From positions 35,028,501 to 35,092,500 of the forward strand of contig CM027383.1 in the NCBI GenBank assembly GCA_015680905.1: DNA of 64,000 nt, written 5' to 3'. The DNA comes from Coptis chinensis (Eukaryota; Streptophyta; Magnoliopsida; Ranunculales; Ranunculaceae). Position 1 is the first letter of the stretch, and every line of letters starts with the position of its first letter. The position numbers were made by a program, and so were the translations under genes. Positions 1-64,000 of the stretch are shown here, in pieces. The notes beneath the pieces were generated by a model that saw only the letters and a list, made by a program, of their open reading frames with translations, did not search any database and was not told where the DNA came from.

Positions 1-475
1 GCAAATGGCCTTAGCTTGTTGCTTTATACTTGAATCAAATTGCAGCAGAGTGAATCACATTCTTCCATTCAATATCGTCCAATAGATTAGTTTCTCACTA
101 TAGATTTCCCCGTTCTTTCTTAATTTCCCAAAACGCTGCTCCATTAAGTATAGCTTGTCTACCTGTCATCTTTCAGAACCTTTAACTTTGATGAGGTTCA
201 CAGACAACATATGTTCCCAAAGAAAACTCCATCTCGAGCAACCTCCCCAACCATATAATTAATAGACCCTTATCAAAGGCTCCAATCCTATGGCTAACAT
301 CTTCCGAGATCTCCTCTTTCAGATAAATCTACACACATTGTTTATTCGTTATCACCACAAGATCATCCATATTAGCAGTTCTAGCACTCCACCTACCCTG
401 TCCTGCTTCAAGATCATGTAAATACCTTGTAATCTAAAAGAGCGATCAGATCTTATTGGGTCTCTAATGGTATAA
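1..475. other. no recognisable gene, left edge
   Basis: I see no exon, RNA gene or repeat I can name. No piece matches the expected continuation of the SGR6-like gene, whose later exons must lie further left. The stretch is probably intronic or transposon-derived DNA of that gene. Confidence 0.3.
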
Positions 476-1436
476 TGTTAGAATTGTTGCAAAAATGGCT
501 TGATTCCAAAGTTCATAGCGTGTAGAACAAAAGGAACATGGAATTGTTGAAATCCAATGAGAAATGAATGAAATAATTGTTTCCACTTGAAATGAGTTTT
601 GTTTGAGAAATAAAGTGTAAAACACTTAGTCCCACATGGGAAGAACACTAAAGAGTTGTTGAGTTAATAAGGCTTTGTGTTTGCCTTATGGGTTGGGCCC
701 CAAAAGGGGTACCACTAATTTTCCGTGGAGATGGAGATGGAACGTAGCCAAGCTATACAACACACGTGCGCCGTAGCCGCCAGAGAGGCAATCCGGCTGG
801 CTCGGCATGGCTTTTGGCTAAGCGGCATATTAATGTGTATTGCACATTCTATTTGGACAGCCAATTCCTTGATAGCCCAATTCGTTTGGGCCCAATTGGC
901 TTATACAGTTTCTTTTGTTGAACAGACGAACAGTGGATAGAAGAGACGTGACTTTTTGAAAAGTTACAAAGATCCGAAACGTTGCATTAGTTTGAAAAGG
1001 TGTGACTCTTCGAAAAAAATTGTTTATGGTTCGAAAAGGTGCATTGTTTCGAAAGGTGCTATTTTTCTTAAAAAACAGACTTCTTTGCAATAAAAAATCT
1101 ATCTTTTTCTTGCATTCTCTCCCTTCAAAAATTAAGTATGTTCGAGTAAAAACACGATGTTGGTTCTAATTCTTTAGAATTGAAGAGCTAGCATTCCTTA
1201 GAGCAAAATCCTTTCTACTTTGGGAGACAGAGACAGCTGCTCAAGAAACCTTGAAGCACCATGAGGGAGCAAATCTGTCTTAAGGACAGTGTGATACACT
1301 TGGCTCAGATTAAACTATGTTGGTAATACTAATTCAAACGAATAGATTTGTTACTTGGTAAATCTCTGTTCTTTTTTGTTAGTTATCCTTAGTTCATGCA
1401 TGATAGTAAGCAAATTTCTAGTTGTTCTTTCTAACA
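476..1436 (+). mobile_element. diverged LTR related to the solo LTRs further right
   Basis: The stretch begins TGTTAGAA and ends CTAACA like the two LTRs at 36325-37025 and 61842-62547. It shares with them a run of TTCGAAA-type motifs, the phrase gaattgaagagctagc, the phrase gaagcaccatgaggg (caccgtgaggg in the others) and aatctgtcttaaggaca. It is clearly more diverged from them than they are from each other. No matching short direct repeat flanks it. It is a fossil LTR of the same broad family, older than the other two, and its ends are approximate. Confidence 0.55.
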
Positions 1437-1523
1437 AGAATTACATCTCTTGTAATCTAACATAGCTCCATCATTCAGTTTATTATGCATTTTTGTCAGA
1501 AATACTTCAACTTATTATATATC

Positions 1524-4054
1524 TATTAAGATATATTTTCGTATTAGGAAAGATCTTATATTGTATATTGTATGTATTATTGGTTTAAGGAAAGATCTTA
1601 CATTGTTTCCCACATATTCTATAAACGTGGGTAGGGTATTATTTAATTCCTATTTTGTAGATTGGGTATCTTGACACCCAAGGATGTAGTATCTACAAAT
1701 AGATGTATGGTAGAGAGATGATATAACTCTCTACCCCCTTCTTCCATCCTAATTAAGATTATCATTCCGTTGTCTACATCATCACCATTTCTTACTGGTT
1801 TACTTATCATTGTGTCTTAACTCTCCTAGCATCACCATTAATATGGGTATCAGAGCTTCAGGTTTAAATCTGAGTTTAATTGTATGCTAGGAAAGGTATC
1901 CACCAAAATAAGTATATAGCAAAAAGGTATCTTATATATCGCATTCAGTTTCAAGTCTTATCTTTCGTCCTAAGAAATACCCAATCAATTTTAGTACTGC
2001 AGATCACTGATCTGAAAATCAACAAGATTTCATCCCTCCAGCCAGATTCACGGAGTCTCATCAAGTCGTCAAATCGCAGTTTTTTTACGATTCGTCCAAA
2101 TTTCTAGAAAATTTTCATAAATTCCAGAAAAATCTGAGGATCAAATAAGTCTTCTGAACCAGATGCTAAATCAGCATGGTTCATTGTGTATTGTTTGAGT
2201 GGTAAAAAACAAAATGTTTCCACAACAAATAGTAGTCAATTCTTAGTGCTATTTGTATTCAAGTATTTGTTGTGATACTGTTCTTTAGGTATCATTCCAT
2301 AATCAGTTCCCTACTCTTCAAAAGTTCTAGCATAACATATATGTTGTCATAGTGTTCTTTTTGTATTGATCCATAATCAGTTTGCTCAAGAGTTTTAGTA
2401 TTTCGAACCAAAGAGAGTATTCAGTTTTTGTTGGGAACCAACATTTCCAATTTCCAGTATTAGTATCAACAAAAGAGTTATTCTTTTTGTAGTGATGAGT
2501 ACGGTTTTTGGTTTCTCGCGGTTACGGCATTTTTGGTCTTAGTGCAGTTTTTTTTTCATCAGGCTTATGGTATATGAGTATTCAAGTGTTGTGAAAAGAT
2601 TTTGGTATTCACGCCGTATTTGGGTTTCCTAGAGATGTTGTAGGTACCAACTAAAAGTGTCTGACATTACTCCAGTATTTCTCATGAGTATTGTGGAGTT
2701 TTTTTTGTCGTTTGGTACTTTGTCAGTCTTCTCCAATAAGGTGAAGAAGTATACATTTTTGCTCAATATAGTTATTGGGGAATATGTCCATTTTTTTTCG
2801 GTATTTCAGTATCCAACTTCTGTTGCTAGTATGAAGTCTCGCATGAATGGAACTCGATTGTCATCTTTTATTCTTTGGACCTAAACATTGTTGGGTCCCG
2901 TGTTTGACAAGACAAAGTTGGTTAGTTGATGGATGTTTGATTATTTTCTACGTTGCAAGTATTCCGTAGTCTTTGGACCCAGTCTTTGGAATACAAGTTT
3001 GCAACTCGGTGATATTCTCTAATCTCTATTATGTTTGCAAGTATTACTAAGTATTTGTGTGGCGAGAGGAAGCATATCAGTATTGAGTTGGCCTCAACTT
3101 AACCCACCGTATCCTCCTTAATTACTCCTCATTGTTTCTTTAGTATTGGCCAAGTTGAAATTTTGCATAATCCAACTTGAAGGGGAGAATATGAAGATAA
3201 TATGGAAAAGTACAAGATATATATGAGCATGAGACAATGTCGTCATGTCTCCAGTTTCAGTATTGACTCAACAGGGTGTTTTCTCATCAAGTTTCAGGCA
3301 TTTGTCAGTTGGTTAGGTAGCAGTTGTCTAACTGCAGCGGTATTTTGTTGAGTTTAGCTGTGATATTGTTAGCAGCATCACACACATCAAATTCAGGGAT
3401 ATAGTTTACACTATGCATTTTGTCAGCCGTAGCAGTAATGAATGAGCAGCAGTCGAGAAACACGTCATCTAATTGTTGTTATACTTACAGTTTGCATTAC
3501 AAATCAATATTCAAGTTCAAGTCATGCCTAAACCAACAGTTTCAGTGCCTGAACCGACAGTTTCAGCTTTTAGGTTCCAGTCATGCCATAAAGGAAAGTA
3601 TTCAGAATGAGTCAGCTGTTGAGTTTGTCATCCAAAGATATTCTATGTGAAATGGAAAGTAGTATTGCTATCTTAAGTATGTAATCCAAGCTGTAATATA
3701 CAGAGTTTGTATATTTACAGCTTGAGGAGGAGTGTTAAGATATGTTTTAGTATTAGGAAAGATCTTATATTGTATATTGTATGTATTATTGATTTAAGGA
3801 AAGATCTTACATTGTATCCCACATATTCTATAAATGTGGGTAGGGTATTATTTAATTCCTATTTTGTAGATTGGGTATCTTGACACCCAAGGATGTAGTA
3901 TCTACAAATAGATGTATAGTTGAGAGATGATATAACTCTCTATCACCTTCTTCCATCCTAATTAAGATTATTATTCCGTTCTCTACTTCATCACCATTTC
4001 TTATTGGTTTACTTACCATTGTGTGTCTTAACTCCCCTAGCATCACCATTAACA
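1524..4054 (+). mobile_element. small non-autonomous Copia-like LTR element with target duplication
   Basis: Two direct repeats of about 320 bp (1524-1842 and 3733-4054) bound the element. The 5-bp ATATC lies immediately before (1519-1523) and after (4055-4059) it, a typical target-site duplication. Next to the left LTR is GGTATCAGAGC (1846-1856), the usual initiator-Met tRNA primer site. Just before the right LTR is a purine-rich tract (3724-3732). The 1.9-kb interior shows no gag, protease, integrase or reverse transcriptase. By eye I count about 18 differences between the LTRs (5-6 percent), which suggests an insertion a few million years old. It is a fossil that would have needed proteins from another element. 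Confidence 0.8.
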
Positions 4055-4059
4055 ATATC

Positions 4060-4644
4060 CTTAGAAGCAAAGGAACTATAATCTTGGACTCTTGGTGTGA
4101 AATGCGTCAAGGTTATAGACAACCAAAATCCCTTGGACTAAAAGGAACTCTATAACTGATTCTGCTAAATCTCAACGAATACTAAATCCTTGGGAAGGAT
4201 CTTTATTGTATTATTGGGTGTGTAAAAACTTTGTAGGAGCTCTAAGGGACATTTCCCAAGGGTGTTGAGAAGGAACAGCCCAGCCCGAATTATTTAGGAA
4301 GTTTCTATACTGTAAACCATAATATGTTCTTATATACAGTTGGGTGAGAGAAGGTCGAAACTTATTAAGGTTGTATATTCTCTCTCTTTTTCTCCAGACT
4401 TTCTTCTTCGCCTTCTCTTATTCAATAACTAAATTATAACTTTAATGCCTCAGTCTTTAATCTTCTGGATTTATTTTTCATTTAAATTAACTTAAAATAT
4501 ACTATGTGCAGTAAAGAGACTATGAATATAGATATTGCATTTACTGCACATAGTAAATTTCATGATACTATGTGCTACAATGCAATTTACAAAAATCATG
4601 AAATCAATTAAATCATTGTACGGGGAAAAGAGGAAGGTGCTCAC
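4060..4644. repeat. LTR-like remnant between exon 20 and the LTR element
   Basis: About 4225-4440 carries phrases (gacatttcccaaggg, pyrimidine-rich tctccagactttcttcttc) that recur at 12520-12700 and, inverted, near 10370-10450. This points to an old dispersed LTR or TRIM family. The rest of the stretch shows nothing I can name. It lies in the intron after the last SGR6-like exon in the window. Confidence 0.35.
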
Positions 4645-7600
4645 CGTTAAAATCTGAGTAGCCAACTGGCCTCGAGCAAGTGGATCATGCAAAAGCACCA
4701 CTAAGCGCGAGAAAAGCTCCTACAATTGCAAGAAAAATGGCTGAAACTGAACTCCTTTTGTTATGATAAGGACATTTAAAGTAACTGATACAACAGAAGT
4801 CATACTTCAGGCTTTGGGATATCATCACGAGCTTTGCACTCAGTAAGAAGGAAATTACTAGAAGATGATCTCTGCCGGCATAATTCTGAAATACATCTAC
4901 AGACCTGTAAAAGAAGCATAAGTTACATCATGATTGACTATCATGATAGCTCTGGTGGTGTGCATGTGTGTGGTGGTCAACCTCTCATATTAGAGGTGAG
5001 TTTTAGGGTGAATGATCCAGCCGGATCAAGAAATGATCCAGGTACCGAGTGGGTGATCACTCTAGGATAGTCTTTCAATCACCATAAAGGAGTAGGAGAT
5101 CTCATCCCTGTAGAGGTGATCATTGCATTCTTAGTGGAGCCTTTAGCTGATATCTTCAATGATTAAGTTTCAACGTCTTGTGTTCCACTGTTTTCTTTTT
5201 GTCATATATCTGAGTCAAAGAAAGTCTTCTTCTTTCTATCTTTTTTATTGGTTCAGTCATGTTGCTTGAACATTTTAGTCTCTTATATTCTTATCTTCCA
5301 TCTATTGGGTTTTGTATTATGCAACATAGTCCTAAACCAAATATGTGGGCTATATGGAAGGTCAGAAGTAAATAAATAGGAGGGTGTTTGCACATTGGGC
5401 ACATAATTTACATTGATCATCCTTGAAGAGGCTACACAAAATCAAACTTTTAGGTCACTGAACTTCAAAATATCTTTTGTAATTGGGACTTAGATGTGAT
5501 GTATACTTGTTGCAAATTGCATGCATCACTCACCTTAGTGCCTTGCTAAGAAAGCATACAGGTGGCAACTGGCAAGGCAGCTGAGCAACATTCTTAGTTA
5601 CTATGCACCCATTTTGACCCGTCTACTGAATAAGCATTGTAACTGTACCTTAACAATGAAAGTCAATTTTACATCTAGCCCCCAGCCACTACATGCACTG
5701 ATGCACACGTGTCACATAGACATATCCTGATCACCCCCTTCGGAAACGCATACAACTCAAAAGAATAAAAGCACAACATGCATCTGAAATAAGCAATATA
5801 CTGAACTGAGAATTGACTAATGGAAAGTCCTACCGTGGCAACTGCACCAGTATATTTTCTGGGGATGACCATCTTCAACAGATACGGCCAGAGGATATGC
5901 TGCAGATACAGTGAAATTTGAACACCATCAACAAAGTAAATAGTCATACTAAGATTGCTGCCGAGAAACTAACTAAATCTTTTTAAGAGTACAATTAGTA
6001 CATGTCATAAATAGCAATTCCAGTATACCTCCATTTCAGGAAGTGTAATAGTAAGTAGAAGAAGACCCTTTTCACATATTGCTCTCAACTCACTTCCATG
6101 AATTGAACTACTACTCATCTGAGAAGAAGATTTGAGTTAACATCTCAAAAAAATTATATAAGTCCACAATATTCAATCTCGCTAAACAGTGTAAACAGCA
6201 CTTACTCGAGAGACTTCTTTGGAACTGTCAAAACCTTTTAGCTCATCATCTGATATAGCACAGTGGCGCACGAGATATTCCACAAATAACTCTCCTGAAG
6301 GACCAACCAAGTAACAGTGCGAAGCCATGACAACAATCAACTGATATAGAATAGAATCATATTACTACCTCCTTAAGAACATAGAACACTATACCAACAG
6401 TAGCGCTTCACAGCTTTAGTACTTAAGGACAGACAATGCAAACAAAGACCAATACAGCATGAAATTATCAAAACATGCAGACACAAAACAAAAATATATA
6501 GAAGAAATTTGGCAGTTGAAAAAACATTATCAAAAACAACCACTTGACAGGTAAAAACATTCCTACTCCGAAATTGGCAATGCAACTATTTGCTTTTATC
6601 TAATACTGGGTCTTTTTATCCTTCTGGGATTCCTTCTCTTTCAATATCGATCAAAAAACCTCATCTTGATTTGTCAGATGAGTTTTAAGCTTTGCTCTTC
6701 TTACTTTTCATATTTATTAATTGGTAATCTGGAGGAAAAGTACAGCATACCTTATATCCAATATAGACCAACACAGTAGAAATATACAGTTCATTTAACG
6801 TGTGCATTTGCATTGGTGAAAAGTGTGCCCAAATTTTAAAACGAAATAATTCGCAACATCCCAACTTATCCAGACACAATTCAAAACTTAACTGACCTCT
6901 GAAATGGCCTTGCAGACACCTAAACTCTGCTCGTCCAGTAGCAATTTAACAGCTTCAACAAGTACAGGCCTTTTAGTATGCCATGCTTCAGCCAATCTCC
7001 AAATAAGAATAAAATAATATCAGCAACTGTAAGTCAACAGAAATGAGGCTTCAAAAGTTGACAAATAGGAACACCTGGGTAAGAGATGCTTTACTACACA
7101 AAGAGCTCCATATGTTATAGGATCTTCCTTTAGCCTGCATTTCTAGGAGCATAGAGGAAAAACTATGTTAAGTAGTTTATTAAAACATTTCTGCACGATA
7201 ATTGAATACAGCAAAGTGTTTTCACTTAGCTTCAACAAAGAAAGTGTTGACATATTTAGTCCCACTTTACTTAGCTTCAACAAAGAAAGTGTTGACATAT
7301 TTAGTCCCACATGGGATATGTTAAGCCATGCATAAAAGATATAAGTCTTGAGGCCTCTCCACTTATCGCCAATTCGTTTTGAGTTAGGTACCCAAATTTA
7401 ATATGGTATCAGGGCAGGCTATGTGTTTGGCCCAAAGGGCCTTGTTGTTTGTCCACGTGCTAGGCTCAAGTAATGCCACACGTGAGGGGGCGTATTTAGA
7501 TGTTTAGTCCCACATGGGATATGTTAAGGGACACATAAAAGAATATAAGTCTTGAGGCCTCTGCACTTATCACCAATTGGTTTCAAGTTGGATGCCCAAA

Positions 7601-10600
7601 TTTAATATAAATATATCATAATGATATATAGAAGTGCATATGCCACACATCCAAGAGCTACATTAACTGGACAGACTAAATACTGAATATTTAACAGGAA
7701 CTTACATTCATCATCCCAAAAATAAATACAAAATTACAGTTAGTGGTTTTATTTAGGTTTTATAGAAAAAACCACGACTACATATTAAAGTGCATTACTA
7801 AGAGCTACATTGACAGAATATGTCACTTACATTTAAAAGGAACATGAAAAGTTCCTCATGATATATCAAACCAACTGTCAGGAAGCAATGCTGAACTGCA
7901 TTATAGGTCTGCCACAGTAAACAATAGTAACGGTGATAACAGAAAAGAGTAAAGCCGAAAAATAGTCGTGCAGTATGCTTTCATATTGGTTTTCCCAAAG
8001 TTAAAAAGATTGTGGAAAACAAAATTGTAGAGTTGTTGCTATCCACCGATAAAATATTTGTTACATGGAAAGATGTTATTCTTTTTGGAGAGGAAGATCT
8101 GACGTATCTAAAATAATTCCCTGCCTTTAGTATGTCATTCAGACATTTCTAGCTTTATCACCGGCTGATGCATATTTCATTGCCAAAAATATTTTTTTAA
8201 CAAATAAAAGGTCAATTAAATTAAGAAGAACAATAAATATAACAGAGAGAAGATCAAAAAGAGCAGTAATGAAAGTGCTTTAATTGTTTATAATATCAAC
8301 TCGATTGAACAAAGCAGGCATATCCACAGAGTGTTGAAGACCAGCCCAACAAAGATGAAATGAGCTTATAGGAACTGAAAAGGCTAAATTATAATAGGTA
8401 CAAGAGAATCAACAAAAAGTAAAGCTAGTCTTCAATCTAGAGTTTGGTAAAGTTTTCCCTCCCAAGGGTGGCATAGGCTTTCTACACAAGCAAAAGCAAC
8501 AGATAATTTGAAAGTGCAACACATATCCAACAAAAGGATGAATCCTTTGTTGATTTAGTAGAATTACATGTCTCTTACGAAAATTTAATACGTCCGGTTT
8601 CAGTGTCATTTTCTTTTGCTTTGTCCTTTTCCATGGCAGATTTGGTGTCATTTTATTCTAGAGGCGGGGCTTTGGTTTGTCCGGTTTCGGTGACGATGTT
8701 ATTAGCATCATGGGACTTGAGAGTCCACTCTGAGAAGGGACTACAACTGTGGAGCATGCTGCCGTTTGCTATTATGTGGGGCATTTGGTTGGAGAGGAAC
8801 CAGAGACACATTGAGAGAGTAACATTGCCTATGGAGAAAGTTGTGTTGGCCATCAAAGCACTTTTATGTTTCTAGTCGAAGGTGCATATTGAGACACGAG
8901 ATATATCTTTTGAGGCGTTTGTCTTTAGATGGGAGTCCATAATGATGAGATGATCAGACTCTGGGACACGCCTTTATGTTTTTTCTTTTCTGTGTATGTA
9001 ATGTAGGATATCTCAAAAATTACACTTCACCGATCAAATTACACTTCACCGATCAAAAAAATAATAATAATACGTCCGATTTGGTGAATCACTTAATCCA
9101 GAAAGACGTTATTTGGGGACTCTACCATAATTCGTGTGGACTAGGATATTGTAATTAAAACGCCCATGTGATCCGTATAGGACAATAGGTGAAGTTTTGG
9201 AGAGTAATCACTGCTGGCCCAAGTTTGACGAGGTTCCCTTTAAAAAGCATCGATGTTTAACAATATACTATCTTATTTGTACACTTTTCTCTTTAATCTT
9301 TTGTAAGGATGTCTTGCCCTAACCTAGCACTTGTCTTTTCTAACTATGATATTTACTAGTTACAGAGCCGAAGAAAACACTGCACTGAAACATCAGCAGT
9401 GTTCTAAAAAATCAGCCTAGGCGGCCACCTAGAGGTCCCTAGGCCCCAGCCAGAGCCTAGCTGAGTTGCCTAGACCTCTGAATAGGCCAAGCAGGTGACC
9501 TACGCATTTAACTAAGCGATCTGGGAAGAACATGAAAAATTACCAACCAAAAAGGGCCAAAAATAACAAAAAATAATTAAAATGTATAAGCTTGTTCACC
9601 ACACTTGAAAATGTATATATTTCTGCGATTAACTGTTTAGCATGCTATATTACATGTGTCCAGCATTAAACAAGTTTTACCATATTCTCAAAGGGATACA
9701 ACTTTTCTGCATCGCCATGATGTTCCTATGTAAAGTATAGCTTCAAGAGGTAAATAATACACTCCCCACACATCCAAACAAGGTTTGAAAACAAGTGTAA
9801 TAGGAGTATTTGAAGATATATAAAGGATCTTGAGTTCTTCACATACAGTCATCCTATATATAGTGAAAGAACATAATAAAGTACAAGAAAATTGTTGGAG
9901 TTTTGAAGCACACAAGACTGTTTTAGAATACTCTCTCCAGTCGTCTTATCCCACTTCCTACTTATTCCTGTTAGTGTATAACTTCTCATTGTGGTTTTAA
10001 AGTATTCACATTCCAGGAAAAAAAAAAAAAAAACTCGCTCCACTACCACACACGAACAAAAAAAGAAGCAGATAAGCGAATAGCAAAAGAGAAAAACAAA
10101 GAACAAGAGTGACCATTAGAAATTGCACCTTCAGTCCTACTGCAAAGTCTGAATGAACTTTGCCATCATTGTGAATAGACACCACGGGAAGCAGTGTGGA
10201 CAAGATAATTGTGAGATCCTGTAAGACAAAACACCAATAAAAGCAGTGATGACTTCAATTGAACATCAATGAATTGTAATTGGATAGAAAAAGGGATTTT
10301 TTATAAACCCTAAAAACACAATTTTGATTTTGAAAATCTTAAAAAATTTCATATCAAATGTATTAGTAAAATTGTACTGTTGTTAATGGAGAAGAAGTTT
10401 GGAGAAAAAGAGGATACGGCCTTATTAGTTTTGGCCTTGTATCACTTCAATATATATATATGAAAAATAAGGTTTACAACCCCTTATTTACATATTCCAA
10501 GTCAAAAAGGAAAATTTCCTTCGTTAGCAAAATTACTTGGACCAACATGTAATAAAACGTTAATATAAACACATGCCCTTATTTACAACATATTCCAAGG

Positions 10601-13600
10601 CAAAAAGGAAAATGTCCTACATTAGCAAAATTACTTGGACCAACAAGTAATAAACCTTTAATATAAATTAAAACTGGATGTATGGGCCTGGGCTAGCGGA
10701 CATCATCTATGAGCCATGCATCACAAATGGTTTGGGATCTCTTTTTTCTTCCACGTGAAAAGTCGTGGTAAGGCATACACTATTGCAAATTGATGCATCT
10801 ATCAGTACTCCTGTGGCTTTTCTTCTTGAGGACACTCAACTGGCCCATGTACTGACAACTAGAGCTAGGCTCACTTCCAACTCCCCACCCACCACATGTG
10901 ACTTCTTAAAACAGTCACCTGATCTATTAATGGTCCTTGAGCTTGCCTAATTTGAATTACACCTTCCCTACCCAATACAACAGCTGAACTGTGAAATGAA
11001 GAAATAAATTAAACCTGTTTCTGAACCCAAATTAAGAAAGAAATTAAACATGTTACCTCAAAATCAAGCAAAGGGGAGCCATATTCTGAATGCAGAGAAG
11101 CAGTAAGGAGACTATGTAGACTACATGTTGCTGAAAATGCAATATCGTGATCTTTCTTGTACCTGCTCAAGGAGAAGCAATGGAAACTGATTTTCACTAA
11201 AGACAATGTAAGATAAACATATCCATTATGACACTAAGCATGGAATACAGACATTACAAATGAATAAAAAGCTTACAATTCCAGTATAGTTGGGACCAGT
11301 CTATGCAAAGATGTCTTTAGTTGTGTCCTGGTAATAAGATGAACCATCTGGCCTAAAGCCTCTACAGAAGCGACACGCACCTGTACATCAAGAATCACAT
11401 AAAAAAACTTCACAAAAAATTTTACAAATCCAGGTCAGATACAACTACAACAACCTTGGGGGCATGGAGGAACAAGTATCAACAAAAGGGATACTGTCAA
11501 TCTTTGAAGTAGTAGGGCATGGGGAAAGACCGCAAGAGGATCCTACCTCCCCATTTCTTTTCATTGTGGTGACAACTGAGGAGGAACTCTCAGGAGTTTT
11601 GCTAGTATCAGAAATGGGCCTACCACTCATAGCCTCTAGTGTGCTCATGACACAATGTTTTTCTAGATCCACCTACTACTTGGTATATCTTTTTGAAAGG
11701 CCATCATCTTGTGCTTTTTTTTTTTTTTTTTTTTTTTTTGGTAAAAGTGATATTCCATTAATAAAAGAAAAGTAGGCTGAGAAGGCCTACAATACAAGAG
11801 AACAACCGAAAAATAAATATTTACAAGCGATGAAGCAAAACATAAGAAGAAAAAAACAAAAAACAAAAAAACCCCATACATGCACCGTCACCCCATGTCT
11901 AAAAACATAAGACGATCCCATCTAGCAACAAAATACTCAAAGAAGCATCCTCTAAACTCTTTGAAGACTTTAGACCACCGAAATAACAAAAAATTTATCG
12001 AGAGAATTGTCTTCTTAAGCGAAATAGAGATGCCATCAAAGTGACAACAGTTTTGCTCTAGAACTAATAGGAGGAACTTTGAACATGGAGAAACAGATTT
12101 ACAGCGGATTATTAATGTGAAAGAAAATCTGTTTGAAGGTAGCAAGAGACCCCATCTTAAGAAGGTTAAAATTTCAGGATTTCATGATCAATTAGGACTG
12201 CACGTTGTTGTAACTTTGTATTAAAGATGGGCATCCAACTTAAATCCAATTGGTGATAAGTGGAGAGGCCCCAAGACTTATATGTTTTTATGTGCGGCTT
12301 AACATATCTCATGTAGGACTAAACATCTCAACACACTCCCTCACATGTGACATTATTTAAGCCTAACACGTGGACAAACATATTTGGGTTACGTGGAGTA
12401 AATAATGAGGCCCTTTAGGCCAAACACAATAGCCCGCTCTGATACCATATTGAAGATAGGCATCCAACTTAAAACCAATTGGTGATAAGTGGAGAGACCC
12501 CAAGACTTATATGCTTTTTTTAAGGGACATCTCCCAAGGCTATCCACCCACCCCGATTTTTCAGATAGTTTTTATTATGTAAAGCCATGTCATTTTCTTA
12601 TGTATATAATGGAGTGATAAAAGGCCAAAACTAACTAAAGTCGTATCCTCTTTCCCTCCAAAGTTTCTTCTCCATTACCAATAATATGATTTTACTAGCC
12701 AACGGTTGAGGTTAACATTGGAGAAACAAAGTTGACTCATAAAACTGTAGGAACTGTTCATAAGAACAACCATTTAATTCTCCTTTATCAGTAAATGTCA
12801 ACTTTCATCCCCTTCGTGGTCAGAATAGGTCAGGAGTGTTTGTTAGTCTGCATCTATAGTATACAGATGATTTTGTGGTCTTAGGGGCTAGAGACCTGAA
12901 GCACCTTAGATTTCTTCTTGGGATTCTCTCTTGCTTTGAAGCCGTCTCTGGGCTCAAAGTCAATATGGAGAAGAGTACGGTTTTCAGGGGAGGTGACACT
13001 AGTGATCTTAATAGGTTTTCAGGATACAGTGTGTTGTGTTGGGACCTTTCCTACCTTGGTTTGCTCTTCGTGGAGGGGAATAATTCAGCGGCTATTTGGC
13101 ACCCAGTTACAAATACTTTTGTAGACAATTGGAGGGTTAGCATGGGTGTTACCCCTCAGTACTTGTAATATAGGATATCTCATCCCACAAAATAATTTGT
13201 TCTCTTTCACTATTTATGATATATAACACCTCCACATTACTGATCAAAACAATACATAACTAATAAGACGGTGTAGAATGCATCGTCACAGGTCTTCTAT
13301 ATCAATCATGTGTAAAGAAACTTATTCCAACGAAACCAATAACCAAGAAGCCATCACCACAAATAAGAGTAAAGATGAACTAGGACAGAATGGGGTAAAC
13401 AAAGCTATGCTACAAACCTTCAGATCCCGAGAACTTGCCCAGACCCTCAATAGAAGTTCAAAAGCTGAATTCAGAAACGACCTGCACTAGATGATACAGA
13501 TTTATTTTGAATCTAAACTACTGTGCTGAGATCATTAGTTATGAAAGATCCAGATACGAAACAAACCATATATAAACTTACATGACATCACTGTCAAGAA

Positions 13601-15653
13601 GAGGATGAGATGATAAATCCAACCCATATTGCCAAACAGCTTGACACCAGCATTTGAAGGCTGCAAAGCCAGGTACAGATTAGAATGAACTAAATGAATG
13701 GTATGAACTAAATGAATGGTATGAACAAAAAAAAGATAAAGCTAATGACTAAAAATAGTGTTCTAAAAATTGGTCTAGAAGGCCGGCTAGCTGGTGCTTC
13801 GCCAACTCACCTGAGCCTTTAATCATTTTGGAAATCGAGTAGGCCGACTGGACAGGTGACGAGGCTGATTCAACTCGACTAGGCATGTGAGTAAGCCAAT
13901 TTAACACCCGACTAGGCATGGATATGGTTAGTATATCTCTTATTCAATGCCAAGCTCGTCAACAATCAGAGGAGAGAGAAATAGGTATATTACTTGCTAC
14001 TTGCTAGTGAAGCTAGTAAGGCGCAAGGATGAATTTTGATGATGGTCCATGGTAATGATGATGTCGAGTCTGGTTTAGACTTACTTGGGAAATGTTTGGG
14101 TGTAGATTCCGTATGCATTTTTTAAAAGTGAAGTTGGATTTCTCCATTTTATATGGTATTAATTTGCATACATTGAACAAAACTGACCGCCTAGCGGTGG
14201 GCTAGGAGCTAGGCATCCTCCTACTGCCCAACTACCACCCAGCACTTATTAGAACATTTCCACAAAGACATGCAAAAGTCACTGGAAAATATCTTATGAA
14301 GTGTTTGACATAATGATAGTACAACCAAGCATTACTACTAGTAAAATAATTATAAGAATCATGATGTTGCTCATACTGTACAGCAACGCATGCACCATTG
14401 ACAAGTTTAAAGTGTAATAACTGTACCATTAGCAAATATTGGCCGCTGCATATCCTTCACATTTCCAAGAATAGGTAAAACTCGGGACAGGACGTCTTTC
14501 AGCCGTGGAGTAAACTGTGAAGCTTCAGTTGGATTAACATGTAAAGGACGCACTTATTCAATAGCTCTAGCATATCAAAATATCCAATGAATAAAGAAAA
14601 AGATCAGTGATGCTTAACCTTCAACTGAAGCAAAATCTGCAAGGATTTGAACCATAGCTGGTAGGGAAGAATTGGGCCCCAAAAGGTGCAGGAAAATTTC
14701 TTCCATCATCTACCAGATAAAAGGATAAAGATTAAACATGTTCCAAGGTAAGAGTACGGTAAACAGAATTAGCAAAATAGAAATCTACTTATCAGGTCTA
14801 TACATATACTGATATATCATGATGGGTGTATGCACGCATGGGCGGGGTAGGGCATATCTGTGATACAACCTAATACGGGAACTTTTGAATGTTTAGAACA
14901 TGGATGTTAATCTAGAGAGTTTTATGACTATATTAACTTCACCAAAAACATGAACGGCGCTTACCAGATCAGGCAAATGAGAACCTATTGAAACAAGTAG
15001 GCCTGCTGCAGCTCTTTGCCAGTCAGTATCATATTCCTACATATTTAACGAATATGTCACAAGGAATCCTTCTATCAAAGACAAGATGAAATTGATTAAA
15101 TATTACCTTGGAAGAGATGATCTCTGACGTGGCAATCTTAGCAAACTTGCCTAATAAAGAAGGGTCAGCATCTCCTTTATCTAAACACCGTATAGCAAAT
15201 GCCATGACTTCAAACAAGCCAGCAATATTCCCAAACCTCTGTTAATTACAAAACAGTCAAACTGATAAGTTATGAAATTACAAAATTAACCAAACAACAA
15301 AGAAGAGAAATTTACATACCCTCCTCCCACCACGAGAAACAGAATAGCAAGAATCAAGAATCAATAAAGGATGGCTGTAAAAATAGAATAAAAATTATTA
15401 TTAAATGTTTGAATTGATAAGAGAGTAGAGAATTATTGTTGTTGTTACAGTGAAGCGATGTCTTTGAGTGAATTGATGGAAGCTTCTCGAACAAGTGATG
15501 ATTCATCAGCGAGAGAAGAAACGAGGACCTGTATTGCATCTGGAGAGAGAGAGAGAAAAAATAAATGAATACAATGATTTGATTTGATTTCGGTTATATT
15601 TATAAGAGAGAGAAAAAATTTATACCTGGTAAATGCGAACTTGAAGATGCCAT
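4645..15653 (-). CDS. SGR6/MROH1-like HEAT-repeat protein, N-terminal 573 codons
   Basis: This is a HEAT-repeat scaffold protein of the Maestro-like (MROH1/HEATR7A) family. The Arabidopsis homologue SHOOT GRAVITROPISM 6 acts in vacuolar membrane dynamics during gravitropism. I joined 20 coding exons, all GT..AG, giving one open frame of 1719 nt: 15626-15653, 15449-15539, 15320-15374, 15107-15238, 14965-15036, 14619-14709, 14427-14522, 13582-13660, 13418-13481, 11277-11380, 11057-11162, 10129-10218, 7831-7908, 7075-7142, 6897-6996, 6206-6340, 6029-6118, 5834-5899, 4806-4904, 4645-4719. The start reads [20 protein letters not shown]; later landmarks are VSRGGRRRFGNIAG and [20 protein letters not shown]. 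The usual protein is about 1700 residues, so two thirds lie beyond the left edge. Introns 9 (2.0 kb) and 12 (2.2 kb) are swollen by transposons. The coding frame looks intact. Confidence 0.9.
7298..7607 (+). mobile_element. TRIM element in an SGR6-like intron
   Basis: Two direct repeats of about 106 bp (7298-7403 and 7501-7607, sharing tttagtcccacatgggatatg) flank a 97-bp interior. The interior has the primer site TGGTATCAGGGC at 7404-7415 and a purine tract gtgaggggg just before the second repeat. This LTR, primer site, purine tract, LTR layout defines a terminal-repeat retrotransposon in miniature. No matching target duplication is visible. Upstream, 7224-7311 holds an extra tandem copy of the flank plus LTR start. 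It has no coding capacity. Confidence 0.7.
8600..9075 (+). mobile_element. LINE 3' end fragment in intron 12
   Basis: Plus-strand translation shows the C-terminal LINE motif [17 protein letters not shown] at about 8758-8808, typical of the zinc-binding end of plant L1-type reverse transcriptases. It is followed by a 3' UTR with gtaatgtaggatatctca and an A-rich AATAATAATA tail. The 5' part of the element is missing. The same 3' UTR phrase ends the LINE fragment at 12790-13250, so both belong to one family. It lies opposite to the SGR6-like gene. Confidence 0.75.
9399..9530. repeat. CTAGG-rich dispersed repeat
   Basis: The sequence starts tgttctaaaaaatcagcctaggcgg and is dense in cctagg words. 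It resembles the longer element at 13759-14256 in the same gene and is probably a truncated copy of the same non-autonomous DNA element. Confidence 0.4.
10476..10672. repeat. two-copy tandem repeat of about 100 bp in intron 11
   Basis: The unit containing ccttatttaca, tattccaag, aaaaaggaaaat and agcaaaattacttggaccaaca occurs at about 10482-10565 and again at about 10577-10672. The copies differ at a handful of bases. It has no coding role. Confidence 0.6.
11460..11700 (+). mobile_element. LINE reverse-transcriptase fragment (middle part) in intron 9
   Basis: The plus-strand frame contains [15 protein letters not shown], a degenerate form of the LINE RT motif LRQGDPLSPFLF. It is followed by a 24-base T run and the T-rich start of another, antisense LINE tail (about 11716-11900). 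The fragment at 12790-13250 could be the downstream part of the same LINE, now separated by later insertions. Confidence 0.6.
11716..11900 (-). mobile_element. antisense LINE or SINE 3' tail
   Basis: A run of about 24 Ts is followed by ggtaaaagtgatattccattaat, the reverse complement of a common plant L1 3' end with its A tail. Only the non-coding end is present. The insertion lies within the decayed plus-strand LINE and is later than it. Confidence 0.45.
12219..12515 (-). mobile_element. truncated TRIM element, inverted copy
   Basis: Read on the minus strand this is the same TRIM family as 7298-7607. LTR copies lie at 12219-12325 and 12448-about 12515, the primer site GCTCTGATACCA (reverse complement of TGGTATCAGAGC) is at 12436-12447, and a purine tract reads as cactccctcac. 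The second LTR is cut short where an LTR-like repeat (12520-12700) begins, so that repeat either interrupted it or joined it. Confidence 0.65.
12520..12700 (+). repeat. LTR-like remnant in intron 9
   Basis: Phrases gacatctcccaagg, ttatgtatataatgg and cctccaaagtttcttctccatta match the remnants at 4225-4440 and, inverted, at 10370-10450. It looks like the end of an old LTR or TRIM family with no coding content. Confidence 0.35.
12790..13250 (+). mobile_element. LINE reverse-transcriptase fragment (YTDD motif) in intron 9
   Basis: The translation contains [20 protein letters not shown] and [15 protein letters not shown], the catalytic box (YADD-type, here YTDD) and the following block of L1-type reverse transcriptases. 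Downstream, gtaatataggatatctca repeats the 3' UTR phrase of the LINE at 8600-9075. Only about 130 codons remain, so it is a fossil fragment and not a gene. Confidence 0.75.
13759..14256. mobile_element. possible non-autonomous DNA element rich in CTAGG
   Basis: The stretch starts tgttctaaaaattgg and ends cttattagaaca, a short imperfect inverted pair (TGTTCTAA / TTAGAACA). The interior is rich in ctaggc-type words and has no open frame. I could not find a matching target duplication. Its placing among hAT-like non-autonomous elements is a guess. It lies in intron 7 of the SGR6-like gene. Confidence 0.4.
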
Positions 15654-16415
15654 AATACAAGAAACGAGGAATTGTTTTGATGATGGCAAATACAAGTTAT
15701 AATAAGCTCATATTTTGGCTCGGCTCGTTTAAGTCAAACATTTTAAAGCTCAAGCCAAAAGCGTGAGTTGTTTCTATTGGTCCCGTATGTTATTGTACCC
15801 ACTAGGGCATGCTACATTGATAGTTCACCGTGAACTATTTTTACTTTTATCAAACTATTAACAACTGTAATACAACATTATCTAGCGTTACCTGCCATTA
15901 GCTACATTACCTACCATTGGTAGAGTATTGACTAGCCTTCCTCCACTGAAATATAATTGATGCATCACTAGCATCAAAAATTAGTAGCAGGCCTGCCATA
16001 TGAAATTAGTTTTCCTTTGTACTGATTCTTTTGAGTAAATATAATGATTCTTTCAAGGAGTAGTAAAGAGCATCTTTAGGAGAGACACTATTCTAGCATC
16101 AAACAATCTCTCCTAAAGATGAAAAAACACTAAAGTAAACACCAAATCAGCAAAAATTTGGTATTTGTTTTGGAGCTGTATCAAATCTCTCTCGCGGCTT
16201 TAGATAAACCGCGCGGTTTTGCGAACACCGCGTGGGCTTTGGTGTTAGTTTGGGCCTCTGTCTCGTAGTGTTTCGAACACCAAATTTTGATGTGTTGCGG
16301 TTTACCAAAAACCGTGTGGGCTTGGGCTTGATCTCTTGTGCGGACAACGATATATCCAAGTGCAAAATATTCTCAAATCAATTCAAAACTCAAGAAAGAT
16401 CTATTTCTTTGTTCA
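15654..16415. promoter_or_regulatory. upstream region of the SGR6-like gene
   Basis: The segment left of the LINE and upstream of the minus-strand gene should hold its promoter. I see no clear TATA box. It contains a Trp-less low-complexity stretch and, at 16071-16121, a 15-bp inverted repeat (catctttaggagaga / tctctcctaaagatg) with a 21-nt loop, described separately. Otherwise nothing stands out. Confidence 0.3.
16071..16121. repeat. perfect 15-bp inverted repeat (hairpin)
   Basis: Arms 16071-16085 and 16107-16121 are exact reverse complements around a 21-nt loop. The arms start with GAGCATCTTTA-like sequence seen at some miniature transposon ends, and agcatcttta recurs alone at 33730. It may be a tiny remnant of a miniature inverted-repeat element. 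Confidence 0.5.
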
Positions 16416-18125
16416 TTTTTTTTTATCGGTAAACAAGGTTTTTAGAGAGGTCCCTACCCCTTTTTATTAGAAAATAAAAGTAATAATTTTGTTACATTCT
16501 CTCTCTCTCACATATTGTTTTCCCCTTACATCATCAAGAGTAACTTTCTTTACATCTTCAGAGAAAATAACTTGGTCCCAACTCTACATAAGTTGTTTGA
16601 ATATTGGTAGCTAAAAAATCATCTATCTTATTGGACTCCCTAGAAGCACGTATAAAGCTAAAATGTTCAAACAATTCCTTCGTGCGGTCAATGCTTCTGA
16701 GCATCTTCTCTGGTTGCCAAGGATGTCGACTCTTCTTAGTTAAGAAAGAAATAACACTCATAGAGTCATTTTGTGTTTTAATCCTCCTGATTCCATGCCA
16801 AATTGCCAAATTCCTACCTTGCTCTACTGCTTGCAGTTCTTTTGATTCTATCGAATGCTTGTTGGTCTGCCCGTGACTTGCCACATTTACTTCTCCCTCA
16901 TCCATTTGAAAGCCAGCTGCCCAACCCCCTAACAGCCCTTGGATTATGTCTGTGTTTAGATTATACATACCCATTTCTGCCTTCTGCCATATGCTGAGCT
17001 TCGGTTTCCTTTTCTTACCTTTTACTCCAGCATATCGTTGTGTTTCTGGTCCTTGTTCCATCTCTGTTGCACCTGTCATTAGCTTGATTCTTGTTTCCTC
17101 AATCACTGCCCTCACTAACTAATGTGCGTAAGATTTTTTATTATCAGACTTTTTGCCATTCCTTAGATTGAAGGTTTTTGTAATCACTGTCTCTCTCTTT
17201 TCATGCTTGCCTCGTTTCTCTACCATGCCCATCATACTGATGTCGTGCTTCCTAACCATTTCGTTAACTTCCACTTGCTTACATGCTTTGTTAAGTCCCC
17301 TCATATTATATTCCAGCAATCAACCTTGATCATTTAAGCAGGTGGGGGATGTCTAAGGGGGGTGATATTAGGCCCTTCTTTTCTGCTGCTACTAACCTTG
17401 TCACTCTTTGATGAAATTCCTTGATGTGCTGAGTGTGGTGTGACTTTCTTTGTTTATGTACCCTCTTCATGCTGTGCTGCTGCTATACTCAAATGCTTGA
17501 CTGTGTTTTCCCCGTGTTGCAGTAGAACCCTTGGCCTCATGTCTTCTGCTTTGTCTACAACTCCTTTGTGGAAGTCCTTGTTGTTTGCGAAAGCCCTCGA
17601 GCATCTGTCAGTCATCTCATTGCCTTATGATTTCAGCTCATTAGTTGTGTTTCTCGCTCTGCATGTATGTTTTTTTGTTGGAGATTCCCACCCTTTTCAA
17701 TCATCAACAGAGTGCACTTCTTGCACTTCCTGTTCCTGGGTTTGTGCTGTTTTTGTAACCTCTTTCTATAGACCTTCTTTCGCAGTAACGACATTCACCT
17801 CTTCAGTTTTAGTTTCTCTTTTCAGCCAAACTTTTTTAACCTTCCTCTCTACCTTAGGTTCCTTCGGGCATGTTTGGTTGGTATGCCCAAAAACATTGCA
17901 AGTACTGCAACACAGTGGCTTCCAGTTATATTTGAAGGCCACTTTGTATACTCGTCGTCGATCTAACACTACTGGTATATCTGTTGGATATGGGCATATT
18001 AAGTCATTCTCTATGCATAGTCTTGCATAAGATGTTCTAGCCATATTCTCTGTAAGATGGTCTGTGAACATAGGTATTCTTTCTTCATTTCATTTAATAA
18101 AAATCCAAGAGAGCAATATCATAAG
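16416..18125 (-). mobile_element. internally deleted L1-type LINE
   Basis: On the minus strand the order is as follows. An ORF1 piece (18071-17766) has a CCHC zinc knuckle, CCSTCNVFGHTNQTC, preceded by the usual KYNWKPL-type lead. Then comes the start of the endonuclease/RT ORF (17319 onward, NMRGLNKACKQVEV). Then, after a jump, an RNase H-like C-terminal piece (17115-16558, with KTQNDSMSVISFL), and finally an A tail read as T8 near 16411. Endonuclease core and reverse transcriptase are missing, so this copy could not move on its own. It lies upstream of and parallel to the SGR6-like gene. Confidence 0.75.
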
Positions 18126-18130
18126 GAGCT

Positions 18131-19424
18131 GCTACTGTTGGCAAAAGGCCGGGACAAGCTGACAGGACAGACCAAGCTTGAGACAACAATATTAATGTGA
18201 TTAAAATTATCGTAAGGAGCAAGAAAAATGATAGAATTCCAATCAGATGACTTAAATATAGATGATTAAATTACTTGAAGGAGTAAGAAAAAGGAAAAAC
18301 ATTCTAATCACATGATTTAAATAGATATCAGAAGACAAAAAATAGCATTGTTATCCAACGCCAATACTTTTGAAGCATCACAACCATGCCTTGCCTTGGC
18401 AATCCTAAACCAAAAGCTTAATTTCTCAGTGCATGCAATATCTACATACACATTACTCAATTCGCAGGATCCAAAGATCTTCATTGCCAAAAAAGTTTAT
18501 AAAAAAATCCCACAAACAAAAGCATACAATGTATGTAGTTAAAGAGATAAAGCAGTACAGCAAGTACATCAGTACCATTCAAGAGAAGTTTTATGAGGTT
18601 ACTATAATCAGCTCGCGCAGATGATGGAGACTGAAACAAACAACGAAACAGTGAGCTCGAACATAGAGCCAAAATCTTATTCGCTTTGTAAATTACATCT
18701 TCAGTAGTAAAATATCATATGACAAATTTAATCTTTGGCAAGCTCATTCTCTCTCAAGTAGTCAAGTCTCTCTCTCTGAAAAATACCAAAACCCCTCTCG
18801 CGAAACGGAGTTGACTTTTTTCTTCTTTCTTTACAGAGACGAAATCATCAATCTGATTAAATGAAGTCAATTTGTATCCCGTCATTTCTAGAGCATCTTC
18901 CAGAAAGTGTGATCTTACGGGGTACGTAAATCCCTTAAAAAAGGAAGTGTAATAATAAGAATAACAATAACACTATAACAGCTATACTACTACTACTACT
19001 AATAATAATAATAATAAATATACAAACTTAAATTCAGACACTGACAATACACAATAAACGATGTAACTCAGAAATTACTTCACCACTACAAACTTTTATA
19101 CTAATACTATGTATTATTGGTACTACACATGTTATAGTACCTATAAACTACAGGCAACTCAATGGGACCAATGGGACCGACATAAACAAAGTATCCCTTC
19201 AATTAGAATCTTTTGACTAATAAGTTCCTTCAATGTCTTGAAGTGCATTGGCTTTGCAACAACGAAGGCGACAATACCATTTTGTTTTAAACTCTAAATG
19301 CAGCGAGCTCTTGTAGGTTTTTCAAGAAACAAAAAAACAGATGCCTTAATTATGTTTCCCAAATTATAAACCTAACATCCAATTTGATAAAAAGTCCAAA
19401 CCATAGCACAGTAGATGTATTGCA

Positions 19425-19429
<5 letters not shown>
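18131..19429. other. anonymous AT-rich stretch
   Basis: No gene family is recognised. A minus-strand ORF of 63 codons (18481-18672, starting MALCSSSLFRCLFQSPSSAR) could be a first exon, but it has no recognisable domain. An interrupted (CTA)n(ATA)n microsatellite lies at about 18983-19018. The rest shows nothing. Confidence 0.3.

Positions 19430-19482
<53 letters not shown>
19430..19482. repeat. (CA)26 microsatellite
   Basis: An uninterrupted run of CA dinucleotides. The Thr-His and Cys-Val open frames across it are artefacts. Confidence 0.98.
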
Positions 19483-19486
<4 letters not shown>

Positions 19487-19566
19487 ATAAGGGAAGAGAA
19501 TCACCTGAATGGTTGGGTGTTGTGGCTGACTCTTGCTTTTTCTTGTAGCTCAAACTCAACCCACTT

Positions 19567-19734
19567 ATCCAGATTTAGAGCTGAAATGGAAATTAAATTG
19601 AATTATAATTTTATCGTGTGTTATGAGTTTCGAACATAGAGGTTGATCCTATCCAGATTTAGAGCTGAAACGGAAATTAAGTTGAATTATAATTTTATCG
19701 TGTGTTATGAGTTTCGAACATAGAGGTTGATAGA
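19567..19734. repeat. 84-bp tandem duplication
   Basis: The unit atccagatttagagctgaaa...cgaacatagaggttgat occurs at 19567-19650 and again at 19651-19734, with one or two differences. It is a recent tandem duplication without coding meaning. Confidence 0.9.
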
Positions 19735-19854
19735 TCTGAACTAATAATCCTAACATGCATCTAATCTTCACTTCTCAAGCATCGCAGCCTTGTTTTAGAG
19801 AACAAATTAATAATATATACAAAGATGCAATAGTACGTGCTACCTAATCATATC

Positions 19855-20538
19855 CTATTTTACTCTTCTATGTTGCAAATATCGTTCTCTGGCTGCAGCC
19901 AAATCATGTTCATCTTTTCTTTTATGAAGATCTTGTTTCTTTCTATCTGATGATGGTTGTTCAACCATAATGTATGCTTGCATGAAAGAATGGACTTCTG
20001 GTTTGACATCCACCGCTACAATGTTGCTCTCAGAATGCGAGGATGTTTTAGCTACTTCTAGTTTCACATCTACCGCTGCATTATTGCTCTCAGAATGCAA
20101 GGATGGTTCAGCTTTATCTCTCACTTTTGTCTTGCCAGAATTTGAAGTTGAGTTAATCCTTGGAAGGATTTCTTTCCCTAAGGTATCACTCTTAACTCTT
20201 CCTTCCACTTTAGCGTCCAACACAACATTGATCTTTCGAAGGTTGGAATGAAATTCTCTCATGGCTTTTAAGTAACCAACAATGTCATTCTTCATAACAT
20301 CATATTTCTCCTCAAGCAAGTGATCTTCTTCCAACCATTTTTCATCCTCTGTGAGTTTCTTCTTATAAGCACTTGTAACAAATTTGGGTTTATCACCGTA
20401 CAGATGTTCATCTTTGCTTCTCTCTTTAGCTAGTTTTCTCTCCTTTACTATTCCATATTCATGTTTTCTGGCTTCTACATATTTCAATTTTCTCTCTTTG
20501 GGATCTTGAACTAAGGGACAAATTACATCGGCTTTCAT
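19855..20538 (-). pseudogene. NSRP1-like (nuclear speckle splicing regulator) retrocopy, 227 codons
   Basis: The frame matches the conserved core of nuclear speckle splicing regulatory protein 1 (DUF2040). It reads ERKLAKERSKDEHLYGDK and FVTSAYKKKLTEDEKWLEE, and, just upstream of the first Met and still in frame, VFYYDGVYDQMKADV. In the family this lysine/glutamate-rich coiled-coil block follows an N-terminal segment beginning KYGLQL, which is absent here; an in-frame stop lies about 110 nt upstream. There is no intron and the C-terminal half is diverged, containing a duplicated SHSESN..AAVDVK-type unit. It is probably a truncated retrocopy; expression from the open frame cannot be excluded. 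Confidence 0.6.
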
Positions 20539-20644
20539 TTGATCATAAACGCCATCATAATAAAAAACTATGGATCCTCTTCCAAGGCCTTCTTTTGAAT
20601 CAAGCCGTATTTCTTCATGTATATATGTAGAAAGCTCTTCTAGC

Positions 20645-21165
20645 TGTTATTTCTTTTTGCGCCCAAGGAAAACCCTCTATATCTTCACAGCTGGTTCTAA
20701 AGAGACGAAAGGTATAGAATGGCAGTGATTTATAGGAGTCTTTCTTGTTTAAAAACAATCCCAATTTAGCAACAAACAAAAAAAGATCAAATTTTCATCA
20801 CATCCAACAACAATAAACTCAAATTAAGTAACAAATTCAATAAACAATAAGAAATAAAGAAAAGGGTATTGATAAATTTATACATACACAGCAACACGAT
20901 CGGGATTGAAAGCACCAGTAATAGAGTTATACTCAAATCAGGAAGTTCTTTGTATTAGAAAAAAGCAGAACCCATGGGTTTCGAATCTCGGCTATTCTTC
21001 GTTCATCCAGTAATCTTCTTTGTAGCCCATCTTGGAGTATCTTTTAAATCTAACTACTTGAGGAAACCATAACTATTTGTCTTCTTTCACACAATTTTTT
21101 TGAAAGAACATGACATTGGAAAATTCAAGAATATACAAAAAGTACAACAGAAACACTCTTCACTT
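20645..21165. other. no recognised gene between the two retrocopies
   Basis: AT-rich sequence; no conserved frame, RNA or repeat that I can name. Confidence 0.3.
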
Positions 21166-21476
21166 TTACCTCCTTCCTTTAGATTTGGAATCAAAATGAT
21201 GTTTCAATTCTTCAACTTCTTTTTGCGAACTATAGCAGTTTGGCTTCCACCCTGTTTGAATGGCATTCCCATGAGTGCAAGTAGCTTTTGACCTTCTTTA
21301 TCAGTTTTTGCTGTGGTGGTTATGCAAACATCCATCCCCCTTAGTTTACCAAGGGCATCATAACGGATCTCTGGGAAGACACGTTGCTCTCGCATACCAA
21401 TGCTATAATTTATATGCCCATCAAAACTGTTCGGGCTGACACCCTGAAAATCCCTTGTCCTAGGAAGCCATCAAAG
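21166..21476 (-). pseudogene. plastid ribosomal protein L5 pseudogene (C-terminal half)
   Basis: The translation from about 21470 gives [18 protein letters not shown], then [20 protein letters not shown], then [15 protein letters not shown] and AIVRKKKLK. This is the C-terminal half of the nuclear-encoded chloroplast 50S protein L5. The last residues (KHHFDSKSKGRR and stop, ending at 21166) are present in a shifted frame. The N-terminal half with transit peptide is missing and there are no introns. It is a dead, 5'-truncated retrocopy beside the NSRP1-like one. Confidence 0.85.
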
Positions 21477-21479
21477 TAA

Positions 21480-21782
21480 ATCCTTTTTGACGTCGTTTAA
21501 TTTTGGAAGAAGAGAAGAATATGAGAGAGGGTTTGAAGAGATGAATTTTTTTTGGAGAGTTGGGAGTGTTTTGTAGAATTAAAAAAAAATATATAGAAAG
21601 AGGTTTTTATCTATTTTGGGTTACGAACAATTGAAATTGCCAAAAAAGGGCGTATAATTCTTTTTTTTATGTAAAATTTGATATGTCAGTCCTAGAGAAA
21701 AAAGGGGGTTGACGTGGGTCACTGGGAGCATTTTCCACTACTCAGTATTAATGGTCTTTGATTGCAACAATGCTAACCCATT
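21480..21782. other. left flank of the composite MULE
   Basis: There is no gene in most of this stretch. The last 20 bases or so (caacaatgctaacccattta) match the paralogous, uninterrupted site at about 34278-34300, so this is the left half of the interrupted target locus. Confidence 0.45.
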
Positions 21783-21939
21783 TATCTTTAGGTAATTCCA
21801 TCGGGCACTCATCAAATTGGATTGGGCAACCCCTAAAAAAAAAGAAATTTTACAAGTTTGTCATATTACAAGTTTACCATCAAAGCCCAAGCCCAGCAAC
21901 CAATTCAACCGGTCTCGCCAAAACGAACCCCTCGGGTCG

Positions 21940-22440
21940 TTTGGGTGTGCATTCAAACGATCCCGCCATGTCGTTTGAGTGTACAGTCAAACGATTCCGC
22001 CATGTCGTTTGAGTTTACACTCAAACGGCTTGACCACATCGTTTGAATGTGCATGAAAACGACTCCACCACATCGTTTCAGAGTACACGCACTCGGTCTG
22101 AGTTTGTCGTTTAAAACTTGGGTCTCTAGAATTCCATGGAACGGTCTGAGCATGCCCACATCGTTTGAGTGTGCATGAAAACGACTCCACCACATCGTTT
22201 TAGAGTACACGCATTTGGTTTGAGCCTGTCGTTTAAAACTTGGGTCTCTGAAATTCCATGGAACGGTCTGCGCATGCCGTTTGAGTGTACACTCAAACGG
22301 CTTAACCACATCGTTTGAGTGTGTACTCAAACGGCTTGGTCACATCGTTTGAGTATGCATTTAAACGGCTTGTACATATCGTTTGGGGCTTATATGGACC
22401 GATGTGGTGAAGTCGTTTGGACTAAAATAATTGAGAAGTT
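21940..22440. repeat. GTCGTTTGA palindromic repeat array, left arm of the MULE
   Basis: More than a dozen copies of CGTTTGA or its complement TCAAACG, each with a CpG, often as face-to-face pairs. 22277-22300 is a perfect 24-bp palindrome (ccgtttgagtgt / acactcaaacgg). Inside, a unit of about 120 bp is repeated twice (about 22038-22155 and 22158-22277). Several long minus-strand frames across it are repeat artefacts. The same motif family recurs at 23735-23940 and 27236-27580. Confidence 0.85.
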
Positions 22441-22851
22441 ATAAAAACAAAAGAAATTCCTGATTAACCAATGATTAGTCCGATTAACCAATAAAAATTG
22501 ATTACATAAACACCAATTACACTTTTCTTATACATACATAAACACTGAACACTTTTCTTATAACACAAATCATTAATCGATCGTAATTGTACAATAATTT
22601 ATTTAAACAATTATCGGCAAAATTGAATTAGCAATGATCAATTATCAACACATCCCAATTGAATTAGGAAAATTGAAATCCGATTTAAAAAATTGGGTTA
22701 GGAACAACATAATTAGTTACTCCAACACAATTACATGCACTCTGCACTATTTATCTGTTATGACATAGTATCTATATAACCAAATTAAAACATGTAATCA
22801 AACATGCCAAAATCTAAAATAATGTAATCAAACATGCCAAAATCTAAAATA

Positions 22852-23275
22852 ATAATTTGTTTTATATCTAAACTTGTTATTTTTCATTTTTTTTTTACAA
22901 TTGTGAATCATAAACTAGTTTGGGGTTTGGGGTTCAGGGTTTACAAATTTCGAACCAACATATTTCACTTAATTATTCGAAATAATAATTTGTTTTATAT
23001 CTAAACTTGTTATTTTTTATTTTCTTTTTTAAAATTGTGAGTCATAAACTAGTTTGGGGATTTGGGGTTTAGGGTTTACAAATTTATGTACCGACATAAA
23101 AAAAATTTAATTTCAAACATATTTCACTAAATTATCCAAATCTAAAATAATAATTTGTTTTATATCTAAACTTGTTATTTTCTATTTTTTTTTTCAATTG
23201 TGAATAATAAAATAGTTTGGGGTTTGAGGTTTGGGGTTTAGGGTTTAGAGTTTACAAACATATTTCACTTAATAA
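22852..23275. repeat. three-copy tandem repeat of about 130-150 bp in the MULE left arm
   Basis: The unit containing aataatttgttttatatctaaacttgttatttt, followed by ataaactagtttggggtttg and a gggtttaca segment, occurs at about 22849-22975, 22982-23140 and 23146-23275. The ggtttggggtttagggttt runs resemble degenerate telomere-like (TTTAGGG) words, but there is no true telomeric array. Confidence 0.65.
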
Positions 23276-23734
23276 TTTCAAATATATCAAAATTTCAAAT
23301 TCTTCTACATAGAATACTCAAGTTCCCATTTACTCATCCTTACTCCTTTTTTTTATCAAAATCCTTATTCCTTACATAGAATATTCAAGTTTCTATACAT
23401 ACTTAAGTTTCTCTACATATTAGAATAATCAAGTTTCTCTAAATAGAACATGAAGATGAAGAAAAAGCATTTAAGGTAATGTTTGAGGTGTAACAACAAA
23501 TTAGAGAAAGAAAAAATAGAAGATATGTTGAAAGTGAAGAAGTGGAACAAAATGTTGAACGTGAAGGTGAAGAATTTGAAGATGCGACTAGTCGAGCAAA
23601 TGAGATGCCGAGAAATCGTCGACGACAAAGTGCAAACCTAAATAATGAGGTAACACTTGATTAGAATGAATACAAAACACTTGATTGATTGAATGAATAA
23701 ATGAATGCAAAACACTTGAATGAATACAAAACAT

Positions 23735-23940
23735 TAGGCCAAACGACATGGCTGGGTTGTTTGGGGATACTATGGAACGATATGGCTGGGTCGTTTGAGG
23801 ACACTATGGAACGACATGGCTGAGTCGTTTGGAGACACTATAGAACGACATGGCTGGGTCGTTTGGAGACACTATAGAACGACATGGCTGGGTTGTTTGG
23901 ACCCTATATGGAACTACATGGCTGGGTCGTTTGGACTAAA
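23735..23940. repeat. second AAACGACATGG..GTCGTTTGG array
   Basis: About five to six units of roughly 38 bp of the form acactatggaacgacatggctgggtcgtttgg. It lies just upstream of the transposase region and shares its core with the array downstream of the OTU region, so the two bracket the plus-strand transcription unit. Confidence 0.85.
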
Positions 23941-24257
23941 TTTAGTTAGAAGTTCATTTTTTTTTTTGTGACTTTGAAATCCCTCATTACCTAAATGCAA
24001 ATTGTTTGAGACTCTTGTTTTATTCTTCTATATGTAAGATTTTTTGCCGCTATCCGGGAACCGATTCTTTGCAAACTCGAATGACGTAGATTGTCAACCG
24101 ATTTTAAGTGATACAACATAAATTTTTACTACGGAAGAGGTATGATTGAGTAGGCATTGATTTCATTTTTTTATTTATTTTCTAGATGTAATTTTATTAG
24201 TGTATTAATAATGGTTGTTGTTTTTTATGTGTTTATGTCTTTCATACACGTAGCGAG

Positions 24258-25749
24258 GCAATCGGTTGGGCAACTGCTAGAAGAAAACAAGTTAATATTG
24301 TTGTGGTCATTGAAAAGTCGGAGTGTGCAAAGGGAAACTGAGTAGCAAGATTGAATTTGGCTTGCGAGTGCTCGGGTGTGTATTGGTCACACAAGAAGGA
24401 AGGCAAAGGGTGGGCTAATAAGAGAAGGTCGGGAACCAAGAAATCGGGATGTCCATTTAAGTTAAAAGGTGTTTTCCAATGCGACACTGTCGATAGTTGA
24501 AAAATATAAGCTAGAAATGGTATTCACAACCATGTATTGGCAAAGACCCTTAAAGGACATGCATTTGCTACTCGTCTGACCGTTCCAGAGTTCGAGTACT
24601 TGTCAGAGATGAGTAAGTGTGGAATAAAGCCTAAACAAATTTTAGATTCCATCAAGAATAGGTATCACGAAAACATGTATAGTATATCCCAAATCTACAC
24701 TGCAAGGCAAAAGATAAGGAAATTGGATATGAACGGTCTCACACAATTGCAGAGATTGCGTGAGTTGTTAGCAAAAGAATATTATTTTGAGGAGTTGAGA
24801 CAGGATGAGAATACTGAGGAGATAACGGGGTTGTTATGGGCTCATCCAGAAGGTGTTAAGTTGGCTCGGACTTTTCCAATAGTTTTCATGTTAGACGCTA
24901 TCTACAAAACTAATAGGTATCGGTGGCCTTTCGTACAGTTTGTTGGGGTGAGTTCAACATGGAAGTCTTTCACCATGTGTCAGGTGTTGCTTCAGTCTGA
25001 AACAACAGTCAACTATGAGTAGGCCCTGCATCATTTTAGTGGCGTGCTTGATGACATAAGCCCATCCGTGATCATGTCTAGCAGAGACTTGGCCCTGATG
25101 AGTGCCGCTGACAAAGTTTTCTCTAACGCACACAAGCATCTATGTAGATGGCATATCGCTACGTGCTTCTTTTCAAAATGTTACGATATATTTCCAACTA
25201 CAGAACTTGTAGAGAAGGTCCAGTTCTTGTGGAACACTGTAGTCAAATCGAAGACAAATGTTATTTTCCAGCGTAGATGGGATGCATTGGAAAAATATTA
25301 CAGGGTTGAGTACTCCAATTTTGTTAGTTATTTGCGAGAGACTTGGTTTCCTCACATGGATCAATTCGTATATTGTTGGACTGACCAACACATTCACTTT
25401 GGGAGTACAACGACCAATAGAATTGAAGGGTCTCATGCTCAGGTAAAGCGTGTATTATGAAATACAAACTGTCATGATTTTTTTAGTATGTTTAGCTTAA
25501 TCCACCCGATTCTAGAGATCCAGATGTCTGAGATTAGAGCTACCTTCGAGAGAAGTATGATTGTAACTCAGCACTATCACCGGATTTCTTTGTTTCGTGA
25601 ACTCAAGGGCCTTGTCTCACACAAGTGTTTGGACTTGCTATTTGAAGAAATAGATACCGGCTAAAGATGGAGAGATCAGGTGTTGGTGTTATTTGCGCAC
25701 GAGCCATGGAGTGCCATGTGCTCATGAATTAATTGAGTTTGAAGAGTAA
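24258..25749 (+). pseudogene. FAR1-type MULE transposase (broken)
   Basis: Domain order as read: a FAR1-like zinc domain (SGCPFKLKG and then a degenerate ARNGIHNH), a linker, and the MULE DDE core. The first acid lies in FPIVFMLDAIYKTN. The second motif reads VIMSSRDLALM where family members have a TDRDLAL-type Asp, so this acid looks lost. The third acid lies in TNRIEGSHAQVK. At the end a SWIM zinc finger (CWCYLRTSHGVPCAHEL) appears in a shifted frame. At least four in-frame stops and one frameshift interrupt the 490-odd codons. In this family the protein would cut and join the element ends in the nucleus. The OTU region follows directly in frame after one stop at 25747-25749. Confidence 0.8.
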
Positions 25750-25839
25750 GAGCCATTAACTACTATCAACCCCTTTTGGAAAACATTATCTGTTTCTCCT
25801 AATGTGTCACTGGGTGTTGGTCCCGATGTTACACCTTCG

Positions 25840-26970
25840 ATGAACTTGTTCATGAATAGGTTTGCAATGGTTTCTAAAGAAGAGCAGAGGGTTATGATTA
25901 GGAAGCTTATGGAGATTGTCGTACCAGAAAGTACATGGCTAGTACCGCCTCGTGAGAAAGCAAAAACCAAAAGTCAGCCGAAAAGTAGCTGCAGCAGAAA
26001 GCTTCCAACTGGAGATGAGAACTCTTCAAAGCGAGATCCAGCTCATTTTGAACATTCTCAACGTGACCATGAGGAGTGGGTCTCGTCACAACCAAACACT
26101 ACACCCATCCAAAACACCCACACCACACCAAGAAAGAAGTCTTCTCCAAAAATACCAACCCAAAACACCCACACCACACTAACAAATAAGTCTTATCCAA
26201 AAACACCAAAAACAACCACACCAAGAAATAAGCCTTCTCCAAAAACACCAAAAACAATCACATCAAGAAATAAGCCTTCTCCAAAAACAGCCACACCACG
26301 AAATGTGAGAGATGGGTTAGACTTTGGAAAGATGAGGGGTCATAAGGATTACGGGTTGGATATTCCTGAAGAAATACATAAATACATTGTTAGAGTTCAT
26401 GACCCTGTTGGCGATGGCAACTGCGGCTATAGAGCTTTCTGCATTGCATTAGGAAGAAACCAAGAAGATTGGCTGCAGATGATAAAGGACTTGTACCAAG
26501 AGCTTATTGACAACCTCCCCCTTTATTGTACTTTGTATAGTCAAAGTGAGGTTGTTTATACGATGAAGGAAATCCTACATGAAGAAGGTTACGCACCCTT
26601 AAATAAGTGGATGAACATGCTCTTTGCTGGATACCTATTTGCTTCAAGATTTAATATTGTCCTCATGTATTTAGGAGCTCATCAGTGCTTCCTTATCATG
26701 CCGCTGAGAACTCAAGCAAATCTTGAGAGAGTGAAAAAAATGTTGGGTAGCGCACATGTTGGTGGAAGTCATTTTGCCAATGTTGAACTTGTTGAAGATT
26801 GTTCGGTTCCTCTAGTAATGTGCCAATGGATTAGAGCTCGATATGATATTGCTAAAAGTTGGAATTTGGCCTTAACAGCATGGCAATTGCAATTTATGGC
26901 TTTGAACATTCCCAATCTAATATGGGAAAACGAGCCCGTTGAAGACCCAATAGTACATGTTATCGACTAA
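25840..26970 (+). CDS. OTU-type cysteine protease region of the MULE, 376 residues
   Basis: The open frame starts right after the stop at 25749; the first ATG is at 25840. Residues about 30-170 are basic and repetitive, with TPRKKSSPKIPTQNTHTT-like units rich in Thr, Pro and Lys. The OTU fold follows: DPVGDGNCGYRAFCIAL places the catalytic Cys at about residue 195 with Asp 192, and GGSHFANVEL places the catalytic His at about 311. OTU enzymes cleave ubiquitin or related conjugates; here the natural substrate is unknown. The position suggests it was the C-terminal part of a transposase-OTU fusion. Unlike the transposase and the PMD gene, this frame has no stop across 1.1 kb, so it may still be translated or may simply be younger in decay. 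Confidence 0.75.
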   Translation: MNLFMNRFAMVSKEEQRVMIRKLMEIVVPESTWLVPPREKAKTKSQPKSSCSRKLPTGDENSSKRDPAHFEHSQRDHEEWVSSQPNTTPIQNTHTTPRKKSSPKIPTQNTHTTLTNKSYPKTPKTTTPRNKPSPKTPKTITSRNKPSPKTATPRNVRDGLDFGKMRGHKDYGLDIPEEIHKYIVRVHDPVGDGNCGYRAFCIALGRNQEDWLQMIKDLYQELIDNLPLYCTLYSQSEVVYTMKEILHEEGYAPLNKWMNMLFAGYLFASRFNIVLMYLGAHQCFLIMPLRTQANLERVKKMLGSAHVGGSHFANVELVEDCSVPLVMCQWIRARYDIAKSWNLALTAWQLQFMALNIPNLIWENEPVEDPIVHVID

Positions 26971-27235
26971 GTTGTTTGTATGTTGTCGATATGATATTTT
27001 GTTGTAATTTGTAAATTCATTTTGACATGTTATTTTGATGTAATTTGGAACAAGTGTAATTTGATTTGATTTTTATGTTATTTAGAAAAAGTTGGAGTTT
27101 GGGGTTTTATTTTATTTGATTTGGAAATCGAGTGATCAACTAAGTTGATTCGGACGGCAATTGAGTGATTTGGAAATAATGTTCATATGTTGTCAATATG
27201 ATATTTTGATGTAATTTGATTTGATTTTACTTGAT

Positions 27236-27580
27236 TTCCCAAACGACATGGTCAAGTCGTTTGACCTTTATACCAAACGGTCTGAGCTGGTCGTTTGACC
27301 TTTATGCCAAACGGTCTGAGATGGTCGTTTGAGACAAAGTTGTCTGTTTTTTATCCAAACGATCTGAGCTGATCGTTTGACCTTTATGCCAAACGATGTG
27401 GCTGGGTCGTTTGGCCTTTATGACAAACGACCTGAGCTGGTCGTTTAAGACAGAGTTGTCTATTTTTTATCCAAATGGTCTGAGCTGGTCGTTTGAGACA
27501 GAGTTGTCTATTTTTTATGCAAACGGTCTGAGCTGGTCATTTGGCCTAAAGGCCAAATGATGTGGATGGGTCGTTTGGAC
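27236..27580. repeat. third GTCGTTTGACC array, downstream of the OTU gene
   Basis: About eleven units of the form gtcgtttgacctttatgccaaacgg(t)ctgagctg, each pairing GTCGTTTG with a nearby CAAACG. It ends in an (attt)n run at about 27585-27610. The stretch is inverted-repeat rich and could fold into hairpins. Confidence 0.85.
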
Positions 27581-27825
27581 AATTTATTTATTTATTTATT
27601 TATTTTATTTTCATTTTGTTTTTACAACACTTTCATTTCTAAAAAACAAACAATTTCCACTTTCAAAACATCAAATTCATATACTAATACATCAAATCGC
27701 GATCAAATTTAGATACACTTTGATATAAACTCAAATTCATAAACTCAAGTTCAAATTGATGTTGTCGCAGTAAATTCATATACACTTTGATATAAGCTCA
27801 AATTCATAAATTTACTTTGATGAAT

Positions 27826-27925
27826 TTATGTCTGTACCGCCCACCGCTATACTTGCACCTACTCAAGTTACTTTTTACATAAACTCAAGTTACTTTTTAC
27901 GCGACCCTGTTGGCGATGGCAATCA
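27826..27925. repeat. mosaic filler copied from the PMD and OTU genes
   Basis: 27826-27874 copies the antisense 3' end of the PMD gene (atgtctgtaccgcccaccgc, as at 28193). It is followed, after a repeated aagttactttttac, by gcgaccctgttggcgatggcaa, a near-copy of the OTU active-site coding stretch at 26399-26420. The two source pieces lie on either side, so this looks like templated repair filler inside the element. Confidence 0.7.
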
Positions 27926-28187
27926 AATTCAATTTGAATACGCAATCAAATTCAAATACATAAACTCTGTAAAAAAACTCCTGAAATATTTTTGCCATAA
28001 CTTCCTTTGTTTTATTGACATATTCATATCCAAAACTCATCAAACAACCTGCTAATAAATAAGTCATTGCAAACAACAATCCCAAACGCCATATTACAAG
28101 TAATGGCGCACAGTTATTACAAAATACATCAAATTCAAAAATACATGCATAAATTACATCAACATCGGAGGAAGCCGCACTAAAAAA

Positions 28188-30710
28188 TCAGTTATGTCTG
28201 TACCGCCCACCACTATACTTGCACCTACTCAAGTTGTACACCTCCTCGAACGAAGACCTTGCTTCTTTGGGAATATTATTCCCACCGGCCAATTGCAGAC
28301 CTCTCTCTAGCAATTGACTCGTTTCATCGATGACGTTGTTCTGTCGAAATAAGAATACAAAATAGTTATTAATTACCGTTTTGAAATAATAATGTGAGAA
28401 TAAGAATAAGAATACAAAACAATAAGAATACTCACAATCGGTGCATAAGATGGAAGTGTCTCCATGGAGAAATGGATAGGAAACTGCTCGCGATTTATCA
28501 ATCGAATGTGAGAATGCCTCACATACCACTCCATGTACTCTAAATAACACTCCCATAGATAAGTACAGATGGGTCCTCGATTGTTGGGTTGGATCATGTG
28601 ATTCTGTCATGAGTCCCAATATGCAGGCCCAACAGTTGTCCATGTCTATTTCACTTCATACCCGCGTCCGGCTACAGTCCTCAACGAGTAATTTGGTGTT
28701 GGAAGAGTTACAGGTATAAACTGCACATGACCCAACTGACGCATGACCCTTGTAACGCAGTAAATCTCCACAACGTCAAAAAAGCAGATCACTCCCTCAA
28801 AAAAGGTAATTTCATCGACTGGGCGTTCATCTCTGACATTCTTGTATGGACACCAATCAACCTTAAACAAAATAAATTGTCATTAATCACATACTCAAAT
28901 AATTAATTACTAAACAAAAATGAAATACTTACAGTCCACACCGCTATATCATCAATTATAGCTTGGTAATACTGCAATACATATGTTGGGTTCTCATAGT
29001 GTGTGGCGCTAACTGTGTGTTTAAGAACACGCGACCCAGCTAACTGATACTCAAAGTTTAGGATTGGCTTGAATAGCGGGAAGTACTCATAGATTCACCC
29101 CTAGATATATACACACACAGTTAACATACTAATAGAATAATATAATTAACATTAAAAAAAATCTGCAAAATATTTAAGTTTTACCTGTAGAAGAGTCAGG
29201 AAGCCCGAAACACCTTTTACCTTCACACACAAGGCAGTCCCAAGTGCTCTATATAAAAAGGCCAAAATTGCTGCACCCCAAGCATACTCGCCGATCTCTT
29301 TGAATTTTAGCAACTTGGTCAAATAATAAACAGGCACTCCGGTCCCAGACTTGTCGGGAAAGATGGTACATCCAAAGAAAAATAGTAGATAAGCTCTTAC
29401 AGCCCTCTGTACCTCCGTCAAAGTCGACACCTTCCCCGTTACACCTTGCCCTTTATCACAAACCTTCCCAGCAAACTAGCTCCGCAGGAATTCCAGCCTT
29501 ACCTTTGAAATGAACCGGGTCGCGTCTAACTCCTTTTTAATCACAGGCTCCAAGACACCCAGAGCACGGTGTAGGAGACTCTCCAATTGTTCACGAGTCA
29601 ACTCTGTGTTCCCTTTCACTGCTCTGCCTCTAATTGCGATGCCTAGGATTTGGGAGACATCATCCAAAGTCACAGTCATCTCCCCAAATGGCATATGGAA
29701 GGTGTTGGTCTCTGGATGTCACCTCTCCACAAACGGAGAGATCAACACCGGATCTTGATGTTTGTAACACCCAAATACACCCAGTCCTCCTAAGCTGAAG
29801 TTCAAATATGGGAGATCTTTTGAACTCTTTCTTGAGATCCCACTGGCTTAACTTGGCTAGATGCGGAACACACTTTAACACTCCGCGCTCCGCCTGAAAT
29901 AATAAAGATCGACTCAATAAGGAGAAGCAAAAGGTTTTGTAAAGACAAAAGAAAATCAAGATACTAAGTTTATGATAATACCTTATGTTCCCAAACATCA
30001 CAAGCCACATGCACCGAATAGTCATACAGAAGCTGAGACTCAGTAGGGCCACCACCATATACACCTCGTGTGTACTCCAAATCATCCTTGGATTTTCTCA
30101 CATAGTCTACCACTGGAGATGCTTGGACTTCAATCGGTGCTTCAACTTCCATCAATTCTTCTTCTTCCAAATCATCATCCTCCTCTTCTTCATCACCCTC
30201 CTCCTTTTCATCACCCTCTTCATCATCCCCATCATCACCATCATCATCCCCATCATCTCCATCCTCACCATCATCATCATCATCCCCATCATCATTAACT
30301 ATACTCTTCCCACGATCCATTGCTATATTTACATATACATCTAAATCTTTATCTACATCATCTAAATCTTTATCTATATTCTCAGTTTCACTCTCACTCT
30401 CAGTCTCAGTCTCACTATCTACATTACTCGGAACAACCTCATTGTGGTCCCCTCTACGCACTGAGGCCGAGGTGCCCACACTCTTTTTTCTCTTCTTCTC
30501 TCCTTCTACATCACCTACATTCGTAGGATCATCATCTGCTTTTCTATCACCTCTACGGACTGAAGCCGTTGTTTTCGACCCCTTTTCTCTCTTCTTCTCA
30601 GGCTCAGGTGCGTCACCGCGACCCGAAAAGGAACCCCTGCCACTAAACAACTTCTTTACACCATTGAATGTAGTTTTCGCTACATTCTTGACATTCTTTG
30701 ATCTAGGCAT
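28188..30710 (-). pseudogene. plant mobile domain (PMD) protein gene, broken
   Basis: Five exons are visible: 29982-30710, 29185-29893, 28933-29100, 28436-28861 and 28188-28340, with GT..AG borders. Exon 1 (MPRSKNVKNVAKTTF...) is basic and then has a long Asp/Glu tract. Exon 2 carries the PMD core: GCYKHQDPVLISPFVER, then HPETNTFHMPFGEMTVTL. Exon 3 has EYFPLFKPILNFEYQLAG. The domain is known from MAIN/MAIL proteins, which repress transposons and support meristems, and from MULE and Gypsy elements. Several stops sit where the family has Trp (TGG to TGA, in exons 2, 3 and 4), plus a frameshift upstream of the core. It is convergent with the transposase-OTU unit. Confidence 0.8.
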
Positions 30711-30719
30711 TGCTACAAA

Positions 30720-31122
30720 GAAAAAAAAAACGAGTATTAGTAACTATAATAAGTTTAATTTACACCTTGGTTCAGTTTAAGGTTTACCATAAACAATAGG
30801 TTATGAAAAAAACAAAAAAAATAGACATCAACAGAAACGTACCAAACAAAAAAGCAAAGAATTCATATGCTAACTCATTCAACATTTCAACTCCAATCTA
30901 GTTAAAACAACAACAATCAATGTACACTGTCAATCCTGAATTCTGATAACTACTGTTACATAAAAAACACAACAAACAAACAATAACATAAAACAGCTAT
31001 GTTTGAAAGAATAGTTAATAAATAACCACTATACAAATAACACTACTAAAAAACCTAAGGTACTGAAAACCAGCTTGTATAACTTACCTATTAACTTAAC
31101 AATTAGAATAGCATTACTTTTC
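30720..31122. other. upstream region of the MULE PMD gene
   Basis: AT-rich, no frame or motif recognised; it probably contained the promoter of the PMD gene. Confidence 0.25.
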
Positions 31123-31384
31123 CTAATCATAAAAATTCAACTTTCTGCAGAGGCCCATATCAATTCTCTTAAAATCCAATCCAAGTTTCTTTACCCCCTC
31201 AACTCTCTCCACACCATCTAGTCTAGCTTTACTTGGAGCAGCAGGGCATGTATCTGCAACTCCACTCAACAGACCACATTTAGGAGGCGTCTCAAGACCA
31301 TCTTTCTCGCATAAAGCCTCATCAACAACAACAACCCCTTCAACTTGTTTCGCGACGATCAAGTCCAACAATGACTTCAAATAT
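31123..31384 (-). pseudogene. unnamed MULE exon, copy 1
   Basis: An 85-codon minus frame (VEGVVVVDEALCEKDGLET, PPKCGLLSGVADTCP) with no domain I know. Its part at 31248-31377 is duplicated at 32140-32269 with over 90 percent identity. Both copies flank the captured host fragment, so this is one exon of the element split or duplicated during capture. It could be an upstream exon of the PMD gene or a separate small gene. Confidence 0.4.
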
Positions 31385-32090
31385 TGGGCATGGATAAAGG
31401 ATCTTCAATTGCAATAGATATGCCAATGAATGTCACTGCCATCATTATCTATCTTGCAATTGTTTTGGCGGGTTATGTTGTTGTATCCATTACTGATAGT
31501 TTTGCCTCTAGTGAAATATCAATGAGGCTTATGATATCAAAAGCAAAAGCAATATTCACCCAGGTTAGGCTTTGTTTGTTACATTTTCACTAGAACATGA
31601 TAATTTTAATTTCTCAACGGCTAGTATATATGCAATAAGTTAGAAGTATTTGGTGGGTTTATGTGTGTTTGCTTTTGCATATAAACAGGCATCATGCAGT
31701 TGATAGGTTAGACTTTACCTAGAAGCTTCTAGCCTTCTAATTAAAAGGCCTTGTTTTCTACCTACTGAGATTATGAATCAATGAGGATATGATGATGTCT
31801 ATATACATGGTTCATGGCATTTGTCAAAGGTTTTCTCTACCCACCCCTGTCTCTCTTACTTGATTGGGTTGTGGTTGAAATTGAATCCACTGCTTAGTAT
31901 CCATGGTTCATGGCATGCAAACATATATTATCTCCAAATTCGATGCAGTATGCTTTCTTTATCATGACTGGGTGCAATATGATTTATTTATCTTATATAT
32001 ACTTTAAATAAAGAATTATGTGTCCTGAGATTTATTTTAACTAATAGAGCTACGGAGCTACCTTATTCTTTCATGCAGACCAACAAATGG
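31385..32090 (+). pseudogene. captured exon and intron of an acyl-activating enzyme gene (AAE17/18-like)
   Basis: 31389-31563 encodes [17 protein letters not shown] followed by [20 protein letters not shown] and [11 protein letters not shown] recognise these from the peroxisomal acyl-activating enzymes 17/18 of plants (AMP-binding superfamily). The exon ends CCCAG and is followed by GTTAGG, a donor site, and then AT-rich intron-like sequence. The capture was therefore of genomic DNA and not of a spliced transcript. It lies between two 130-bp direct copies of MULE sequence, as in Pack-MULE transduplication. The orientation is opposite to the flanking MULE exon. Confidence 0.75.
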
Positions 32091-32131
32091 ATGCAATAAC
32101 TACGGAGCTACCTTATGCAATAACTACGGAG

Positions 32132-32371
32132 CTACGGGTATGTATATGCAACTCCACTCAACAAACCACATTTAGGAGGTGTCTCAAGACCATCTTTCTC
32201 GCATAAAGCCTCATCAACAACAACAACCCCTTCAACTTGTTTCGCGACAATAAAGTCCAACAATGACTTATACATCTTATCCAACAACACTTGTTCTTCC
32301 TCTTCTTCTTCTAGCATTACTACATCCTTAACCATATCATTACTAGAACCACCAAAGTTTATCGACAACAT
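32132..32371 (-). pseudogene. unnamed MULE exon, copy 2
   Basis: A 79-codon minus frame beginning MLSINFGGSSNDMVKDVV, then an EEEEEE stretch, and then the same KQVEGVVVVDEALCEKDG block as copy 1. It is likely the original 5' part of the exon; the identical block is shared with 31248-31377. Function unknown. Confidence 0.4.
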
Positions 32372-33001
32372 ACAAAAAAATTCATTCTAAATCAACTATA
32401 ATCGCAAACAAACATAGCTTCTATTACAGTTCATTATATATTGAATTCATCTTTGATTCCCCTCACCTTTTTTAGAATGTGATTACGATGGACAAACAAC
32501 TTGAATACTTCAAAGAGTACAAGACAAGAATCGATCAACTGGAAATGAATCAAAAGGGACAAAGCAAGCAAAATTAAAAGTTCTTACCTTCAACTGGAAA
32601 TGAATCAAAGAGTATAATGCAAGAATCGAACAACTGGAAATGACGAAATTTCAAGCTTTCACCGCTCTCCCAACTTGCAAAAGCTTCAATGGCGAAATTG
32701 CAAAAGCTTCAATGACGAACTTGAGAACCAAATGTCGCGACAACTCATAATGTTTTGTTGTTGTGAGAAAATGCTTTTGTTGTTGGATTCGATTTGATTT
32801 TTGTGAGAAAATCGCAAATTGGTTTGAGTTTTTTGTTGAGGGTTTTGGGTAAGAGAGATGACCGGTTACAACAATTTTTCCCAGTTTCACGATTAGGTTG
32901 CGGGGTTGTATTGGGCTTTTGTTGGGCTTCACAATTTGGGCTTGGGCTGGAGGTTGCCCAATCCAATTCTGGTGGCGCCCAATACAGGACTCTATCTTTA
33001 T

Positions 33002-34020
33002 CATTTCAAATTGTCTAAGTGAAAGTTTTAAAATATTTTATTAGAAATTTATCATATCAAACAAACACACGTGGTTTTGTTTCAAGATCTTTTGCAATTA
33101 ACTTCAAATGTTCTAATAATGGTTTTGAATTGTACTTTGGAGAAATTTCACGAAAAACTTATGTACGGAATCATATAATTGATACATAAAATCATGGTGC
33201 TTATTCCTAAGTTTTCAACCCAACATCGTTGGTTGCATGTTTAAAATTGCAAAGTTAACTTGCTTGAAATTGTTGATTCTGCTCCTAGTACAATGAGAAG
33301 TATGGAACTCGCGGTTGATTTTATTTATTGTCTTGCTGAGGCCGGTTGTTGGCCAGATGGTACTTGTAAAAAATTATTAACTTTTTTTGTGAAAATGTTC
33401 CGTGCAGATGATATTTGGCGTAATGGAAAGGCATTTGGTGCATCTAACTATATGTGAGTTCATTTCATTCCATGAGTTGAGCACTGTTTTAGAATCTCAC
33501 GAATTTCAGAATCACAAATATTCGGATCTTATCCAACTTATTCCTTTAGTGGATCTAAGTTTGGGGACTCGTGCCTTTTCATCATTTGTTTCTGAGGTGC
33601 AAATGCATCGTGGTACTTCTCATCGATCGAAACATCTTCTCGAGTTGTTAACCATACCACTCATTACCTTGATATCTTACTAGTAAATTTGGTTAGACTA
33701 TTTAAGTTCGGAGTTACTAATAACATTAGAGCATCTTTAATGGTGATAGCTGAAAAATGTGGAACATTTCGAGATTATTTCGAACATATTGCTCTAAACC
33801 ATCTAACAATGTGAAACATTCCGCAAAACATTGAAAAGTCGAAACAAAATTGTGTGACAGTGTCTCTATCCCTTTTGCACCCTTTTGTTTTTTATGTGAC
33901 AAAGTATTGTGATGTTCTCCTCGATCACAATATCTTGTCGAGTTACTGACCACTGATTATCTTAATTCTCTATTGTTAATATAGTTAGACTATTTGAATG
34001 CGGAATTACTGAAGACATTA
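33002..34020 (+). pseudogene. decayed exons of an unidentified gene, first copy (MULE target)
   Basis: 33010-33240 is a near-copy of 34300-34540 and carries the right flank of the MULE insertion. 33260-33457 reads DSAPSTMRSMELAVDFIYCL, then KLLTFFVKMFRADDIWRNGK. After a frame change, 33460-33683 reads SDLIQLIPLVDLSLGTRAF and HRSKHLLELLTIPLITL. 33905-34020 is a diverged second copy of about 33609-33726. The peptides look like helical repeats of a large cytosolic protein, but I do not recognise the family. Multiple stops and duplications indicate a pseudogene. Confidence 0.5.
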
Positions 34021-34299
34021 TACTGTCACAATTATATTTTTTGAGAAAAATATTTCATAAATACGGTTTACACTGTAGTTTTTTTTTAAACGTCGAAATA
34101 GTATATTAGATGATGTGTTTCGTTTGACACCAATTTCCACTCTTGCTAGTATATGCTTTCTCATATAGGTTTTTGGCCAAAATTTTTGAAATGATTATTT
34201 CAATGTCTTAAATATTATTGTCTCATACTTCAAAAGTGTGTGTTGTTTGGTCCCTTATGTTATTGTACCCCTGCAATAATGCTAGCCCCTTTATCGATG

Positions 34300-35724
34300 T
34301 TCAAATTGTTTCAGTGAAAGCTTTAAAATATTTTATTAGGAATTTATCATATCAAACACATGTGGCTTTGTTTCAAGATCTTTTGCAATTAACTTCAAAT
34401 GTTCTAATAATGGTTTTGAATTGTGCTCTGGAGAAATTTCACAAAAAACTTATGTATGGAATCATAGAATTGATACATAAAATTATGGTGTTCATTCCTA
34501 AGCTTTCAACCCAACATCGTTGGCTGCATGTTTAAAATTGCAAAGTTAACTTGATATAGATTTTTGTAATGATGCTACAAAATTCATTGTTATTGTTACA
34601 GAGAATGAGAGTGAACAAAAAAATGAAGAATGAGCTATGGTTCATATACATGTTAGTTATAATCCTTTCACAATTGCATGTCTATGGACAATGCTTTGTC
34701 CAAAAAAACGGCTGAAGTTTACTTCAATATTTTATCTTGTAGTTAAAATTCTAACTTTTTTTTTTTTTTTTTTGTTGAATTGTGTACGATCTTCCAATTG
34801 TTCTATGAGTGTCACTTTCATTAGTTTGAGAATGTAAATTTTGATAAGTGACTATAAATTTGGTTATGCATGATGATGATAATTTAGGTTATATACTAGA
34901 GGCATTGCTTGGGATTCTGTAGGTACATATTTTGTTATTTTTTATCCATTTGAAGTTAGAAGATTGTTCAAAAAAGATGTTAGTTTGAAATGTGTATGGT
35001 CATGTTCTGTCTAAAGTGTTTGATGGGTGTATCAATTTCTCAAATAACAATAATTACATTTTCAGTTAATCTGATATATTTTATGGGCCCCTGTTAAAAA
35101 GTGAAATTAGCGTTTGCCTATCCTCTAATTGTAATTTGTTTTTGAGTTTTGTAGTTGTGAAATATTTGACTGAAGATTTGGGCAAGTTTGCATCCATAAT
35201 TCGATCTGTAAGGATTTCTGATAAAAGTACAGAGAAAGTGGCTGAGTGTTTTGAAAGCCTTTTATGTTGGGAACCCTCGTGTGAGGAGTATTTTATTTTT
35301 GCTTGTGTATGGTTATGATGTAAATGCAGAGAGGGATGCCAAATATGTTGCGACTTTTCTAAAAGTTATCGAGCAGGAGGCTTTTGGTCGTTATGGAGAG
35401 TTGTCAACTATATTGGAGGAGTTATTATGTGTTGTTAATGAAGAACTAGCAATCGAAAAATCAATAAAGAAACTGCGTGAATTAATTGGTGTATCAATTT
35501 CTCAAATAACAATAATTACATTTTCAGCTAATCAAATATATTTTTTATGGCCTTCGTTAAAAGTGAAATTAGCATTTGGCTATCCTCTAATTGGAAATTC
35601 GCATTTGGCCCCACTTCTATTAATTGACTTGACTCAGTCAACTTTAACGCCCACCATTTCTATTTTCCATATATCTTCCTACATGTTCTTAAATTTGGAG
35701 GTCACTAATGACTTGCATAAGTAA
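34300..35724 (+). pseudogene. decayed exons of the same unidentified gene, second copy
   Basis: 34312-34533 follows a cag acceptor and reads VKALKYFIRNLSYQTHVALF, then LEKFHKKLMYGIIELIHKIM, ending QHRWLHV and stop. 35130-35500 reads YLTEDLGKFASIIRSVRISD, then GNPRVRSILFLLVYGYDVN, then YGELSTILEELLCVVNEELA in another frame. Part of the intergenic sequence (35042-35130) is repeated at 35505-35600. Its uninterrupted start is the empty-site counterpart of the MULE insertion. The family is not recognised; frames are broken in several places. Confidence 0.45.
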
Positions 35725-36319
35725 TCTTGTTCATATTGTTAATTTGTTGGATATGGTTGTAGCTTCTGGTTCATTTAGTATTTGATTGACTCCATGGATA
35801 GCAAGCTTTTTTGATTGACTGATCATCAACATATTTGTTTGTTATGACTAGTATTCACCATGCTTCGTGGACTTGGAAAAAAAAATCATGATCTTTAAGT
35901 ATATATTTCTCAAAGAAATCGAACCCTAGACGGTGCTAATGTAAATAGTAAAAACTATACTTCGACCATTACACGAAGAGAATTGGTTAGGATAGAAGTG
36001 GCTGCACCATTTTCTGTGGAGCCGCCTACGTATCTAGTTATTCTCTGATAAAACTATAATCAAGCCGAACATAGTTCATGGAGATCTGATTTGGGAGATG
36101 TAGAAGATGGAAGAGGTGGAGCTGATCCAGCATCTCCTCGTCCATATGGGGAATGGAATACCCTTTTGATATGGTGAGTCACTTCCTTTTATAGTGTTTT
36201 GTGTGACTCTTACTCTTCTTGCGTCTTCCTATCAAGACCTAGTTATGAATGTCATTAATGTCATCAATTATGTCGCATCCTCTTGCGTGATCTTCTCGTT
36301 TCTTGCTTGAAATGTATGG
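35725..36319. other. no gene recognised
   Basis: AT-rich sequence between the pseudogene copies and the solo LTR; nothing identifiable. Confidence 0.25.
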
Positions 36320-36324
36320 ACAAC

Positions 36325-37025
36325 TGTTAGAAAAATGATTTGCTCAAATCCATTTAAATATGAATGAGTAGTTTGTCTCCCAAGTTACCCCACTTAAGAT
36401 GAAATGGGTTTTTTCTTGAAACAGTACGTAATGTGAGAAAAACCTTTTCAAAATGATGCATTTGTTTGAAACAATGCATTATGCCGAAAAGGTGCGACCT
36501 TTCGAAATGTGCACTGGTTTGAAACAGTGCATCATGCCGAAAAGGTGCAACCTTTCGAAATAGGCACTGGTTCGAAACAGTGCTATATGCCGAAATGGTG
36601 TGTCCTTTCGAAACATGTGACTTTTCAAAGAGTTGCTTACTTTTTCCCAAGAGTCACTGTGTTGTTTCGAAAAGGCACCACTCACCTATAAATAGTGGAT
36701 GAATTTGGAGAGAAAAATACACCAGATCACACAGAGTTCTGATCTTTCTCTTCTCCCTCTGTTCTTAGTCAAATACTATGTTGTGTTCGCTGAGTCTATA
36801 GAATTGAAGTGCTAGCTTTCTATAGAAGGAAATCCGTTCTATCTTGGGAGATAGTTTCCCATCAACCTTCAAGCACCGTGAGGGGGAAAATCTGTCTTAA
36901 GGACATAGTGTATCTACACTAGGCTCGGATTTAATTAAGAAGTACAAGACACGTACAAGACAAAAGGTTTGTATAGGTTGGTAATTGGTAAAGAGTAAGT
37001 ACAATTAAGTTGTATATTCCTAACA
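36325..37025 (+). mobile_element. solo LTR with 5-bp target duplication
   Basis: A 701-bp unit starts TGTTAGAA and ends CCTAACA, flanked by ACAAC on both sides (36320-36324 and 37026-37030). Inside are alternating TTCGAAA/AAAGGTGCGACC units and a TATA box (CTATAAATAG, about 36690) with downstream leader sequence. No internal region adjoins it. This is a solo LTR left by recombination between the two LTRs of a retroelement. The copy at 61842-62547 is very similar, so the family was active fairly recently. Confidence 0.9.
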
Positions 37026-37041
37026 ACAACTTTATAGGAAC

Positions 37042-37272
37042 ATGTCTACTAGCCCTGAGTTTGATGTTATGGAAGAAAATGGTTCAATTGCGAGCATGTT
37101 GTTACATTCTATTAGTGCTAATGTGGTGGTTGTCAAGAGTCGAGGAAGAATTGCTTTAGATGCCCGTCACATGTGTAATGAAGAATTTAAGGTCTTGCAT
37201 GATGAGCCATCGGATTTCGATGGGAAGTTATTCCCATATGTCAATAGCTTGGTTTCTATCTCCACACTGTAG
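37042..37272 (+). CDS. hypothetical 76-codon frame, unrecognised
   Basis: The frame reads MSTSPEFDVMEENGSIASML and HMCNEEFKVLHDEPSDFDG. There is no domain I can name. It starts just after the target duplication of the solo LTR and could be a further exon of the decayed gene to the left. Without an upstream exon or homologue I rate it low. Confidence 0.2.
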   Translation: MSTSPEFDVMEENGSIASMLLHSISANVVVVKSRGRIALDARHMCNEEFKVLHDEPSDFDGKLFPYVNSLVSISTL

Positions 37273-37529
37273 ACATATTTTCCATCAGTTGTGCATATTT
37301 ATCTTTGTATTTTTGGTTAATGAATGATAAATCGCAACCGTGGTCTCAATTATTCATTATGGTTTTAAGGATGTTAAATGTTTGGACATGGAAACAAAGC
37401 CGTATGTGTTTTCTTGTAATTTCTATTATCAGGATGTGAGTTATTGACTGCCTGCAATTCTCACATACAATTTGCAGTTTATTTTGTTATGTATTCCATA
37501 TATGAAAGTAGGGGTATTTAGGTTTTAGT

Positions 37530-40500
37530 CCTACTTATAATAGCGATATTAGGCCTTGATATATTTATACTTCAAAATTAGACTTTAGTCCAACTTTTGG
37601 TAGTCAAACTCGTTAACTGCCTTGTATTTTGCTTCATACCTAGAATACCCTTACACGTGTGTCTCACGTACAAACCATAAATTTTGATTTTAGGCTTGCT
37701 ACATGGCAAACATCTAAAGCGTGTAGATCTACCAAAGCACCACCATTGATTTCCACTTTCGCGTATCTCAAAAAGGTGGTCATAAATGACGAGGGAAACA
37801 TTTCTTTTCCCTCACTTGTGCTCTCTCTCACTCAACTTACACTCGTCCTCTCTCTTACTTTAACCCTAACTTCTCTCCACTGAACCATAATTCGCACTCA
37901 TTTCAACTTAATCCTCTCAGTCGAACCGAAACTTGAACCATAATTCTAACTCATTTCAACCATAATTCTTCTCAGTTCTCTCATTTTCATTTAACCCTTA
38001 AAGGTCTGACCTTTACCATCGAAGGTCATTTGGGGTGGAATATTTGTGATTGTTTGAGGTGACCATTTGAGGTGATTGCGTTGATCGGGGAATTTTCTTC
38101 AAGGGACCATTATTGTTTTACATCGTTGATCGAGGAAGTTCTACGTAAGTGTTATTGCATGTGTTTGAAGTTTGCTTACTGTAAATTTTAGGACCAAGGT
38201 CTAATTTTTCATTATGTTCTAGTACTATAAACTAAATTACTAGTATACAGTGATACCTAACCCTAACTTTACTGAAAATTTGGGCTTTTGTTTGCCTGTT
38301 ATCTAATTGTCTATTTTTCGTTAATTTTTTTGGTGTAGTATGGCTTCTCCTTTACTGGGTGTGAAGGAATTTGTGGTTCATTATGGTGGTTGTTGGGGCA
38401 TAACTACCCCAGGGAAGCTTAAGAGAACCGATTACAAGGGTAGGAAGAAATCAAAATTGCAAATTGATGGTGATGGGTTATGTATGCTTGATGTTAACAA
38501 AGATGTAAGGAAGTTGGTTGGTGGAGTTCATGTGTAAGATATCACAAGATGCACACCTGTTGCATATGTGGGATGAGTTAAAGTCTGAAAAAGACAAAAA
38601 ATATCACTTAATTATTTGTCTCCCCAGCACCAAAAGTCACAAAGTTTACTAGAAGCCCTCCTATTATCACCACTTCAAGCAGTAACACTCTCCCAACAGT
38701 TACGTCTACACCAAAACTACCTAGTACACCTAATAAATCAATAAACGTTCATGATAGTGTTAAAAGGTCACCCAGATTCACTAAAAGCTGCTCAAATGTC
38801 CTCACACTACCTAGTACACCTACTAAAGCAAAAAAAAGTTCAAGAAAGTTGTAGAAGATCACCCAGATGAAGTCAAAGTTGCTCAAATGTCCCCACAACA
38901 CTACCCACTACATCTCAAAATCCCACAGTTCCCACAGTAGCAATGGCACCTATAAGAAGGTCCATGAGACATAATAGAGAGCCATTGGTACTTGAAATTT
39001 CTGATAATGAGGGTGATAATGTTATGAAGGGGCCTGAAGAAGTGATTGCTCAATCTAAGCTAGGTGATCTAGATAGTGATGGTGTGAGAACATTGAGCAG
39101 TCTCAGTTAGATGAGTCGGAACATGAATACATGGAGGCATTGAAACATGCAGATGATCATGAAGTGCATGATGTTGGAGATGTGGAATTGGATGGTGTTC
39201 CTGATGTAGAATTGAATGAATGGTGTAGCAGTGGATGAAGTGCTGAATGGTGACCGTGACAATGACTCTGACAATGACTATTATTATGGTGAAAAGTTTG
39301 GTCCCACTGTTGGAGGGAGAAATGAAGCTGACAATGCATTTAACTATGAATCTAATGATGAGGATGAGGAGTTCTTACCCGAGAATTCAAAATGTGGAGA
39401 TGACTTTAACTTAGAGGATTGTGGTGAGCCATTTGTGTTGGAAGAAAAAATGAAAGACTTAGAAGAAGAATTGCAAGGTTCTGTGTTGGGCAATGTAGTT
39501 AGGGAAACAAAGAACATATATGAAGCAGAAGAGATAGAAAAGGTTTCAGACCCACCAGTTATAAATGAACTATGTGACTTGAGACCCAAAATGACTTGGC
39601 CTACCTTAGAAGATTGCAGAGATTTCTTCAAGTTCAAGGCAATTAAGCAGAAGTTCAGTTTTAGGCAACATAGGGATGACAAGGTCAGATACGTTTTGTT
39701 ATGCAAGGATGCGAAATGTAAGTGGACTATAACAACCACTATTGCAAGGGATGGTCACACTTTCATTTTGAGAAAATACAATGATGAACACACTTGTGAA
39801 GCAAATGAGAAAAACAAGTATTGTCAGGCCACATCACTTTGGGTTGCCAAACATTTTCAAGATAATGTGAGAGATCATCCAAATTACAAGCCAAAAGATC
39901 TTGAAGCTGATATGTTTAGCATATTTGGTGTTAAAATCTCATATCGGTCTGCTTGGAGTGCCAGAACACTTATTCTTGAAAATTTGAATGGAAATTATGA
40001 GGAAGGGTTTGCTCTTGTCCCAGAATTGTGTAGGTAAATAAAGAAAGACAATCCATGAAGCATTGCTGAGTGGTCTAAGAAGAATGGGACTGATGAATTC
40101 ATAGGTGTTGTGATAACATTTAAGGCTTCTTTGGATGGGTGGTTGAATGGGTGCAGACCAGTAATTAGTCTTGATGGGTGTTTCCTTAAAGGAAAATATG
40201 GTGGATGTTGTTTAACTGCTATAGGGTTGGATTTACATTTGTAATTTCCTCTTGGGATTTACATTTGTAAAGGTGAGAATAAAGCTACTTGGATGCAATT
40301 ATTAAGTCAGCTAAAGCCATTTCTGATTCAACACAGGGATCCTTTGACTTTCATCTCAGACAAACAAAAGGGATTAATACCAGCCGTGGCACATTACTTC
40401 CCAGATTCAAATCACAGGTATGAACTTGATTACTTCCCAGCTGTGGCACATTACTTCCCTTATTCACTATGCTTGATTAATAATAAACTATAACTTCTTG

Positions 40501-43013
40501 TTGCAGATTTTGTTTCAGGCACGTGTATAAGAATTTTAAAAAGACTTTTAGTGGTGAATTATGGGAAAATTTAGCTTGGGGAGCAGCCAGAGCATACAAG
40601 TTACCAGAGCTTACAAGGATTTTGACACAAATTCTTAAGACTGACAAGGCTGCTTTAGATTGGTTGGACAGAGAGGATAGGCACACATGGGCTAGGGCAC
40701 ACTTTGATTTGACATCAAAGTGTGATGGGCTTACAAATAACTTCAGTGAGTCTTTCAATTCATGGATATTAGAGTATAGAGATAAACCATTGTTTCAATT
40801 TGTAGACAAGTATAACCTAGCTCTATTGCACATCATGTATGATAGAAGGATGTTGTTTATGGAGTTACCAGAAGAGGGTTTAGTGCCTAATATTAAGTTT
40901 ATGATAGAAAAAACAGAGCAGAGATATATGAGGTACAAGGTATCTGGTGTGTCAGACACTGCTTTTTTGGCTATGAACACCCAGACTGGTTCAAAGTATG
41001 TTGTGGATATAGTGAAGAAGACATGCACTTGCATTGAGTGGCAAATGTCAGGAGTGTCATGTGTACATGTTGTTGCAGTTATCAGGGAAAGAAGAGAGCC
41101 ATGGATAAGGTAATTTAGTTATTTGCAGTGTTATCATGTATTTAGTTATCAAGTGAAATCATCCTTTGATATTTGCAGTGTTAGATAAGGTAACTTATTG
41201 ACTGAGACTTGTATGCTCTGCCAATGTTAGATATGTGAGTCCATACTTAAGTGTTCAAGCATTAAGGGCAACATATGCAAATTACTTGTATCCAATTGAT
41301 AACAAAGAGGACTGGGATCCAATAGTAAGTTTATTACTTGTATCAAATTTAATCTCTTAACATTATTAACTTATTAAATTGGTTTCTAAAGTGGGGGGTG
41401 GTTTAGGTTGCATTCAAAGACTTGGTTGAACCTCCTGAACTCTCAGTACCACTAGGTAGACCTAGGAAGCAAAGAATTAAAGATGAAGATGAAGCACCAG
41501 CAAGCAATAAAATCATTAGAAAATGTAAGAAGTGTGGTGAGGAGGGTCACAACAGCACCACATGTGAAGCAAGGAAGTAAGCAAACTACAAGAAAGGAAA
41601 ATAAAAATAAAAGGTATTAAACTATTTATTAAACAATGTAATGTGCTTGTGTTTTTTCTAATTATCGAATATAATGCTTAAATTTGAAGGTGCCCCAGTG
41701 GATGATGGAGCTGAAGTGCAACAATCACAAATAACTCAAGTGCAGCAACCACTTGAGTTTCCAGTGCAGCAGCAAGAAGCACCAACACAACAAGACGGAG
41801 CAAGTGGAGGGACTAGCAGGGGTAGAGGTGGAAAGGGAGAAGCACCACCAGTACAAAAAGCACCCCCATCACCACCACAAGGTAGAGGTGGTAGGGGCAG
41901 AGGAGAAGCACCACCAGTGCAGCAGGCACCAGCAGCACCACCACCATCACCACCACAAGGTAGAGGTAGGGGAGGCAGTAAGAGAACAAAAGGAGCACCA
42001 ATGCAGCAAGTACCACCAGTGCAGCAGGCACCACCATCACCACCACCACAAGGTAGAGGCAGGGGAGGCAGTAGAAGGCAAAGAGGACCCACATAAACCA
42101 ATGGATGCAGGACAAAGGGTATGTATCATTTGATGTTTGGTGAAGGCTCACCTTAAACTCCTCCAGTGACTTCAACTCAACGACCTACGGAGCATCTTAG
42201 TTAGACACAATAAATAGTTGGTCAGTTGGTACTTTTTATCACTCAAAATGGGCATCATAACCAGACACAATGTGGCATATTTTGTTATGTTTTAGATATT
42301 CTAGTTTATTTATGTGATTCTATTGAATTGATGTTGTTATAGTGGGCATATTTTGTTATGTTTTGGATATTCTAGTTCACTTCTGTGATTATGTTGAATT
42401 GATGTTGTTACAGTGAACTTGCTTGGTTATGTTTTAGTTATGTCTTGATGGTGGACTTGTTTTGTTAGTGAATGAGACTTGTGTTTGCTTCTGTGATGCG
42501 CTACAGTTGTGGTGTTGTTACTATAGTATATATGACAGAATTTAAAGTTTATTTATTAGAAATACTTAAAAGGGAAGATCACCCTTACAGGACACAGATG
42601 CACACACCACACTTAGAATCACTTGGGATATTCAACAACTCAACAACACTTAGCCTCACACACGTGACAATTGAACACAAGTTTGGTATTCATATCTGTA
42701 GGTAGCATTGGTTTAGCTGTAGTTAGTCTCTCATTTTTACCACATCCAACCCAATCACAATGGAGCCACAATTCAACCAGTTTGTCTGATTCATTGACAT
42801 GCTTTACCAAATTCATGACTCTTCTGCATGGATTAAGGTCATTATCCATAACCCTTCTATATCTCTTGTGCAGGTATGGGCATTGTGGAGTTGTGTGGCC
42901 TTCTTGGTAACATAGTTGACATATCTGTTTATAGAAAATAAAATTAGATAAGTTATAGACTTTGACACAAGTTATATATTACCTTATAGACTTTGAGCCC
43001 TACTATAAGTAGG
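37530..43013 (+). mobile_element. second MULE, MUDRA-like, about 5.5 kb
   Basis: CCTACTTATAATAG at 37530-37543 and CTACTATAAGTAGG at 43000-43013 form a short imperfect inverted pair. A 16-bp direct repeat TTAGGTTTTAGTCCTA lies at 37518-37533 and 43018-43033, at or next to these ends, and may include the target duplication. Between them lies one plus-strand transposase gene with introns. The exact ends are less certain than for the first MULE. Confidence 0.55.
38340..42095 (+). pseudogene. MUDRA-like transposase gene with zinc knuckle and RGG tail
   Basis: Parts in order: a PB1-like N-terminal exon (MASPLLGVKEFVVHYGGCWG, 38340-38536); an acidic linker (39216-39560); a MuDR DNA-binding domain (KQKFSFRQHRDDKVRYVLL, DAKCKWTI); and the DDE core with LDGCFLKGKYGG, TFISDKQKGLIPAV and NNFSESFNSW, so all three acids are present. 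Then come a SWIM finger (CTCIEWQMSGVSCVHV, to 41113), a CCHC knuckle (CKKCGEEGHNSTTC, 41525-41566) and a Pro/Gln-rich tail with repeated GRGRGGS units (41690-42095). Introns are visible, for example 40419-40506. Two in-frame stops near 40036-40074 and a small templated duplication near 40230-40260 break it. It acted in excision and insertion of the element. Confidence 0.8.
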
Positions 43014-43039
43014 TTAATTAGGTTTTAGTCCTATTTTCT

Positions 43040-43298
43040 GCCATTACCAATTGAATTAGCTAGTAAGGTTTGAAGAATGTATACCTCTTGTACAGTGAAG
43101 GTTCTTGGACCTTAGTACAGCTTCTAAGGAAAGGTACAAAATAGTCATAATGGTAGGCTTGGCAGCAAACCATCAAAACTATTTCAGGAAATGGAGATAC
43201 AGCATAGTCATAACAATCATCAAAACTATTTCAGGAAATCAGACTCAAAGCAAATGCAATCAATTAAAAAAAAAAAAAAAGTCCAGATACCCACCCAC
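43040..43298. other. no gene recognised, right flank of the second MULE
   Basis: Includes an A15 run at about 43266-43280 and a local duplication of atagtcataa..atcaaaactatttcaggaaat. Nothing else is identifiable. Confidence 0.25.
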
Positions 43299-43695
43299 CT
43301 TTGATCTGCACAAACTGAATATCAGATCAAGAGCAATATTTATCGATGATAATGTTCTTTCCTTTGTGCAAATGTGGCCCAAAGAGATAACAATTTTCTG
43401 GATTGCCTTGATGTCGTCTCCCGAGAGTATTTTGCCCAACTTCTCATTACAAGTTCTTGGATGAGCGTTAATTTATTGCAATCAAGATCCAATATATGAG
43501 TTGTGTTACACAGCTTCTCAGCAGTTACCATACAGAGAGCAAGCTTACCTGATTCGGGATCAACAAGTCCAGGCAATGGACCACGCAGTCCAATGTGCCC
43601 CAATGCTTGCATCGCAATGGAAGCCAACGTTGCAGTCTCAGAGTACCACATTTTGCCAAACATTTAATAGTGTTCTGAAGCAACTCTTCAGAAAT
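43299..43695 (-). pseudogene. ECM29-like proteasome adaptor pseudo-exons
   Basis: The minus strand after a cag acceptor at 43696 reads ISEELLQNTIKCLAKCG, then SETATLASIAMQALGHIGLR (shifted frame). After a possible 89-bp intron it reads EKLGKILSGDDIKAIQKIVI and INIALDLIFSLCRSK before a GT donor. I recognise these blocks from plant ECM29, a large HEAT-repeat protein that tethers proteasomes. At least one frameshift is present and no neighbouring exons are visible, so this is an isolated remnant. In Arabidopsis, as I recall, ECM29 and HMG-CoA lyase are close neighbours, which would explain its place here. Confidence 0.7.
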
Positions 43696-43699
43696 CTGT

Positions 43700-44860
43700 A
43701 GGGAGCTATACCATTAGAGAGGCACAAATTGGAAGAAAAACTTACAGGTAAAAAGAAACAAGCAGATAGAAATCTCTTACACACAATACCACATCAAAAT
43801 AATTTAATTGTACATAATGCATTTGGCATTATGTGATTTCCATTCAAAATAATACTTTCAATTCAAAAGCATTTTCATCGCATAATAAATCTGAATCAAC
43901 ATTCATGTCATTTAAAAGAAAAAATCGTTTTTTCAAATTCAACATGAAAACAGAAGTTGAGACACATGTAAATTTGGTTAAAATCTCAAAAGGGTTGTTT
44001 CCCTGTTATCCATGAGTGCAAACCCACCCACTACTATGGAGGAATTAGGGGTGCCCCCTCAAAACTACTGAAAGCAGAGCCCTCTCCCTCTCCAAATCCA
44101 AGATCCAACCGACTAAGCAAAGATATAAAGATATGAACTCTCAAGCTTCAACACTATTAGTTACACATACACCCACACAAGTTTACACCGTTAATACTCC
44201 TGAGATGCATTCTGCTGTTATGTATCCAATAGCACATAATGCTCCATCATGACTTTCAAACCTAAAGAAGATTACAAGATCCAAAATCAAATGCAGAGAA
44301 ACGAAACTTAAAAATTAAAATTGTTATTAACAGTACTTGATTAATGTTTAGTTTTTGGTTCCGCTGATTGAGGAAATGAGTTCTGAAATAAGGGTAGATG
44401 AAGCAGATGGCGAAAGAGAAGAACAAGCTATTCCTAGTATTGCTTTAACCATAAAACTTTACCAGAATATCGTAATGCTATAATCTAGAGGAAAAAGATG
44501 AAGGTAGCTTTGCGTGAAATTAACCTGAGGCATATAGAAAGCAGTAGAAATCAAAGAGCCCTCAAAAAGTCAAACAGAATCAAGGGTTAGGTATGAAGAA
44601 AGAAATTAAGCATCAATATCCAATGGGTTGGAAGGAAAAGTTGTTAACATCCTTGGCGATGACCAATACCCTAGCTGAGATTGAATCCGAAAATTCAGAT
44701 TTAAGAAAACAATTGTTGCTTATGATTTTTAAGATCAAACAAGGATCTCAGTTTTGAATTTTCAATTATTATTATTATTATTTTATTGATTTTAAGTAGT
44801 AATTTGTTTACAGAGATGAGCAAGGGTGACTTAAATTAAATTAATGATTGCAACAAAATC
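43700..44860. promoter_or_regulatory. upstream region and 5' UTR of the HMG-CoA lyase gene
   Basis: There is no conserved frame. The last 100 bases or so before 44906 should be leader sequence. A (tta)n run lies at about 44768-44782. I see no distinct promoter element that I could defend. Confidence 0.3.
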
Positions 44861-44905
44861 CGTTCCCAAGTGTTCCAGGTGGAGCATTTGCTTGTCCCGT
44901 CCACA

Positions 44906-47900
44906 ATGTCGAGTTTAGAGGAGCCACCAAACATGACTAGTCATGTTGACAGAATTTGGAGATTTTCTTCTGGTGCATGCAGGCCTAGTAGTATAGATGA
45001 AGTTGGAATGGGCAATTGTTGGATTGAGGGTAGGAGTTGCAGCTCATCTAATACTTGCAAGTAAGTGTGTGTGTGTGTAATGGTTCTAATGTTGTTGTTT
45101 GTATCGATATTGTATTGTTAATGTTTTGTGTTTGAATATGCAGTGAAGAATATTCCAAAGGGACATTTGTATGGAAAAGACATAGCAGGGAGTTATCTCG
45201 CGGGGGTTCGTTGAACCATAGGACTACGAGCTTGGATAGGAGTCATGTGGTGGCTCGAAATGTTTGTAACTCGTGGCATTTGCCGGATCGACAAGATGTA
45301 TGGAAGCTGAACAATAAGGTGATCTCTACTGACTTGAGTTTATAATTTCATTTTTTGCTACTTATTTATTCGATTTTAGTGTAGATACTAGCTTCCATTT
45401 ATTGTGGTTATTCGATACTGCAGTTATTAAATGGCATGCCGAGTTATGTCAAGATTGTGGAAGTTGGACCAAGGGATGGGTTGCAAAATGAGAAAAATGT
45501 GGTGCCTACAGCTGTTAAGGTTGAATTGATACAAAGGCTAGCATATTCAGGATTGCCTGTTGTCGAGGCCACGAGTTTTGTCTCACCAAAGTGGGTACCT
45601 CAGGTATCTCAGATTTACTTTTCCTGTCCTTGATTGTTAACTACTTTCACTGTAAATCCGATTGCCTTTCTTTGTTGTTCCTCAACATATTGCCAACTCT
45701 AGGAGAATTCAGTTGTTCCATTTCTGTTGATTGAAAACTTCCTCCCAATCTTGGTTCTTGAATTGTTTAATGCCTAAGCTGAACTAGTATGGTGCTAATA
45801 GTTCATTACAATGTAAGAACTTATTTTTAGCTTGGTAATTGACGCTTAAACTTGTTTAGGGAACCATGATGTTCCATATGACATGTTCAAGCACTTTGTT
45901 ATGTGAAATCGAGGATGTTAAGACTTAAGACCCTCTCGTGGAACTTCTGTGTGTTGTTATCTGCTACTATTACTTTAAATAAACTAAGTTATCCCAACAG
46001 ATTGTCATGAAATGATGAATCTGTTTGCTTTATAATTTCACGCCTGTTGCATGCATTTCTTGATATTTTTACTTTTCTGAAATGAAGTTTCTGAGACCAC
46101 TATGTATGAGGTTTTTATCTGAATGTTTTTGTCTGTGAGTGTCTCCCTGTGAATCATGCTTGCGTAGTATAGCTGAAACCAACTTGTGTACCCTAGTATA
46201 GGGTATCATTGCCTCTCAAGTGTTGACATGTTAAGTCTTGAACTGTTAGACCTTGTCTTAGAAGAAATCTTTCGTATTGATTAGTATTTTTAAAATGCAT
46301 GTCTTTTATATTGTCGGAAAAGTCTTGGACCATTTCATGCTATTCTAGCTATCTGTAGCAATGAAACTACATATTGGGCGTGTTTGAGTACACAAAGTAA
46401 TTTATCCATGGTAAACCCCTTTTAATGGAAAATCTTAATGATATAGCACACTGAGGAACTTTTAGCACCTTCAAGAACTTTCTTGGAGAATTTTCCCATG
46501 CCATCCCTATATAATGTTTTCCATCAAAATTGTTCTATCTCATGAAATTCTTCTCCAAAGGGTGGGTATATCAGGGAATTATCCCCTTTAAAAACCAAAC
46601 ACACTGATAGTGCTACCAATATTTTGTCAGATATTTGAGCATCATTTAAGGTTTCTGTGTCTTAAGGATTTTTTTTTCCCACGGTGTTTTACCCATATTG
46701 TATATTTCCCTAAACAAAGTTAGTACAAATGTAAGATCTGATTTTGTTATTATATACAGCTAGCAGATGCAAAAGATGTAATGAAGGCAATTCAAAATTT
46801 GAAAGGTGCTAGATTCCCCGTGTTAACACCTAATCTCAAAGTGAGTAATTTTTTCTGGAACAAACTACAGACTGTAGCCAACATGAGTTTATGTGAAATG
46901 TTTTGCATCTGTTTTTATTCTGTATTTCTAGGGTTTTGAAGCTGCCGTTGCTGCTGGAGCAAAGGAAGTTGCTGTATTTGCATCTGCGTCTGAATCATTT
47001 TCTAAGTCAAACATCAATTGCAGCATCGAAGAGAGCCTAATTCGTTATCATGAAGTTGCTGATGCTGCCAAAACGCTATCAGTCGCTGTTCGTGGGTATG
47101 TCTGTCTTGTTTGCTTTGGTGGCACTTATTTTTTGACCACCTCACTAGTTGCTCAATTCCCCCGGTGGGGGAAAACTCACTTGCTTTGTTGTAGTCCTTG
47201 ATGATTTTTAAAACCTTCACTATTCAATCTAAGAAATTAATATTCCAAATGTCCAAACCGCTGAGTTGGAAGACAGCATATCTTTGCTACAAGTGATTGA
47301 AATTTCAGTCAGGCAACCTATTTTCTGGAGATTCAAATTACTGAGAATGTGTACAGTGCCTATGTTCTTGGTATGAAAGCAGCGTATGATCTGGTGATCT
47401 TCTTTGTGTTTGCAGGCGTAGGAGTTGTAATATGTTAAAGTTAGGTAGCAGTGTCTAGGGATTGGAAGCTAAATTATTGGTGAAATTAAATAATTTTTTT
47501 TGATAAATGATGCTTTGAATATTCAATGCGGAGATATTTTAGGTGGAAGCAAAGTTTTTTCTCTATAGTATGAGAAATTATACTTCTTTTATGCATACTG
47601 GATTACTGGTATTAAGTGTGTGATGGTAAGAAGCATGTTTACTAGATCTAACTTGAGAGTTTCTCTACATAAAATAGCCTTTTTACTGTCTACACTGTAT
47701 TTATCGATCAGATATTGTTTGTCCCTGAAGTGCCCTTTTTTTCTTAATATATATGATAACATACTTGGGATTAGTTACTTTGTGAAAAACAATTCACGTT
47801 TATGATCTATTTCATATTGGACTTATTATGGTTGTTGAATTTCATTTGTGATTTCCCTCTTGAAACCTTGTATTGTTGTCTCTTAATGAGTACTTCATGT

Positions 47901-49455
47901 ATAGAAATAATGAGCATGCTCCTTTCTCCCTTTTACTTCTCTTTATGCATTTCTGATTTGGAGTAAAATTTTAGGTATGTCTCTTGTGTTGTGGGGTGTC
48001 CAGTAGAAGGATCAGTGCCTCCCTCAAAGGTGGCATATGTGGCAAAAGAACTTTATGACATGGGTTGCTCTGAGATTTCCCTCGGTGATACAATTGGCGT
48101 TGGTACACCTGGTACTGTTCTGAACCATTTCTTCTTCTTTTATGTCAGCTATGCAACTATCAATTTGGTTCTTAGAGTTTCTCTAATTTCGACTTCATGC
48201 TTGACAGGTACTGTTGTTCCAATGCTTGAAGCTGTAATGGCTGTCGTTCCATTAGAGAAGCTCGCTGTTCATTTTCATGACACTTATGGGCAATCTCTTT
48301 CTAATATTTTGGCGTCACTCCAAGTAAGTCGCATTTATACTTGACTTTTTAAGAACATAACAATCCAGAGACTTGCTCATGTTCAATATCAATTTGGTTG
48401 AAGATTGTGTGGGTTTTGGGAAATGAGAAGCAGGACAGCATGTTACTTGATTGTATCTTTGTAATAAGGGTTTAATTTCTCACTCCCCCAAAATAGAAAT
48501 AGGGGTTAAAAAGAAGCCTTATAAGGTTCAAATAAAAAGTTTCTCCTCCACAAGCTCGCATGCTATTGACTAAAGTTCCAATTTGCATCCCTATTGACTA
48601 AAGGACGAGGGTTTACTAAATTTCACAGAAAGATAACAAACTCAGTAAAGTCTCAGGTAAAGTGGTTGGACCAGTGGAAACATTTTAAGATTTGTGTAAA
48701 AAATGGATTAGAAGAGAGAAAACAGGACCCCCACTCTCTATCATTTATATTCCTATAAAGAAGGCAAATGAATCAAAGTGCATGAATCATGATGCTAATG
48801 GCCTGCGTGGCTTGTCTCAGTCCATCACGGGGATTCTAAAAATGCCTGAGCTGGAGAGAGTTGTGTTCTGTTTCCCATATAATACCGACTCAATTGGATG
48901 CCTTAGCTTCCAATTTTTACTTATCGACCTTTCCAATTCCTTTGTGCTAAATCATGAATGATTCTGAAGTAGAATTGGTAATCAATGGATTGGGAAATCT
49001 GTACATACTCAAAATGTCTATGCAATTTGGTTATTAAGGCAGAGCACTGTTTCAGTTGGTAGGACATGGTCCTCCTATGCATGAGAAAGCTTATGTTCCT
49101 AAACTTTTTGTGAAACAGTTACTTACTGCTTGCTTGTAGCTTCGGTGTATCGGAAAAATCATACATTGAACTGTTCCTTACTGCTAAAAGTTTTTTTTCT
49201 TCACAGATGGGAATCAGTATAGTCGATTCATCTGTTGCGGGCCTTGGAGGTTGCCCGTATGCCAAAGGTGCTTCTGGGAATATTGCGACAGAGGATGTGG
49301 TGTACATGCTCAACGGGCTTGGCGTGAAAACCAATGTAGACCTTGGCAAGCTCATGTCAACTGGGGAATTCATCTGCAAGCATTTGGGACGTGCATCTGG
49401 CTCAAAGGCAACCGTTGCTTTAAGCAGAATCACATCAGATGCCTCTAAAATATAA
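44906..49455 (+). CDS. hydroxymethylglutaryl-CoA lyase
   Basis: The enzyme splits HMG-CoA into acetyl-CoA and acetoacetate at the end of leucine breakdown, in plants presumably in mitochondria. Eight coding exons, all GT..AG, give 418 residues with no stop: 44906-45060, 45144-45318, 45424-45603, 46760-46840, 46932-47095, 47975-48111, 48208-48323, 49207-49455. I chose the ATG giving [12 protein letters not shown] because plant homologues start MSSLEEP; an in-frame upstream Met at 44870 is not needed. Residues 1-110 are the plant-specific N-terminal extension. The catalytic barrel shows GPRDGLQNE (Asp 128), HFHD (His 319 and 321), the signature [14 protein letters not shown] with active-site Cys 352, and Asn 361. 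All metal ligands are kept, so it looks functional. Confidence 0.95.
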
Positions 49456-50985
49456 CTTAATGTAAATCTGGTTCCTGCCAAAGAAGACTCCAAAAGCCAA
49501 AAAATTGGCGGTGATTTTTTTAATTTGGATTGCACATTGATGCTTGATATATGTACACACAACTACACAAATAATGCCATAAGATGAGTTTGGATTCAGA
49601 GCCCTTGATGAAACGGATGTATGATCAGTGAATATGTTCTGATTCTCATCGAGGAGACATTATGATAAGCAATAATAATACTTTTTTTCGTACCAATATG
49701 CTATGTTACTTCCATTATCGAAATAAAATATGCTATGTTACTTTGGAATTTACGTAGGATCCGTGTTGAATTAATGGATACAATGTTATATCTAGAATAT
49801 ATTTCACACATATATTGTCATTTGCCTTATTATTACTGTGATTTTTTCTTTTAAAACCTGAAATAGGATAACGACGAACTAAAGAAACTCGTCTGAAATC
49901 TACTATAATGCGCTTTTAAGGTAAAAGTCGGGACATCTCAAAGTCATGTACCTGCAGTGGTACATGAGTGCCAACATGACATTCAATTGTGACGGGAAAT
50001 ATTATTATAGATGTTATATTAGTGTTAGGAAATATTGTGTTTTCATTATAATTATCCCAAATACATTGCCTTCACCAGACTGTTTCTTTTCTTGTTTTAC
50101 ACTTTTACTGCAATGCTCTAAACATTTGCATTTCATAGTATTAGCAGTACCATATCATCTTCAGATCTGGCCCTGTTGTTAACACTTGCGGTAAGAGCAA
50201 ATCACAAAGTCATTATTAAAAATAGAAAAGAAAAATCACTTATTTGAGACTGTAATTAACCCGTAATTAATACTTAAATCTCGAGTTGTAGCAGAACCAC
50301 CAAAATGTTTTATTCAAACTTGAGTTATCGAACTTAAATTTCGGGTTGTTAACTTGTTCACCAAAAAAAAAACAAACTTGAATTAAAAAAAAACAAACTT
50401 GAATTTTGGTCCCAACTTGGTTTAGGCTTCCAAACCAACACCCTCCAAATTGTGCCTTGGGTAGCAATCATAGCCTAAGCGGGCAACCGCCTTGGGGCAT
50501 GAGTGGCAACTGAGTCAGACGTTACAAAGGTACAATCACACACCTTAGACACGTTAATGGTTGCTCAACTTTTTAGCCTAAAAGTACTAGTAAACGGGCA
50601 CGTGCTAGGAAAGAAAATTGGGGTAGAGAAAATCAAAAGAATGAACGCATATAAATTAGAATAGTAACATATTACATTTGTTTGAATGGATATATTATGT
50701 AATATGTTTTAGATTAATAAAGGTCGAGGCCTGACAAAATACTTCAATAAGAAAATAACACTTCAATACGCTAGTTGTGTTCTTTGTCCGATTCGATTTT
50801 TGCTGCTGTGCCATGGAGCGAATAAATATACTCGAAGAGGTATTTAATCGCTTGTAATTTAATCAATATTAGTGCATATGCCACATACTAATTTATCCAA
50901 AAAATAGGTATTATGTTGATGAAGTTAACCTTTGTACTGCTGGTTGTGTAATTATCTTGTTGAGCATTTATATGTGATTGATGAA
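49456..50985. other. 3' UTR of HMG-CoA lyase and anonymous sequence
   Basis: An AATAAAA-type signal near 49722 may serve polyadenylation. Beyond about 49800 there is AT-rich sequence with no gene, RNA or element that I recognise. Confidence 0.35.
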
Positions 50986-51355
50986 CATTAGGAAAAATAC
51001 ATTAGACACTGTTAATATTTGTTCTATATATAGATATATTAATGCGAATATAATATGTAGATTGAATTGAATATTGAGAAACAATTAGGAAAAATACATT
51101 GGACACTGTTAATATTTGTTTTATATATAGATCTATTAATGCGGATATAATATGGAGATTGAATTGAATGTGTAAATAAAAGCTTTCCGAAAGATTGTTG
51201 TGGCAAGATTACCATTAGAAAAAATTACACTGTACAATGTTGATAATTGTTCTATAGAGCTATTAAGTCGGATATACTATGTGGAGTGAATTGAATGTGT
51301 AAAAAGCTTTCTGGAAGATGTCGATGTGGCAAGATTACAATTTAAAAAAATTCAA
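50986..51355. repeat. three degenerate tandem units of about 90-130 bp
   Basis: The unit aggaaaaatacattagacactgttaatatttgttctatatatag...ttgaattgaat repeats at about 50990-51080, 51088-51172 and, more diverged, 51218-51300. The last two are also followed by aaagctttc(c/t)(g/t)gaaagat. No coding capacity. Confidence 0.7.
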
Positions 51356-51689
51356 TATATTGTGGATTTTATTTCATGTGTATGGAGATTGAATGATTCA
51401 AATGATGGAGTTGTGATTTTTTCAAATTATCTATATGGAGGCGAAAAAATTAAGAAATTATAGATGCTAGTCGGATCGTTGAATTAATTCTGTTTCACCC
51501 TGTCATTAGTCGCATAATCCTTTGATCAATTCTTGCATTGGTTATTGGTCCCCATTCTGAAAATGCTATCATCACCCAACTCCAAATGTAGTACTTTGAC
51601 AGAGTGCATAATGAAGGAGTTCAGAGGCGTTGAAAGCGTGGTCCATTGTGCACACTCACTATGCTATGCGTAGATGATTATTGAAAAAG

Positions 51690-51975
51690 TTTGTCAAGCG
51701 GCAACAATTTTGATTATTGAAATTGCTAGTGTTGGGAAAAATATTGGGAGACTGGTGTATTGGGAAAAATGCTAGTGTTTTTCATAAAAAAGAAATTGTT
51801 GGCCTGGTATAAAAAACTCAAATATTGAATCCAAATTTTTTTGTCAAGCGGCAGCAATTTTGATTATTGGAACAACGATAATACAAATTGGTGTATTGGG
51901 AAAAATGCTAGCATTCTTCATAAAAAAGAAATTGTTGGCCTGGTATAAAAAAACTCTAACATTGAATCCAATAGA
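51690..51975. repeat. two-copy tandem repeat of about 150 bp
   Basis: The unit ttgtcaagcggcaacaattttgattattg...gggaaaaatgctagtgtttttcataaaaaagaaattgttggcctgg occurs at about 51690-51832 and 51841-51972. The copies differ by small indels. Confidence 0.8.
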
Positions 51976-51979
51976 CTGA

Positions 51980-54180
51980 ACTTTTGTATGTCAGAGGTGT
52001 CATGTTGAATAAAAACCTCATCCTCAAATGTCTTAAAACGAGATTCTCCATACTTTGGTTTCCTTTAATTTATTATTCTGGAGTCAAATTAAAAGTTCGA
52101 AGAGAAGACCAAACCAAAAATGCTCATTTGCACATGTAGCGTATTTCGTATCTACTAAGGTGAAAATTTGGTGAAGAACGTTATCAGGTAAACTGCTTAT
52201 TCCGCCTTTTGTATCATGCTCTATCTTTTTCAACATAGATATAATTTTCCATCGTTTGATTCCATGATTTTAAGTTAGAAAAAAAAATAGTACAAAAAAT
52301 TAGTTTATTTATAGTAGGGCAAATTTTTTTAAAACTACATCACATTTACACATGTAAGAAGGAAATACTGAGACTGGAACCTACTACGCAAATGTCTTCT
52401 TCGAGTATCAGTTATTCGTTGTGTACACCTGATTGGCCCTCTTTGTTGTTCGTCGAAACACATGAACAAACACAAAAATGAAATAAAATAAAAACAGACA
52501 TAATGCAAAATTGGCACATTAGTTGTCCTTGCTACTCCTGCTACCCCATTGGCTCCACCTGAATCTAATGATCCAACAACAAAATGCCCAATTTTGGAAA
52601 TCTTATGTGAGAGGGTTTTATATTAAAGAATTTATTGATTTGGGGCATCTTTTGGGGAATGGATCATATCTTTTTTCACCAGCTTTAAAACTTGTGTTGA
52701 CTGGCTGCTTCTTTTCAGAGGCATTAAGCTTGATGTTTTCGACCCTGTTTTTCTTGTTCATTTTTGTCAATCTCACATCTTTAAAGTTTTCTCCTTTGTC
52801 TACCTAGAAGCCTCCAGTTCCGGGAGCCTTGCCTTGATTCTCTCCACTTCTTTCCTATTAAGCTCATGCTCTGCCACATCTATCTGCTTCCCTATTAATT
52901 CGGCAAGAAATCATTAATTCGCACATTATTCGTGAATTTATTTTCACTATAAATTTGCTGAGTATGTTGTCAAATTTTCTCGCAATTTTTTATTTTTAGT
53001 TTCGCATTATACTCAAATTACTTACGAACCCGAACTTTTGTTGTTTCTGTTTTTATTAATCCGAATTTAAAAAACGAATTCTTATCGAACCTCGAATTTT
53101 ATTCAAATATTTTCCGTATCGAGTTTTTGCCGCATTACGAATTGCTAACTATGATAGAGTGTACACTATTTAAATTTTGTCAAATTTCAATGAAGAAAGT
53201 TAGTTTACAACTGGCTCAACTTTTTCCCTCTTTTTTCATACCTTTTCGGGAAGCAACAACCGCCTTGACCCCCTTCTCTCTTTCCTTACAAAATGGCGTC
53301 ATCCTCTCCTACCCCCCCTTTTTTATGGAGCTCACTCTTTTAGCATTCTAACCCATCGTCTTCTTCAACTACCACCGCCTCAAGCAGTTTCTCAACCACA
53401 TTTGAGGATGGAGCAGGTGTGGTTCATCAATAAGCTATGGATAATACTAGTATGAATGTAGAAAGAAGGGACTTTTGTAGAAATAAGAGTTTTTTATTAT
53501 TAAACTGACCAAGACCAATTTTTCCAAAGGGCCACTAAATTGGATGAAGATCAAATTTTGAGTATAGAAAGTAATATCTATTGGAAGATCAAATTGGTAC
53601 ATATGGCGTAACACTAATTTCCTGAAGTAATTGACTTTTTGATGATATTTGAGATGCCTGCATGTACAGAGTGGGTCGAGAAAATGAACACGTGAACAGA
53701 AAACCATGGCTAAAAACAAATCTACAATAAGTGCGTTTGTGATTTTAACTTGAGTCAAAGTTGAATTCAAGAAAGGAAATCAAAATGAAAAAGTCGAATC
53801 ATTGAGGTAAGCGGAAACGAAATTCGACGCTAACTATGTGAAAATTTAGCAAAAATTGTTGGAAGATTCAACCCCAAAAAATCGAGAATATTTTAGAGAA
53901 TGAGTGTCAAGTGGTAAAAGATTGTTGAAGACATAGAGAAATGACTCAACGATGGTAGCTCGCAGTTCTATGAAGAAAATGAGCGTCAACACTTAAATTA
54001 CCAACATGCGTAAACGATTTGATTAAAGTCATCTCTATATGTATTCATGTGAATGAACAAAGTCAAGTGTATTCATGAAGTCCCAGTATCATAGATCAAC
54101 AATGATGACAACAATATAGTCTTGTATAGAGTTTAATTCCTAATCTATTAGATGCCAATTAGAGCAGCAAAGTAGATGAA
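51980..54180. other. anonymous AT-rich region
   Basis: Scattered short frames (for example 52523-52807 and 53447-53770) have no recognisable domain. I see no repeat structure or RNA gene. Confidence 0.3.
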
Positions 54181-54620
54181 ACAAAGAATGTTATCAGAGC
54201 AGCAGCAACGATCACCGAACACCCCGACCAGCAAGCCTTTGCTGCACCATCTGGAATGGTTTGAGAAAAATACGGTGGCCTGCTATATGCCTCGATAACA
54301 TCTCTGTAACGACCTTTCCTATGGAACCTCAATTTGCCAATGCCTCTATTATTAACATAATAATAATAATATTGTAGACCTGTAGTAAAGAGGAATTACT
54401 TACAACATTCTCTTATATATGTTGAAGAGAAAACAAAATCCTAAACACGGACTTAAGCTTACAAACATGGAACACTGTCGAACTGTGTCAAAACCACCGA
54501 TTACTATAAAAGCTCGAGTTTGTAGAGAACGCAAAACTATATGAATATCAAAAGAAGGCCCGAGGGTAGAACATGGGCATGGCACACCTAGAAGCTGGGG
54601 ATAAGCTACTGACTTTCCTT

Positions 54621-56809
54621 TTACTCACTGTACAAATAAGCAGAGCTTTCAGTCTTCCTTCCAGTTTTTGCTAGAAAAGTATAATACCATTCAACTGAAT
54701 GCCTCGGGTACCTCCTTCTTTCCTTGTCATGGAAGTCAACTCCATAAAGACCGAAATGAGAAGTTTAACCACCCGTTACTTCAAAAACATCAAGGACCAC
54801 ACAAAGTATCCCTTGAGGTTCGATCCATTCCTGCAATAAAAATTGAGAAATTAGAGCGTGAAGGTCCTGGATTATGTCTTTGGTACATGTTTTTTATTGA
54901 CTGAATAGATTTATGAGAGAAATTTTATTTTACTTGCACTCTTTGTATAAAATGGTAATAACTCAACAGTTTACCGAATAAATATGCTAAGCTATAAGCC
55001 TATAAGGATTTATGGGAATTTACTATAGCATTGCCTAAGCACATATGCACCAAAATTTGGTTTGGTTTGATTAGTTAACAATTAAGACGTGTTTATAACT
55101 TTATGTTTCAGACTTTCAGCAGTCTACCAAGGTACCAAATTGTTATGCTTCGGAAAAGGGTAGTACTGGATAGTGGATAATGCTTCAGTATTTTCCATGC
55201 TTCCAAGCTGTCTAACATCCATAAAACAGAAACTAAAGCAATACTAATGCCAAACCCAGATCCATCACCAGTACCAATGTCAAAACCTAGTCCATTTCCA
55301 CCAAGCCCAAAACCAATGTCAAGGCTTTCCGATTTTTCAGTTGTGGGTTTTTCTGATTCCTTGATATCCTTAAGAGGTCTATAAGCAGAACAGAGCCAGG
55401 TGCTCAGTAAAACTAAGAGGCACAAATACAATATCAAGTTCAGATTCATTTTCATTAGTACTTAATACTTGGAAGGTGAGGTAGCCAAGTCCTTAGATTT
55501 ATTTATAGTAGAGTATCATAATTCATAAATTGTTCATTCCAGTTGTTAATTTGGTTACTTTAAGTGAGAAAATTTGTTGCTCAAAATATGCAACACGTGA
55601 TTTGCAGTAGCAAAAGAACCCTCTTTTTCTGGATTCATGTAGTGCGTCTAATTGTCAACTTTGCTATCTGTTTCGTAAGAACTCAGATAACTGAGACTCT
55701 CCTGAAAGCCTGAAGTTCAATGTACTTGAATCAGCTTAAATCAAGGAAATTAAATGATCTTAGAATATCGAAATTTCACACACCTGTAAGACATATTATC
55801 TTATCTTTCATCTTGTATTTTCTATTTTTCTTGACTAAATATTTTATCTGTTGAGTTTTGACTGGCAAATTTTCCACAATTCATAATCAGAAAGTTGAAG
55901 CCATTTAACATCAATTGGCATCAATACGCCCGATAAAGAAAAATGACCCATTCCGCCAGCATAAATGGATTAAGGTGTAGTCTTGCTAGTGCTGAAGCTC
56001 AAGACCATGACCAAGTTGACTCAAATGTACCTGTACAACATGTTTGCATACTTGTATGTGATATACTTCTCCAGAGAATTAATTCCAAGAGTTTCACAGG
56101 ACAGACTGATAGGAGAAAAAGTCTCAGTACAACCTCTGCAACGCAGTTGTCAATATAAATTGAGAACTGAAATAAATTTGTTATTTGCACAAAATTCATA
56201 TTTTGGGCTAACATACAATTTACTGGATCAAGAATACGACTATTTCAACTTGGTACTAAAGTCGGAGAGTTCTAGCAGCCGTATCCTAGGAATGCTTGCT
56301 GCTTCTTCTCTTTCTTTCTGAGTGTTGTATCCCCTGTTCACTGCACAAAGCCAAATCAAATTAGCACCACAAACTGCAACTTTAAACTCTGCACAAGTTG
56401 ACACAAAAATAAAATAAAAATAAAAACAACAGTGAGATGTGCTAAGCCACAAAAGAAAATATTACCTAGATATAAGTTCCATGCATCCAAGTCTGGAAGC
56501 AAATTTTTGATATACATCTGTAAAAATTTAATTCTTGCAGTGTCATTGTGGGCTGCTGGATTAGATGAGTCATCGCTAGTCATTGGAAGTCCTACAATAT
56601 TAAATGGTGCAACATCTGAAAACTCAATCTCGATCCACATAGTGTATTAGTGCTATTAAGCTGAAGCAAAAAAATTCAAGGTTCAGAAGTTGTGGGGGAA
56701 GTTTAATGGTATTACCATTCTCATGGATTATAGCTGCAGGATTTTTGTAATTTAGTTTTACATGGTCCAGCAATCTTTGTAGTCCCCATCCTACAATTAT
56801 TCCATCAGC
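54621..56809 (-). pseudogene. GH1 beta-glucosidase pseudogene (C-terminal exons)
   Basis: Three exons of a family 1 glycoside hydrolase are visible. 56716-56809 reads GWGLQRLLDHVKLNYKNPAA then IIHENG (the GH1 catalytic nucleophile block, usually ITENG). 56466-56591 reads NDTARIKFLQMYIKNLLPDL. 54621-54830 reads NGSNLKGYFVWSLM, then HFGLYGVDFHDKERRRYP and SVEWYYTFL. The last exon has a frameshift in the WSLMDVFE block and a stop after TGG, so it is broken. The N-terminal half, including the acid/base NEP motif, is not visible. The intron between the last two exons (54831-56465) contains a small secreted-protein ORF on the same strand. Confidence 0.75.
55108..55455 (-). CDS. small secreted Gly-rich protein, 115 codons, hypothetical
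   Basis: The frame begins MKMNLNLILYLCLLVLLSTW with a strong signal peptide (cut probably after LCSA). It is followed by a charged stretch (RPLKDIKESEKPTTEKSES) and a Gly/Phe-rich segment (GFGLGGNGLGFDIGTGDGSG), and then a hydrophobic tail. I know no named family. The layout resembles small plant secreted or cell-wall peptides. It lies within the last intron of the broken GH1 gene, in the same orientation. The C-terminal 40 residues may be read-through of non-coding sequence or may be spliced differently. Confidence 0.5.
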   Translation of the reverse strand: MKMNLNLILYLCLLVLLSTWLCSAYRPLKDIKESEKPTTEKSESLDIGFGLGGNGLGFDIGTGDGSGFGISIALVSVLWMLDSLEAWKILKHYPLSSTTLFRSITIWYLGRLLKV

Positions 56810-57013
56810 CTAGCAGGATCCTGGTCATGAGATCATATACCAACTTTTGAGTCAGGATGAACATATGTTTAGAGAACCAAAATCCAACAGATGGCAAGTA
56901 AGCAGTTCATTCATTATCTTACTCTAAATAAAAGCTCATTTGTAACAGCAGCATAATTACGAATGCCAACATCCATCTAATGAATACATGGGTAACACAA
57001 AAGTCAGTAGAAA

Positions 57014-57490
57014 TCAGAAGAGTTCTTCCTGTAATACAAAGATGAAAAGGTGTACTTGGCATGTGTGTGCGTTTTTTAAGAGTTTGACGGCTGCTACTTG
57101 CATGCCATTAGGAAACTGACCTCTGCAGACAGTTCCATAGTAATCAAATGAGAAATATTTATTGCCAGTACTTAGATAACAGGTAAGAGTCCTTTGCAAC
57201 AACGAGAAATATTTAATTCCACTTTGGAACAACGGCGATGGATTTTCACATCCCATTGGGATATCAATTTTCTGACGGTAAAGAATATCGTATATGCCAA
57301 TCAGACAAACTACCAAAGCCAGTACACCATTCCGCTTCAAGATCATGATAAGTAGGCACCTATAAAACCACATTTACCCCATGTGAAAATCGCCTCGGTT
57401 TCTCTCTTGCCACTTCACTTAGTAACATTTCAATAGATTCGGAGTTAGCATTGGCCTCTTCTTTCAAAACTTTCATAGCCACCCATCCAT
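57014..57490 (-). pseudogene. receptor-like kinase fragments
   Basis: 57014-57373 reads a membrane segment (LALVVCLIGIYDILYRQK), a juxtamembrane LFQSGIKYFSL and a degenerate ATP-binding start (YYGTVCRGQFPNGMQVAAVK). 57400-57480 in another frame reads VAMKVLKEEANANSESIEML. These resemble the transmembrane and kinase start of LRK10L/PR5K-type receptors. The frames do not join and no catalytic loop is seen, so I treat them as scraps. Confidence 0.35.
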
Positions 57491-57499
57491 ACTTCGATC

Positions 57500-59020
57500 A
57501 CCTGTAGTAATGTTTATATCGTTTATCAGATTCCCATCACTTTGGCTCCGCCAACAAAACATTGAATTTTTCTTCTAGACCCACCCATAGTAACCCACTA
57601 AATATATCACCCACTAAATGTTAGGTGGGATGTACAATTGTCTTAGAAATGACAATAGATCATCCATGGCTCCTAATTTAAATATTGAGGTTACTGTGAA
57701 TTAAAAAATAACATGGATATGCAAATATGCAAAATCAACTACCGGGTGTAGAAATTGAGAAAAAGTAGAAAGTGAACCTATCGAGAAATGAGTGAATGTC
57801 GAGTTGCATGGCAATGAACAACTTTAAGCAACAACTGGGTGAGGATCAAATACACACTCAAATTATATTGCCGACTCCTTTTATATCCTAGAAAAGGTTG
57901 ATCTCCTGGGAACATGAAACATCGCAACAATCCCAATATTCCCTACACAAAAATTCAACCATGTTCACATTGGAATGCTTACAATAAGAATGACTGACAA
58001 AAGCTTCTACACCACCATGCAGATCACACTACTACCTAAGATACTTTGAAATAATTTTCTCCCACCCCGAGATGTAAAATGTGCACGCTTCAAAGTGATA
58101 CGTCACATTCCACGCAACTATTGACTTTGCTTCAGAGAAAAATAAGATAATATTGTCGATCATGAAAACATAGCTACGTACAAACAATTGATAGAAAGAA
58201 ATAAGAGCAAATATATTCATGGACAGTAGTTGCTGAATGCGATAGGGAAATGACTCCTATGAGATTGTGATCTTTTCCAAAGGAAAAACTTTCCTTAGAA
58301 ACTCTTTTTTAAACCTTTCACTACATTAATAGGGTGTATTTTTTTTTCTTCTTACTCTCCTCTCAATAGATAACTTGTCATTTTTATACTTCTCTCATCA
58401 CAACCATCCAATCCTTTCATTCGCCACTATTTTTATCTTGTTCTCCAAGCTCAGCATGCATATCGGACTTAACCTTCTCTCATTGTGTGTCTTCCCATGT
58501 TAGTGTTAGTGTTAGTTGTTTGTTTACCGAATTTCTAACAGAAAAATCTCAATCCATTCTATTTCAAAACGGAGTTCAACCTCAACGATCCGTACATAAA
58601 TTTGAAATCGTGATAAAACACTGAACTTTTCTGACTACATATAGAATGAGAAGATTCAACATAATTTAATTGCTATAGTTTTTGTAATTAATGTTGAACC
58701 AAACAGTTAATAATGTAACATATTTTCTTGTCCAACTATAGAGTTCCCAAGACAACAGTAACAACTGTTCCACCAATTTTTCGTCATTACTTGCTTTCAA
58801 ATCAAAACAAAATCACCTAAAGCTTAAAAAGATGAACTCTAAGCACTACATTGCTAACAATCAAATCCGAACAACAAACACAAAAAAAGTAGAAAATGCA
58901 TAAAATAATGAATCTCACCTTAAAGAAAGTTGTTCTCAGAAACTTCTATATTTTTTAAAATCATTGGAGATGTCAATAGTTTGATAAAAATTAAATAAAA
59001 TATTCAACTAAGAGTGCAAC
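57500..59020. other. no gene recognised
   Basis: AT-rich sequence with short frames only; no domain, RNA or repeat identified. Confidence 0.3.
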
Positions 59021-59023
59021 TGT

Positions 59024-59202
59024 GTTGCATGGGTACGGGACGAAGTGTCTAGTTTGGACACGGGTACGACGATTTGGACACAGCGAGATCTGAGAATTAG
59101 GGTCTGTTTTGCTTGTGTGCCATACCCGATTAACCGTGTCACACGTGTCCCTTGGGACACGGCACGCTCGATCTGAGAAGGAAATAGGGCGCCCCATGCA
59201 AC
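59024..59202. mobile_element. possible 179-bp miniature inverted-repeat element
   Basis: GTTGCATGG (59024-59032) and CCATGCAAC (59194-59202) are exact inverted ends, extending with mismatches. The GC-richer interior has repeated ggacacggg/cgtgtccc words. Flanking agtgcaac / agtgcaat words suggest, but do not prove, a target duplication. There is no coding capacity. Confidence 0.5.
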
Positions 59203-59219
59203 GAGGGAGTGCAATCACT

Positions 59220-61841
59220 TGTTAAAGCATTGAGCGGATGTCATAATTAGGAAAAAATTAAACCACGTGGGTAGGGTTGGGGGAGGGATTAAATTTTTGC
59301 AACAAAGACTATATAAATCTTGTAAGCATATACAAAATTTATAGCCTATGCATAAATAAATCTTGAAAATTGAAATTAGGAAGAGTACGAAAAAAAATTC
59401 ACCGAACACACCTCTTCCATTACAGTTGCACAGGGGTGATTCCATTAACCATGATTTACTGGTATTTGACCGAACTACAACCTCAGAAAGGTAGATTATA
59501 TGAACCAACATAAATAAGCATTTGATTAAAGGAGATTTACAAATGTAGCTAGACCATAGACATTAGATGGTAGAAACTAGTAAAAGCAAGCAATATGTGA
59601 CTCGGTTACACATCTGAATGAGCTACAAATATCAACGTAAAAAATGTGTACCAATACTAAGTAGAGGCAAAAAAACCATTAAAAACCAAGGACCGAGTAA
59701 ATTATTAAGACTTTAAAACCCAAAATTCAATTCACGAAAGCAACAACTTGGTCGGGGCAAATAAAAGAACTACAGAATTGACGTTTACATAATTTTGAAA
59801 AATAGGAACCTTATCCTAACAAAACAAATTCTGCATAGACAACATAACCAAAGAAAAAAAATCACTTACAAATCCCTAGAAGTACAGGATCTTGATATTC
59901 TATTTTTCTTCACTATAAGAAATACTCACCTGACTTTAACAGACAAAATAAATACGAAATTTCAAACAGTCAGGGTGTTTCTCCGAATTCAAATAATGCA
60001 CTTGCTTTTATTATTAAGAGAAAAGTCTGTAATTTTGACTCTTAATAATGGAAGAAAGGTATAACTTAAAACCTGACAACTAAACGAGGCTGAAAGATGA
60101 AGAATATGAAGAGCAGATAAAGAAAGTTGATGTCTCAAAGAAAGCATCGGTACTCTTGTAAAAAACAAATTGGAAACAAAATTTAAAAGTAAATTAAAAG
60201 AGATGCTGTCGAATACCAACTTTTTCTTTGGGAAAGTATCGAAACAGATTAGAAGACCATACCTTTCCGTTTGAGGCAGGAAGTTGGGTAAAAAAGTCAC
60301 TGTTCTGTGACTGGAAAAAAAAAATAGAAACAAAATCCCTACCTAGGTTTCAATTCATCAATTCAGTCAGCAGAGGTTAACGGGCTTTTATTGGAATGAC
60401 GTAGTTCGGGAGGGAGCGAAATAACGGTTAATTTTTTTTTAAATAGGGAAAACGCGAACGGTGTCTCTGAGAATGTTTTAAATTACCGATTTACCCTTTC
60501 AATGAAAGTGGCTGTCCAACTTTTCGGTACCCTTCTCATTAAAAACTTTGTGTTAAAAAATACGAAAACTAATTTGGAAATCTGGTATCCGCTTTTATAT
60601 ATAAGAGATAAGATTAACACTAATAATTTGGAGAATTGGAGTCCTGGTTTATTAGGTCCTCTCAAATTGTTTTAGTAATTCCAAGTTCAATCACAATGTC
60701 TTCCCATCAACAGATTAGAGGTAATATAGGCCAAGACCATGACCATCATGGTGAGAAAAGCACATCACAATCTCCCTCTCTCTTCCAACCAGTTTGGTGG
60801 CTCTATTGGCGTGAAATCTGATCAGATGGAAGACAACAAGCCATATGTTGAAGATGGGTCTGGGAATACCAAGGAAGGATGTCCAAGCTGCACAGCAAGC
60901 TGACCACTTCAGGTATATGGACTAGATCAGAGATCATGCAGACCGAGGTAATAACAAATTCATAAATAGCACATTTATTTTTTGGTAATGTCATGCAACA
61001 ATGTGCTTCATGCTTGAGCATCTGGCTCAATTCATCGTGTAGCAAAGGCTTGTGCAGCTATTCTTGACTCAGAAAATCAGAATGTAAGAATCTACTGCTT
61101 GGATATCAAATTTACCCTTAGAAAAGCATCGCCAGCAAACCTTTCTTTGGTTTCTTGTTCTTTTCATTTCTCAAAAATATTTGAAAGCCACTATTTGTTT
61201 GCTATGGTGTCGACCAAAAATATTTGAATTGTAAATGCTATGGACATAACACTTATTACTAGTATTACTACAATGAATTTCATTAAATAGAATAGAATCA
61301 CAAACAACCCAATAACCATTTTGTTTTATTGACAGAAACAATACAGAAGAATTTATATCCAATTATTCACCTTAGACAAACTTTTGAGCCACTCCAATCA
61401 GTACTACTAGAATACTGGCATACTGCTAGCGACGGGAATGCCGACAAAGAAGACCAGAAGCATCTGGAAGAAGTAAGGACATAGAGAAGATGAAATTGGA
61501 GTTGGTAATATATGAAGATTTTAGCTGAGAAGAGGAAGATTTGAATTTATTTCAGTGGAAAACCAAGTCAGAAAGAGACCTCGGGACGTTCGGATAAATT
61601 ATCTGAAATAAAGAAGATTATAATTATTCCACCAAGTGACCAAGACATCATCCTCTTCTTTTCATTAAGTTACTCTGTAAATTCTTTGCCATTTGGCCGT
61701 AGGCAGAATACGTCCAGGACAATATTTCAAGTTTGAGTTCGGCAAACATTTCCCCCTGCTGGTCAAAGTATAAGTCTAGAAAAAAAGTAAATCAAACTTG
61801 CATGAAGTAGATGATTAAATTTCTTGAGGTAAGGTGGAATC
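59220..61841. other. anonymous region left of the Copia debris
   Basis: I see no recognisable gene. A frame at 60696-60821 (MSSHQQIRGNIGQDHDHHG) lacks any domain I know. The piece around 61021-61085 (SIHRVAKACAAILDSENQN) could be a decayed exon, but it is too short to name. Confidence 0.25.
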
Positions 61842-62547
61842 TGTTAGAAAAATGATTTGCTCAAATCCATTTGAGATATGAATGAGTAATTTGTCTCCCA
61901 AGTTATCCCATATATTGATATGAAATGGGTTTCTAAAAAGAAACAGTACGTAAAGTGAGAAAAACCTTTTCGAAAGGGTGTACTGGTTTGAAACAGTGAA
62001 TTATGCTGAAAAGGTGCGACCTTTCGAAATGTGCACTGGTTCGAAACAGTGCATCATGCCGAAAATGTGTGACCTTTCGAAATAGGCATTGGTTTGAAAC
62101 AGTGATTTATACCGAAATGGTGTGTCTTTTCAAAACATGTGACTTTTCAAAGAGTTGCTCACTTTTTCCCAAGAGTCACTATGTTGTTTCGAAGATGCAC
62201 CACTCACCTATAAATAGTGGATGAATTTGGAGAGAAAGGGATACCAGATCACACAGAGTTCTAATCTTTCTCTTCTCCCCCTGTTCTTAATCAAATACTA
62301 TGTTGTGTTCGCTGATTCTATAGAATTGAAGTGCTAGCTTTCTGTTGAAGGAAATCCGTTCTATCTTGGGAGAGAGTTTCCCATTAACCTTCAAGCACCG
62401 TGAGGGGGAAAATCTGTCTTAAGGATATAGTGTATCTACACTAGGCTCGGATTTAATTAAGAAGTACAAGACACTTACAAGACAAAAGGTTTGTATAGTT
62501 TGGTAATTGGTAAAGAGTAAGTACAATTAAATTATATATTCCTAACA
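61842..62547 (+). mobile_element. second copy of the solo-LTR family, no target duplication
   Basis: A 706-bp unit with the same TGTTAGAA..CCTAACA ends and interior as 36325-37025, including the TATAAATAG box. The flanks (gaatc before, actta after) do not match. Its right end abuts a Copia fragment that runs in the opposite direction, so the LTR does not belong to that fragment. Later deletion or rearrangement probably removed one flank. Confidence 0.8.
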
Positions 62548-63520
62548 ACTTAAAACTTTCCCCTTCCTTTTCCACAGCATGATAAGTGGTGAACATCGAC
62601 TTGTTGGAGCATATGTGGCGAGTAGCACCAGTATCCACCCACCATTCCCTTTCATTTCCAATCATGAGACATTCAGAAACCACAACAGATATGTTCATGT
62701 CATTAACATTATCAGAAAGTATGTCCATTGTCACATTTGCTTCAGTCTTTTGCTTCTTGTACTTCTTTGGCTTGCGACATTCACTTGCCTTATGTCCAGC
62801 CTTCCCACAGTTGTAGCACTTGCCCTTGAAATTAGTAGGCGTACTACTCTCTTCACCTTGAGCTTTGTCTTGGCGCTTCCTCTATCCTTAGACGGACAAT
62901 CAGTTCTTCAAGATTCATATCTTTGCGTTTATGTTTAAGATAGTTCTTAAAATCCTTCCAAGATGGTGGTAATTTCTCAATCATAGCAGCCACTTGGAAT
63001 GATTCTCCTAGGGTCATTCCTTCCGGAATGACATCATGGAGGATTACTTGAAGTTCTTGGACTTGGCTTATGACGGTCTTACTATCCATCATTTTGAAAT
63101 CAAGAAATCTGCCAACTATGAATTTCTTCATGCCAGCATCTTCACTCTTATATTTCTTGTCCAACGAATCCCAAAGTTCTTTAGCAGTCTTGAACACACT
63201 ATACATATTGTATAATGAGTCAGCCAACCCACTAAGGACATAATTTCTACACAAGAAATCAGCATGAAACCAAGCATCCTTGGCCAAAACCTTCTCCTTG
63301 TCGGTTTCATCAGGGCTTACATCAGGAGCCTTATCCCATAGAAACCTTGCCAAGTTAAGGGTGGTTAGATAGAAGAGCATCTTCTGTTGCCAGCGCTTGA
63401 AATCAGTTCCATTGAATTTTTCAGGCTTCTCCCCATGAGGAACAGAATGGGGAACAGCAGTAGGAACAGTAACAACAGGTGTAACTGGTGGTGTTGCTAT
63501 ATTCTGAAATACAACCACAC
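62548..63520 (-). mobile_element. Copia gag to protease fragment (fossil)
   Basis: The minus strand reads a Copia-type gag ([39 protein letters not shown]), then a CCHC knuckle region (about 62760-62830) and the protease block WWVDTGATRHICSN. The sequence then stops at the LTR at 62547. It is a broken, truncated fossil resembling TNT1-type Copia elements; reverse transcriptase and RNase H are absent here. Confidence 0.85.
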
Positions 63521-63656
63521 TTTGTTATTCCTTTAAATAAAGAAAAGAAAACAGAAACAAATTCTGTTCGGTAAAGAAGAAGAAAAAAAAAAATCTGTCT
63601 TAACAATGAAATCTTCAAGATGGGCTCTTTAGGATGTCCTGTTTTACTATTGCGCC

Positions 63657-64000
63657 AATAAAGTGGAATCTTCTGTTTACTTGATTGAGTCTTCACATAT
63701 ATGGCATGGTAGATTAGGACATGTTAATTATGATACCTTGCGTAGATTAATTAATTTGGACTATATACCAAAGATAAAAATAGACCCACACCATAAATGT
63801 GAAACTTATGTAGAATCCAAGTTGACCAGATCATCCTTTCATTCCATTGAAAGAAGTACTGAACCTCTAGACTTAATACATATAGATATATGTGATCTTG
63901 AAATGCATTAAAACTAGAGGTGGTAAAAAGTATTTCATTACTTTTATTGACGATAGCACTAGATATAGTTATGTTTACTTGTTGAGAAGTAAAGATGAGG
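63657..64000 (+). mobile_element. Copia integrase fragment, opposite strand, runs off the window
   Basis: The plus strand reads HIWHGRLGHVNYDTLRRLIN (pre-integrase zinc domain), then LTRSSFHSIERSTEPLDLIH with the first integrase Asp region, then KYFITFIDDSTRYSYVYLL at the right edge. It is a separate Copia fossil from the minus-strand gag fragment, and it is broken. The two abut near 63530-63656, implying nested insertion or rearrangement. Confidence 0.85.

Follow-up and report, generated by a model that had tools for sequence, protein, structure and literature searches.

An 11,202-bp Mutator-like element (MULE) occupies positions 21791-32992 of the window, the 64,000-nucleotide stretch of Coptis chinensis DNA analysed here, and is flanked by an exact 8-bp target-site duplication (TSD), TATCTTTA. 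A transposase gene that runs on into an OTU-like region and a plant mobile domain (PMD) gene converge upon each other inside it, with arrays of short palindromes to the left of and between the genes and an arm of variable sequence on the right (Table 1).

Table 1. Features of the element. Positions are those of the window; limits of the transposase part and of the PMD exons are approximate.
Feature	Position	Strand	Basis
TSD, left copy, TATCTTTA	21783-21790		same letters as 32993-33000
Left terminus, 41 bp shown, core AATTGGATTGGGCAACC	21791-21831	+	41 matches in own genome
Left subterminal palindrome array	21920-22385		motif matches
Short palindrome array upstream of transposase gene	23740-23865		matches with 1-2 mismatches
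Transposase part: FAR1-like N-terminal domain, MULE domain, terminal SWIM zinc-finger motif	24237-25737	+	PF10551; FAR1 from sister copy
Pro/Lys/Thr-rich repeated linker, SWIM to OTU-like region	25948-26301	+	repeats; dN/dS 0.89-1.26
OTU-like C-terminal region	26302-26967	+	in better copies, one frame from SWIM through linker
Cys box; candidate His codon	26410-26436; 26770	+	motif match
Intergenic palindrome array, with a gene 3' end on each side; boundary between the constant and the exchanged module	27240-27577		15/15 copies
PMD gene, type I	28188-30711	-	PF10536; cross-type tblastn
PMD acidic N-terminal exon	~30711-29975	-	cross-type tblastn
PMD core	~29917-29154	-	cross-type tblastn
Further PMD exons	~29094-28918, ~28879-28390, ~28345-28188	-	cross-type tblastn
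Right arm	30745-32540		in none of 14 other copies
Exon fragment captured from a gene for an AMP-binding enzyme, in right arm	31390-31590	+	PF00501, 2.9e-8
Right terminus, 41 bp, with the 17-bp core of the left terminus inverted	32952-32992	-	own-genome recurrence
TSD, right copy, TATCTTTA	32993-33000		same letters as 21783-21790

The termini are imperfect inverted repeats matching at 26 of 41 positions, within which a perfect 17-bp core can be read by eye. Both ends recur genome-wide (41 matches from 40 places scored of 690 first-look candidates for the left terminus; 40 places scored of 474 for the right), which bears out the proposal of the first-pass annotation that this is one element with imperfect inverted ends. 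The target duplication that it claimed is also present, but is 8 bp and exact rather than 9 bp with one mismatch. Among six copies read at both ends, four have an exact 8-bp TSD, one matches at 7/8 positions and one, c1_38M, has no duplication at the element ends; the ninth base, read by eye, is a mismatch in all four exact cases. About 145 bp at the right end are common to the nine copies in which that end was read. The transposase domain, together with an 8-bp duplication next to inverted ends, places the element in the MULE superfamily, for which duplications of 8-11 bp are the rule. All 15 copies are decayed.

The reading frame of the window transposase is broken by stops and frame changes. 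Two window pieces score 30.5 bits (above the cut-off of 27.6) and 24.9 bits (below it) with PF10551, with E-values of 5.1e-7 on a window piece and 3.4e-19 on a piece of c1_38M. The FAR1 domain, PF03101, passes narrowly in one sister copy, c3_87M (28.8 bits against a cut-off of 28.1), on which AFT (PF08731) scores about equally, and a SWIM pattern, CxC...CxH, was read by eye at the transposase end in translated ORF P0001. A single open frame, of 488 aa in c9_74M and 537 aa in c9_39M, covers the C-terminal portion of the transposase, the SWIM motif, the linker and the OTU-like region; the complete transposase-OTU frame is open in none of the copies examined.

A less certain identity attaches to the C-terminal region. 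It contains the Cys box GDGNCGYRA and a candidate His box in the window, and GDGNCGYRAF and HFVNV are the majority state across copies; a D-G-N-C box with a downstream His is what we take to be the OTU cysteine protease motif. The putative catalytic Cys is kept in 11/15 copies, below the mean residue retention of 0.91, and the His in 13/15; c9_39M, whose open frame is the longest of all 15, is without the Cys. No curated Pfam cut-off is reached by the region in the window or sister copies (Peptidase_C65 gives E-values of 0.09-0.26), a PF02338 search of the genome finds four places, none coinciding with an OTU locus listed for the MULE family, and one phmmer search against solved structures returned no match. 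When its profile was compared with that of a host OTU exon, 11 columns aligned (probability 1.8%), and the structure model is poor, with a pLDDT of 38. The OTU assignment is thus made at the level of the motif, and the earlier term 'deubiquitinase-like' holds for the Cys box but not for profile or phmmer searches. There is an appreciable chance, short of even, that the region is no protease but an OTU-like tail that is diverged, inactive or structural, as the sub-threshold profiles and the loss of the Cys from some copies would suggest; against this stand the two boxes as majority state and a dN/dS of 0.60-0.69, moderately below the 0.89-1.26 of the linker control, in pairs that are non-independent.

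The window PMD gene is likewise broken in its reading frame. PF10536 passes its cut-off on the window exon (1.1e-18, minus strand) and on the type I copy c8_16M (1.5e-41); C83:81471-82187, with 1.9e-37, matches the window exon at 64%, a level like that of type II. Antisense PMD genes in MULEs have been published already, together with the speculation that they act against silencing (PMC5418596), a role that the first-pass annotation also puts forward.

A convergent PMD exon lies 0-6 kb downstream at 42 of the 102 OTU-region loci scored (from 2404 candidates; seven additional fragments of loci already in the set and one incomplete row for the left end were removed before pairs were counted), and a same-strand PMD exon within 6 kb at none of the 102. 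By simple arithmetic from the density of 150 scored PMD places, about 0.05 convergent pairs are expected by chance. Sixty OTU loci have no listed convergent PMD; three of these were fetched and all three carry one. No OTU was listed for 108 of the listed PMD loci. Four of these, each of type I, were examined, and all four have transposase-OTU where predicted. The PMD gene is found in all 15 copies, 12 of which were picked since PMD was listed or known there. PMD sequences are very common in the genome (3773 first-look candidates), which would be in keeping with a chance nesting of an independent PMD element and a transposase-OTU MULE, but the convergent order is fixed in the 42 pairs with a median gap of about 2.1 kb, ends and duplications are common to the copies, and the directed follow-ups were positive in 7/7 cases; such a nest has next to no probability, and we regard it as ruled out by the co-occurrence and the follow-ups. 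The single lineage with both genes in convergent order that had been proposed is therefore confirmed, with ends, transposase-OTU, PMD and 8-bp TSDs recurring together, and the suggested genome search with ends and translations yields several copies with the same gene order and mostly exact 8-bp TSDs.

A more complex history is seen when the two genes are compared between copies. The PMD genes form two types, I and II, which stand apart in the PMD tree with a support of 100/100 and are separated by a dS of 0.54. The transposase/OTU in the same copies has a dS of 0.11-0.14, with no difference by PMD type, and is 88-93% identical to the window copy for either type. At fourfold sites, types I and II differ by 0.256 in PMD and by 0.057-0.088 in transposase/OTU. 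On the transposase-OTU tree the PMD type must have changed at least twice, and an AU test rejects type II as a single clade there (p = 0.003, dlnL 59). In sliding windows, divergence between types resembles that within types at 24101-27100 and then rises to 0.18-0.46 up to 30700, the change falling in or beside the intergenic palindrome array. The PMD dS on a uniform backbone, the conflict between trees and the jump at the array together indicate that modules have been exchanged. That no exchange occurred, with PMD merely evolving faster than transposase-OTU and the types being old sister lineages, is very improbable: beyond the divergence itself we found nothing in its favour, and it is contradicted by the AU test, by a within-type PMD dS of 0.08-0.12 that is similar to that of transposase/OTU, only the comparison of I with II reaching 0.54, and by the non-coding DNA of the PMD segment, which also jumps in divergence.

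Which half moved is a closer question. Gene conversion may have homogenised transposase-OTU, and the ends, over elements whose PMD genes had always differed; this has a considerable probability, though under one half, as the high identity of transposase-OTU for either PMD type agrees with it and the tree conflict is the same for either direction. The last 145 bp on the right show no structure by PMD type in nine copies, so that this account needs two homogenised segments as against one exchanged. Exchange of the PMD segment would have come about as co-resident copies recombined or underwent gene conversion with each other. We conclude, with a probability of about 0.8, that the element is a decayed member of a single MULE family with many copies, in which old PMD types I and II sit on a common transposase-OTU backbone. 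PMD exchange, the palindrome arrays and the variable right arm are new here and are not mentioned in the first-pass annotation.

The arrays consist of 24-bp palindromes, CAAACG-N12-CGTTTG, with a period of 34 bp. Of 90 half-site pairs, 85 have a spacer of exactly 12, and 24 matches are observed in the window against 1.7 expected. Core and spacer are alike with both PMD types, and the sequences between half-sites differ partly by type. Co-evolution of array and PMD type, suspected from an odd left array in a type II copy, was dropped on account of this identity and of the left ends, which are not clearly structured. CpG is kept at 202/238 positions in half-sites (85%), hardly above the 493/617 (80%) in transposase/OTU; the arrays therefore appear to have no special protection from methylation-linked decay, and this idea too was dropped. 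The array-bearing ORF at 21953-22339 has no significant domain.

The strict geometry makes the arrays a concrete candidate DNA target, and a dimeric factor encoded by the element may bind them as a predicted site, the transposase being the simplest candidate since the palindrome does not differ between copies with PMD of type I and type II. Non-coding tandem motif arrays serve as VANC targets in VANDAL elements (PMC5735166), and with so regular an arrangement the arrays here might be the target of a VANC-like anti-silencing protein of the element, perhaps the PMD protein. We consider this unlikely, as the core does not vary with PMD type, CpG retention is not special, and the VANC21 motifs are described as having one orientation and evolving with the protein (PMC5735166).

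Among other differences, we note that the right arm varies from copy to copy. In the window it contains a direct repeat (31244-31377/32136-32269), and its AMP-binding fragment has matches elsewhere at six places with 93-95% identity and at 15 with 70-76%. The right-end ORF at 32651-33037 has no significant domain.

In a plausible scenario the transposase would cut and paste the element by way of the terminal core, and PMD may, more tentatively, be a helper against host control, in which case selection would have favoured a working backbone that took on a divergent PMD. A bolder version, which seems distinctly unlikely as a whole, treats PMD as a cassette: one backbone would repeatedly have gained either of two constrained PMD genes by recombination at palindrome arrays and so evaded specific host control, and the OTU tail would shield the transpososome from ubiquitin-dependent removal. 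Host control would here be specific to sequence or protein, and a divergent PMD would let the element escape. Host PMD proteins, MAIN and MAIL1, act in transposon silencing and MULEs also carry PMD genes, placing PMD proteins on both sides of the conflict between transposon and host (PMC7156037, PMC5418596). A swapped PMD on a constant transposase offers a natural experiment, in which enzyme and ends are the same and the PMD types are two; if PMD counteracts silencing, methylation and small RNAs would be expected to differ between type I and type II copies.

Relatives of the element combine its parts differently. Plant MULEs of the MUDR/MUDRAVI2/MDR type share a transposase with SWIM, terminal inverted repeats and a PMD gene that is often antisense, as it is here, but their TSDs are 9-10 bp where tabulated, against 8 bp; their table entries list no OTU, and the FAR1-like N-terminus is a feature of the present element (Dupeyron et al. 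2019, PMC6446971). The dicot/monocot subgroup of Jittery-type MULEs, compared by its table description, shares the N-terminal FAR1 (seen here narrowly, in one sister copy), the SWIM motif and, where given, an 8-bp TSD, whereas PMD and OTU are both absent from its entry and a PMD gene and an OTU-like region are present here (PMC6446971). MuDR-6_HM, a cnidarian MULE, has an OTU ('Ovarian Tumour Gene') with no PMD in the same table (PMC6446971). VANDAL elements with VANC anti-silencing, compared by their arrays, are likewise MULEs with non-coding tandem motifs, theirs being short and oriented and those here 24-bp palindromes with a fixed spacer (PMC5735166, PMC10398659). KAONASHI (KI) and other ULP1-bearing MULEs of melon, rice and grapevine have similarly captured a cysteine-protease domain of the ubiquitin/SUMO kind, described as running opposite to the transposase in KI-MULEs and as facing either way in the others (PMC2528002, PMC13317346), whereas the domain here is OTU-like and shares one reading frame with the transposase C-terminus.

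The Mutator-like element (MULE) in the window belongs to a real multi-copy transposon family that is ordinary in kind and unusual in its gene combination, and modular exchange of the plant mobile domain (PMD, PF10536) gene is its one surprising property. An exact 8 bp duplication (TATCTTTA) is present on both sides of the element, and its inverted ends agree at 26 of 41 positions and include a perfect 17 bp core, as expected from the first-pass annotation of a single element with imperfect inverted ends. A search of the source genome (935.6 Mb in 116 contigs) with the ends, as that annotation had proposed, gave at least 41 matches to the left end (40 scored of 690 first-look candidates) and at least 40 to the right end (40 scored of 474). 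Transposase, OTU-like region and PMD are present together in all 15 copies analysed, the window copy and 14 others, 11 of which were picked because both OTU and PMD were listed. The anticipated 8-10 bp target duplications are found in part: among six copies with both ends read they are exact and 8 bp long in four (the window, c4_80M, c4_72M and a 6.8 kb element at C7:55.1M), but match at 7 of 8 positions in c2_79M and are absent from c1_38M. The C7:55.1M element, which has no OTU or PMD among the matches listed, is possibly a shortened derivative.

Features of the window element, its surroundings and a related element elsewhere in the genome
Feature	Position	Strand	Description
Host-like gene adjoining the element	19858-20646	-	NSRP1_N (PF09745), 1.2e-18
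MULE, window copy	21791-32992		
Left-arm direct repeats	22854-23240		Three, degenerate, ~135-165 bp; GGGTTTAGGG-like stretches
Start of intergenic array	27101-27300		First rise in divergence in sliding windows
Right-arm AMP-binding exon fragment	31390-31590		PF00501, 2.9e-8
Second, different MULE nearby	39216-40034	+	273 aa ORF; MuDR-type DNA-binding domain (PF03108), 4e-9
6.8 kb element (genome locus)	C7:55097151-55103941		Window element's ends; exact TATTTTAA duplication

The convergent layout is a family trait, as had been suggested. Scoring covered 102 of 2404 candidate loci for the OTU region (seven second pieces dropped) and 150 of 1919 for the PMD exon. Among the matches listed, an opposite-strand PMD exon lies 0-6 kb downstream of the OTU region at no fewer than 42 of the 102 loci (median gap of convergent pairs 2.09 kb), and a same-strand exon lies within 6 kb at none and within 20 kb at two. 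The shortfall below 102 is at least partly an effect of the scored lists holding best matches only. Sixty OTU loci have no PMD among the matches listed, and the three that were fetched (C9:9.57M, C9:39.5M and C4:57.5M) all contain a PMD gene. Conversely, 108 PMD loci have no OTU among the matches listed; four were probed (C2:61.7M, C7:81.5M, C1:77.98M and C8:34.7M, all of the window's PMD type) and transposase-OTU was at the predicted place in each, at 85-92% identity. PMD is extremely abundant genome-wide (3773 first-look candidates; of the 117 scored, many contain stops), and further PMD-bearing transposon families are therefore probable.

The transposase is encoded on the plus strand, with a MULE domain detected in the window copy and a SWIM motif recognized by eye; a repetitive linker and then the OTU-like region come after it. 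In the window copy this frame is disrupted by stops and frame changes. A FAR1-like N-terminal domain was found in the sister copy c3_87M, barely above the Pfam cut-off. No fully open transposase-OTU frame was seen among the copies, and one open frame runs from the C-terminal part of the transposase through SWIM and linker to the OTU-like region in c9_74M (488 aa) and c9_39M (537 aa), with the MULE domain of c9_39M in the same frame upstream, behind stops. This shared frame suggests that the transposase and OTU-like part are most likely a single protein. The minus-strand PMD gene is multi-exon, with a very acidic N-terminal exon. The proposed OTU protease is upheld in its motifs, with a Cys box and a His box as the majority state (Cys retained in 11/15 copies, His in 13/15; mean retention 0.91), but no OTU profile scored above cut-off on this region, one phmmer search of solved structures was empty and the predicted structure is poor (pLDDT 38); the C-terminal region may be termed OTU-like by motif. 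Plant proteins combining MULE and OTU domains are probably present in annotation databases.

The PMD gene comes in two types that share one backbone. All 14 other copies are 88-93% identical to the window in their transposase and OTU-like segments, and the PMD core is 85-97% identical in type I (the window and seven copies) and 68-78% in type II (seven copies). The PMD exon has a mean synonymous divergence of 0.08 among type I copies, 0.12 among type II copies and 0.54 between the two types. The corresponding values for the transposase and OTU of these copies are 0.08-0.12 within PMD types and 0.11-0.14 between, and fourfold sites agree (0.256 for PMD versus 0.057-0.088). With types set by PMD identity ahead of tree building, the PMD tree separates I and II with support of 100/100, and the backbone tree (1884 transposase-linker-OTU columns) needs two PMD-type changes, each of them required by starred branches, and rejects type II as one clade (AU p 0.003, dlnL 59). 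Beyond the rise at the intergenic array, I-II divergence is 0.18-0.46 up to the PMD gene start, and divergence within types is mostly 0.05-0.12; the rightmost 145 bp of the element have no structure by PMD type (nine copies). The PMD and transposase-OTU segments therefore have separate histories, and either could be the mover.

The ratio dN/dS for PMD is 0.34 between types, so constraint acted on the protein during their divergence. The ratios of 0.52 and 0.72 for PMD within types, like those of 0.60-0.69 for the OTU region, could reflect decayed copies of a once-constrained gene; the transposase gives 0.37-0.58 and the linker, an internal control, 0.89-1.26.

Palindromic CAAACG-N12-CGTTTG units with a 34 bp period lie left of the two genes and between them. 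The 15 copies contain 90 exact half-site pairs within 30 bp, 85 of them with a spacer of exactly 12, and gaps between units are exactly 10 in 75 of 83; from position profiles (360 anchors, both strands) we read a wider palindrome of about CAAACGA-NN-TGGCCA-NN-TCGTTTG. At two or fewer mismatches the window has 24 matches, against a shuffled expectation of 1.7, and 23 lie within the element. Allowing one mismatch, the intergenic array is present in 15/15 copies, the left array in 9 of 12 with upstream flank fetched, and no unit in the right-side stretches of 15 copies, nine of which reach the right end. This strict geometry suggests a putative dimer-binding site, and since the core is identical with PMD types I and II, the transposase would be its simplest candidate reader.

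The DNA from the PMD promoter to the last ~145 bp differs among copies. A 1.5 kb right-arm stretch is common to c3_114M and c9_39M at 94%, the first 0.3-0.9 kb is common to several type II copies, and the window's right-arm DNA is absent from all other copies compared. Its AMP-binding fragment has relatives elsewhere in the genome (six with 93-95% identity, a further 15 with 70-76%), which fits capture by the element, as known for MULEs (PMC2528002).

The genes may counter silencing, as hypothesized in the first-pass annotation; PMD capture by MULEs has been described, with anti-silencing already speculated (Ikeda et al. 2017, PMC5418596). We found no description in open-licence literature of a plant MULE with an OTU-like fusion plus PMD. 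MULEs with ULP1 are already known (PMC2528002, PMC13317346), and 'Ovarian tumor otubain' genes appear in a soybean BAC table (PMC2613891). Dupeyron et al. (2019, PMC6446971) describe several plant MULE groups with antisense PMD and a cnidarian element with an 'Ovarian Tumour Gene'. The Jittery subgroup as described there shares FAR1 and 8 bp duplications with the family reported here but is without PMD, whereas here PMD is present.
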